From an uncultured Mycoplasma sp. (GTDB lineage: Bacteria; Bacillota_I; Bacilli_A; Mycoplasmatales; Mycoplasmoidaceae): a DNA stretch of 54,729 nucleotides. The DNA lies in contig CASDXH010000004.1 of NCBI GenBank assembly GCA_949285105.1, forward strand, positions 1-54,729. Direction: 5' to 3'. Shown here piece by piece: positions 1-54,729 of this stretch. The notes beneath the pieces were generated by a model, which saw nothing but the letters and a program-made list of their open reading frames with translations, ran no database searches and had not been told where the DNA came from. Each line of letters begins with the position of its first letter. The stretch's first letter is position 1. A program made the translations under genes and the position numbers.

Positions 1-49
1 CTATCAACAAATTAAAATAATATTTCAAGAAGAATTTGATTTACCATAA
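1..49 (+). CDS. possible 3' end of a gene running in from the left
   Basis: The reading frame that starts at base 2 is open for 15 codons and ends in TAA at 47-49, giving a plausible C-terminus that ends EEFDLP. It is followed directly by an inverted repeat (42-59). The stretch is too short to identify, and an open run of this length is common in AT-rich code-4 DNA, so this is only a suggestion. Confidence 0.25.
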   Translation, partial: YQQIKIIFQEEFDLP

Positions 50-158
50 TTTTATGGTACAAATTAAGAGCTAGAAAAAAGTATCTAGCCCTGTAAGGAA
101 AAAGATACTTTCCACAAACTATTCTACATTACCTCCCCATAAGGGGAAATTTCAAAAA
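42..158. other. spacer with a series of inverted repeats
   Basis: This gene-free stretch holds several short hairpins. TACCATAA/TTATGGTA at 42-59 has a 2-base loop. GCTAGA/TCTAGC lies around 70-90. AAAGTATC/GATACTTT is spread over about 77-113. CCCC/GGGG with loop ATAA lies near 136-147. They could be terminators for the genes on both sides or a small structured RNA. No known RNA family was recognised. Confidence 0.3.
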
Positions 159-1136
159 CTAAGGTTTTTTCATTGGTGTTATATTAACAACTTTTTTATT
201 ACCAGTTTCTTCAATTTTGTTTTTAACATCAATTAGAAATATGTGTTTAACTACACGGTTTGCAATTTTTAAAGAATTAGTAAGAATTTTAGCATGTATA
301 GATTCAGCATGTTTATTTAAAAATTCAATTCTCAATAATTCTTTTCCTATACCGCTTGGCACTACGTTTCCTGATTTATATGTAAAAGTTTCAAACATTC
401 TAAACTTAACAAAAGCAATTTGTTCATTTTTAGTTTCAACATTTATGTAAATGAAATTATCATCACTATTCATAGCGCTGTATGAGTATGTAATGTTATC
501 TTCAACAATTGAGAATGTATCAATTCATAATTGTTTTAAATACTCATCATTAATTTTCACATCATCAAAATTATCAAGCTTAATCTTACTAAAATAATTC
601 ATGTCTAAACTTATTAAGTTTAAAACTTGATTGAAAGTTTTTATTACTCCATCATTTAATCTTGATGTAAAAATTTGAACAGCATTTTCATCATCTAAAT
701 CTAAGTTTTCAAATAGCTTTTTATTATTGCTACCAGTCTTTTTAACAATAAGTTTGAACTTTTTAATAACATCTATTTTCTTACCTAAAACAGATTCATC
801 TTTATCTTTACCTAAATATAATCATTCATAAAGATAAATTAATATTAAGTATTCATCCATAGAATCAGAAGTTATTCTATTATTAAAAAACCCGTTAGAA
901 GAATTTAAATATCTTATAACCCTAACAAAAGACGGTAAGTTGAATTGATAACCATCTCCATCCTTTTTAATAGATGATAAAATGCTAGTGTATTCATTTT
1001 GATATTTTCATACAAATTGTTTTTTTTCTTTTAATTGAATTGCTTTAGCAACTAACACTTCCTTTTGAACTTTTTTTCATTGTTCAAAAATGTTAAATCC
1101 ACTTTTTTGTAAATTATTAATTAAAATACTACCCAT
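159..1136 (-). CDS. hypothetical protein, 325 aa
   Basis: The frame is continuous over 325 codons if TGA is read as Trp; it contains at least four TGA Trp codons, which suggests it is a translated gene. The product is Lys/Asn/Asp-rich and soluble-looking, with no signal peptide, membrane segment or motif that I recognise. The start ATG at 1136 reads MGSILINNLQKSGFNIF. The gene stands alone, with the glyoxalase gene upstream on the same strand after a gap of about 130 bases. I cannot assign a function. Confidence 0.75.
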
Positions 1137-1267
1137 TTGTAATTCCTTAAAATTAATTATTAATAATTATATTATGTAAATATTATTTTTTATGAAAATA
1201 TTAACTACTGACAAGAATCAAAAAATTAATGTTGAATTGCAATATTTTTACTAAATTTACAATGGAA

Positions 1268-1642
1268 TTATTTTCTTTTTTCGGGTAATATTTCAAGTCA
1301 GTATCCGTCAGGATCGGCAATAAAATATATACCCATCTCTTTGTTTTCAAAAACTATAGCATTGGCTTCTTTATGTTTTTTATATGAAGATTCATAATCA
1401 TCAGTTGTGAATGCTATATGGAATTCATTATCCCCTAAATTGTAGTTCCCAACCTTTGATTTAATTCATGTTAACTCAATGAAAACCACATTATTTTTAT
1501 CTGATAGATAAACAATATGATATTCGCCCTTTGGATCTATTAACTCTCTACATACATTTAAATTTAAGTGCTTTTTGTAGAACTGGATTGATCTTTCTAA
1601 ATTTGTAACATTAATGTTAAAGTGGTTAATCAAAAAATTCAT
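1268..1642 (-). CDS. gloA: glyoxalase I-like (VOC family) protein
   Basis: This is a 124-aa single-domain member of the vicinal oxygen chelate fold, the size of bacterial lactoylglutathione lyase. The opening INHFNINVTNLERSIQFY and the ending ADPDGYWLEILPEKRK are typical of the family. Candidate metal ligands are His7, Glu57, His76 and Glu117, the usual His/Glu/His/Glu pattern. The known reaction of the family is isomerisation of methylglyoxal hemithioacetal, but VOC proteins are diverse and a related dioxygenase or resistance role cannot be excluded. Two TGA Trp codons are present. A GGAGG lies before the ATG. The gene follows the tRNA operon terminator. Confidence 0.8.
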
Positions 1643-1669
1643 TTCTTAACCTCCATAGTAAAAAGAAAA

Positions 1670-1690
1670 AGCAACCATTTTAAGGTTGCT
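1670..1690 (-). terminator. Rho-independent terminator of the tRNA operon
   Basis: AGCAACC and GGTTGCT form a 7-bp stem with a 7-base loop. On the minus strand the stem is followed by TTTTTCTTTTT. It lies about 20 bases after the last tRNA (Phe). Confidence 0.8.
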
Positions 1691-1709
1691 TAGTTTATTA
1701 ATTTATAAA

Positions 1710-1785
<76 letters not shown>

Positions 1786-1791
1786 ATTATA

Positions 1792-1867
1792 TGGCGGTCC
1801 CGACGGGAGTCAAACCCGCGATCTCCTCTGTGACAGAGAGGCATGTTAATCACTACACCACGGGACC
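1792..1867 (-). tRNA. tRNA-Asp (GTC)
   Basis: A 76-nt cloverleaf with acceptor GGTCCCG/CGGGACC, anticodon stem CCTCT/AGAGG, anticodon GTC and encoded CCA. It is 6 bases from tRNA-Phe. Confidence 0.95.
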
Positions 1868-1870
1868 AAA

Positions 1871-1946
1871 TGGTTGCGGGAGTAGGACTCGAACCTACGA
1901 CCTTCAGATTATGAGCCTGACGAGCTACCAACTGCTCCATCCCGCG
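1871..1946 (-). tRNA. initiator tRNA-fMet (CAT)
   Basis: The acceptor stem CGCGGGA/TCCCGCA has the C1:A72 mismatch that marks bacterial initiator tRNA. The anticodon is CAT in the loop CTCATAA. The three pairs next to the anticodon loop are A-U, G-C and G-U instead of the usual three G-C pairs. CCA is encoded. Confidence 0.93.
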
Positions 1947-1967
1947 CAACTTTAGTATTTTATATAA

Positions 1968-2060
1968 TGGCGGAGGATGAGGGATTCGAACCCCCGCGCA
2001 CATTTCTGCACCTTTCGGTTTTCAAGACCGATCCCTTCAACCAGGCTTGGGTAATCCTCC
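1968..2060 (-). tRNA. tRNA-Ser (TGA)
   Basis: A 93-nt class II tRNA with a long variable arm. Acceptor GGAGGAT/ATCCTCC, anticodon stem TCGGT/ACCGA, anticodon TGA, encoded CCA. Confidence 0.95.
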
Positions 2061-2142
2061 AAATAAGTTCTATATAACAAAATATAGAACTACAACAAAA
2101 TTTATTTTAACATAAACTTAGTTTATTTTGAAATTAATAAAA

Positions 2143-2220
2143 TGGTGGAGCTAACAGGACTTGAACCTGTAACCTACCGATTATGAGTCGGGGGCTCTAA
2201 CCAAATTGAGCTATAGCTCC
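2143..2220 (-). tRNA. tRNA-Ile2 (CAT, lysidine-modified), tentative
   Basis: A 78-nt cloverleaf with acceptor GGAGCTA/TAGCTCC and genomic anticodon CAT. It is called the minor Ile tRNA (C34 changed to lysidine by TilS, reading AUA) because its loop is CTCATAA and because it sits in the conserved Firmicutes/mollicute order Met-Ile-Ser-fMet-Asp-Phe. It could instead be the elongator Met tRNA, with the next gene being Ile2. Position 27-43 is a C-T mismatch. Confidence 0.8.
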
Positions 2221-2227
2221 TTAACAA

Positions 2228-2304
2228 TGGTGGCAAGAGAGGGACTCGAACCCTCGACACCCCGGGTATGAGCCGAGTTCTCTAACCAGCTGAGATACCT
2301 TGCC
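2228..2304 (-). tRNA. elongator tRNA-Met (CAT)
   Basis: A 77-nt cloverleaf with acceptor GGCAAGG, a G7-U66 wobble pair and anticodon CAT in loop CTCATAC. The C at position 38 is typical of elongator Met tRNAs of this group. CCA is encoded. The position just upstream of the Ile2 gene matches the conserved cluster order. Confidence 0.85.
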
Positions 2305-2310
2305 ATAAAA

Positions 2311-2387
2311 TGGTCGGGAAGACAGGATTTGAACCTGCGACCCCTTGGTCCCAAACCAAGTGCTCTACCAAGCTAAGCTACTTCCCG
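2311..2387 (-). tRNA. tRNA-Pro (TGG)
   Basis: A 77-nt cloverleaf with acceptor CGGGAAG/CTTCCCG, anticodon stem CTTGG/CCAAG, anticodon TGG and encoded CCA. Confidence 0.95.
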
Positions 2388-2432
2388 AACAAAACAATAA
2401 TTAAATATTGTTGGATAATTTATGTTTATACA

Positions 2433-2509
2433 TGGCGCACCATGCAGGAGTTGAACCCACAGCCTTCTGGTCCGTAGCCAGACGCTCTATCCAATTGAGC
2501 TAATGGTGC
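2433..2509 (-). tRNA. tRNA-Arg (ACG)
   Basis: A 77-nt cloverleaf with acceptor GCACCAT/ATGGTGC, anticodon stem TCTGG/CCAGA, anticodon ACG (read as ICG after deamination) and encoded CCA. Confidence 0.95.
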
Positions 2510-2514
2510 ATATA

Positions 2515-2588
2515 TGGAGGTGCCTGTCAGGATCGAACTGACGCTGAGGAGGTTGCAGCTCCTTGCCTTACCACTTGGCTAAGGCACC
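2515..2588 (-). tRNA. tRNA-Cys (GCA)
   Basis: A 74-nt cloverleaf with acceptor GGTGCCT/AGGCACC, anticodon stem AGGAG/CTCCT, anticodon GCA and encoded CCA. It is the first gene of the operon, about 20 bases after the -10 box. Confidence 0.95.
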
Positions 2589-2606
2589 AAAACAACTCAC
2601 TATACA

Positions 2607-2635
2607 ATTATATTATAAACTTAATACAATAACAA
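2607..2635 (-). promoter_or_regulatory. promoter of the tRNA operon
   Basis: On the minus strand TTGTTA (2630-2635) and TATAAT (2607-2612) are separated by exactly 17 bases. A second, overlapping TATAAT is at 2612-2617. The expected start of transcription is about 10 bases before tRNA-Cys. Confidence 0.7.
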
Positions 2636-2722
2636 AGAAAAATACAACATGTTCTTTATAATTTTGTCGCATCAATCAAATTTAGTGAGCGTTTAATTAA
2701 TTTTAAAATATTAAAATCTTCC

Positions 2723-4093
2723 CTAGTTTTTACCAATAAAGTTAAGGTATATTTTTATTTCAACAGAATTTACTTTAATATCTTTTTCATTGTCAATAAT
2801 AAAAGCGGAGTCATCATTTGAGTTAATTAATATCTTTAATTCATAGCAAATAAATTTTTTTTCACTATCATTTATTTTATTAACTTCAATTATTCTATCA
2901 ATATAACAATTTGTTAAAATCAAGTAGTTTTCTAGTTTAGAAAAAAGAATCTCTCCAATTTGGTTTTTAGATAAATCAAGCAAAAATAATTGTAAGTGAG
3001 AATAATCCAATTCGTGGTTTTCAAATACTTCAAGTTGGATTTTTGGAATACTAGTATTTTGATATGTACCAATATTGTTTATATATGAAGCAAATTTATC
3101 ACTCACAAAAATATTTTTTATTATTAATGTTTTTACCCCTTTAGTTAAATCATTTCATAATACATTGTCATCACTCACTAAGGTTATTTCTAATTCATAC
3201 ATATAATATGAATACCTTTTTAGTGAAATGTTTTTAACATCGACAGAATTAAGTTTTAAAATTCGCTTAATTTTGTTATAGCTAGCTTTATTTGATTGCT
3301 CATCAAGTATTCCAAGCTGTTCATAAATGTTTTGTTCATTAATTTCATCTACAAAAATTTTATTTGTAAAAATACTATTATCAAATCTATTAAATTCCAA
3401 TGGCACTATACCAACCAATTTTATTGGTTTGGTTTCTTGAAATATGATATTGCCATCATGTTTTCTAAAAACAATGATATCGGTTACATTAAAATTGAAT
3501 TCAATATTTTCGATAGGAATATTTATTTGAATAATTTCTTCTATGTTTTGTTCCAAGCTATCTTTTATTTTGAAGCTGGCTTTGAAACAATAATCATTAA
3601 TGTCAAAATAGATTTTATTTTCATACATGATTTCAATAAGTGAATTTGAACTAATAATATTGTTACTAACTAAATATGATTTAATCTCTGCTAAAAATGA
3701 ATTTCCATAAATATGACTAATACTTTTTAACTTGAATGTATTTTTAATAGTGATATCTTTTTTAACACTAGTTTTTCATTCATCAAATTTTACAGACGAT
3801 TCATTTTCAAATTGTTCATAATTAAATTGAATTAAATAATCACTTTCATTTAAATAATCATTTGTTAAAAAGTTTTTTATTATTAGCGAATCAATTACTT
3901 GTTTTTCATCATAGGTATCTAATTTTTTTATTAGTTCGTTTTCAATTACATTCATTTTAGAATAATACACTGCATCATCTTTTGTATTATCAGTATTTGT
4001 AGCAACACTACTACAAGATACAGGTAGTGTTAAAACTGTTACTGCTGTAAAAATTGGCAGTATCTTTAAAAATGTTCTCCTAGATATATTCAT
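2723..4093 (-). CDS. predicted lipoprotein, 456 aa
   Basis: One frame of 457 codons, interrupted only by TGA Trp codons. The first 27 residues form a signal peptide with a hydrophobic core (FLKILPIFTAVTVLTLPVSC) ending in a lipobox-like LPVSC, so Cys27 would be lipidated and the protein held on the outer face of the membrane. The mature part is Asn/Lys/Ile/Ser-rich with no domain that I recognise. The signal starts with SRRTFLK, which matches the twin-arginine consensus. A strong GGAGGAA lies before the ATG. It is divergent from the WG-repeat gene. Confidence 0.8.
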
Positions 4094-4223
4094 ATATTTC
4101 CTCCTGCAAAAATTCTACTTTCAATATTTAAAAAACCGCTCTCGATTTTTTATCAATTTTTTATTAAAAAATTATTAAAAAAATCAATTTTTTATCTAGT
4201 ATTGGAGTTATCATATAACCACT

Positions 4224-5135
4224 ATGGATAACATAAAACAGTATTATAAATTTAAAGAAAATAATAAATATGGTTTTAAAGATTTAAACAACAATTTGGT
4301 TGTTAAATTCGAATATGATGAAGTAACAAATTTTATTGACCAATTAGTATGACTCAAAAAAGAGGGCATATGAAGTCTTTATGACATTAAAAATGAAGAA
4401 GTTGTTTTGACTTGTGAAAAACTTTATTTTTTCAATGACAAAAATTCAATAATATCAATGAAGGGTGCAAATTATATTTTTAACAATCAGAGTAAAGAGA
4501 AAATAAAAATTAATTATGAAATTATAGATGTTCAAAATCAAATGTTTATAAAAGTTTTAAAAAACAAAAAAATTAATTTTTTAAACTTTGATTTAAAACC
4601 AATATTTAATAATTGATATGAGGACATAGATTACATAGATCATGGTTATTTTTGCATCGTTAATAATCTTGGTAAAACTATTATAAACATAAAAGAGGAA
4701 AAAATATTTCATAAATACTTTGAGGATGTAAATATAAACTCTAAAGATTTTTTCAAAGTTAAATTAAATGGTAAGTGAATATTTTTAGATAAAAACGGCG
4801 GAGAATATGATTTAAGTAAAATGTACAATTATGAGTTTGGAGAATTTAAAAATCTTCATCTTAACTTTAAAGAAAAAAAGAAATCTGGTTTTTTAAACCA
4901 GTTTTTCGAAATTAAATTTAAAAAGAAAATTGAACTGTGTTCACATGTAATTGATGGATATGTAATAGTTAAAAAATATGAACGTTTTGGAGTTGTTAAT
5001 ATGAAGGGTAGATTTATTATAAAGCCAATTTACAATTTTATATCATATGATGAGAAAAACATATTTTATGCAGAAAGAAAAAACTGCTCAACTTATGTAA
5101 CAACAAGTGGAGCAGAGTTATTTAAAATTAATTAA
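4224..5135 (+). CDS. WG-repeat (KWG) protein, 303 aa
   Basis: The protein holds several copies of the WG/KWG beta-repeat, in which an aromatic residue followed by Gly, or a Trp in the equivalent place, precedes a two-strand unit ending in a xxxPIYNxI-type turn. Visible copies are KYGFKDLNNNLVVKFEYDEV near the N-terminus, GIWSLYDIKNEEVV, GKWIFLDKNGGEYDL and RFGVVNMKGRFIIKPIYNFI near the C-terminus. WG repeats form solenoid-like scaffolds, and their roles are poorly known. No signal peptide is present, so it is probably cytosolic. Its stop overlaps the stop of the convergent tatD gene by 8 bases. Confidence 0.75.
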
Positions 5136-5925
5136 TTTTTACACCAAAAAAATTTAGGGAATTCTCTAGTAATCTTTTTTCAACTGTTTCTAATTCTAAA
5201 CCTTTAAGTTCCGCAATTTTTTGTGCAACATATTTAACATAATATGGATAATTTGTTTTACCCCTAAATGGTTCAGGAGTAAGATATGGAGAATCTGTTT
5301 CTATAACAATTCTTTCTAAAGGAAGAAGTTTCACACATTCTCTAAAATCATCAAGGCTTTTATTTTTAAAAGTTACCATCCCAGGAACTGACAGCATACA
5401 ATTTATATCAATAAATTTTTTTGCATATTCATAATTTAAATAGAAACAATGGATCATCACTTTTTTATAATTGTATTCTTTCAAAATTGATATTATATCA
5501 TCTGATGCATCCCTATTGTGGATATTAATTGGCAAGTCATACTTAATAGCTATTTCTATTTGTTTTTTAAATAGATATTTTTGTAAGCTAATATCGCAAT
5601 CTTCATAAGTATAATCTAAACCAATCTCTCCAATTGCCACAATAATATCTAAGTTATTTTTAACCAATTCTTCTAGCTCATAAATCACTTCATCTATGTT
5701 ATCTTTATACATCATTACAGACTCTGGATGAATCCCAACTGCAGACTTTAAAAGTTTAGGATACTTTCTTGATAGTTCCACTGAACTTTTAGAACTTTCA
5801 AGATCAACACCAATAAGGTTGGTTATTGTATTTTCATTTTTCATAGTATTCAATATATTTTTTAAATCACTAAGTTGTGGTTCTAAATTTATATGGGAAT
5901 GTGTATCATAATATATAATTTTCAT
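5128..5925 (-). CDS. tatD: TatD family metal-dependent DNase
   Basis: A 265-aa TIM-barrel hydrolase. Metal-binding motifs are DTHSHINL at the start, GIHPES, AIGEIGLDY in the middle, INIHNRDA, VMIHCF and ETDSPYLTPEPFRG near the C-terminus, all as in TatD/YcfH nucleases. The family acts as Mg-dependent 3'-5' exonuclease in DNA repair and turnover. The ATG at 5925 is chosen because it lies 2 bases after the mnmE stop; an in-frame upstream ATG would overlap mnmE. It is the last gene of the tmk-holB-mnmE-tatD run. Confidence 0.92.
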   Translation of the reverse strand: MKIIYYDTHSHINLEPQLSDLKNILNTMKNENTITNLIGVDLESSKSSVELSRKYPKLLKSAVGIHPESVMMYKDNIDEVIYELEELVKNNLDIIVAIGEIGLDYTYEDCDISLQKYLFKKQIEIAIKYDLPINIHNRDASDDIISILKEYNYKKVMIHCFYLNYEYAKKFIDINCMLSVPGMVTFKNKSLDDFRECVKLLPLERIVIETDSPYLTPEPFRGKTNYPYYVKYVAQKIAELKGLELETVEKRLLENSLNFFGVKIN

Positions 5926-5927
5926 AT

Positions 5928-7262
5928 TTATTTTCCTAAACAAAAGTTTTTAAACAACTTATCTAATAAGTCAAAATCTTTTGACTCACCAGTTAAACTA
6001 CATAAGTTTCTATAAGCTCTATTTAAATTAATTGATAAAACATCAATCGGTACATTATTATCAGCATCTGCAATTAATTCATTTAATATTACAAGTATTT
6101 CTTGAAGCTGAATTTTTTCTTGTTCTGTTGAAATGAACTGATTATTGGAAAGAATTTCCTCATTGTACACAAAAGTTTTTTTGATGTATTTTATAAGGTT
6201 TGTTAAATCATTTTTCTTTGCAGATATATTTATTCCCTTTAGTTCTTTATTGGCATCTTTTTTTAAGTCTGACTTATTTTTAATAATTACATGTTTTTTG
6301 TCTTTGATTTTTTCAAGTATCATTTTTTCATAAGATGAAATCTTTTTTGTATCATCAATAACAAAAAAGATAAAATCTGCTTTATCTGAAGTCTCAAACG
6401 ATTTTTTAATACCGATTTTTTCAATTCTATTTTTAGAGTCTCTAATACCTGCAGTATCAATAAAATTAAACATAATATCATTAATAATTACTGATTCATT
6501 GATGGTATCTCTTGTTGTACCAGCAATGGTAGATATAATGGCTCTATCTTTTTTTATTAAAGCATTAAGTAAAGAAGATTTACCAACATTGGGTTTGCCA
6601 ATAATTGCTACATCTATTCCTTTAAATACTTCCTTTATTGATTCATAAGTTCAAATAATAACTTCAATTTTTTTAGCAATATTTTTTAGATATTTAGAAA
6701 ATGACTTATTATTTATAACTTCAACATCATCATACTCTGGATAATCAATATTAACTTCGATTTTCCCTAGTACATCAAACATTTCATTTTTTATTATTTC
6801 AAATTGATCAAAATTTTTTGATATCAATCCATTAAGAGCAATTTTATGCATTTTAGAATTTGTAGCATTTACTAGATTATTTATCGAGTTGGCTTGCAGC
6901 AAAGAGATTTTATTATTAATGAAAGACCTTTTAGTAAATTCTCCCCTATCAGCAAGTCTTGCACCATTTTTTAAAAGTAATTCAATTATCTTGTCAATAA
7001 TAAAAATACTTCCATGGCAGTTTATTTCAATTAAATCATCGCCTGTAAAAGATTTTGGTGCAACAAATTTAACAAGTACAACTTCATCTATGATATTAGT
7101 GCCATCATACAAAAAAACCTTTTGGTGTGTTTTGTTTTCTTTTGTTATTTCTGTTTTTGTTATCTTATTTAAAATCTCGTATGCTTTTTCACCATTAATT
7201 CTAACTATTGCTATAGCACTCTGAATTTTTGGTGTAGCAACAGCTACAAAAGTATTACTCAT
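5928..7262 (-). CDS. mnmE: tRNA modification GTPase MnmE (TrmE)
   Basis: A 444-aa protein of normal length. The N-terminal folate-binding domain starts SNTFVAVATP. The G domain has the P-loop GKPNVGKSS, the switch sequence AGTTRD, DTAGIRD and NKSD. The helical C-terminus ends in FCLGK, keeping the conserved C-terminal Cys. With MnmG it makes the cmnm5 modification of U34 in tRNAs. The start ATG at 7262 has GAGGTAAT before it and overlaps the end of holB by 8 bases, which suggests translational coupling. Confidence 0.96.
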
Positions 7263-8103
7263 TATTACCTCGATCATAAACAATGTTAATTAGTGAATTA
7301 TATATTAATGTTTTATTAAGTTTAAGTCTACAATTATTTACAAGTTCTGATAATTTAACTTTTTTAAATGAATCACTTTGATTAAAAAAATAATTGATTA
7401 ATAGCTCAATTTCAAAATGGCTCATCTTTTTAAATTCATCCAATATAAATTTTATGTTTGCAAAGTTGTTGCTACTTTCAATAATCCTTGCGTACATATT
7501 ATCTATCTTTTCAAATTCTCCATTCTCAATAGAAACAATTATGTCTTCATAGTAGTTGTACATCTTTAATAGCTTATCAATCTTAGTACCGTTGATACCA
7601 AGCGTCATTAGTCTATCAATTAATTGGTTTTTATCAGAACTAATATTTAATATTTGACATCTACTTTTTATTGTAGGAATTATATTTTCAACATTCCTAG
7701 AGACAAAAAGATAATATGTACTTGATTTAGGATTTTCAATTGATGCTAATAAAGAATTACAAACAGACTTATTTGCATTTTCTATTCCTTTGATTATTAA
7801 GAATTTATTACCACTGCTTTCTAGAGCACTTGCTTTAAATTTCTCAATTGATTGAACAACTTCATCTTTCAAAATATTTTTTTGAAAACCATTTAGTTCA
7901 ACTAAATCAAAGTATGACTTTGTATCGATTTTTTTACACTGAGTACATTCGCCACAAAAAAAGTTATCATTTTTATTTAGACAATTTATTGACTTAATAT
8001 ACCCATAAAGAACAGTGTTAACATCACTATATGGAGTTTCTAAAAATATAATAGGACTTATTTTATTTTTAGATAAAAAATTTATAATTTGGTTTTTATT
8101 CAT
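7255..8103 (-). CDS. holB: DNA polymerase III delta' subunit
   Basis: A 282-aa clamp-loader subunit. The zinc-binding pattern C-x8-C-x2-C-x2-C is present (INC, then CGECTQC). The segment around SVCNSLLASIENPKS and the SRC motif (TIKSRCQIL) match the DnaX/HolB fold. The P-loop position holds TPYSDVNTV and has lost the Gly/Lys residues, as expected for the non-ATPase delta' subunit. It sits between tmk and mnmE, the usual Firmicutes neighbourhood of holB. Confidence 0.92.
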   Translation of the reverse strand: MNKNQIINFLSKNKISPIIFLETPYSDVNTVLYGYIKSINCLNKNDNFFCGECTQCKKIDTKSYFDLVELNGFQKNILKDEVVQSIEKFKASALESSGNKFLIIKGIENANKSVCNSLLASIENPKSSTYYLFVSRNVENIIPTIKSRCQILNISSDKNQLIDRLMTLGINGTKIDKLLKMYNYYEDIIVSIENGEFEKIDNMYARIIESSNNFANIKFILDEFKKMSHFEIELLINYFFNQSDSFKKVKLSELVNNCRLKLNKTLIYNSLINIVYDRGNNE

Positions 8104-8105
8104 TT

Positions 8106-8726
8106 TTAAATCCTGCTAATAATAATTGAAAATATTTCTTCAACTATTTGTTCTATTTCTCTATTTGCATTTATTTTATAAACATTTGGTAAATCCAAAA
8201 CAATTTTATATCCATCGTTTATTTTTTTGATTTGATCACCACTAACAAAATCCATTCTATCAAGATTTTCTCTTAGTTCTTTAAGTCTTTTAATAGATGT
8301 TTCAACAGGTACATCTAGGTAAAAAATTAAGTCAGGTAAAAAATCACCAATACCAAATTTATTAACTTGTAAAACTTGTTCTATACCAATATTTCTAAAA
8401 TATCCTTGGTAAACAAGCGATGAATGAATAAATCTATCACAAAGAACAATTTTCCCACTCATAATTGAAGGAATTATTTTCTTTTTTACATGCTCGTTTC
8501 TTGAAGCTGCAAACAATAACGCTTCTGTTCTAACATCTATATCTTTAGACAAAATAATTTTTCTTATTTCTTCAGCAATTTCTGTACCACCAGGCTCTCT
8601 TGTCAAAATAAATTCTTTATCACCATTAAAATGAGATATTAATCTCTCAAATACTTTTTTTGATACAGTACTTTTCCCTGAACCATCAGGTCCTTCGAAT
8701 GTTATAAAATTTACTTTTTTTGCCAT
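8106..8726 (-). CDS. tmk: thymidylate kinase
   Basis: A 206-aa dTMP kinase. It has the P-loop EGPDGSGKST, the DR motif in LCDRFIHSSLVYQG and the substrate-binding LTREPGGTEIAEEIR. It converts dTMP to dTDP. ATG 8726 with AGGA upstream is preferred over an in-frame TTG two codons earlier. It is the first gene of the operon with holB, mnmE and tatD; the 3-base gap to holB supports co-transcription. Confidence 0.96.
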   Translation of the reverse strand: MAKKVNFITFEGPDGSGKSTVSKKVFERLISHFNGDKEFILTREPGGTEIAEEIRKIILSKDIDVRTEALLFAASRNEHVKKKIIPSIMSGKIVLCDRFIHSSLVYQGYFRNIGIEQVLQVNKFGIGDFLPDLIFYLDVPVETSIKRLKELRENLDRMDFVSGDQIKKINDGYKIVLDLPNVYKINANREIEQIVEEIFSIIISRI

Positions 8727-8839
8727 ATACAAGTCCTACTTTTTTTAATTAAAATAAATCATTTAAACAATTTATAATACATATATTAGTTTATATTTTT
8801 TTGCTTAAAAAATATATTTTTTTATAAAAGAGGCTAATT

Positions 8840-10447
8840 ATGGAATCAAAAAAATCTTTGCTGAATAACTTTCTAATTACTGATACAAAAGATGGAGCGA
8901 TTAGAATCAATTGTTCACAGAAGTTTACTAAAGATGTTTATTCAAATATCGAATCAGAAACATATGATAATTTTACAAATAATCCTAATATTATTAGTTT
9001 ATCCTTGTCTGCAAATAACGATTTAATTTCAAAGATTACAAATAAAGCTAAGGCTCTGTCATCAGTTGAAGAACTTAAAAATTTGTTAATTAAGTACAAT
9101 ATAAAATTAACAAAAGCTAAGTTGGAATCAATTGCCAAAAATTTTCAGGATAAAAACAAATTATTTACAATTCTTGGAAGAGAAATAAATTCAATATTTA
9201 AACAACTTGTTTCAATGACTAAGTTTGCAAAAAATAAGCTTAAAGAAGATGGCGTTTGATCTTTATATTTATGTCATGGTTTTTTGAAGGGTAGAATTCA
9301 AGATGGAACCTTCATAAAAGCTCCATTGGTTTTGATTCCAGTAGAAGTTAAACAATCTGAAGATAAATTTGTAATTTCTAAAATTAGTGAGCCTATATAC
9401 AATGAGAAATTGAATTTCTTAGTCGAAATAAATTATGGAATTAATGTAAACACAATATTTGAAAAATCATTAGATGAAACAAACCAAATAACAGTAAAAA
9501 AGATTCTTTCAATTTACTCAGCTGTTTTTAAATCAATTAATGTAAACCTAGATGTTAACCATAAATTACAAAAATATAAAAGCGAAGATATAGACGAGTT
9601 ATCTAATATAAGTGATTTAATAATTGATTATTCTATTGCTTTATCTTTATTAGATCCAACAGGTGGTAAAGCAAAAAAAGATATTATTGAAATACTTGAT
9701 AGAAATGAAAATCCCTTTGTCACATATTCAATATTAAAAAACAATTCAGAACTTGAAGCAAAGATAGCAAACAGTGATTGTATAGTTGAAATTAACAAAC
9801 CATTGAACATCTATCAAAAATACGCTGTTGCTTCAGCACTTGAAGATAACACAATTATATTTGGACCCCCAGGAACTGGAAAATCTGAGGTAATAGTAAA
9901 TATTGTTGCAAACATAATAAAACAAAACAAGTCTTGTATGATTGTTTCTGAAAAAAAAGCAGCTCTTGATGTTTTACACAACAGATTAAAAGCATTAAAT
10001 AAAATATCACTAAATGCATATGATGTTCATGATTCAAGTTCTTTCTATGGAAAGATTAACCAATTGCAACTTTTAATATCATCAAGCATTAATGAATTCA
10101 AATTCCATACATGAGAATCAAGATATGAACAATTAAAAGCTAATTATCTAAACATTAAAAAAATATCAGACGTTAATATTTACTCTCTAGATTTAAATGA
10201 AATAGTTAAATCAATTGAAGATAATGGAAAAACATATAACGAACAAACAAATTTAATAATTAATGAACTTGATAAAATTATTAAAGAAAAGAAAATCTCA
10301 CTTCTTGAGGGTTTTAACATAATGGGCATTTTAAAAAACCTTACCAAGAATTATGATGAAACTTTAGTTTATTTAAAAGAAAATAAACTAGTTGATTTAA
10401 AATATGAAAAGATATCAAAGTTTTTATCTAAATACGAAAAAGTCTAA
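8840..10447 (+). CDS. DUF4011-type superfamily I helicase, N-terminal part (frameshifted gene)
   Basis: This is the first 535 codons of a gene that originally ran to 12230 (about 1129 aa). The N-terminal region (to about residue 230) has the DUF4011 signature WSLYLCHGFLKG followed by APLVLIPVEV and the EPIYNEKLNFL stretch. The helicase P-loop GPPGTGKSEVIVNIV is near residue 341, followed by motif Ia around EKKAALDVLHNRL. The frame ends at TAA 10445-10447 just after GAAAAAGTC. Removing one A from the run of five at 10437-10441 would join it to the downstream frame as YEKSKDKEF. It has an AGAGG ribosome site and its own upstream region, divergent from tmk. Confidence 0.8.
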
Positions 10448-12230
10448 AGATAAAGAATTCCTTATATCAAACTTTGTATTTAACCAAAAAATTAACAACA
10501 AAACTTTTATAAACAAACTATTTAAAACTAATATTGAAAGAGTTGAATTTGATCAAGATACAATCATAAAGTTTTTAGAAGAAATTGAAAAACTTTCAAT
10601 TCAGTCAATTAACATTGATGCATTGCTACAACTCCAAAACATTGAATTAAACTTTGATCAATTTAGAGCAGCACTAATCCAAAAAGGCTTAATTGATAAT
10701 ATTGTTGACACTGATTTTGATTCATTCCAAGATGAATTTGAAAAATATATTGAGTATAAATCAAGTATTGCTAAAAATAATGATGAGGTTATATTAAATA
10801 GTTACCTAATTAATTTTGTAAAAATATATAACAATATATCAGAAGCTGAGAGACATGAAATAGATGATATGTTTTCAAGAGCAAGAATGAAAAGAAGACA
10901 AAATGTTAATATTTTTGCCACAAAGTTTTTTAATAAGTTAAAGTTGATTTTTCCGATATGAATACTAAATCCTAATAGAGCTTCAATTATTATCCCAAAT
11001 AAAAAAGATGTATTCGATTATGGGATTTATGATGAAGCGAGTCAGATGTTTTTAGAAAATGCTTTTTCATTAGTATATAGAGCAAAAATAAATGTTGTAT
11101 CAGGCGATGATAAACAACTTAAACCAACTTCTTTTTTTGGAAGTAGATATGAATCAAATGATTTAGAACTTTCGCAAGACGACGCTGAATCTTTATTAGA
11201 AAGAGCTAAATTATGTTTATGACCTTCATTTCATTTAAAAAATCACTATAGATGTGAAAGTGAATCATTAATAAAATTTTCAGCTGAAAACTTCTATAAC
11301 AACCAATTAGAATACACAACAAAAAATGAATCTTTTAAAAATTCAATTGACGTTATTGATGTAAAAGGAACTTGAAAAGATGAAACTAATGAAATGGAAG
11401 TAAAAAAAGTAATTGATCTTCTTTATGATAACTGAGATAAATACAACACAATCATGATAATTACATTGAACAAAAAACAACTTGATGCAATAGAAAAAGC
11501 ATTCATCAAATCTTTTGCAGATAAAAGGGAAATATTTACAAAATACGAAAAGGATTTGATTCTATTTAAAAACCTGGAGAACTGTCAGGGACATGAATCT
11601 GATTTAGTTATATTATCACTAGGTTATGGATATAACAGTGAAAATAAATTTACTAACTTCTTTGGTCCAATTTCTCAATCTGGCGGTTCTAACAGATTGA
11701 ATGTTGCAATAACTAGAGCTAAGAAGAAAATAATGGTAGTAAAAAGCTTTAAAGCAAGCGATATGAAGATTAACGAAGAAAACCCAGATTCTTTAATTTT
11801 CTATAAATACATCAATTTCTTAGATAATCACAAAACTAACAAATTGTTTAACAAGATAGATGATCATAATGAAAATGATAAGAAAAGATATGTTAAAGAT
11901 GTAATTAGTTATACTGAAAACTTAATAAAGAAAAACTCATCAAAACATTTTAAAGTAATAAGCGATATTAAAATTGGTAGTTGTTACATAGATTATGCAG
12001 TTTTTAATAATGACTCTTCAAAGATATTATTGGCAATAAACTTTGACCGTGTTTTTGATCAAAAATCATTCCAAAATACATTACATAATATATATCGTCA
12101 AAAATTTTTAGAGGATAGAGGATATAATGTTATAAATGTTGATGAAATAGAATGATATTTCAAGAATAAAATTATAAAGAAGTTAATTAGCAAAAAAATA
12201 GATGAGATGTTATTAAAGTATGAAGTTTAG
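10404..12230 (+). CDS. superfamily I helicase core and nuclease-like C-terminus (second part of frameshifted gene)
   Basis: This frame carries the rest of the helicase: motif II YDEASQMF, motif III GDDKQLKPTSFF, motif IV region HYRCESESLI, motif V QGHESDLVILSLG and motif VI NVAITRAKKKIMVV. The last 100 or so residues (ISDIKIGSCYIDYAVF, then INFD, then IYRQKFLEDRGYNVI) look like the Vsr/DUF559 type of PD-(D/E)XK nuclease fold. The acidic residue normally found in the iExD strand appears to be replaced. The nominal ATG at 10404 lacks a ribosome site, so it is probably not a true start. The end overlaps the next gene by 11 bases. Confidence 0.78.
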
Positions 12231-12672
12231 AATTGATAAAACAAAATCATTTTATAAGTTTTTAGAAAAACATAAAATGCACTTTCTTAAGAGTCAATTA
12301 AGAAAATGTGGAATTAAGAAAGCTAAAATTAAATCTTATGATTTTATTAATAATAAGTTCAATATTAATGTTCCAGTGAGTTATACAAATAAAACTTTAA
12401 AAGAAATAATAGTTAGCAAAAATAAATTAAAAAGAGTAAAAACAGAAAAGATTGTTGAGAATGTGGATTACTATATTTTGTTTTACAAGTCTCAAAAGGA
12501 AATGAGTAATGATGTATTTTTATCACTTGTAAGATACATGCAAGAAAATTTATCCAACTTTGCAAACTGTTTATATGGAACTTTAATTTACAATCAAAAT
12601 ATTTACACCATTAAGAAAGAAAATTTTAATGGTGTTGAAACTTATATTGAACTAAAAAAATATGTATATTAA
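12220..12672 (+). CDS. hypothetical protein, 150 aa
   Basis: A Lys/Asn-rich soluble-looking protein starting MKFRIDKTKSFYKFLEKHK. The start overlaps the end of the helicase gene by 11 bases in another frame, so the two were probably translated together. It has a basic N-terminal half with a Cys in LRKCGIKKAK, then a beta-rich C-terminal half. I recognise no domain. Conserved coupling to the helicase would suggest a helper role, but that is inference. It ends right at the terminator stem. Confidence 0.65.
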   Translation: MKFRIDKTKSFYKFLEKHKMHFLKSQLRKCGIKKAKIKSYDFINNKFNINVPVSYTNKTLKEIIVSKNKLKRVKTEKIVENVDYYILFYKSQKEMSNDVFLSLVRYMQENLSNFANCLYGTLIYNQNIYTIKKENFNGVETYIELKKYVY

Positions 12673-12721
12673 AAATACCAAAGTATTAAACCTAATTGTT
12701 AAAAAGGTACTTTGGTATTTT
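12672..12721. terminator. bidirectional terminator
   Basis: AAAATACCAAAGTA (12672-12685) and TACTTTGGTATTTT (12708-12721) form a 14-bp perfect stem between convergent genes. T runs leave the stem on both strands. Confidence 0.85.
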
Positions 12722-12736
12722 AAATTAATGTATTTA

Positions 12737-13432
12737 TTAAATTGAATTAACTTTAAATCTGTATCCCTTGTTCATTTTATTTTCAATATTATGAGAACCA
12801 ATTTTCTTTCTAAGCTTAAAAATATATTGTTGTACAAGCCCTGTAGAGTCGGTAGTTAAATCTGTTCAAATAATATTGAACAACTCTTCTCTGTCAAAGT
12901 ATTTTCCGGGTTCTGAAATCAAAGTTTTTAGAATTAGAAACTCAAATGTTGTTAAATCAACAAGTTTACCCTTCACTCAAACTTTTCTATCTATTAAGTT
13001 AATTGTTACATCATTTTGAGAAATAATGATGTTGTTTAATTTTTTAACATAGTTAATTCTTTGGATCATATTATCAAAAGTTAATGATAAAAGGTTAGGG
13101 CTAAACTGTTCATAAGATATACAGTATTCAACACCAGTTTTTATAATTTTTGAAAATAACTCATGATTAAATTTACTTGCAAAATAAATGAAGTAAGTAT
13201 GTGGATGAATTTCTTTTATTTTGTCTATTAAACGCTTTGTAATCATGCTTGGGTTAACATCATCAAATATTACTATTGATGAATTATATTTAACCAATTG
13301 ATTAATTTCTTCTGGCGAAATTACTATCCTACTATAAACCATTTTTTCTTCTAATAATAAAAACGCTTCACATAAAAAAGATTGCTTTTCTTGTTCTGAA
13401 ACTAAAGATATTAAAAATTTATTTGTAAACAT
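12737..13432 (-). CDS. OmpR/PhoB-family response-regulator-like protein with atypical receiver
   Basis: A 231-aa protein. The C-terminal 85 residues are a clear OmpR winged helix: [31 protein letters not shown], the recognition-helix region [13 protein letters not shown] and the wing [11 protein letters not shown]. The N-terminal 120 residues have the length and strand pattern of a receiver ([13 protein letters not shown], then YFIYFASKF, then [11 protein letters not shown]). Asp57/Asp58 could be the phosphosite. The acidic pair after strand 1 is absent (LISLVSE) and the conserved Lys near the end is Tyr, so phosphorylation is doubtful. No histidine kinase gene is nearby. Two TGA Trp codons split the frame under the standard code. 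Confidence 0.85.
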
Positions 13433-13433
13433 A

Positions 13434-13907
13434 TTAAATACATTCCAATTGTTTTATTTTATCTATTCTTTTTTGATGTCTTTCTTCGAACTTTTCATTT
13501 AAGAAATTGTAGATAATATTTACATTTTCTTTTGCAGAAACAAATCTTCCAGATAGAGCAATTACGTTTGCGTTATTATGTTGTCTTGCTAGGTGGGCTA
13601 TTTTTTTATTAGTAACTAAAGCACAATAAATTCCTTTAATCTTATTCATGCTAATGTTTATTCCAATTCCAGTACCACAAATAGCTATTCCATAGCATTT
13701 ATCATTTGCTAAAACTGCATCACCAAGCTTTTTAGCATAATCTGGATAATCTACAGATTCATTTGAATTAGTACCAAGATCAATGAAATCGATAAAATCT
13801 AACTTCTTACTTTGTATGATTTTTTGTTTCATTTCATAACCAGCATGATCTGAAGCGATATAAATAGTGATTTTATTGTTGTTTAATGATTCTTGAGATT
13901 TGCTCAT
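13434..13907 (-). CDS. rpiB: ribose-5-phosphate isomerase B
   Basis: A 157-aa RpiB/LacAB family protein. Motifs are ASDHAGYEMK, the active-site loop CGTGIGINISMNK with the catalytic Cys, and NANVIALSGR. It interconverts ribose-5-phosphate and ribulose-5-phosphate in the pentose phosphate pathway. The start lies inside the end of tsaC (35-base overlap). The order prfA-prmC-tsaC-rpiB is conserved in Firmicutes. Confidence 0.94.
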   Translation of the reverse strand: MSKSQESLNNNKITIYIASDHAGYEMKQKIIQSKKLDFIDFIDLGTNSNESVDYPDYAKKLGDAVLANDKCYGIAICGTGIGINISMNKIKGIYCALVTNKKIAHLARQHNNANVIALSGRFVSAKENVNIIYNFLNEKFEERHQKRIDKIKQLECI

Positions 13908-14412
13908 AACTTATATCTCCTTCTCTTAGAATTTTATCTTTATCAACATCATATATTGTGGATGGCGAATTGTTTGAAAAATCGCTCTCCAAAAAAATAA
14001 TATCACTTTTATTATCTTTAAAATTAATTATTGCTTCTTCATAGCTACTAATTGTTGGTTTACCACTTATGTTTGCACTAGAACAAAATAATGGACCAGT
14101 TTTTTCTAATAGATCCAAAATGAATTTATTATTAGGAACCCTATAAGAAATTCTGCTTTTTATTAAAGTTAATTTTCCAGGTCAAAACGCTTTAGCTAAC
14201 TTAATAAAATTATTATTAATATTTTTTACATAAGATAGGTTTGGAATAAATAAAACTATTTTTTTATTTCTATCTCTTTTCTTTACCCTATATATATTTG
14301 CTTTATCAATGCTTAAAATACCATAAACGGTGTCTGTTGGAGCTATTAGTGTCTTGTTGTTCTTCAATTCAAAAACAACAGCTTTTAAATCATTAGGATT
14401 GTATTTAACCAT
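13873..14412 (-). CDS. tsaC: L-threonylcarbamoyladenylate synthase (short YrdC/TsaC type)
   Basis: A 179-aa single YrdC domain. The signature begins LIAPTDTVYGI and continues with the KKRDRNKKIVLFI segment, PGKLTLI and SSANISGKPTIS. It makes the TC-AMP used to build t6A37 in ANN-decoding tRNAs. It lacks the extra C-terminal Sua5 domain. One TGA Trp codon (AKAFWPGK) splits it under the standard code. The start is 2 bases after the prmC stop. Confidence 0.92.
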
Positions 14413-14414
14413 AA

Positions 14415-15248
14415 TTAATTCTCTTTATTAATTATTAATATTCTATCAATTTTATTAAGGTCCTTAATAAAAGAAAAGTTATTTATATTCTGTTCATGCA
14501 AAAAAAATTCTAATTTTTCTTTTTGGTCATAACCTATTTCAAAAATTAATATAGTCCTGATCTTGAGAGAGTGATAATAATCATTTATTATTTTTTTGTA
14601 AAAATATAATCCTTCATCTTTTGCAAATAAAGCTTGCTTAGGTTCTTTTTTAACTCACTTACTAATATTAAAACTACTACTTACATATGGAGGGTTACAA
14701 ATAATAACATCAAATTTAGAAACAAAATCTTTTCCTAATTTGAATATGTCTTTCCTTATGAAATGAGTTCTTATTTTTTTTAGCTTAGCATTATATTTTG
14801 AAACGTTAAAAGGTATGATGTTTTTTTCAACACCACAAATATAAATATTATTATATTGTATAGCTAAACTATTAGCTATCACTCCGCTTCCAGAACAAAA
14901 ATCGATGACACTATTTTTATTTTCTATTAACTTATTTTCAATGATATAGTTAACAAGAAATTCAGTTTCTGGTCTTGGAATAAAAACGCCCTTACAAATG
15001 AAGTATTCCTGATTTAAAAATGTAAATCTGTTTGTAATATATTCGATGGGAATATTTTTATAAAAAACTTTATTGTATATTTTTAAAAATTCTTTAACAT
15101 CAAAATCAATTAGAGACGAGTCATGGGAAATTAAATCTGTTCTATTTTTTACTTTTTTAGAAAGATAATAAATAATTTCATAAACAGTTAAGTTATGGTA
15201 ATTATTATCTTCTTTATAAAACTTGTTTGTCAATTCTTTGAATGTCAT
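14415..15248 (-). CDS. prmC: release factor glutamine methyltransferase
   Basis: A 277-aa HemK/PrmC family enzyme. It has the N-terminal helical domain, then PRPETEFLV, the SAM-binding motif VIDFCSGSGVIANSLA and the catalytic NPPYVSSS. It methylates the Gln of the GGQ motif in release factors. In this organism the only expected target is RF1, encoded by the gene just upstream; the ATG is 2 bases after the prfA stop. Confidence 0.94.
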
Positions 15249-15249
15249 T

Positions 15250-16329
15250 TTATAAATCAGATTGCGACATTTTTATAGCTTCGTCATTTGCTATTAATGA
15301 ATCAATTATCTCATCTAATTGTCCCATCATAACAGAGTCAAGTTTATTAAGTGTTAAATTAATTCTATGATCTGTAACTCTATTTTGAGGATAATTATAA
15401 GTTCTAATTTTTTCAGCTCTTTCCCCTGTCCCAACTTGTCCTTTTCTTAATGAAGAAAGATTTTCATTTTTTTCTCTTTCAGCTAATTCTCATAATTTAG
15501 ACTTTAACATTTTCATTGCTGTAGCTCTATTTTCAATTTGTGATTTTCCTTCTTGACAAGCAACTACAACGCCCGTTGGTATATGAGTTAATCTAACAGC
15601 TGATTCTGTTCTATTAACGTGTTGTCCACCGGCACCACTTGCTCTATATGTGTCAACTCTTAAATCACTTTCTTTGATGACTATTTCAACGTCCTCAACT
15701 TCTGGTAAAACAGCAACTGTAACAGTAGATGTATGAACTCTACCTTTAGCTTCGGTTTCTGGAACTCTTTGAACTCTGTGAACTCCTGATTCAAATTTCA
15801 TTTTAGAATAAACATCTTCTCCTGAAACCATGAAAGAAATGAAGTTATATCCATGAGGAGTTGAAACGACTTCAAGTGTTTGGATTTTTCAACCAAGAGA
15901 ATCAGCATATCTTTTGTAAGCATTAAATAAATCACCAACAAAAATTGATGATTCATCACCACCAGCTGCTGGTCTCATTTCAACGATTACGTTTTTATCA
16001 TCATTTGGATCTTTTGGAAGTAACAATCTTTTTAATTCGTTTTCTAAAGGTTCTAGTAATGGTTTTTTCTCTTCAAGTTCCAATTGAGCAAGTTCTATAA
16101 TTTCTTTATCTTTTTCGTTGTTGATAATTTTTTCAGCTGATTCTATATCACTAATTAATTTTTCATATTTAATAAATCCATCAACTATTGGTTTATTATC
16201 CTTTAATGATTTATTAATTTCTTTTAGTCTATTAATATTGTTTCCAACATTTAATAACTCTTCATTTAGTTGATCATATTTTTCTTTTATTTTCTTTAAT
16301 GATTCATATATTTTAGTATTGAAATTCAT
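15250..16329 (-). CDS. prfA: peptide chain release factor 1
   Basis: A 359-aa class I release factor of normal length. The peptidyl-transferase motif is [13 protein letters not shown], and the codon-recognition PxT tripeptide is PET in [11 protein letters not shown], as in other Firmicutes RF1s. RF1 reads UAA and UAG, which suits a genome where UGA is Trp and RF2 is not needed. The ATG at 16329 ([11 protein letters not shown]) is preferred to an upstream in-frame TTG. It heads the prmC-tsaC-rpiB-regulator gene run. Confidence 0.96.
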
Positions 16330-16502
16330 AGCGAAACCATCCAAAAATTTTTAACCAAATTAACATATAAAATGGTTTTTTTTAAGTTAAGATTATTTAA
16401 TCCAATTACAAACAGTAATTAATTTCATTTCTTATTTAAAATAATACATTTAATTATAATCTAAATTAAGAAGTTAATTTAATTTATCTTTAGCAATAAA
16501 AA

Positions 16503-16525
16503 AGAATGGATTATTATTCCATTCT
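16503..16525 (-). terminator. terminator overlapping the end of the acetyltransferase gene
   Basis: AGAATGGA/TCCATTCT with a 7-base loop, followed on the minus strand by TTTTTTA. The hairpin begins within the last codons of the gene that ends at 16524. Confidence 0.7.
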
Positions 16526-17063
16526 AAAAAATATTAGCTTTTGTGTTTTTCTTTAAATTACAACTACATTTTTTTACAAAGTACAAATATTCACCAGTTG
16601 AGAATTTATCAGTGTGCTCCTGACAGAAATGAAAATCACATTTAGCAAAGAGTTTTTGCATAATATGATTTGTCTTGTGAGTTGATGCAATTAAGAATTC
16701 AGCGCCCTTTTCAATTGCATACTCTTCAATAAAAGTCATTATTTTTGAGCCCAATCCTCTAATGTTTAAATCTATATCTACAGCAAGCCTATTAATCATA
16801 ATACAATTATTATCATTCTGATTTTTTAATGTATTAATATTAACAAAACTAAGTGATACAGTTGAAGCAACCATACCACTAAGTTTCATAACATATGATC
16901 TTCCATTGCTTATATCATCAGTTACATGATCAATTGTTGGATATTCATCATTTCATTGATTAATATTATTTTGCTTTTGAAATTTCTTTGCTTTTTCAAG
17001 AATATTAAATATAGATTCTTTACATTGAATTTGAGCTTTTACAAATTCAAAGTGTCTATTCAT
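16524..17063 (-). CDS. GNAT-family N-acetyltransferase
   Basis: A 179-aa protein. The middle section MINRLAVDIDLNIRGLGSKIMTFIEEYA matches GNAT motif A, where the R-G-L-G stretch binds acetyl-CoA pyrophosphate. The preceding part (WNDEYPTIDHVTDDISNGR) is like other small Firmicutes GNATs. The substrate cannot be told. GAGGAGG lies before the ATG, and the start overlaps the upstream gene's end by 8 bases. One TGA Trp is used (NINQWNDEY). Confidence 0.75.
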
Positions 17064-17640
17064 ATTCCTCCTCATTTGGAGTAGCAGTTAATCCTAATGA
17101 TGTAACAGTTTGCACTGGTTCGTTACTTATTGTTTTAACTTCTTCTTTTCTTACTTGAATTTCTGAAGTAACATTAGTGTTTACTTGATCGTTAGTACTT
17201 GCCTTTGAAGCTAATCTATTATTAGTTTCTTGTCTTACTTGAATTTTAGGACCACCTTGGAAATGGGAAGAAATATCTGAGTAATTAATTTCATATTTTC
17301 TACAGAATTCACTAACATCAGCTATTTGATTTTTTTCAACAATAAATACATCTTTACATTCAAAAACTTGTTCGCATAATTTTGTAATTAATTCTTGAAC
17401 TTTTTTATTGTTCTTTTTAACATCAATTTGGAATATAACTCTAAATATTTTTTCTTGATCATTTACAAAAGTCATGAAAGTGAAATCGTTAGAAATAAAG
17501 TTAGATTTTTCTCTTTTTAAAATTTTATTTAGTAAAATTTCTTCAATTAAATAATTTTTAGTAATTTCAGCATACGTTTTTTTAGAATAAGTCAAAATAA
17601 CAATTAATGACTCTTTAACATTTTTTCTAGAAAATAACAT
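17056..17640 (-). CDS. hypothetical protein with degenerate C-terminal repeats, 194 aa
   Basis: The N-terminal 125 residues are mixed alpha/beta with no motif that I recognise. The C-terminal 70 residues are Thr/Asn/Glu/Val-rich and look unstructured, with a short repeat: PKIQVRQE and SEIQVRKEE. The end NEEEYE is acidic. No signal peptide or membrane segment is seen. It is coupled to the acetyltransferase by an 8-base overlap. Function unknown. Confidence 0.7.
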   Translation of the reverse strand: MLFSRKNVKESLIVILTYSKKTYAEITKNYLIEEILLNKILKREKSNFISNDFTFMTFVNDQEKIFRVIFQIDVKKNNKKVQELITKLCEQVFECKDVFIVEKNQIADVSEFCRKYEINYSDISSHFQGGPKIQVRQETNNRLASKASTNDQVNTNVTSEIQVRKEEVKTISNEPVQTVTSLGLTATPNEEEYE

Positions 17641-17729
17641 AAATTCTCCTCAGTATAAATGGTTATTTGATATATTATAATACTTATAAATTTATTGTTT
17701 CAATATATATTAAGCTTTATTTAACTTAA

Positions 17730-18548
17730 TTAAATAGTTTTTAAATATTTTGCAATTGAAGGCTCATTGTTACCGCCAATTATTTTTGAAGCAATCTTTT
17801 TAACTTCATTATTTGCATTTCCCATAGCTATGGAATTGGGTATATTTTTTAACATCTCAATGTCGTTGTTTGAATCGCCAAAACAGTATACATTATTTAA
17901 ATCGTTAATATTTAGATCATTAAGAATTTTTTTAACACCTGCAAATTTATTAACTACCAAATCATCAGCATCAATAAATGAACCAGATGCTATAGTAATC
18001 TTACACAAGTTCTTATCTTGTAGTTTGCTAAAAAATTCAGTAGTTTTTTCAAATTCTTTTTTTATCTGTATTGAAATGTGGTAAACATCTTCATTAAAAA
18101 ACTTTTTCTTAACATCACCAAATTTTAAACTAGATAGATTTTCAATTGTATTTGATAAACCAAGCAATTCGTCTTTTTCCTCTTTTATATAAGGAGAATA
18201 AAAATAGTCATTATCCTTAGTAAATCAAACAAAAGAACCCTTGTTTTTTAGCACATACTTTAAATAAAACTTTTTTACTTTTTTACATAAAGGTTTAGAT
18301 AAAACTTCTTTTTGTTCCTTTATAGGGTCATAAATGAAATTACCATTTGCTAAAACTACTGGAACATTGATTGATAATTGTTTAATTGTATCAATACTCA
18401 TTCCTAAGCTTCTACCAGTAGCAATTGAAACCAAAAATCCTTTATTTTTAATTTTGTTTATTTCAGATATATTCTCATCAATAATCTTTGATTCACTATT
18501 TAGTAGTGTTCCATCAAGGTCAAAAAATATAATTTTTTTATTTTCCAT
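17730..18548 (-). CDS. HAD-superfamily hydrolase, Cof type
   Basis: A 272-aa Cof/YwpJ-type phosphatase. Motif I is FFDLDGTLLNS, motif II is SIATGRS, the cap domain occupies the middle, and motifs III-IV are in VVNKFAGVKKIL and FGDSNNDIEMLK. Members dephosphorylate sugar phosphates, nucleotides or flavin precursors; the substrate is not readable from sequence. It begins 5 bases after the pgi stop, so the two are probably co-transcribed. Confidence 0.9.
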
Positions 18549-18553
18549 AGTTA

Positions 18554-19864
18554 TTATTTTTTACTGCTCTTTTTACTACTTTTTAAAGTTGCAAACATTC
18601 TTTGTTTGTATGCTTCAACACCTGGCTGATCAAATGGATTAATTTTTAATAATAGACCACTAACAGCTACAGCTTTAGAGAATCAAGAGTATAAATAACC
18701 AAAATTATATTCATCGGCTTTTTGAATTTCTAATTGGATAACATCTACTCCTCCATCAATGTGGTGAGCATCTACCGTACTTGTAGCAGCAACTCTATTA
18801 ATATAGTTAACAGTTTTGCCATTGATATAGTCTAAACCATCTTCATCATTCATAAATGATTCAATTGTTTTATCAAGCATTGGATTTTTAACATGAAGAA
18901 CTGTTTCAAAGAAACATTTATTTCCTTGTTGTAAGAATTGACCTACAGAGTGAAGGTCAGTTGTAAATAGACAATTAGAAGGATAAAGTCCTTTCCCTTC
19001 TTTTCCTTCTGATTCACCCATTAATTGCTTTCAATGTTCACTAAAATAGAACATTTGTGGTTCATAAGTACAAAATACTTCAACCGATTTTTCTTTTTTA
19101 GAATAGAAATAATGTCTCAATATTGCATATTGATATGCAGTATTGTTTTTTAAATTAGTTGTGTCTGTATCTTGTAATGCTTTTCTACATCCTTCAAGTA
19201 TCTTATTAACATCAAGACCCATAACACCCATAGCAAATAAACCAACTGGTGTTATAGCTGAAAATCTTCCTCCAACATTTGATGGAATACAGAAAGATTT
19301 AAATCCATATTTATTTACTAAATGTCTAAGTTTTCCATTTTCTTTATCTGTGATACATACAACTCTATCTTTAGCTGAAGCCGAAGCATGTTTATTATAT
19401 AGAATCTCATAGAAAATTCTAAAGGCAACAGCTGTTTCTAATGTAGTACCAGATTTTGAAATAACAACTAAATAAAAATCTTCTTTTTCAAGTTTCTTAA
19501 TTAATGATGTAATGTATGTTGATGAAAGATTGTAAACAAAAATAATGTTTTTATCTCTATTAAACGGTGGTAAACACATATCAATTGCAGCTTTAACACC
19601 AATATATGATCCACCAATTCCCAATACAACAATGTTTTTAATTTCTTTATTTGAATATCAAGTCTTTGATAATTTTATTAGATCATTCATTTCGTTCTTG
19701 TCAAAGTTAAAAGGATAATCTAATCAACCTAACATTTCATGACCTGCACATTTTCTATTTATAATACTTTTGTGAATAGTTTCAATTTTTGATTGATAAC
19801 TACTCAAAACCTTTTCAGCCTTTTCTTTTGATTCAAGACAACTTTCTAGATTTATTTTTATCAT
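18554..19864 (-). CDS. pgi: glucose-6-phosphate isomerase
   Basis: A 436-aa glycolytic isomerase of the shorter Firmicutes type. It has [44 protein letters not shown] and the C-terminal [12 protein letters not shown]. It interconverts glucose-6-phosphate and fructose-6-phosphate, feeding the pfkA product encoded elsewhere in this window. The tail is Lys/Ser-rich (SSKKSSKK). Several TGA Trp codons split the frame. Confidence 0.96.
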
Positions 19865-19956
19865 TGATAACTCCTTAATAGTCACTTAAATTATATAATA
19901 AACATTCAAGTTAATAAGTTAATTATCATAAATTAAAATGCAAAAAATAACACCTT

Positions 19957-19978
19957 TTTAGGTGTTATCAAAAATTAA
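19957..19978 (-). terminator. terminator after pepF
   Basis: ATAACACC/GGTGTTAT stem with a 6-base loop, followed by TTTTTT on the minus strand. Confidence 0.85.
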
Positions 19979-20046
19979 ATTATCTTATTAATTTCAATTA
20001 AAAATAGTAATTCATTCTATTTTCATAAAAGAACTTAATGAAAAAG

Positions 20047-21858
20047 TTATTTGTAAACTTTTTTAATAAGAGAAATGTATTGTTTGATTAACTCCTCAAG
20101 AATTTTATAGCACTCTTCAAACGGTTCACTACTATATAAATCAATTCCCAATAACTTAATGGTGTCAATCGGAGAAATACTATTTCCTGATTCTAAGAAA
20201 GAAAAGTATTTATTTATAAATTCTTTATCCTGATTAAAAATCTTGTATCCTGATATTAGAGCAGGAATTTGACCTACTGCATATTTATAAACATAAAAAT
20301 TACCAACATAGAAATGACTAATTCTTAGTATTGTACTTAATGATTGAACATACTTAGCAGATCTTAATTTTTTAGGATTAGCACCAGCATATTTAACGTT
20401 CATATCGACATAAACATTTTCAATTTCTTTATAAGTTATAGGTTCTTTGTTTTTAATTCTTTCAACCATTTCATATTCAAAATTACTAAAAATAATTTGT
20501 CTTGTTGTTGTTGCAAAAAAACCTGTGATTAATTCATCTAAAATTTTGATTTTTATTTTATCATCATTTTCTTTTTGAAGTAAATGTAAACTTAATAAAA
20601 CTTCATTAGTGATTGAAGCTATTTCAGCATAAAATATTTCACACCCACAATGAACTGCTTGTTTCTTTCCAAAGTAATAAGAATGCATTGAATGACCAAG
20701 TTCATGAACTAATGTATATATAGATGATAAAGTTTTGTCAAAATTCATTGAAATGAAATATTTATCTAAACCTAGAGTTCCTCCAATTGAATAAGCTCCA
20801 CTATGTTTATTTTCCTTTGGGAGCCAAGATATTCATCTTTCTTCAAATGCTTTATTTATGACTTCTATGTATTCTTTACCATATACACCTAAAGCTTCTA
20901 TTGCAATTTTTTTAGCTTCCTCAATTGAGTAAATAGATTGTTTAACTGAAAGATCTAAAGATTTGTCTCAAGGTTCTACCTTATCTAATTTGAAAATTTT
21001 TTTTATGGCATTATCTCTTGCTCCATAAAATTTTTTATAGAGATTTTTATACTTTTCAACATTTTTATATATTGATAAAATAAGTTCCTTTGTAATTTCA
21101 TCATCCTGACATGTTGCATCAACATAATCTTCATAATTCCTTATTTTACAACTGGTATTCAAAGTTAAATAGTTATAGTATAGAAGTGTTGAAAGTAGAT
21201 TTCTATTCTTATAATAAGCATCATTAAAAGAATATCATGTATTTTTTCTTAAAGTTCTGTCGCTGGATTTAAGATAAAAAGTAACATCACTAATATTATT
21301 AATTTTTATATCTTTGTTATTTTTATCTTTCACACTATTGAATTTTATAGTCCCATCAACAAGAGTAGAGTAAACATCTTCATAACCATCTTCAATTTGT
21401 GAATATGAAGAAAGGATTTTTTCCTCCTTTAAGCTTAGTACGTGTTTTTGCTTTTTAAAGAAAATATTATAATCCCTTCTATATTCTTTTAATCTATCAT
21501 CTTTTAAATACTGTAAAATTTTCTTTTTATTTTTTATAACAATGTTAGAGCTATCTGAAGTAGATATTGAGAACTCATTTCAATCATTAGTAAGTTTTTG
21601 ACTTCAAGAGTTTCATTTATCATTTACTATATCTTCATTTAAATTATTACTGATATAGTTTGACAGTCTATTAGACAATTTTTCAAATTTTAAATTTTCT
21701 TTTTTTCAATTAACAAAATTTTCTAAGCTTGTATAAAAATTAGGATACAACTTTAGTAAGTAATCTTTTTGTTTTTTTCATTCATCATATAAAGTATCTA
21801 AGTTTTCTCCATTTAATAAACTATCTAAATCTCAATCATATTTGTTGTTTAAATTCAT
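20047..21858 (-). CDS. pepF: oligoendopeptidase F
   Basis: A 603-aa M3B metallopeptidase of the usual PepF length. The zinc site is LVHELGHSMHSYY, with the downstream Glu ligand in the EIASITNEVLL segment. The N-terminus NNKYDWDLDSLL is typical. It cleaves short peptides in the cytosol, which supplies amino acids in organisms that lack their biosynthesis. Many TGA Trp codons fragment it under the standard code; the ATG at 21858 has GGTGA upstream. Confidence 0.95.
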
Positions 21859-21934
21859 AAAATCACCATAAATTATGTTTACTTATAAGTATATATAAAT
21901 AAATCAATTAAATAAAAATAGTTTTAAAAAAAAT

Positions 21935-21954
21935 ATGCAACTAAAATGTTGCAT
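21935..21954 (-). terminator. terminator after the Asn/Gln-rich ABC-like gene
   Basis: ATGCAAC/GTTGCAT stem with a 6-base loop and TTTTTTTT on the minus strand, just after the stop at 21956. Confidence 0.8.
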
Positions 21955-21955
21955 A

Positions 21956-23848
21956 CTAATTTTCATATTCATTTTCTTCATACTCTGATTGTTCTTCATT
22001 TGCAGAAAAATTTCTTTTACTTCTGCTTGGACTTTGTAAATATTCTAATAAGAAACTATCTAATGACTCATGAACTTTTAAAATATCATTAACATTTTTA
22101 TCTAAAACCTTTTTCCCTTGATCTAAGCATATAACTCTATTAGCAAAAATCTTAGCATCTAAAATGTCTCAAGAACTAAAAATAACAATAGTAGATTTAT
22201 TTTGTGATAGGTCATTTAACAATGTAAATAAGTCAATCTTTCTATTTATTTCTAATTTAAGCTCTGTTAGAGGAATCAAAAGAACATGTTTTCCTATTAA
22301 TATGTCACATATTAAAATAAAAATTCTTCTTTCAACATCTGTTAATTGACTAATTACTTTTTTTAATACAGGTTTAAAATCAAAAATTTCAATTAATTTA
22401 TAAAATAGTGTCTCTGATACTATAACATCAATAGCATAAAAAACTTTTTTAAACAGTGACAGTGGAGTATCTCTTTTTTCTACTCCATATGAGAAATAAT
22501 CAGGACTTTCAAGTTGGTACAAAATGTCGCTTTTCTTGTTTATCATATCAAGATCATATTGTTTAAATTCTTTAGAATACATATCTATTCATTTTTGTTT
22601 TCTCTTTATATTAAAGTAAACATATCCACCATTTTTTTCATAACGTCTACTTAAAACATCAATTAAGGTTGTAGAAGTTTTGCTTTCATCAGAACTCAAT
22701 ACCATGACTCTATCTTTGGGATAAACATCAAAAGTAATATTATCAAGTTTCCCTAAATCTTTTCTTAATTGTTCTTTGTTAAAAGATAAGTTATAAATTT
22801 TATATTCTAAATCAGATTCAAGATTTTTATCTTGATTAAACAATACGTCATTATGGACATTAATTAGATTTTCCAAGTTATATTTGTCAGAATCTGGAAT
22901 GTCACTCTCAACGTAAGTTGTGCCATTAACATCATCTTCACTCATATAGACATCTTGGTTGTGTTCTAAACTTTGATCTGACTCAAAATCAAAATATTGT
23001 TCTTCGCTATTATTATAATCGTTTAAAAAATTATTTCCATTGTTGGTATCACTTACATCTAGTTCATAATCGATTTCTTCTTTGTTATAAAAATCATTAT
23101 TAGATGATTCATAATTTGCATCAACTGAAGCCCATTGAGTAAAACTGTTTTCCTCTTGATTGATAATGTTGCCATTTTGTTGTTCATTCAGATAATTCAA
23201 GTATTCATCAGTTAGCTTATAATACATTTTACCCATGTAAAATTTTTTAACTGTATTTTCAACACTTATACCCATATTATTCAATTCAATTAATGTATAT
23301 AAGTACATGTCATATCTTTTTTCGTCCGGAATAGTTCCATAGTAATCAATTCCTGACATACCATTTTTCTTTATATAATCCAATGAGTCTTTATTTAATA
23401 TTGGAGATCTATTCCTGTTTGCATCATATGGGTTGTTATAACTAAATATATTGTAGTTATTGTTATTGCGTTTTTGGTTGTAGATATATCTATTTTGCTG
23501 ATTAAAATTTTGCTGATGTGAAGCAGAACGATGATGATTAATTTTATATTGATGATTAATGTTGTGTGGCTGATGTAAATTATATTGGTGATTTGTATTT
23601 TGATAATTTCTATTTATATTATCTTTTTGCATGACATTATTAAGATTATAATTTGGTATGTCTTGTTGTTGAACTCTTACTGTGTGATTTTCTGTATACT
23701 GAAAACCTCTATTAGACTGAGCATTATTATTTTGCAGTCTCTTATTCTGATAATTAAAGTTAGACCCTTTATTAGAATTTCCATTATTCAAATTAGGACC
23801 ATTAAAGTTTTGATTATTAGGATTATTATTATTGAAATTGTTATTCAT
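21956..23848 (-). CDS. Asn/Gln-rich protein with a degenerate ABC-ATPase-like domain, 630 aa
   Basis: This is one continuous frame once TGA is read as Trp at the KRKQKWIDMYSKEF junction. Residues 1-150 are a prion-like Asn/Gln/His/Tyr-rich region. A short folded segment follows (about 155-225), then an acidic Asp/Glu/Asn-rich linker. From about residue 350 the order of elements follows an ABC ATPase: NITFDVYPKDRVMVL, a P-loop position reading SSDESKTSTTL, a signature position reading QLTDVERRIFILICDILIG, a Walker B-like VLLIPLTEL and a STIVIFSS switch region. The catalytic Gly, the Walker B Asp and Glu and the switch His are missing, so ATP hydrolysis is unlikely. I infer a structural protein. 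No signal peptide is present. Confidence 0.7.
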
Positions 23849-23937
23849 ATATATTCCTTAATAAATGATTACTTGTATAATTCTATCATTAAAAAAATAG
23901 TTTAATTTTAATAAAACATTTTATGAATCAAATAAAA

Positions 23938-23962
23938 AACAAAAACCATTAAGGTTTTTGTT
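23938..23962 (-). terminator. terminator after the membrane-anchored protein gene
   Basis: AACAAAAACC/GGTTTTTGTT stem with a 5-base loop, with a T run continuing on the minus strand. It separates this gene from the Asn/Gln-rich gene. Confidence 0.8.
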
Positions 23963-23966
23963 AAGA

Positions 23967-25124
23967 TTACATTTTTCTAGCATTTCTAATTTTTCTAGTG
24001 AATAATGAAACAACATATATAGAACTTGAAACAACAACACCAGCAGCAATAATTGATGCAACAATAATAACTGTTTCTCTAGTAGTAATATTTGAACTTG
24101 GTTGGAAACCAGAGATCGAGAAGTTTTTTTCCATCTTTCTATCAAGGTAAGCTTTTCCGGTTTGGTCTGTATTCACACTTTGTCCAACTTTGATTGAATT
24201 ATAAATGTTTTGATCAACTTCCCAATTAAAGTTAACACTATATTTAACACTTCCGCTTCTAGCATCATCTTGTCTATTTAAAACTTCTTTCATTTGTGGA
24301 TCTGTTTTTGCAGTTACAGTATTTACTGTGTCTTGATTTCTAAAATCAGTCACAAAAGTTGGATAATTTGCCAAATCATTATCAGTTAAATCTGGAACTT
24401 TCTTTTTGAACTCTTCACCGTTAGGAGTTAAAACACCGCTTGATGAACTTGATGATAAACTAGAACCAAATCCTGAAAGCATCACATAATCTGTATAAAA
24501 TATAGCTTGTGAAGTTCTGTTGTAAGTTGTAATTTTAATAAATAAAATACCAAGAGAATTTAATAAATTTTCAGATATATCTGTTTGTTCCATTTTATTG
24601 AATGAACTCAAGTTAGTAGTAACATTTTCATTCTTTAATTTATCAGCTTTTGATAAAACTTCTATTTTTGGTCTCTTAATAACATCACCAGTTATACCCA
24701 CTACTTGGTCTGTAAAAGTGAATAAGTTCAAAAGACCATTTGTAGGAAGATTATTTGGATTGATTATTTGTTGATCGCTACCATATCCAACATTAACATC
24801 AGATTGTTTACCACTATATATAGCATCGATTTGCTGTCTTTCAGCATCAGTTGTAGCATCAGCAGCGGTTTTTATTCTAAAACGAGAAATGTAAGGTTGG
24901 TTTGCTTGGTCATCAGTTTCAGATGCATCAGCATTTGGTTTGGTTTCAGCCATTAAACTATTTTTCACAGTTAGCGAATCTTTTTCTGGGTCAGTGATGT
25001 TTATTGTCAAACTAGTATTTTTGAAAGATTTTGTTTCTGCAATAAGAGGAGAAATTACCATAAATGAACTAAGAGCGCCAAAGCACACTAAAGTTTTCTT
25101 TAAGTTTTTACTAATTTTTTTCAT
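23967..25124 (-). CDS. secreted, C-terminally anchored membrane protein, 385 aa
   Basis: It has an N-terminal signal peptide (MKKISKNLKKTLVCFGALSS, with a likely cut after a PLIAE-type site). A polar ectodomain of about 320 residues contains a Ser run (SSLSSSSSSG). One strong membrane helix lies near the C-terminus (TVIIVASIIAAGVVVSSSIY), followed by a short basic tail RKIRNARKM. This gives an N-out, C-in surface protein. Unusually for this window it contains no TGA codons and is rich in Thr, Asp and Gln. ATG 25124 has AGAGGTG upstream; a GTG two codons earlier is less likely. No known domain was recognised. Confidence 0.8.
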   Translation of the reverse strand: MKKISKNLKKTLVCFGALSSFMVISPLIAETKSFKNTSLTINITDPEKDSLTVKNSLMAETKPNADASETDDQANQPYISRFRIKTAADATTDAERQQIDAIYSGKQSDVNVGYGSDQQIINPNNLPTNGLLNLFTFTDQVVGITGDVIKRPKIEVLSKADKLKNENVTTNLSSFNKMEQTDISENLLNSLGILFIKITTYNRTSQAIFYTDYVMLSGFGSSLSSSSSSGVLTPNGEEFKKKVPDLTDNDLANYPTFVTDFRNQDTVNTVTAKTDPQMKEVLNRQDDARSGSVKYSVNFNWEVDQNIYNSIKVGQSVNTDQTGKAYLDRKMEKNFSISGFQPSSNITTRETVIIVASIIAAGVVVSSSIYVVSLFTRKIRNARKM

Positions 25125-25217
25125 ATTCACCTCTATATATTAAATACCTATTTTAATAACTATAATTTTAAGAAAAAAAAGAATCGATTTCAACTTTCAA
25201 TGTTATAATAATCTTCA

Positions 25218-26594
25218 TTATTCTTCATCATCCCCTAGACTATCAAATATAGAAAAGTTTTCATTGTTTATTTTTCTGTATGTATCTTCATAAGTATCTT
25301 TTTTATTTTCCTGATTACTTATTACTTGTTCATACCGTTGATTTTCATAACCTTGTTCATATTCATCATAGTACTTAGTATATTGCCCGTCTTGTTGATA
25401 ATAATCATATTCATTGTAGTAATTTTCATCATAACTACCTTCTTGATAGTAATTTGCTTCTTGTTGTTTCTCACTATCAAGATTTATTTCATATAGTCTA
25501 TCATCATTGATATCAGTTATATTGTCTTCTGGAGAAATAAACTGTTCGTTGTACTGAACATCTTGTTGCGCCATATCATTTTCTTGATGAACATCTTTTT
25601 GATTTAACTTATTATCAATGGAATCTGATTTTTCAGCTGTGTGCTTTTGTTCTAAATTCTGATTAACTTTATTTGATTCATCATATACATACTGATGATC
25701 TTCAAAATGTTCTTGATTATATTCAGAGTTTTCCATTTGTTCACTTCATTCTAATCTGTATTCTTTGCCATTGTGTTTAACAAAATCTTTTCTTTTAAAA
25801 ATTGTGTACTCTTCAGTTTCTTCATTCAAAAAGTAAACATTTAATTCATTAAAGCAAGCAATAAATTCTTCTATCTTTTGTTTTAATGAATTTTTTCCAT
25901 TTGCTAATAGTTCATTAATAATAAAGAGAGCATGATGAACAAAAAGCTTTATAGTATAAAAGTTTAGATTTAAATACTTACTAGCAATTTGGTGTTTGAT
26001 TAGATTTTGGTTACCTTTATTATTTAATAAAAATAACATATCTTTTAAATCTAAATAAAGTTGACAATAGTGTACAAACACCCTAAATAAAATATAGTAA
26101 TTTGGATTATTTTTTAATTCATCAAACAAGTTTCTGAATGAATTAAAAAAATAATTAAATTGCAAAAGTTTAAAACTTGAAAATTTTTGATAAGCAAAAT
26201 TTTCTGCTGCTTCATCATTTTCAGTTTTGTTTGCCTGACTTCACTTTTCTACCTTAAACACCATGTCAAAAGGAATACTACATTTTGAAAAGTTGTAAGC
26301 AATGTTTAACAAGATATTTTTTAAATGATAGCCATTATAAATTAAAGGGATGTTCAATTTATTTGCATAATCAAAAAAAGAAGCATAAACACTATCATTA
26401 TAATTAATGTTAAATTCATTAGAATTAAAAATTCCACTATCCAACTTAACTAATAAACTAGAATCAATATAGATATTGTTAAAATCCATTTGACTAAATC
26501 TATATAATAATTCATTTTTATTTAGATAAATTTTATTATCTATAAAATCATCACTATAGATTATTCAATCCAAACCATTTAGTATTTTTTCCAT
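25218..26594 (-). CDS. protein with a Glu/Gln/Tyr-rich acidic tail, 458 aa
   Basis: This is one frame of 459 codons with internal TGA Trp codons (VEKWSQANK, YRLEWSEQ). The N-terminal 280 residues are Asn/Phe/Leu/Tyr-rich and mostly helical, with no recognised domain. The C-terminal 170 residues are low-complexity and strongly acidic, rich in Glu, Gln, Asp and Tyr (for example YDENYYNEYDYYQQDGQY), ending SLGDDEE. No signal peptide is present. The composition resembles cytoskeletal or tip-organelle proteins of mycoplasmas, but that is inference from composition only. It is upstream of the secreted anchored protein by about 90 bases. Confidence 0.7.
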
Positions 26595-26650
26595 AAATGT
26601 TACCAATGTTAATTTTACTATTTTCTATAGTAATAATAAAGTGTAAACAA

Positions 26651-26675
26651 AAACTTCTCCATCAAAGAGAAGTTT
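26651..26675 (-). terminator. terminator after the phosphodiesterase gene
   Basis: AAACTTCTC/GAGAAGTTT stem with a 7-base loop, followed by TTGTTT on the minus strand. Confidence 0.8.
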
Positions 26676-26682
26676 AAGTTTG

Positions 26683-27471
26683 TTATTCATAAATAATTAT
26701 ATTTTTTAAATAGGTTGGTTTATTAGTTTTATCATCTATTGATAAGACAACAGCACAGAATTGATATAAACCTTTTTGTTCTTCAAGTCTAAATCTATCA
26801 GACTCACCCTTAAACATAGTTATTATAGAATCTGGTTTTGCACCAATTACACCATACATTGGACCAGTCATTCCAACATCAGTTATATATGCTGTATTAT
26901 TATAAATTTTATGATCATTTGTTTGTACATGAGTGTGAGTGCCAAAAATAGCTGAAACTCTGTTTTTAAAATTTAAAAAGAATGCATTTTTTTCACTTGT
27001 TGTTTCAGAATGGAAATCAACAATGTGGACATCTCAATCTTTCTTTCTAAGAATCTCATTCATTTTAATGAATGGGTTAGTTTGTCTTTCTTTAAAATGA
27101 ACAGTAGTTCCAAGAAGATTAGTAATTCTTATTTTTTTACCCTTAACATTAACAAGTTTTGTTCCAATACCATGTTTACTAATTTCTTCTGTATCAACAA
27201 TATTTGCTGGTCTTATTATGTTACTTTTAGTGTCTAATATATGAATTATTTCTTCTTTGTGCCATGTATGATTTCCCATTGTAAAAAAATCAATTCCATA
27301 ACTCACAAGTTCATTATAGTCATTTCAATTAAGACCACGTGCTAATGTAGTGTTTTCAGCATTAGCAATTGTAAAATCAATTTTATATTTTTTTTTGATT
27401 TTATCTAATTCTGCATTTATTGCTTTTTTACCAACTTCACCAAAAATATCTCCAATAAATAAGATATTCAT
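26683..27471 (-). CDS. YmdB-family metallophosphoesterase
   Basis: A 262-aa member of the TIGR00282/YmdB family. Dimetal motifs are NILFIGDIFGEVGKKAI, IANAENTTLARGL, TMGNHTWHK, and THTHVQTND with TDVGMTGPMYGVIG near the C-terminus. B. subtilis YmdB is a cyclic-nucleotide phosphodiesterase that affects biofilm and motility gene expression; the role in mollicutes is not settled. Length and motif spacing are normal. Confidence 0.9.
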
Positions 27472-27520
27472 TTTTTATTCCAACTTTCTAAGCGTAAACG
27501 CAAATTTATTATAAAGCATA

Positions 27521-29716
27521 TTAACTGCTTTTTTTAGATAGACTTTTATGTTTTTTTAATATTGTTTTTGTACCATAAGGATATTTAAATGTTATATCAA
27601 CATAATCATTTGTTATTCCAACAACCACACCAGATCCAAACTTTTGATGATTAACTACATCACCAATTGAAAACTCAACATCTTGGTCGTGCAAATTATC
27701 TTCCAGATTAATTTGTTTATCTTTTAACTGATTAAAATAGTAGCTATCTATAGAGTTATTGTCTGTTGGTAAATAATCTTTTACATACTTTTCAATGTAT
27801 TCATTTTTTATAAAATCTCTAACAAATCTACTAGGCATTTTTCTCTGTTGAGAATCATTCATGAATGCCACTCCTCTTGAGTTAGCTATGAATAAATTTT
27901 GTTGTGCCCTTGTCATTGCAACATAAGCAATTCTTCTCTCTTCATCAATCGCATCACTATCAATAGATTTATATGAAGGAAAAAATCCATCATTAAATTC
28001 GATAATAAAAACATTTTTAAATTCCAAACCTTTTGATAAATGAACTGTCATTAAAACAATACAATCTTGATTTTGTTTTGATTCTTCATCAACACTTGTA
28101 TATAAACTTATTTCTTGCAAATATTCTGTAATTGTTGAATTTGGGTTTTTGAATTCAAATTGTGCTAAAGCATTTTTTAACTCTTCAATGTTTTCTAACC
28201 TATTTTCTTCCTGGTCTTCAATTAGTTCTTTTCTATAACCTGTATTGTCTAAAACAAAATCAAGCATTTCAGTTAGTGAGTTAAATTTTTTAGTTCTAAA
28301 TTCTTCTATTAACTGAACAAAATCAAGACATGCATTTATTGCTTGTTTTGACAAATCTATTTCTTCAACTCTTTTAAAAGCATCAAATAAATTAATTTTG
28401 TTAAGATATGCAAATGTTTTAATTTTTGTTAAAGATTGTTCTGATATCTTTCTCCTTGGAGTGTTATAAATTCTCGACAAAGAAAGCTCATCATTATTGC
28501 TAATTAATTTCAAATAAGCTATGGCATCTTTAATTTCTTTTCTTTGATAGAATTTAAAACCACCAAAAATAAAATATGGTAAACCACTATGAACAAGTTC
28601 TTGTTCAATATTTCTTGATAAGAAATTACTTCTATATAAAATAGCTATATCTTTATATTTATATCCTTGTCTTAATAGTTCTTTTATTTTTCTTATAACT
28701 CATTTAGATTCTTGTTCTGGACTTTCTGCTTCATAGTAAACAACATTATTACCATCTTCATTTTCTGTATACAGACTTTTCTTTATTCTATTTCTATTTT
28801 TTTCAATTAGCTGGTTAGAAACAGATAGAATCTTCTTTGTTGAACGATAGTTTTTATCTAAAATAATAAGTTCAACATCATTGAATTCTTTTTTAAAATC
28901 ATCAAAAATTTCTTTGTAAGCGCCTCTTCAAGAATAGATCATTTGGTCTGGATCACCGACAACAAAAATATTGCTTCTAGTTTTGTTTAATAATTTAATA
29001 AGTTCATATTGATCTGGATTTGTATCTTGAAACTCATCAACTAATATGTAGTCAAAACGATTTTGTCATTTTGTTCTAATATCAGTTTTTGTTTCTAAAA
29101 TTTGTTTTGCAAATTTTATTAAGTCATCAAAATCTAACAAATTATTATTGACAAGGTATTGTTGATAATCTTTATAAACAACTGTAACTACATATTTCTT
29201 TTTGTTTTCAAAGTCATCTTCGATAATGTTTACTAACTCTTCCATTGCCTCTTCTGTTGAAATATTTAATGACTTTAAATTATTAATATTGTTTAAACAA
29301 TTTTGAAAAGAAATAATTGATTTGTCAATTTGTCTTTTAGCATATATTTCTCTAACTATTGATAATTGATCATCCTCATCAATTATTGAAAAATCATTAT
29401 TTCTTCCAAGACAACTTATTTCTTCTCTTAAGATTCTTAAACAAATACTATGGAATGTACCAATATAGTTTAGGTTAACATTATTTATTAATAGATTAAT
29501 TCTTTTTTTCATTTCATTAGCTGCTTTATTTGTAAAAGTAAAAGCTAATATCTTCTTAGGATTTAATCCTAATTCAGATATTAGATAAGCAATTCTATAA
29601 ACTAAAACAGCTGTTTTACCACTACCAGCTCCCGCCACTACCATTGTTGAACCAAGATTAGAAGTAGCGGCTTTTTTTTGATCATCATTTAATCTATTTA
29701 ATAATTCTTTATCCAT
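27521..29716 (-). CDS. pcrA: ATP-dependent DNA helicase PcrA/UvrD
   Basis: A 731-aa superfamily I 3'-5' helicase. It has the Q motif [10 protein letters not shown]-loop [10 protein letters not shown], motif Ia AFTFTNKAA, motif [25 protein letters not shown], motif [10 protein letters not shown], motif [11 protein letters not shown] and motif VI VAMTRAQ. A Tudor-like C-terminal end ([17 protein letters not shown]) is typical of PcrA and of RNA polymerase binding. It acts in repair and replication restart. Its ATG overlaps the RDD gene stop by one base. Confidence 0.95.
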
Positions 29717-30474
29717 TATGAATCTCCAATAGTTTCAATTGCGTCTGGTACAATCTCACCAGGTAAACCGTATTTAATATTAACACCACTATTGTTTTTG
29801 TAATTCATTTTTTTAGATGGGTCATCAGAATTAACATCTATCATTTTAATAACTACTGTATTACTAAAATAGTCATTTAACGATCTTTTTCTTGACGTAA
29901 ATATAATGTTAAAAATGATTACCAAAGAAATAATTGAACTAACAGATCACAATGTTGTCATAATGCTAGATATTATCTTTATTGGAGTGTTGTCTAAATT
30001 ATCATATCAATTTCTATTATATAAAGATAAAAAGAAAGAGGTTGCATCACTATTTGGGTAGTAACTTACAGTTATGATTCCAACAAATATTAAAATTATT
30101 GCTGGCATAACTCATAAAAATAATTCTCTTTTAAACAACTGTAGCAAAAACATTCAATTAATATTTTTTAACCATTTTTTCACATATAGATTTTTTAGTA
30201 AAACACTATAAATACGAATTTTAAATAACCAACTAAAAAATGTGTATCCGCTTGAAATGAAAGGGATGATACAAAAGTATATAAATAAGAAAACAAAAAC
30301 TAATAAACTATAAACCAAAAACTTTAAACCAATAATTTCGCCATTAAAAAATAAAAAAGCTAAACCAACAAGTAAACCCACCACAAGAACATAATCAAAA
30401 AATTTACTTAGTAATCTACTTACAGCACTTGCAAGGTTATATCTGGATGTAGCTTTTTTATTTTCTATTTTCAT
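29716..30474 (-). CDS. RDD-family membrane protein
   Basis: A 252-aa protein with an N-terminal RDD-like pattern (Arg near LASAVSRLLSKFFDYVL, with Asp inside the first helix). About four to five membrane helices can be read, including LVVGLLVGLAFLFF, LKFLVYSLLVFVFLFIYF, WVMPAIILIFVGIITVSYY and one before VIIFNIIF. The C-terminal 60 residues are cytosolic and polar. Function is unknown; some RDD proteins are transporters. It sits between the glycosyltransferase and pcrA with overlapping ends. Confidence 0.7.
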
Positions 30475-31439
30475 TATTTCCCCATACTAGTAAAAACTTT
30501 TTTTACAAAATTGTAATTTGGCTTGAATTCTTTAATATATTCATAAATTCTTTTGTTGTTTAAAAGACTTATGTATTTATTTGACTTGAAATTAGAATCC
30601 AACTTTTCAATTAAATCATAAGCGTTCTTAATTGAAATCGAAACAATTTTCTCATTTTCGTATGAAGCAAACATTTTAGATAAAAACTCAAAAAGAATTA
30701 AGATTGGCAACCATGTGTAATATGCATCTTTTTTATCGTCTGAACTATTACAATTATTAATTTTTTCTTTTAGAATTTCAGCTGATTCTAAAATGTTATA
30801 TAAGTTGTAATCATAGAATTCATTATTTTCTCTCTTTCAAAAAACTAATATTTTATTGATAATTGCAGCCTCTTTATAATTTTCTAAAACATCAAAAATG
30901 AATAAGGAGAAATAACTTTTAAATTGAATAAATTCTATTTTTTCAGACAATAAAAATTTAGTTCTAAACAATTTATCTTTAATTGTTAATTTAGTATTTA
31001 CCAGGTTTAAAAAATTTTCAGGATAATTACCATTATTTATTGTTCTTATATCGTCACTTTTTCCATTTAAATCAAGTTCGCTATTTGCAAATGAGATTCA
31101 ATCATAGTTTCTTTTTTCATCAATGTTTTCTTTAAGCCATTTAATAAAATTTGGATCAAAAATACATCTTGATTCAGCAAAATAAACGTAACTGCCTTTA
31201 ATCTTATTTAAGGCAAAATTGTAAGCGAAAGATCTACCAAAATTTTCCATAAATTTAATAATTTTGATTCTTTTGTCACTCAAATCATATTTACGCAAAC
31301 AATCGTGTATTTCTTCAGAAGTGCAATCTTCAATAAATACAATTTCAAAATTATTGTCTGTTTGATTAAATAAACTATCAAGAGATTCTTTTAGAAATTT
31401 AGAATCTTTATACAAGTAATATAAAATTGTAATTTTCAT
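30474..31439 (-). CDS. family 2 glycosyltransferase
   Basis: A 321-aa protein. The first 110 residues are a GT-A fold: MKITILYYLYKDSKFLKESL, FEIVFIEDCTSEEI and the segment FAYNFALNKIKGSYVYFAES. The usual metal-binding DxD is not intact (the site reads AESRCIFD), so activity is uncertain. The rest is helical and Asn/Lys/Phe-rich with no membrane segment. A role in surface glycolipid or capsule synthesis would be usual for the family. It is the first gene of a GT-RDD-pcrA run. Confidence 0.75.
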
Positions 31440-31607
31440 ACATTGCTTCCTTCCATAAGTGATATAAATAATTATAAATTAATAACAAAATAGAATATTA
31501 ACAAATTGAGCAAGTTAGTAAATATTAAAAACTTAAATAAACATAAATAATTTCTGAATGTTTTTCTTAGGAAAAATATTATATATAAATTTAACAGAAT
31601 ATAAAAG

Positions 31608-31613
31608 TATAAT
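31608..31613 (+). promoter_or_regulatory. -10 box for pfkA
   Basis: TATAAT lies 31 bases before the pfkA ATG, with an AGGAG ribosome site between. No good -35 box is visible, which is common in mycoplasmas. Confidence 0.45.
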
Positions 31614-31644
31614 CATAAAAGAGTTATTTTAGGAGATTTATAAA

Positions 31645-32625
31645 ATGAAAAAAATAGCGATATTAACATCTGGTGGTGATGCTTCTTCAATGAACAAATG
31701 TTTATCTTCTTTTGTTTATTTTGCATCAAAATACAATTTAGAAGTTTACTTTGTTTATGGCGGGTATAAGGGTTTATATCAAGATGCAATTTTCAAAGCT
31801 AACTACAATGAAGCTAGAACTTGAACTTTCTTACCAGGAACTAAAATATATACTTCAAGATTTCCCGAGTTCTCAGATCCAAATGTCGCAAAAACAGCAG
31901 CTGACAATTTAAAGAAAAAGGGAATTGATTGTTTAATAGCAATTGGTGGCGATGGAACTTACATGGGTGCTCAAAAATTATATGAATTAGGGGTTAATGT
32001 AATTTGTTTACCCGGAACTATAGATAATGATGTATCATCAACAAAATATACTTTAGGTTTTGATACAGCATTAAACACTATAGTTAATAGAATTAAAGAA
32101 ATAAGATCTTGTATGGAATCTCACAGACATATTGCTCTTGTTGAAATAATGGGAAGACATTGTGTTGATTTAACAGTATATGCTGGTATGGCTACAGAAG
32201 CTAACATCTTAATAACAAATGAAAACTATATTACTCCACAAGAATTCTTACAAAAAATTAGAGAAGTAAGAAAAACAGTTAACGGTTCAATCCTTTGTTT
32301 AGTTAATGAAAAATTATTAGGAACAGATGGAAAACCAACTATTGAAGAATATAGAAAATATGTTGAAAGCAATTCAAATGAACAAGTAAAAATTAATGTA
32401 TTAGGATACCTTCAAAGAGGTGGAGAACCAACAGCAGTTGATTTAATTAGATGTACTAAGATGGTTCAAAAAGCATGTGAATTAATTAACAACTCACAAT
32501 ATGGTAAAGCAATAGGAATTGATTCTTTAACTAATGAAGTTGAAGCATATGATATTCCAGAAGCTTTAAAAATGAAAAACCCTTCAAGAATTGATTTAAT
32601 TAAAAAATATACAACTAATAATTAA
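31645..32625 (+). CDS. pfkA: 6-phosphofructokinase
   Basis: A 326-aa ATP-type phosphofructokinase. It has AIGGDGTYMGA, PGTIDNDV with the catalytic Asp, EIMGRHCVDLTVYAGMA and LGYLQRGGEPTAVD. The Gly before Thr in GGDGT indicates use of ATP rather than pyrophosphate. The ATP-binding loop, normally GGDAPGMN, reads GGDASSMN, and TIDNDI-PGT reads TIDNDVSST; these are departures from the family consensus. It catalyses the committed step of glycolysis. Confidence 0.93.
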
Positions 32626-32657
32626 TTAAAATAGAATACACAATTAATACTTATATT

Positions 32658-32685
32658 CTCATAGCAAATTGCTATGAGATTTTTA
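32658..32685 (+). terminator. terminator after pfkA
   Basis: CTCATAGCAA and TTGCTATGAG form a 10-bp stem with almost no loop, followed by ATTTTTATTT. Confidence 0.85.
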
Positions 32686-32701
32686 TTTATCAACAAAATA
32701 A

Positions 32702-32724
32702 AAGCACACCATAAAAAGTGTGCC
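32702..32724 (-). terminator. terminator for the minus-strand ATPase-partner pair
   Basis: GCACAC/GTGTGC stem (32704-32709, 32718-32723) with an 8-base loop and TTTTATTTT following on the minus strand. Confidence 0.75.
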
Positions 32725-32731
32725 ATAGATT

Positions 32732-33574
32732 TTATTCAACAAGAATTATAGAAGGATTTAGATACTCAGTTAATATACTTGCAAAGTATGGTTCTTTCTT
32801 TTTTAGATCTTCTATATCTTTATTTAATAAAGTTTTTCCATAAGATTTTCAAACTTGTGTTGTTGGGTCAATTTCATAAATCATGAACATTATTCTTCTT
32901 AAAAAGTCAGCACTTTCAAGCATTAGTCCTTGACCATTAACATTGACACCATTTCTAACCTTCACAATTGACAAACGATAGTAATCTACACCTCTTTCAT
33001 TTGTGTGGGCAATATTACCAATTGAAAGAGCATTAAAATCATATTGCTTAAAAAAACTTCTAATAATTGTTCTATATGATTGTCAGTTCATGTGACCACT
33101 AATATTTAATAAAATAGTTGCTGTTTTAAACTTATCAGATTTTTCTTTATGGAAAGAAAGCATTGAGTATGGAGTAATGTTATTCAAATAACTTGGAACA
33201 CTTGGAACACTTCCAGCCTCTTTCAACTTAACATGCATCTTTTTAAGATTATTAACTTTTAGTAAACTAACTTTAGAGTTGCTTAATCAAGTTTCATTGA
33301 TATACTCTTCCATTGTTTCATATTCATTAAACTTATCTTTTTTACTAGATACACGATGAGACATTACATGTTGCTGTGGAAAATTTTCTAATCTAGATTT
33401 ATTTTTATCAGCCAATTTTTTAATTAAGTTGAAGTACTCTTTTTCAGGATATTCTTTTAATATGTCTACAAGTTCCTCAAGATATCATTCATCGATATAA
33501 ACTACAAATTTTGGATTTACGTTTATCCTAACAACTCTAGATTTAAGTTCCTCTTTATTAGAATTTTTTTTCAT
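32732..33574 (-). CDS. partner protein of the CobS-like ATPase, 280 aa
   Basis: The frame is open only in code 4, with several TGA Trp codons. A basic N-terminal part leads to the middle GSVPSVPSYLNNITPYSML, then a strand-rich core: TATILLNISGHMNW, a polar helix, YRLSIVKVRNGVNV and FLRRIMFMIYE. This layout (a VPxYL-type motif, strands with xILLNIS, then FLRR before an end strand) is like proteins found downstream of CobS-like AAA+ ATPases in phages, labelled DUF7192 from my memory. No von Willebrand-A motif is seen. It is 17 bases after the ATPase gene. Confidence 0.55.
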
Positions 33575-33591
33575 TTTAAGACCCAAATAAA

Positions 33592-34653
33592 TTATTTTTT
33601 CTTAGCAGTTGTTGTTATTTTAGGAGTTGTTGAACTAGTTCTAGCTGTAGCGCCTGAAGATTTTGCAGTTGTAGGTGGTGCTACCTGAGTTTCTTCTGTA
33701 CTACTTTTTTGAGAACGAGCCTTTTGTTCTGCTTCTTCAATTAATGACAATATTCTGTCCTTGACTTTGGGTAATGCATTTTTTAAGATAGTCATTTCAA
33801 AAGCTTCTTTTCAACTAAAATTTAAAGATTTAATTCCGCTCTTTGTAGTTAAAGGTTGAGTTAATCTTAAACCTAATATCAATGCTCTGGTTGAACAAAT
33901 AATTGGTAGTTTTTCAGCATGTGCTATTCTTCTAGCCATAATAAATCTATCAAAGTAATGTTTACCATTAACATATCCTCTTGCAAATCTTTCTTCAAGT
34001 TTTTCGTCATATGGCATTTCTAAGAATACAAATCTATCTAGAGTGGCAATATCTAATTGTTGACGAGCAGTAAAACCAGCACCAATATCTAACCCATTAG
34101 TGTTACCTGCCGCTATTAATCTAAATTTTTCATGAGCAACAACTCTACCATTTGGGAAATCTAAGAATTTATTAGCTAACGCTGAGTTAATAACAATCAA
34201 TGCCTCAGGGTTAGATGCATCCATTTCATCGAATAAGAATAATCCACCGTTTTTGAAACATTTATAAAAATCTGTCTCAATGTAGTCTCCCTTTGCACTT
34301 TTGAATCCAAGTAACTTATATGGTTCAAGAATTGCACCACTAAAATAGAAATCTAAATTTAAAGACTTAGCTATTTCTTGAGCCATATATGTTTTACCAG
34401 CACCTGGCATAGAATATAAGTATACATGGAAATCAGCTGCAACCAATTTAAGTACTTTTTCAAAAAGAAAGTGTTGTCTTTTAGCTCCAGCTAGCTCAAT
34501 TTCTCTGATATTCATTGATTCTAATGTAGCTTTAAGTTCTTTTGAAGAAATCCCAGTTTCAACGTGTTCAATGATGTCACGAGATACCGTTAAAATTCTT
34601 TCATCAATAAGTTCACCAACATAATCTTTTATTTTTTTTCTATTTGTAAACAT
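33592..34653 (-). CDS. CobS-like AAA+ ATPase (MoxR/AAA_5 group), 353 aa
   Basis: The ATPase core has a Walker A SMPGAGKTYMAQEIAKSL, a GFKSAKGDYIETDFYKCF segment, Walker B GGLFLFDEMDASNPEALIVI, sensor 1 FRLIAAGNTNGL and the Arg finger region TLDRFVFLEM. This is the sequence style of phage-borne CobS-like ATPases. The C-terminal 40 residues are Ala/Thr/Ser/Pro/Lys-rich (PPTTAKSSGATARTSSTT) and probably unstructured. A TGA Trp at SLNFSWKEAF joins the two halves. The pair with the next gene suggests that they act together, perhaps in protein or complex remodelling. Confidence 0.85.
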
Positions 34654-34897
34654 TTATTAAACCCTTAAAGTAATCTAAATATAATAATAACATTAATAAT
34701 AATTTTCTAATGAAGTTTTACACTAACATGAGCACAAAAAAGAGTCTATAAAAAATTGTTAAATTCACTATATTTTAAGTATTTTCTATCAACTACATCT
34801 TCATATTTATAAAAGAAAAAATGAATAATGATCAAAAGAAGTAATAGTAAAACAAAAATCGAATATAAAAAAGTTAATTAATATTTTTTCAATAAAA

Positions 34898-34926
34898 AAA
34901 TGCAGGTATAAAAATACCTAGCATTT
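34898..34926 (-). terminator. terminator after nox
   Basis: AAATGC-AGGTA pairs with TACCT-GCATTT (one-base bulge at 34920), with a 6-base loop and TTTTTTTA on the minus strand. Confidence 0.8.
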
Positions 34927-34936
34927 AAAAAATATA

Positions 34937-36283
34937 TTATTTTTTTCTTGATGCAATCATTGCTGCAGTATTGATAACATTTCATGGATTATCGAATTCA
35001 GGTTGGAAAAAGAAATCAGCATATGCTAATTGATCAACAGTCATTCTGTTAAAGATAGCTAAAGACATTGCATTTATGTTGGCAGTTAAATCATGTTTAG
35101 ACATAATTTGAGCACCTAAAACAACTTTTGTGTTTTTATCAAAAATTAATTTAAACATAACTTTGTCTTTTAGTTCTTCTGGAACAAAACTCATTTTATA
35201 TCAGTCATTTACTAATACACTTTCAATTTGCATATTAAGTTTTTTAGCAAAAACTTCATTAATACCTGTTGAAGCAAATTTATATTCAAAAACAGCTAAA
35301 GCTGATGACCCTTGAACACCTGGGAACTTATGTCTTGGTTCAACTAAGTTTTTAACAGCATATCTTCCTTGTTTTCTAGCATTAGTTGCTAAAGCAATAT
35401 TCATTTCGATATTAGCTGGGTTGAACTTAATTAATGTAGCATCACCAACAGCGAAAACGTCAGGAGCACTTGTTCTCATGTATTCATCTGTTTTAATTAA
35501 TCCATTAGGATGTAAATCCAACACACCTTTTAATCAATCAGTGTTTGGTTTAACCCCAGCAGCTATAACTACAAGGTCAGATTTTACTACACTCTTGTTT
35601 GTAACAACAGCTTCAAGTTTTGCTAAACCTTCAAATCTAACAACACTTTCATTTAACAAGAATCTTACATTGTGTCTTTCCATTTCACTTTGTAAAACAT
35701 CAGTGAATTCTTTATCTAAATAAGTTGGAAGAATTGTTGGTGTGATGTCAATAACTGTTACATTTTTACCAGCTTTTGCAAATGATTGAGCAGCTTCAAT
35801 ACCAATGTAACCACTACCAATTACAACAACATCTCTTACACTAAAATCTTCAATTTTAGCTCTAATTTTCTTAGCTCAGTTTCTTCCTCTCATGTAGTAA
35901 ACATTTTCTAAATTTTCACCTGGAACATTTAAAGTTCTTGGAACAGCACCTGGACTAATGATTAATTTATCATAAGTATCTCTTTTAACAGTATTAGTTT
36001 CTAAATCTAATACTTCCACAACGTGTTGTTCTGGAATGATTGCTTTTATTTCATGAGATTTAAATACATTAATACCCTTAGCACTCATTTCAAATTCATT
36101 TGAGTATCTAATAGTATCAACATCTTTTACAATTCCTTCTAAATAAAGTTGCATTCCACAAGATAAAAATGAAATGAAATCACCTTTTTCATATCAGTGG
36201 ATTGTAGCATGTGGATAAAGTTCTAATAGTTCATTACAAGCTTCATAACCACCATGAGATGATCCTAATACAATAACTTTCAT
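34937..36283 (-). CDS. nox: NADH oxidase (CoA-disulfide reductase family)
   Basis: A 448-aa flavoprotein. The FAD-binding start is [15 protein letters not shown], the redox Cys is in [13 protein letters not shown], the NAD-binding fold is [15 protein letters not shown], and [11 protein letters not shown] is the second FAD motif. The C-terminal dimerisation domain ends [13 protein letters not shown]. It reduces O2 to water with NADH and regenerates NAD for glycolysis. Start ATG 36283 has a strong AAAGGAGG. Its upstream region holds a 16-bp palindrome and is divergent with the iron-transport lipoprotein. Confidence 0.94.
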
Positions 36284-36310
36284 TATATTTCCTCCTTTTT
36301 GTTCATACGT

Positions 36311-36335
36311 ATTGTATGTATGTTAAATTTAACAT
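36311..36335 (-). promoter_or_regulatory. putative nox promoter with a 16-bp palindrome
   Basis: ATGTTAAATTTAACAT (36320-36335) is a perfect inverted repeat. On the minus strand it is followed after 3 bases by TACAAT (36311-36316), a plausible -10 box for nox, so the palindrome would occupy the promoter spacer. A partial CATAC/GTATG repeat overlaps the -10 area. The layout suggests an operator for a repressor. Confidence 0.4.
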
Positions 36336-36544
36336 AAAAAGCGATATCATGATTTCTTATTTCATAAAAGTAATTAATTTTTATTAATTAATCTATATTC
36401 CTATATTTCAAACCTATATATTATTGATTTAAACTGAGCTATTGTTAATATTTTTCTAATTTATTTATAAATTTTATAAATTACGTAATATAATCTTATT
36501 TATAAAAATTATAAATAATATGAGTTTCTATATAAGGATTAACA

Positions 36545-37948
36545 ATGAAAAAATATAAAAGAATTAAATTATTAGCTGCAATAATTTCACCAATTGTTGT
36601 TCTACCAACATTGGTAAGTTGTTCAAGACCAACTCACATTAATTTTTTGGCTAATTATGTAAACTCGTTAGACGCTACTTCATTATTAGGTATAGCCCCA
36701 GATTATTTCTTATCTAATTATAAAGATGTACCAAATGATAAATTCCTTAATTATACTTATCTATCCAATGCAATAAACACAAGCAAAACAAACATTCAAA
36801 GAATACCAATTGCGGATGGGAAGGAAGTAAATATAAAAGGAATATCAAGATTAGAACCTTATTCAATATTATTTAACGAATGAGAAAGAGTTGATGAAAA
36901 AAAATTCTGAGACATAATTCCAAATATTGCTTATACATCAATGGGTGATTCTGAAAATAAAAGTAGATGATGATCAGATGATATAGTTACAAACAATTTG
37001 TATAATAAAGATCAAACTATGTATAGATTTTATGAAGGTAAAAATGGTCAAAAATTTGAGTACAAAAAAATCAGAGTAAATGATTATAAAGATAAAGACT
37101 CTGGTGTATCACCTCAAAAAGCTTTACTTATGGCAGCTCAAGATTTAGATAGAATATACAAACTTGATAATAAATTAACAAATAGAGCAAATAACATAAA
37201 CAAACTTTTTAAACAAAGAGTTGAAAACATAACAAGCACTGAAGCATTTAAAACTTTTGCTGGTGTAACAAATAAAACAAATGGTTTAATTAACACAAAT
37301 TTAAATGTTGGAATAATCATAGGTGGGGAAGATGTAGATAATTCAACTTCTTTTAAATTCTTAACACCAAATGCATTACCATTGTTTTATTCACAACAAG
37401 ATGGTAAAGGATTGGGATTTAACTTTCCAGACCCTGTAAATGCAAATAATACAAATGAATGAAGATCTTCAAGATATATCGATACATTTATTTTTGATAC
37501 AGCTGGCGGCAAATCTTTATTAGACGCTTTTAAATCGCAATTTGACTACCTTATATATGTACAATCTATGGCCAGCACATTAAAAAACAGCCAAGTGAAT
37601 TTATTAAGTTTTGCTCCTTTATTAAAAGAAAATCAACAACCAACAGATAGAATTTATAAAACGACATATTTTAAATTCTATGATGCTATCTGAGGAATGT
37701 ATGGATATAACTTTATTTTAGATGAACTTATAAACAACATGATTCCACAGTTCATGAAAGCATCATCTAAAAAAAATTCACCAGATAATAAACTTACTAA
37801 CTTAGAAACATTAAAACAATCAGATGAAAAATTCAAAATAAATTTAATTCCGAAAGAAAATTATCTTACATTAAGACCAGATACTAGACCACAAGAATTA
37901 ACAGATTGAAATTATAGTAACAACAACAATGAAAAACCTAATATATAA
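36545..37948 (+). CDS. substrate-binding lipoprotein of an iron-type ABC transporter
   Basis: A 467-aa lipoprotein with a signal peptide ending in the lipobox LVSCS (Cys26). It shares an operon with two FecCD-type permeases and a FecE-type ATPase, and overlaps the first permease start by 20 bases. The long helix around ALLMAAQDLDRIYKLDNKL and the following domain (NVGIIIGG, then DTFIFDT) fit a class III (FecB/TroA-type) binding fold, but sequence similarity is weak. The ligand is not readable: siderophore, heme or cobalamin are candidates. Several TGA Trp codons are present. Confidence 0.75.
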
Positions 37949-38948
37949 AATAGAACAAGCAAAGTTTATAAACAAAATAAGAAGTGCTAGAACAACATGA
38001 AAATATAAGTTAGCTATTATAATAGCAGCAGTACTTATATTTTTTTCTATTTTTATTGGTTTATTACTTAAATATCCTTTTAATAATACAACTAATATTT
38101 TTAATGATCCATTCAAAGTAATAGACACAAATTTATTACCTCTTCTTGTTGGGTTTGTTTCAGGATTTGCATTATCAGTTGCTGGTTCTGCAATGCAAGG
38201 GGTTTCTAGAAACTCACTAGCTGGCCCAACAACCTTAGGTTTTATGCCTGTTGCTACACTAGGTATTTTTTTGGTCCAAGTTCTAGATCTTAAAAATATA
38301 ACTATCATGTTTTACTTATTTTCATTCATTGCCTCTTTTATTGCTTTAGGGGTCAATTTCTTAACAATAAGAAAAAATAGTAATAGTTATAAGATGGTAT
38401 TAGTGGGTTTAATTTTTGGTGCTTTTATTTCAAGTTTTACCGCAATTATCCAAACTCTGTTCACAACACAATTTGAGGTAGTGAATATTTGAATAGGACA
38501 AACACAGCTAAATTATTTTTTAGGATCATTTAAATATGAAAGATTAATTTATAGTATAGTATTCACTTTGATTGGTTTTGTATTAGTAATTGTTTATTCT
38601 AAAAAATTAAATATCATTGAAAATAATTTAACATTAGCTTTATCATTAGGGATTAATGTTAAAATGGTTTACTGAATAATGGGTATAGCTTCAGTATTGC
38701 TTACAATATCTGCAGTAAATCTTGTTGGTTCTCTTGTCATAATTGGTATAGTAATCCCACATCTAACAAGAATGATACTTGGGACAAAAAACTACTATAT
38801 GGTAACACCAGTATCTGGTATATTAACTGGAACAATAATAATGATAGCAATGTATATTAACTCAATTGCGGGTTTGGGTTTAAACCTGTATGCTGTAATC
38901 ATTTCTGTACCTATATTTATTTATATGATAATGAAGAGGAATGGATAG
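37929..38948 (+). CDS. FecCD-family ABC permease 1
   Basis: A 339-aa permease with about nine to ten membrane helices. Family marks are LLVGFVSGFALSVAGSAMQG, NSLAGPTTLGF, and the cytoplasmic coupling segment SLVIIGIVIPHLTRMILG. Such permeases form a dimer that moves siderophore-iron, heme or B12 across the membrane. The start overlaps the end of the lipoprotein gene. TGA Trp codons occur in the transmembrane region. Confidence 0.9.
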
Positions 38949-38949
38949 C

Positions 38950-39975
38950 ATGAAATTGGCAAACACAAATAATAAAACAGAAATTAAATACAAAACAAAT
39001 AGTAACCTATTTAAAAAGAATAACAAATTATTTAATAATGCTTTTAAATTTATCATCATATTTATCATTGTTACAATTGTTGCATTCTTATTACTGTTCA
39101 TAACTGATATTGGTTTTGATACTCTTAATGCTTTTTTATTAAGAAAACTAATATGGGTAATTTTAATAGCTTCAGTTTGTCTTGTTGTATCAACATATAT
39201 AGTACAGACTATTACCAAAAATAATTTAGCTGACACCACAGTACTTGGAATTGGGAGTGTTAATCTTGTTATTTTAACAATATCAATTTTCTTTTTAGAT
39301 TTACAAAACAATAATTCAAATGCATTTAATTTCTTTTTACCTTTTGGTTATACATTGGGCTCTATACTGGCTTCTCTTTTAATATTTGGCTTAAGTTATA
39401 AAAACAAATTTAAGATAAGTAAAAAGTTTGTTTTAGCTGGAATATTACTTAATTTTGCTTTTTCAGCAGTAGCAATATCTTTAAGTTCAATTCTTCCTAC
39501 TGCAAAACAAAATGTATTAGCAAATTATTCACAGGGTCTAATTGAATCAAAAAATGACTTTCACATTTATTTTTCAGCAGGAGTAACTATTATTTGTTTA
39601 CTATGATTTTATTTAATTCTTAAAAAATATAAGATTGTCACAACAAATAATATAATTGCAAATCAATTAGGAATAAATATTAGATCAATTTATTGGCAAG
39701 CAATTATTATAAGTGCTCTTCTTACAGGTGCTGGTTTTTTATTAGTTGGTAACGTCATATTTTTAGGATTAATTGCATCAAATATTGCATTGTTTTTATT
39801 TAAAAGGGATTATAAATTTGGAGTAATATCATCAGGATTGATTGGATTTATAATTTTAGGTTTAACTTATTTTATAAATAGAAATTTAATTACAAATTCA
39901 AATGTCAACACATCAAACTTAGTACCATTAATTGGAACCCCTTATTTTTTATATTTAATATTAAAAAAACAATAG
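38950..39975 (+). CDS. FecCD-family ABC permease 2
   Basis: A 341-aa permease, more diverged than its partner. Hydrophobic helices run throughout, with VLGIGSVNLVILTIS, GFLLVGNVIFLGLIASNIALF (the coupling helix area) and a C-terminal TPYFLYLILKKQ. The conserved GAxxQ motif of the family is not clearly seen. The ATG at 38950 is chosen because GAGGA lies 9 bases before it; an in-frame ATG 9 bases upstream is too close to that site. It overlaps nothing and is followed 8 bases later by the ATPase gene. Confidence 0.85.
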
Positions 39976-39983
39976 GAGAATTT

Positions 39984-40799
39984 ATGTCATTTATTAAAGT
40001 TAAAAACGTTACATTACAATACAACAAAAAATCAAAAATTATAGAGAACTTAAATATGGATATAAATAAAGGAGAATTTGTATCAATTATTGGTCCTAAT
40101 GGTTGTGGTAAATCAACTTTATTAAAATCTATTGCAAGATTATTAAAACCAACATCTGGAAACATTGAATATAATGGGAAAAATATATATGAATTTAAAC
40201 CAAAAGAATATTCTAAATTAGTAAGCTTTGTACCTCAACTTACAACTTATCCCTCAGATGTTACAGTTTATGAATTTGTGAAAATGGGAAGGTTCCCATA
40301 TTCTAATTTCATTATAGGTAATGAAAAAGAAGATAAGCAAAAAATAGATGAAGCATTAAAACATACAAGTCTAACAGAATTAAAAGATAAGTATATTGAT
40401 GAATTATCTGGTGGACAAAAACAAAGAGCTCTATTAGCTTTAGCACTAGCTCAAGACACTGAAACAATATTATTAGATGAGCCAACAAACCACTTAGATA
40501 TAAAAAACCAACTTGAGATGATTCACTTGTTACATGAACTAAACCACACACTTAAAAAAACAATAATTCTTGTAATTCATGATATAAATCATGCAATGAA
40601 ATTTTCAGACAAAATAGCAATCATGAATAATGGAAAAATAATCGGTTACGGTGCAACAAATGACATAGTAAATGAAGAAATAATTAAGGAGGTCTTTGGA
40701 GTTAATGCTTCAATTATTAAATCACAAGACAAAAAGATTATTTCAGATTACTGAGTTGATACATTAGAAAAACTAGAGAAATACCACAAAGAGAAATAA
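39984..40799 (+). CDS. FecE-type ABC transporter ATPase
   Basis: A 271-aa ATPase. Walker A is GPNGCGKSTLLKSI, the Q-loop lies in SFVPQLT, the signature is LSGGQKQRALLALAL, Walker B is TILLDEPTNHLD and the switch His is VIHDINHA. It drives the two permeases encoded just upstream. A TGA Trp (SDYWVDTLEK) lies near the end, so the true stop is at 40797. GGAG lies before the ATG. Confidence 0.95.
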
Positions 40800-40892
40800 T
40801 AATAAATATTAATAACTAAATAGAAATATTTAAGCTAATTTATTATTTTTAATTATTATTAGAAGTATACATATAAATTTACGGAGGAAATT

Positions 40893-41519
40893 ATGTACAA
40901 ACTACCTTTATTAGGAATGAACTATGGCGATTTAGAACCACATATTGATGCACAAACAATGGAAATTCATTATACAAAGCACCATCAAGCATATGTAGAT
41001 AATCTAAATGTCGCAATACAAAAACATCCAGAATTAGATAACAAACCATTAAAAGAACTTCTTATCAACTTTGACAAAATGCCAGCTGATATTAAAGGCG
41101 CAATTCAAAACCATGGTGGTGGACACCACAACCACTCATTATTCTGACTTATTTTGAAGAAAAATGGTGGAGCAAAACCTACAGGAAAATTATTAGAAAT
41201 GATTAATAGAGATTTGGGATCTTTTGAAAACTTTAAAGAACAATTTGAAACACATGCTAAATCAAAATTTGGTAGTGGGTGAGCATGACTTGTAGTTAAT
41301 AAAAACAACAAGTTGGAAGTTACAAGTACTAGCAACCAAGATTCTCCTTTAATGTTTGGTCAAAAGCCTGTTTTAGGATTAGATGTTTGAGAACACGCAT
41401 ACTATTTAAAATATCAAAACAGAAGAATTGATTACATTAAAGAATTCTGAAATGTTATTAATTGAGATAATGTTTTAAAATTTATTGAAGATTCATTAAC
41501 ATTAGAATGTGATAAATAA
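40893..41519 (+). CDS. sodA: superoxide dismutase (Mn/Fe)
   Basis: A 208-aa SodA/SodB family enzyme of normal length. Metal ligands are in [25 protein letters not shown], and [15 protein letters not shown]. The Gln in SNQDSPLM is in the position typical of the Mn form, so Mn or cambialistic use is likely. It removes superoxide made by NADH oxidase and similar flavoproteins. ACGGAGG precedes the ATG. SOD is uncommon in mycoplasmas. Confidence 0.94.
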
Positions 41520-41537
41520 TCAATAAATTAATCAGCT

Positions 41538-41563
41538 AAAAATACCAAATATTTGGTATTTTT
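41538..41563 (+). terminator. terminator after sodA
   Basis: AAAAATACCAAAT pairs with ATTTGGTATTTTT with almost no loop, followed by TTAATT. Confidence 0.85.
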
Positions 41564-41614
41564 TTAATTATAATTATTTAGAATTTCATATTACTTCAAA
41601 AAGGAGGTTAGTTT

Positions 41615-42424
41615 ATGGATGTAAAGCTTGATGTTGAAGGTTTTGTTTATAACAAAGAAGAAAATAAAAAAAAGCAAAAACTTTTTTTAATCCATGGTTT
41701 TGGAATAGATCATCGATGTTTCATTTATTTTATTAAGCAAAATCCCCAATATGAAATTCATGCAATCAACATCCCAGGGATGCATAGCAGTGATATTCAA
41801 ATAAAAAAAATCAACTTGAAGATGAAATACATAGCGTCTTCAATTGCAGCCTATATTAGAGAAAATAATTTAACAGATCTAGTTTTAATTGGTCATTCCC
41901 TTGGAGGGGCTTTAGCAGTTATTGTTAATAATTTATTACCAGAGAAAACAGTTAAGAAAATGATTTTGTTGGCACCATATAATATAACATCATTACCAAA
42001 AATAGTTGATAAACCATTTCATATGCATTTTAATAACAAAGAAAGTTTTGAGAAATTACAAAAGTTAACTTTCTTTGATTATCAAAAAGCAAAAGAAAAC
42101 ATCAACTCTGACATATATTATTGTGAATTAACCAAATTTGTTAAAAAGAACAAACAAAATCTAATAGCAATAGCTGTTGAAATGATAATGCCTGAATTTT
42201 TTAAATCTATAGATAAATCATTGAAGGCTACAAAAATTCCAACTTATTTATGACTTGGGGAATATGACACTTTTGTTGAAAATAAATTTACTTTAAGATA
42301 TTTTTCTAGATCACTTAAAACATTTAATTACTATGTTTTTAGAAATTGCGGACATGCATTCTTTGCAGAAAACTTCAAAGAATTTAATGATAAAGTTGCA
42401 GAGACTATAAAAGAAAATGAATAA
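41615..42424 (+). CDS. alpha/beta hydrolase
   Basis: A 269-aa hydrolase. It has the oxyanion-hole motif LFLIHGFG, the nucleophile elbow LIGHSLGGALAV, the acid in LGEYDTFVE and the base His in RNCGHAFFAE. The fold covers lipases, esterases and peptidases; the substrate cannot be read. AAAGGAGG lies before the ATG. The stop overlaps the start of the next gene by 8 bases. Confidence 0.88.
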
Positions 42425-42881
42425 ACTTTGATATTTTAGTAAATACAGATTCTTTGAATTTAAAATTAGTCAATCAAAACTTCATAAGCTAATTAAAGAT
42501 AAAAACTATGTTTTCATATTTTTTCCAATATTTGAAGACACAATAGTTAATATGGATTTAATTAAATCTATCTTTGATTTGAAAATAAGCGACGATCAAA
42601 ATCTTAAAAACATAAATATCAAAAATTCTACTAAGAATATATACCATTTTATTAATTATTATGGATTAGATGATATATTAATAATGTCTAGAAATGAATT
42701 TGATTCTTGATTTAATGTTAATGCAGATAAAAGTAAAAAATACGTATTCTTGAACATTCCATTTCAATGCAAATACCATTATCACAAATTAAGATATATG
42801 GGGTATAAAAGCTATTTATTAAAGTTTTATAAAAAACAAAAAAGACTATTTGGAAATAAAAATAAACAAGTTGTCCAATAG
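42417..42881 (+). CDS. hypothetical protein, 154 aa
   Basis: The frame opens only in code 4: it uses TGA Trp at codon 5 and again in EFDSWFN. It starts 8 bases inside the end of the hydrolase gene, so translational coupling is likely. The product is Lys/Asn/Tyr-rich with a beta-strand-like VFIFFPIFED early on and a basic end (KSYLLKFYKKQKRLFGNKN). No known domain. Its last codons lie in the bidirectional terminator. Confidence 0.65.
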
Positions 42882-42889
42882 TCTTTTTT
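42838..42889. terminator. bidirectional terminator between convergent genes
   Basis: AAAAAAGACTATT (42838-42850) and AATAGTCTTTTTT (42877-42889) form the stem, with flanking TGG/CCA-type pairs nearby and T runs on both strands. Confidence 0.75.
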
Positions 42890-42919
42890 ACAGTAAATAA
42901 AAATAGTCATTTTATTTTG

Positions 42920-44476
42920 TTATTTTTTTAAAGTTCAATTCGTTGCATCATAAACATGGGTTGCAACATCATTATAAAACTCTGGTTCATGACAAACAAA
43001 AATTAGTGTACCTTTATAATCTTGAAGTGCTTTTTTAAGATTTTCTTTTGAATCTTTATCGAGGTGATTTGTGGGTTCATCCAATACCAAAACATTAGAA
43101 TCATTATTAATAAGAACAGCAAGTCTCAATTTAGCTTGTTCTCCCCCACTTAAACTGTTTATCTTTGAATCTATATGAGTTTTATTTAAACCAACTTTTG
43201 CAAGTTCTTTTCTAATAAACTGCTGTGTTTTTTTATCATAAGGAAAATGCTTTCAAGCATATTCATAACATGTTATGTTATCATATTTTTCTTCTTGTCT
43301 AAAATAACCAAATATAACATAGTCGCCAATTTCAATTTTTCCTGATATAGGTTTAATATCTTGGATTAAACTTTTTAATAATGTTGATTTACCAATACCA
43401 TTTGCTCCAACTATTACAATTTTCTCTCCTCTTAATAAATTTATATTGATTTCTTTAGAAAGGGACTTATCATATCCTGTAATTAAACCTATTGTGGACA
43501 AAACATTTTTTGTCGGTGCCTTGCATTCTTTAAAACTGAACTCAGATTTCTTATTTTCATTAGGAAGTTCAATTCTAACAATCTTATCAAGCATTTTTTG
43601 TCTTGAACTTGCTCTTCCAGTTGTTGATGCTCTTGCTTTGTTTTTAGCAATAAATGTTTCCATCTTCTTTATCTGATCTTGTTGTCTGTCATAGGCTTTT
43701 ATAAGTTTTTCTTTTTCAAGTTCATAAACTTTTTTAAAGTTTTCATAATTTCCTTTATATCTAACCAATTTATGATTTTCAAAGTTATATACAACATTTA
43801 TTACTTCATTTAAAAATTCAAGATCATGTGATATTAAAACAAATGCATTTTCATAATTTAATAAATAATTCTTTAGTCATTCAATATGCTTTTCATCAAG
43901 GAAGTTAGTTGGCTCATCAAGCAACATTACATCAGGACTTTCCAATAGTAGTTTAGTCAATAAAATCTTAGTTCTTTGACCCCCTGACAGGTCATCAACT
44001 AAAGTATCATATCCAAAACTATCAACACCCAACCCACTAGCAACTTGTTTAATTTTTTCTTCAATTTCATAATATCCATTGTATGTAAGCATATTTTGGA
44101 TATCACCAGCTCTAGTTAATTCTTTATCATAATCTTGTTCACCAACATCTCCAAGATTTTCATAAATTTTTATCATTTCTTCCTCTTTTTGAGCCATTCA
44201 GTCAAAAGCATGTCTTAATGTTTGAAAAATTGTTTCTCCAGATTTCAATTCAGTATGTTGATCCATATAACCAACTTTAATTTTTGGATGTTGATAAATA
44301 TCACCTTCATCTGGAACTAATTTATTAGCCATAATTTTCATAAAGGTAGATTTACCCTTTCCATTTTCACCAACTAAACCTATGTGTTCTTTAGCCATAA
44401 GTTTAAATTCAGCACCCTTGAAAATATCTTTTTCCCCAAAAGAATGAGTAAGATTTCTTACATCTATAATAGACAT
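42920..44476 (-). CDS. ABC-F family ATPase
   Basis: A 518-aa protein with two ABC domains and no membrane part. Domain 1 has GENGKGKSTF, LSGGQRTKI and LLDEPTNFLDEKH. Domain 2 has GANGIGKSTLLKSL, LSGGEQAKLRLAVL and LVLDEPTNHLD. The linker between them (FIAKNKARASTTGRASSRQK) is the ribosome-contacting part of ABC-F factors. The family works on stalled or initiating ribosomes. ATG 44476 with GGAG upstream is preferred over an ATG ten codons upstream. Confidence 0.92.
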
Positions 44477-44545
44477 AAACTCTCCTAAAATTATAAAAAT
44501 AATCAATGATGTTTTATTTTAACATTCTTTAAAAATTAAAAATAA

Positions 44546-44569
44546 AAAAGTATAGAAGACTATACTTTT
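44546..44569 (-). terminator. terminator after truB
   Basis: AAAAGTATAG/CTATACTTTT stem with a 4-base loop, and TTTTTTATTTTT on the minus strand. Confidence 0.85.
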
Positions 44570-44584
44570 AAAAAAATAAATTTA

Positions 44585-45241
44585 TTATTTTGATTTTCAA
44601 TCAATATCAATTGCATCATTCAAGCTAAAATTACCACTCTTGGTTCTTTGCAAATCTATTAATGTAGCAAAATTATTTAAAGATAAACCAATATCATTCG
44701 CAAAACTTCTTATGTAAAAACCTTTAGATACAAATAATCTAATTACCAGTATTTGTTTTTGATCATCAAAGCTAATGATTTCATTTTCTATTATTTTTAC
44801 TTTTCTTTGTTCTATTTTAACTTCTTTATTTTCTCTAGCATATTCATAAAGCTTTTTTCCATTAACTTTAATTGCTGAATATATTGGTGGTGTTTGATAT
44901 ATTTCTACATTATAAAGATTATCAAGATATTTTCTTATCTCTTCTATAGAAATTTTTTTATCTGTAGTTTCTATAATTTTACCTTCAGTATCATAAGAGT
45001 CAGTTCTATATCCAAACTGAATAGTTGCTATATATTCTTTATTATCCAGTAAAAGATTAGACAATTCTTTTGTTCCTTCGTTTACACCCAAAATTAATAC
45101 TCCAGTAGCATTTGGGTCAAGGGTTCCAGCGTGTCCAACTTTTTTATAATTAAATTTCTTTTTTATAAAGTTAACAACTCAAAATGAGGTAACACCCTTA
45201 GGTTTGTTAACAATAATAATATTTTTGTTATTAGAATTCAT
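44585..45241 (-). CDS. truB: tRNA pseudouridine-55 synthase
   Basis: A 218-aa TruB of the short mollicute type. The catalytic motif is GHAGTLDPNATGVL with the active Asp, preceded by the NKPKGVTSFWVV start. Later motifs are IYQTPPIYSAIKVNGKKLYEYAR and SKGFYIRSFANDIG. The C-terminal PUA domain is absent. It makes pseudouridine 55 in the T-loop. Its start overlaps the stop of the first paralog gene by 11 bases. Confidence 0.94.
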
Positions 45242-46016
45242 CTGCTATCTTTTCTTTTATTTCCGGATATTTTTTAAGAATATATTTTACATGATTAGTA
45301 AGTTCACTTTTCTGAGATGACTTTCTTATTAATTTACCATCCACATTTTTATAGAATGCATAAGTTAATATACCAGATAATAACCCTAACCCCAATATTG
45401 AACCAGAAACAGCAACCATAACTGTTGCAGCAAACCCATTATATTCACCAAATTTTTCTGGAGTTACTTTTGTAGTTATTTGATTAACCTTTGGTAAATA
45501 ATCAGCTTTGACTGTCCCTAAAAAAGTTTTTATTTGATTAACAATTTCACTGTTAGTAACAGAACCAACCTCGTTTGATATTTTATCTACACTATCAGAT
45601 ATGGTGCTTCCTGCTTGTTTAATTTGGTTCGCTAATTCTCTTAATTGTGCTGATGGAGAAGAAGAATCGGCTTTGTCTACAGGAGGTGGTATTATTGGTT
45701 TTTGAGAATCAATTTTATCTGCTTGTTCTTCTAATTGAGTTGCAATTTTTTCAAATTCTCCTTTGTATTGGCTAAATTGATTTTTAAGTTCTTCTGGAAG
45801 AGTTTGAACTTTATCAATAGTTGAATTAAATTGATCAATACCATTTTCTAATGTTTTAGAAATGTTTTGAACTTGGTCTCTTATTTGAGTATAAAAATTA
45901 ACAGCATCTTCTTTAAAATATAATCCTGCTGTCCCCACTGTACAAACAGCACCTAAAATAATTGTCCCCACAGCAAGAACTATACTTTTTGTAAGTTTTC
46001 TAACCATCCCTATCAT
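45231..46016 (-). CDS. two-TM coiled-coil membrane protein, paralog 1
   Basis: A 261-aa member of a four-gene tandem family. The N-terminal helix is VLAVGTIILGAVCTVGTAG. An outside part with two coiled-coil-type stretches is separated by the Pro-rich hinge KPIIPPPVDKADSSS, and the second helix is AVSGSILGLGLLSGILTYAF. The conserved cytosolic tail ends KYPEIKEKIADEF. N-in, loop-out, C-in topology is inferred from the basic ends. The start at the fourth codon of the open frame is chosen from a GGTGG spaced 9 bases before it and from alignment with the paralogs. Function unknown. Confidence 0.75.
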   Translation of the reverse strand: MIGMVRKLTKSIVLAVGTIILGAVCTVGTAGLYFKEDAVNFYTQIRDQVQNISKTLENGIDQFNSTIDKVQTLPEELKNQFSQYKGEFEKIATQLEEQADKIDSQKPIIPPPVDKADSSSPSAQLRELANQIKQAGSTISDSVDKISNEVGSVTNSEIVNQIKTFLGTVKADYLPKVNQITTKVTPEKFGEYNGFAATVMVAVSGSILGLGLLSGILTYAFYKNVDGKLIRKSSQKSELTNHVKYILKKYPEIKEKIADEF

Positions 46017-46051
46017 AAATATCATCCACCTATTACTAACTTATTTGTATT

Positions 46052-46057
46052 ATTATA
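46052..46057 (-). promoter_or_regulatory. -10 box of paralog 1
   Basis: On the minus strand TATAAT is followed by AATACAAATAAGTTAGTAATAG, the same leader found in front of paralog 2. It is 36 bases before the chosen start. Confidence 0.45.
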
Positions 46058-46192
46058 ATTTATTAGTAATTAATGTACATCCGAAAATATCAAAATTAAT
46101 TATGTTAAAAAATTGAGTAAAATAACATAATTTATAAATTAACCTATTTATATAATTACTATTTTTTAAGCAATAACAAATAATAAAAACTC

Positions 46193-46210
46193 CAAATGAA
46201 TAATCATTTG
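46193..46210 (-). terminator. terminator after paralog 2
   Basis: CAAATGA/TCATTTG stem with a 4-base loop, followed by a GTTTTTATT run on the minus strand. Confidence 0.65.
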
Positions 46211-46235
46211 AAGTCTTAGTCATTAAACTATTTTC

Positions 46236-47018
46236 TTAGAATTCATCAGCTATTTTTTCTTTTATTTCTGGATATTTTTTAAGGATGTATTTAACATGGT
46301 TAGTAAGTTCGCTTTTTTGGGAAGATTTTCTTACTAATTTACCATCCACATTTTTATAAAATGCATAAGTTAGTAGACCAGAAAGTAAGCCAAGTCCCAA
46401 TATAGAACCAGATACTGCAACCATAATTGTTGCAGTAAACCCATAATACTCACTAAATTTTTCTGGAGTTACTTCTACAGTTATTTGATTAACCTTAGGT
46501 AAATAATCAGTTTTAACTGTTCCTAAAAATGTTTTTATTTGAACTACAATTTGACTGGATGTAACAGAACCAACTTGATCAGATATTTTATTAACACCAT
46601 CTGATATTGCACCTCCAGCTTCCTTAATTTGTTTTGCAAGTTCTCTTAATTGTGCCGAAGGAGTGGAATCAACCTTTGTCGATGTAGGTAATTGGGGAGA
46701 TTGACGCTTATCTAATTCATCAGCTTGTTGCTCTAATTTTGTAGCTATCTGGTCAAAATTGTCCTTGTATTTTCCAAACTCTGTTTTAATACTAGTCGGA
46801 AGTTCTTGTACTTTGTCAATTTTTTTATCAAATTCATTAATACCATCTTCTAATGTTTTAGAAATGTTTTGAACTTGGTCTCTTATTTGAGTATAAAAAT
46901 TAACAGCATCTTCTTTAAAATATAATCCTGCTGTTCCCACTGTACAAACAGCACCTAAAATAATTGCCCCCATAGCAAGAACTATAGTTTTTGTAAGCTT
47001 TCTAATCATCCCCACCAT
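46236..47018 (-). CDS. two-TM coiled-coil membrane protein, paralog 2
   Basis: 260 aa, with the same layout as paralog 1 and near-identical first 50 and last 70 residues. Its hinge differs (QSPQLPTSTKVDSTPSAQL), and the outer helices vary (for example IKTEFGKYKDNFDQIATKL). The tail ends KYPEIKEKIADEF. AGAGG lies 9 bases before the ATG. It has its own promoter and terminator, so it is a separately expressed copy. Confidence 0.75.
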   Translation of the reverse strand: MVGMIRKLTKTIVLAMGAIILGAVCTVGTAGLYFKEDAVNFYTQIRDQVQNISKTLEDGINEFDKKIDKVQELPTSIKTEFGKYKDNFDQIATKLEQQADELDKRQSPQLPTSTKVDSTPSAQLRELAKQIKEAGGAISDGVNKISDQVGSVTSSQIVVQIKTFLGTVKTDYLPKVNQITVEVTPEKFSEYYGFTATIMVAVSGSILGLGLLSGLLTYAFYKNVDGKLVRKSSQKSELTNHVKYILKKYPEIKEKIADEF

Positions 47019-47051
47019 AACTATCACCTCTATTACTAACTTATTTGTATT

Positions 47052-47057
47052 ATTATA
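47052..47057 (-). promoter_or_regulatory. -10 box of paralog 2
   Basis: TATAAT followed by AATACAAATAAGTTAGTAATAG, the same leader as in front of paralog 1. It is 34 bases before the ATG. Confidence 0.45.
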
Positions 47058-47185
47058 AATTTATTAACAATCCACGTCGGCAAAAAATTTTGGAATTATT
47101 TTTTTAAATTACAAAAAACTCACCATATATTTTATAAAAACTAATTTATCCATTATTTGCTCTTAATTAAAAATAAATAATAAAA

Positions 47186-47210
47186 AATCCAAATAATTAA
47201 TCATTTTGAC
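47186..47210 (-). terminator. possible weak terminator after paralog 3
   Basis: An imperfect inverted repeat around CCAAATAATTAATCATTTTG, at the same place as the terminator after paralog 2 and followed by a T-rich run on the minus strand. It looks like a decayed copy. Confidence 0.35.
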
Positions 47211-47231
47211 TATAGTCGTTAAAAAATAAAA

Positions 47232-48020
47232 TTAGAACTCATCAACTATTTTTTCTTTTATTTCTGGATATTTTTTAAGGATGTATTTAACGTGATTAGT
47301 AAGCTCGCTTTTCTTAGATGATTTTCTTATTAACTTACCATCAACATTTTTATAGAATGCATAAGTTAGTAAACCAGAAAGTAATCCAAGGCCCAATATA
47401 GACCCCGATACTGCAACCATAACTGTTGAAGTAAATCCATAATACTCACTAAATTTTTCTGGAGTTACTTCTGTAGTTATTTGATTAACCTTTGGTAAAT
47501 AATCAGTTTTAACTGTATTTAGAAAAGTTTTTATTTGTTCCACTATTTGACTATTTGTAACCGAATCAACTTGACCAGCAATAGTGTTAACTCCTGTGTT
47601 TATAGCGTTACTAGCCTCTTTAATTTTTGTGGCCAAATCTCTAAGTTGTTGTGCTGATTGGGAACCATTTTCTGTTTTTCATGTTGAAGGTATAATATGA
47701 TTCTTTTCTAATTCACTTGCTTGTTGTTCTAATTTTGCTGCAATATCTTCAAAATCTTTTTGATGTTTTGCAAACTCTGTTTTTAGATTTTCTGGTAAGG
47801 TTTGAACCTCGCTTATTGTCTTATTAAATTGATCAATACCATTATCTAAAGTTGAAGAGATACTAGTAGCTTCATTTCTTATTTGAGTATAGAATTTAAC
47901 AGCATCTTCTTTAAAATATAATCCTGCACCACCAACTGCACAGACAGCTCCCAAAATAACTGTACCAACTGATAGTACTATAGTCTTTGTAAGTTTTCTT
48001 ACCACGCCTACCATATTCAT
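47232..48020 (-). CDS. two-TM coiled-coil membrane protein, paralog 3
   Basis: 262 aa. A TGA Trp in the hinge (IIPSTWKTENGSQ) joins the two halves that the standard code separates. The flanking helices and tail match the other copies (tail ends KYPEIKEKIVDEF), while the middle is diverged (NAINTGVNTIAGQVDSVTNS). Two ATGs are possible, at 48020 and 48014; 48020 has the better spacing from AGGTTGGG. Confidence 0.72.
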
Positions 48021-48355
48021 TACCCAACCTATCACTTAATCCATTTGTTTTATTATAAAATATTAAAATTCCTATTCCATTAAAAAAATTTTTAAATCTT
48101 TTTAACAAAATAAAAAATTATTAGAAAAACATCAATGAGTTTTTGTAAGCAAGTTCTCATCACAAGAAGTTTGCTAATCATTATATAGTTAATAATTCTT
48201 GATATAGATAAAACCAGTAATATTTTTCAAATATTGCTTCATAATTTTATAATGTGCTTGTTTTAAAGATAAATATATAAATATTATTAATTTCTTGCGC
48301 TTTCATGTGTTAAAAAATCCAAATACATATTTGTATTTGGTCAAAATATTTACTA
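48021..48355. other. 335-base spacer between paralogs 3 and 4
   Basis: On the right side it holds a terminator for paralog 4 (48319-48340), and on the left a TATAAT -10 box for paralog 3 at 48052-48057. No open frame with a credible start is seen on either strand. The rest is AT-rich without clear repeats. Confidence 0.6.
48319..48340 (-). terminator. terminator after paralog 4
   Basis: CCAAATAC/GTATTTGG stem with a 6-base loop and ATTTTTTAA on the minus strand. Confidence 0.75.
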
Positions 48356-49129
48356 CTAGAATTCATCAATTATTTTTTCTTTGATTTCAGGATATTTTTT
48401 AAGAATATATTTAACATGGTTAGTTAGTTCATTTTTTTGAGAAGTTTTTCTTACAAGTTTGCCATCAACATTTTTATAGAATGCAAACGTTAATAATCCA
48501 GATAATAGTCCAAGTCCTAATATCGAACCTGATACAGCTACCATAACTGTCGCAGTAAAACCATAGTACTCACTAAATTTTTCTGGTGTAATATCATTTG
48601 TTATTTTATTAACTTTTGGTAAATAATCTATTTTAACAGTGTTTAAAAAAGTTTTAATTTCTTCAACAATTCCATTATTAACAATCGAGCCCACTTCTCC
48701 ATTTACATTATCTATCCCTGCAGAAATAGCAGTACTTGTATCCCTAATTTGTTTTGCAAGTTGTTTCAATTGTTCTGAAGTAGCACCAGTTCCAGTAGAA
48801 GGTAGTGGAGGATTCTGTTTACCAATTTGATCAGCTTGTTCTTCTAACTTTTTTGCTATATCTTCAAAGCTTTGTTTGTGTTTATCAAATTCAATTTTCA
48901 GTTCACCTGGTAAAGTTTGAACTTTATCAATCGTTTGATTGAATTGATATATACCACTTTCTAGTGTTTTAGAAATACTTTGAACTTCAGTTCTTATTTG
49001 ACTATAAAATTTAACAGCATCTTCTTTAAAATACATACCAGCAGCGCCAACAGCACATACAGCACCTAAAATAATTGTACCAACCGATAACACTACAGTT
49101 TTTGTAATTTTTCTAACCATTCCCACCAT
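48356..49129 (-). CDS. two-TM coiled-coil membrane protein, paralog 4
   Basis: 257 aa, with the same layout and conserved ends (tail ends KYPEIKEKIIDEF). The hinge is GKQNPPLPSTGTGATSEQL. It is the copy nearest the EzrA-like gene. The membrane-crossing Cys in GAVCAVG is shared by all four. The ATG at 49129 follows the same GTG-x-x-ATG layout as paralog 2. The family was not recognised in any known group. Confidence 0.75.
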   Translation of the reverse strand: MVGMVRKITKTVVLSVGTIILGAVCAVGAAGMYFKEDAVKFYSQIRTEVQSISKTLESGIYQFNQTIDKVQTLPGELKIEFDKHKQSFEDIAKKLEEQADQIGKQNPPLPSTGTGATSEQLKQLAKQIRDTSTAISAGIDNVNGEVGSIVNNGIVEEIKTFLNTVKIDYLPKVNKITNDITPEKFSEYYGFTATVMVAVSGSILGLGLLSGLLTFAFYKNVDGKLVRKTSQKNELTNHVKYILKKYPEIKEKIIDEF

Positions 49130-49215
49130 AATAATCACTCGACCTATTTTTATAATTATAAATTATTAAAATTTATAGTTTTCAAAAAAATATTTTGACT
49201 AATTCTTAAAAAAGA

Positions 49216-50943
49216 TTATCTAAAAAATTTATTCACAAATGGTAATTTTGCTCTATTAGTTCTAATTTGTTTTATTAACAAATTTAATCCTTCATTATAC
49301 TTTCCCATTTCATATAATTTAACAATATTATCAAAACTATAATTATAGTTATGTTTAGCTATTTGAACATTTGCATAAAACATAAGTTTTTCCAAATACA
49401 TTTTTTGATAATATACATTTGATAGAGCAGAATATATTTCTGATACTTCAAGTTTTCTTTCAGATAAAGATAAATATTTATATTCATGGTTATCTTCATC
49501 ATCTGTTTTAACCAAAATAGCATTATTCTTTTTAAATGAAATTTCCATTTGATCATATTCATTAATAAGCTTATGAATGTTTTGCAACATGATATAATCA
49601 TCAATTTTATTTTTACTAATAAATCCTAGCATTTGACTTAAAAGCATTTTATTAGATGTAATCTCTTTTACAACCAATTTGAAGAAATGGTATTTGTCAC
49701 TAACATTCTTGATTAATCATTCATAAATATCTGATCATTCAACTATGTCCTTAATTATTTCTTTAGCTCTTGCTAAAAATACATTGTGATCATTATTTTT
49801 CTTTTCATATTCCCTTTCAAGTAGTGAATTAATGTTTTTAACAATTTTGTGAAGTTTTGTTGCCAAAACATTTATATGTTTCAGTAAATCTTTAAATATA
49901 AAGAAATTATTATATACCTTTAACAATTTTTCTTGGAGAGACTTGTGTTCTTTTAAGAAAAACTTTAAGGACTCAATAATAATTTTTTTATTGTCACTCA
50001 AGAACTTGTTGTACTTAAGATTAATATTTAATGTATCTTTTATTTTAAATAACTCACCAATAATATATTTACTTACATTTTCAATTTGATTGAAATCCTT
50101 ACTTTGAATTCTCTTATTTAAAGTTTTTATATTCTTATTAATTTTTGTTAGTGTTTTGTTTGCAAAATTGGTATTTTCTTGCGAAATACTATTAAATTTA
50201 TCTTTCAATATATCTTCAATTTCTCTAACAGAAAAATTAATATACTTAACTTCTTGATCTCTTAAATATAAATTGTTAATTAAGTTTCATAACACAGTAA
50301 AGTTAAAATTATATTTGCTCAAAGTTTCAGTTATGTCATCAATATCTGAGACCTCTATATAACTATTAAGCATTTTAACTTGTTGTTTTAGAATTTTGCA
50401 TAAAGAAGTTATGGTTTCATCGTTTGTTAGGTTACTTAGATGTTTTTCATAAAAATCTATAATTGCTTTTGTATTGTCTCTATATGAAACAGCAATAAAA
50501 CTCATATGATCTCTATAGACCATAACGTTGTTGTAGACACCCTCCATAATACTTAGTGACTCTTTTAAGTCTTTTATGTCACTAACAATTGATTTATACA
50601 TAGCATTAAAATTTTTCCAGTCATAAATCTTTAAAGCATCTGGAAGTTTGTAAATCTTTTCTTTTAAATTCTCAAGTTCAATTTCATAACGGTTACGGTA
50701 TTCATTAAAAAAATTAGATAAAGATTCATATTTAGGGTTGTTAAAGGCGATATGTTCTATAGGAATATTTTTTTTGAAAAAGTCATACAAAGATAAATTA
50801 TTGTACTCATTTTTTATCTCATTTTCCTTTAATGTTAGTTCTTTGTTTTTAAACAAAATAAAAATCATGCTAACTAAAAATAACATCGATATTAAAATAA
50901 AGACTGCAATTAAAATTAAAAATATAATGTTTTTTTGTTCCAT
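49216..50943 (-). CDS. EzrA-like septation protein
   Basis: A 575-aa protein with one N-terminal membrane helix (FLILIAVFILISMLFLVSMIF) followed by a long all-helical, coiled-coil cytosolic part. Length, topology and the ending NVQIAKHNYNYSF, then KLYEMGKYNEGLNLLIKQI, match EzrA, the spectrin-like regulator of FtsZ rings in Firmicutes. Sequence identity is low, so a different coiled-coil scaffold is possible. TGA Trp codons join three open stretches. ATG 50943 with AGGA upstream is preferred over a TTG two codons earlier. Confidence 0.55.
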
Positions 50944-51039
50944 CAACAAATCCTAAACATTTTTATCTAATTTTAATATATTAACAATAAATTTAGTTAA
51001 AATCTTAAATCATAGATTAAATTTGCTTCAGGAATATTT

Positions 51040-52362
51040 ATGCTAGAAAATTTCAACTTAAATCAACTAGTTTTAAAGGTATTAAAAAAAAATAATATTA
51101 ATAATCTAACAGATGTTCAGTTAGAAACTTTTAATCCAATAGTTGAGGGGCAAAACATCTTGGTTAACGCACACACTGGAACAGGAAAAACTCTCTCATT
51201 TTTAATCCCACTCTATGAAAAAATCATAAAAAATAAACAATTAAAAACATTAATTCTTGCTCCTAGTCGTGAGCTAGCAAATCAAATTTACAATGAGTGC
51301 TTAATGTTTGATCGAGAAATTGAATCAAAATCAATTTGTATTATTGGCGGGGTTAACCAGAAACAACAAATAGAATGTCTAAATCAAAACTGAAATAATT
51401 TAATTTGTACACCTGGTAGAGCAATCGACCTAGTAAAACAAAAGTACATCAATCTAAAAAAAATATCATTATTTATAATTGACGAATCAGATATGATGCT
51501 AGACTTTGGTTTTATAAATGATATTTATTGAATTAATGATAAATTGTTAAACAAAAAGCAGACTTTATTATTTTCAGCAACAAACAATAAAATTAGTACC
51601 AAATTATCTAACATATTTAATGGACAAAATTACCTTAATATTGACTTAAAGCAAGGCTCTAAAACAAATAGTGATGTAACCAACCTGCTTTATTTTGTGA
51701 GCAACAAAAATAAATTAAGTTTATTAATAGATTTAATAAATCGACAACCGGGAGCAACATACATAATTTTTATGAACATGATAAAAGACATAAATTATGT
51801 TGCTAGAGAATTATTTAAAAATAGAATTGCATTTGAAATAATTAGTAGTGAAAAATCACAAAGACAAAGGCAAACATCAATTGAAAAATTCAAAAACTAT
51901 CAATCAAATGTGTTGATAGCAACTGATGTTATCTCAAGAGGTATACACATAGATAATATAGATTTTGTTATCAACTATAATGTTCCAAAACAACTTGATA
52001 CATTTATACATAGAGTTGGTAGAACAGGAAGAATGGAATCACCTGGAACAAGCATTACTTTTTGTGATCAAAACGAGTACTATGCAGTAAAAAGAATTAT
52101 TAATGAGACAAAAATCAAAATTATAGAAGACAGTAAATACTGTGAAGCATATGACTTAAAAAAAATTAACATGGCAAAACCAATAAGCGAACAAAATTTT
52201 GAAAAGCAATTAATAGGAAAAACAAATCAAAATTTTTTTTATGATAAAAAAATGTCTAAATCACAAAATACCAAAATAAAAAATAGAATAGAGAGAAATA
52301 ATAGAAACAATTTAAACAAAAAAATTGACACCTTTCAATGAGGATATAGGAAAGTAAAGTAA
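51040..52362 (+). CDS. DEAD-box RNA helicase
   Basis: A 440-aa helicase. It has a Q motif region, motif I AHTGTGKT, motif Ia APSRELA, motif Ib TPGRAIDL, motif II IIDESD, motif III SATNNK, motif V ATDVISRGIHID and motif VI HRVGRTGR. The motif II reads DESD instead of DEAD. The C-terminal 60 residues are basic and Asn-rich (NRIERNNRNNLNKK) and likely bind RNA. The usual role is RNA unwinding in ribosome assembly or decay. Confidence 0.93.
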
Positions 52363-52399
52363 AATTAATTTATCAAGATGGTTATTAGTATGGAGGAGT

Positions 52400-53482
52400 A
52401 TGTCAGATCGTTATCATTCAAAATCAGTTTTTCTACTTAGTGACAAACAACTTTATTCTGTATGCGGAAGTCTTTTTACATACCTTACAGAATTAAGAAT
52501 AAATTTTTCATCCATTGAATATCATCATTTAGCGTGGCAATTGAGTCATGTTATTGAAATAGTTTATTCTAATAAATTGATGAACATTAATTTAAATATT
52601 TTTGATGTTATTAAACAATATTCATATGGTCAAACTGTTATAAACAAAACAAGAGAACACATAGATGCCCATGTTCTTGCAATTTTGTTTACAACAGACG
52701 TTAGAAAAAAATCTGAGAAAATACCTCCAACTATTGTTGATGACATAAGAGAGTTTTTTTATACATCTCCAGCATATGAAACAAGCAAAAAACCTTATAA
52801 ATCAATTGAAATCCCAGAACTAGAGAAAAAGAAATATGAAACGTTATTAAATGGTACAAATACAAATAATCCCTTATTTTTTGTTGGGGTTTTCTTATAC
52901 TTAATGGAAAGCATTTTAAAAAGCGATGATTTACTACATTCTCAAAGAAGCATCAATTTAAATCTATATTTAATTAAAAACAGACTCACTTTCTCACCAA
53001 CACTTTGTATTTCTTATCCTCTTTTTTACAATATAAAAAGTTATGAAAAGGCATTAAAAAGTTTAGATGATGATGACACAAAAATTTCTGCTTTTACAGA
53101 AATAATATTTGATTTAATAAAACAATCTGCAGTGGTAAATAGAGCATTAATCTCTAATGTTGTGTATGACTATAGCAATTTTAAAAATTTTTTAAACAAG
53201 AAGAATAAAGCAACAAAATTACTTAAGTCGTTACAATATAATGATCTATTTAAAGCACCAGCACTTGATGTAAAAGTTATTTGCAAACGTTTAAAGATAA
53301 AAAGTGAAGATGATGCTAAAACTATTCTTGATGCTTTAGTGAATGAAAATCTTCTAGTGAGCATTTCTAAAGAGAATGATTTTTTTATGTGAAAACAAAC
53401 ATACCATTCAATAAAAAAATTAAATATAAATAAAAAACAATCCACTATGGAAATATTTAGATTAAAAGAAGACACAAATTAA
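52400..53482 (+). CDS. Fic-like protein lacking the catalytic motif, 360 aa
   Basis: The middle region (SINLNLYLIKNRLTFSPTLC, SYPLFYNIKSYEKALKSLDD) resembles the helices around and after the Fic active site (GRLLIPL..LL..P.LYLSAYF..NR..YY..L). The C-terminus (PALDVKVICKRLKIKSEDDA) resembles the winged helix that ends many Fic proteins. The Fic signature HPFxDGNGR is absent: the corresponding place reads KSDDLLHSQRS. If the match is right it is an inactive relic or a repurposed regulator. GGAGG precedes the ATG. Confidence 0.45.
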
Positions 53483-53736
53483 TTCTTACTTTTTAAATTG
53501 ATGACAGTTTTTATCACATTATCTTTAGTTATCACAAACTGAATATGATGTTGATGATTTGTCATTTTTTTATCCCCATTTGGAAATATAAATTCAACTA
53601 TAGAATGTTTAATTAAATCTTCAATATACTCATAAATCTTGTATTCTTCTAAATGATCAATTTTCATTCTTTCTCTAATTCTTTTAGTGGAATGGTGAGT
53701 AAGTTTATAATCTGTAATCTTTTTATAGTAGGACAT
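53479..53736 (-). CDS. hypothetical protein, 85 aa (DUF4258-like)
   Basis: The sequence has HHSTKRIRERMKIDHLEEYKI followed by a strand-rich end QHHIQFVITKDNVIKTVINL, which is the layout of DUF4258 proteins, some of which are toxin-like. The match is from the pattern alone. It is convergent with the Fic-like gene, overlapping it by 4 bases, and has no partner antitoxin gene beside it. Confidence 0.5.
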   Translation of the reverse strand: MSYYKKITDYKLTHHSTKRIRERMKIDHLEEYKIYEYIEDLIKHSIVEFIFPNGDKKMTNHQHHIQFVITKDNVIKTVINLKSKN

Positions 53737-53811
53737 ATTATAAATATTATAATTTATCTTATTAATTTAAATAAAATATAAATATTAAAAAAATAAATAA
53801 GTGGAGTAAAC

Positions 53812-54606
53812 ATGAAATTAACAATGGGTTTTATTGGTCTTGGAAATATGGGAAGTTTATTACTTAACCAAATGAAATTACTCAACAATAAATTGATTGA
53901 GTTTTGTATCTATGATAGAAACGAACACAAAATACAAGCTAATCAAATCGGTTACAACATGAATGTTTGTAGTGATGAATCTGATTTAATATCAAAAAGT
54001 AATATTATATTTCTATCTGTTAAACCTGCAGAATATGATAACTTATTAGAAAAAGTAAAACAATTTAATCCTAATGCAATTGTTGTTAATATCACAATAG
54101 GCTATTCACTACAAAGAATGGTAGATGCATTGGGTAATGTAGATAGCAAAGTTGTTAGAATCATGCCTAGTACCACAATTTCAACCAAAAACGCTATAAT
54201 AGGTTGAACTTATAGAAATTTAACACCAAAACAAATAAAGTTATTTCACTATTTATTTAAATACTGCGGAGAGCTTTACGAAATAGCTGAAAGAGAGATT
54301 GATGGATTTTCAGTTATATCTGGTAGCTTACCAGCATATGTATTTAAGTTTATAGAAGCAGCTAGTGATGGTGCTGTTTACTGTGGACTAAACAGAGAAA
54401 AGTCTTATGAAATTATTGCTAAAACAATAATTGCGTCTTCAGAATTAGTACTAGAGAAAATTGGTTCTACAATTCAACTAAAAAATCAAGTAACAAGTCC
54501 AGCGGGATCTACTATCAAGGGCATATATGAACTTGAAAGAAATGCTTTTTCTTATGCAGTTATGAACTCAATTATAGAAACATTTAAAAAGACACAAAAA
54601 AACTAA
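53812..54606 (+). CDS. proC: pyrroline-5-carboxylate reductase
   Basis: A 264-aa NAD(P)-dependent reductase. It has the Rossmann motif GFIGLGNMGSLLL, FLSVKPAEYD, VRIMPSTT and the C-terminal SGSLPAYVFKFIEAASDGAV and VTSPAGSTIKG. It makes proline from pyrroline-5-carboxylate. MPST replaces the usual MPNT. A TGA Trp follows NAIIG. GGAG lies before the ATG. Proline synthesis enzymes are rare in mycoplasmas, so recycling of P5C is a possible role. Confidence 0.92.
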
Positions 54607-54645
54607 AAATAAGAAATCCTTATCTTTAGTTGCTCGATTGACATG

Positions 54646-54690
54646 TGAAGTGCAACACTCAAAAAGAGTGTGCACTTCATTTATTTTATT
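54646..54690 (+). terminator. terminator after proC
   Basis: TGAAGTGC-ACACTC and GAGTGT-GCACTTCA form a long stem (one bulged A at 54654) with a 5-base loop, followed by TTTATTTTATTT. Confidence 0.88.
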
Positions 54691-54729
54691 TGTAAGTGTT
54701 CACCAATAAAAAGATAATAAGTATTAGGA

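Follow-up and report, generated by a model that had tools for sequence, protein, structure and literature searches.

A DUF4011 helicase gene with a Vsr-fold tail lacking nuclease residues, and a frame break in one mycoplasma genome that is a recent inactivation or a sequence error

Introduction

Positions 8840-12230 of a contig from an uncultured mycoplasma hold two overlapping reading frames that together resemble a helicase-nuclease protein of the anti-phage kind. The locus raises three questions: what the gene encodes, whether its intact product could cut DNA, and what the frame break represents. The window, meaning the whole stretch of 54,729 nucleotides that was analysed, is one entire contig of a 1.06-Mb mollicute genome assembled as a draft in 67 contigs. 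Since genes in the window read through TGA, the mycoplasma code (code 4, in which TGA encodes tryptophan) applies. A first-pass annotation, made from the sequence letters, had described the locus as a DUF4011-helicase-Vsr defence gene of the Hhe type that is broken by one base.

One gene in two reading frames

We confirm that 8840-12230 is one gene for a DUF4011 / UPF1-like superfamily I (SF1) helicase / Vsr-fold protein, carried in two overlapping frames (Table 1). ORF1, which terminates at a premature TAA, contains the DUF4011 region (aa 56-191; 50 bits in Pfam, well over the cut-off of 22.2), a clear AAA_11 match and the Walker A motif GPPGTGKS. ORF2 contains a clear AAA_12 match (2e-16), Walker B (DEASQ), motif III (GDDKQL), motif V (QGHESD) and motif VI (RLNVAITRA), as well as a match to the MTES_1575 model of Vsr-type endonucleases (REases) that, at 36.9 bits (E 4e-9), falls 1.3 bits short of its cut-off of 38.2. 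The full SF1 motif set is present but is spread over the two frames; it matches columns that are invariant among homologues, and the key motor residues are invariant in an alignment of 12 homologues. The motor belongs to the UPF1/SMUBP-2/DNA2 type and has SF1B-type motifs; the motor alone is what the protein has in common with those helicases. The frame of ORF2 is +1 relative to ORF1 (10404-8840 = 1564, which leaves a remainder of 1 on division by 3).

Table 1. Features of the helicase locus, in window coordinates
Feature	Position	Strand	Description
tmk (thymidylate kinase)	8106..8732	-	divergent neighbour that identifies the locus conserved across G000, G008 and G006
ORF1	8840..10447	+	code 4, 535 aa; DUF4011 and the beginning of RecA1 of the SF1 helicase
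Dual-open stretch in which the frame is lost	10401..10447	+	contains the five-A run 10437-10441; one single-base gap against the intact orthologue
ORF2	10404..12230	+	code 4, 608 aa; remaining helicase and Vsr-fold tail
PD-(D/E)XK / Vsr-fold domain, C-terminal, MTES_1575-like	11874..12227	+	catalytic Glu replaced by Asn (YID..INFD)
150-aa downstream gene	12220..12672	+	11-base overlap with the helicase gene; no known family

The annotation had proposed looking for intact orthologues in relatives, and two species have them. In G008, a member of the same genus with a single-contig genome, the orthologue is 1129 aa long and likewise lies beside tmk; ORF1 is 87.5% identical in amino acids to its residues 1-535, and ORF2 is 90% identical to the corresponding remainder. 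The DNA alignment between the window and G008 has 84.2% identity over 3391 columns and contains exactly one gap, of one base, so the earlier proposal of a single one-base break in a gene of about 1129 codons was correct. The orthologue of a third species, G006, is 1114 aa long and shares 46% identity with ORF1 and 53% with ORF2.

In both G008 and G006 the helicase gene is divergent from tmk and is followed by the same small gene (150 and 152 aa). The other members of the genus with a tmk match have other neighbours at tmk wherever the flank is readable, so the pair of helicase and small gene at tmk is found only in this sub-group; kin of 30-40% identity occupy other loci in other species. A search of 298 genomes gave clear matches to the 150-aa gene in no species but the three with the helicase at tmk, and two further weak matches. 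The gene is constrained (pN/pS 0.107), and an AlphaFold model of its product has a pLDDT of 36, which is too low to interpret.

The surroundings include some features of separate interest. In G008, an IS30-like transposase gene (L033 7999-8976, with HTH_38 and rve domains) adjoins the small downstream gene and is absent from the window. At 12737-13432 the window encodes an OmpR-type DNA-binding protein (Trans_reg_C) that is 98.7% identical to its G008 counterpart and has the lowest pN/pS (0.017) among the window genes compared; two-component regulators are usually scarce in this group of organisms. Nine clustered tRNA genes lie on the minus strand at 1710-2588.

Nature and age of the frame break

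The alignment places the lesion within a stretch of about 10 bases. The five-A run at which the annotation had put the loss of frame lies inside that stretch, but the alignment does not single the run out. Relative to G008, pN/pS is 0.124 for ORF1 and 0.112 for ORF2, compared with a median of 0.132 (interquartile 0.089-0.221) over 185 genes. With both halves at about the median, ordinary purifying selection has acted on them for almost the whole period since the two species diverged, which bears out the annotation's impression that both are well kept.

We surveyed frame splits by setting 444 kb from this genome against 800 kb from G008, which covered about 180 orthologues (179 of them well covered) and about 74,000 codons. 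Two frame splits appeared, one in the helicase gene and one in a 153-codon ORF (C1:46167-46624) that we reject as a broken gene because, judged by eye, it looks like an antisense ORF. The helicase gene is the only convincing frame split among the orthologues compared. Given that the only other split is probably antisense noise, indel errors are not abundant in this assembly, and this general explanation is ruled out for the 444 kb tested.

Our preferred reading is that the break is a recent inactivation, and we consider it probable as part of the overall explanation given below. An isolated sequencing or assembly error, in which case the strain would make the full-length protein, is the unlikely but credible alternative. 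There is a single lesion, both halves are under normal purifying selection, and the genome is a 67-contig draft, all as such an error would have it. The low indel error rate indicated by the survey argues the other way, as does the position of the lesion away from the longest homopolymers of the gene, which are runs of 7-8 A.

The annotation had also suggested a phase-type switch, the one of its three options that we reject. Tract-length switching is used by mycoplasmas for other genes, and slippage during replication at the A run, or ribosomal frameshifting, could in principle restore the full protein in some cells or in some rounds of translation. However, there is no long unstable tract at the break: a run of five bases is far too short, such A runs occur 222 times in the window and 21 times in the helicase gene, and a comparable tract is absent from the G008 orthologue, which needs no shift. 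Programmed -1 ribosomal frameshifting is rejected because the second frame is +1, not -1, and because the orthologues are read without any shift.

What speaks for switching or recoding is that two related genes are also split. Among about 57 copies of DUF4011 helicases that we read in detail, two more frame-split genes were found, both in single-contig genomes (L224 6744-9940 in G123 and L230 3548-7056 in G187). As in the window, their breaks fall in the variable insertion that separates the Walker A half of the motor from the Walker B half. However, the sites differ and the offset is -1 in these two genes and +1 in the window, so the breaks have no signal in common, and homopolymers are not enriched in the insertion. 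Some of the roughly 57 copies had been chosen because their C-half frames were short; the clustering of breaks is therefore biased and is suggestive at most. Short C-half frames at first seemed over-represented, mostly because of the way open frames were counted; read with code 4, nearly all of these genes are intact, and G123 and G187 alone have a true split. Altogether, we regard a switched or recoded gene as very improbable.

We give slightly less credence still to gene fission, in which the two frames would be made as two subunits that reassemble, with the split lying in a surface insertion. The position of the break in a variable insertion, the continued constraint on both halves and the ATG at 10404, where ORF2 opens, are what one would expect of a fission. 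But the same ATG is present in G008, where it does not share the frame of the intact gene and runs for two codons before a stop. It has therefore not evolved as a start, and in the window it is probably fortuitous. The split would also divide one RecA domain, and the recency of the break explains the constraint.

If the break is a recent inactivation, as we prefer, translation in this genome would end after residue 535, ORF2 would have no convincing start of its own, and Walker A and Walker B would never be on one chain, leaving the motor dead.

A predicted nuclease fold without its full set of catalytic residues

An AlphaFold2 model of the C-terminal tail, built from 37 aligned sequences, has a pLDDT of 89.8 and a core of helix, three strands, helix and strand as in the PD-(D/E)XK fold. 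Its best matches among solved structures are I-Bth0305I (Z 11.4), NGO0050 (10.8), BpuSI (10.1), the RAP domain of FASTKD4 (9.6) and Vsr (9.3), and Foldseek returned the same leader, I-Bth0305I (E 0.0036). The tail is thus predicted to have a Vsr-type endonuclease fold. Together with the DUF4011 match, this upholds the superfamily and the order of domains given in the annotation, which had named the failure to find either one as grounds for dropping its reading.

An active nuclease of the Vsr/MTES_1575 type requires the pattern Asp..Glu-x-Asp. In the window and in G008 it reads D..N-x-D, with (I)N in place of (I)E, and in G006 it reads D..N-x-N; the annotation was right that the central acidic residue is missing. 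Outside the family (we use the term for a GTDB-style grouping, in which our counts rest on 21 members), Glu-x-Asp is kept in 48/51 homologues and all three residues in 24/51, with Ser in place of the first Asp in 21/51, nearly all of them from Clostridia. Within the family, Glu-x-Asp is kept in just one of the 21 members (L035, G006:C14), and 20/21 are without the intact triad. In a tree of the helicase core the 21 members form a single clade (support 100/100), and L035 is nested inside it, so catalytic losses have been repeated rather than single. In a wider, non-random sample of mollicutes, the triad persists in long proteins (1501-1621 aa) and is often missing from shorter ones.

Among the clostridial homologues, a clade of sequences from metagenome-assembled genomes (L123-L150) has Ser, or Pro, in place of the first catalytic Asp and keeps Glu-x-Asp, which is a second and different route of active-site loss.

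Decay after the frame break is rejected as the cause of the missing residue in the window. Since it is missing too from the intact orthologues and from almost every member of the family clade, the loss is unrelated to the break, and the residues indicate that it came long before the break, as in most relatives in the family. Nuclease activity of the intact protein is therefore unlikely, judging from these substitutions.

Relation to known defence proteins

The best profile matches for both halves are PDC-S37, a candidate single-gene defence protein in PADLOC, and ProA (NF058533) in NCBIfam. PDC-S37 reached E 9e-68 against 5e-40 for Hhe in PADLOC, and ProA reached 3e-69 against 1e-48 for Hhe in NCBIfam. 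With the two halves scored separately, the best-matching stretches of PDC-S37 are 309-359 and 905-1341 of its 1550 profile positions. The halves reach 111.9 and 233.8 bits with ProA, short of the cut-off of 1500, and 52.8 and 165.7 bits with Hhe (NF042953), short of the cut-off of 2000. Hhe has the same domain order (DUF4011-helicase-Vsr), but its profiles are 1797-1911 positions long, its curated NCBIfam cut-off is missed about 10-fold, and the window gene is less similar to it than to PDC-S37 and ProA. We therefore reject membership in Hhe, and the label given in the annotation was too specific. At the level of sequence, kinship to defence proteins is clear, with PDC-S37 and ProA nearest and Hhe next. 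A literature search on ProA, on Hhe in mycoplasma and on MG140 found nothing useful.

PDC-S37 and ProA have the same order of DUF4011, SF1 helicase and MTES_1575-type endonuclease, but their models span 1550 and 1903 positions, whereas the window gene has about 1129 codons, has lost the catalytic Glu and has no C-terminal winged-helix domain (DUF3320) that Pfam could detect in ORF1 or ORF2. The long DUF4011 helicases of other mollicute families (about 1500-1620 aa) are alike in their domain set, and for Mbov_0647 the same set as in the window gene has been reported (PMC8249566). The long copies that we examined (1501-1621 aa) keep Asp..Glu-x-Asp, whereas the short clade to which the window gene belongs is mostly without it. 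Giant proteins of the MTES_1575 type combine HEPN, transglutaminase, SF1 helicase, Vsr endonuclease and winged-helix domains (PMC3710099). They share with the window gene an SF1 helicase followed by a Vsr-family endonuclease, but their HEPN, transglutaminase and winged-helix domains were not found here with Pfam.

Is the intact protein a defence protein or a housekeeping nucleic-acid helicase? The second option would be compatible with any reading of the break, and we consider it possible but doubtful. The gene stands alone with one small orphan gene among housekeeping genes, occupies the same locus in three species and evolves like a housekeeping gene. Most of the kin in the family are likewise surrounded by housekeeping genes (translations read by eye), and the nuclease appears dead. 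In P. aeruginosa, a DUF4011 gene that flanks a defence hotspot belongs to the core genome and is present in all isolates surveyed (PMC10250203).

The distribution of the gene points away from a housekeeping role. DUF4011 is present in 145 of the 298 genomes sampled in the order, so about half are without it, as are whole genera of the same family, and its loci differ between genera. Some kin are in defence surroundings: one (L041) adjoins an Eco47II-type restriction-modification pair, another (L052) adjoins an HSP90-type ATPase, and in G009 the helicase lies in an island (L050 3568-14448) with a C5 DNA methylase, a possible HNH protein, an HSP90-type ATPase and a Z1 protein. The nearest curated profiles, moreover, are those of anti-phage proteins. 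Based on kinship and context, we favor, on balance, a defence function for the intact protein.

Interpretation

The most plausible overall account is that 8840-12230 encoded, until its recent inactivation, a short, nuclease-dead DUF4011 / UPF1-like SF1 helicase / Vsr-fold protein, kin of defence helicases. The intact protein would use ATP to move along nucleic acid or to unwind it; it is probably descended from nuclease-helicase defence proteins related to PDC-S37, ProA and Hhe, and its residues suggest that nuclease cutting was lost in this lineage. The Vsr-fold tail may then bind nucleic acid or a partner, by analogy with the RAP domains of eukaryotes. The likeliest role would still be to protect the cell from foreign DNA or RNA, which the protein might strip, unwind or sense.

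A bolder and less likely reading is that in the short DUF4011 branch without the winged helix the nuclease became dispensable, with the active site lost many times and the fold and motor kept, which would amount to helicase defence without DNA cleavage. Genes of this branch may also tend to lose their frame reversibly in the insertion that lies between Walker A and Walker B, where all three split copies are broken.

The window gene is of a known kind, a variant without nuclease residues that has been recently inactivated or mis-sequenced in one genome. For annotation, such genes should not be labelled as active Hhe-type nucleases, nor as complete defence systems where the frame is broken. The frame break itself is ordinary; more useful is the clade of defence-like helicases in mycoplasmas in which the nuclease fold is kept and its catalytic residues have been repeatedly stripped. 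The claim that arises is that the motor, and not the nuclease, would carry the function in these DUF4011 helicases.
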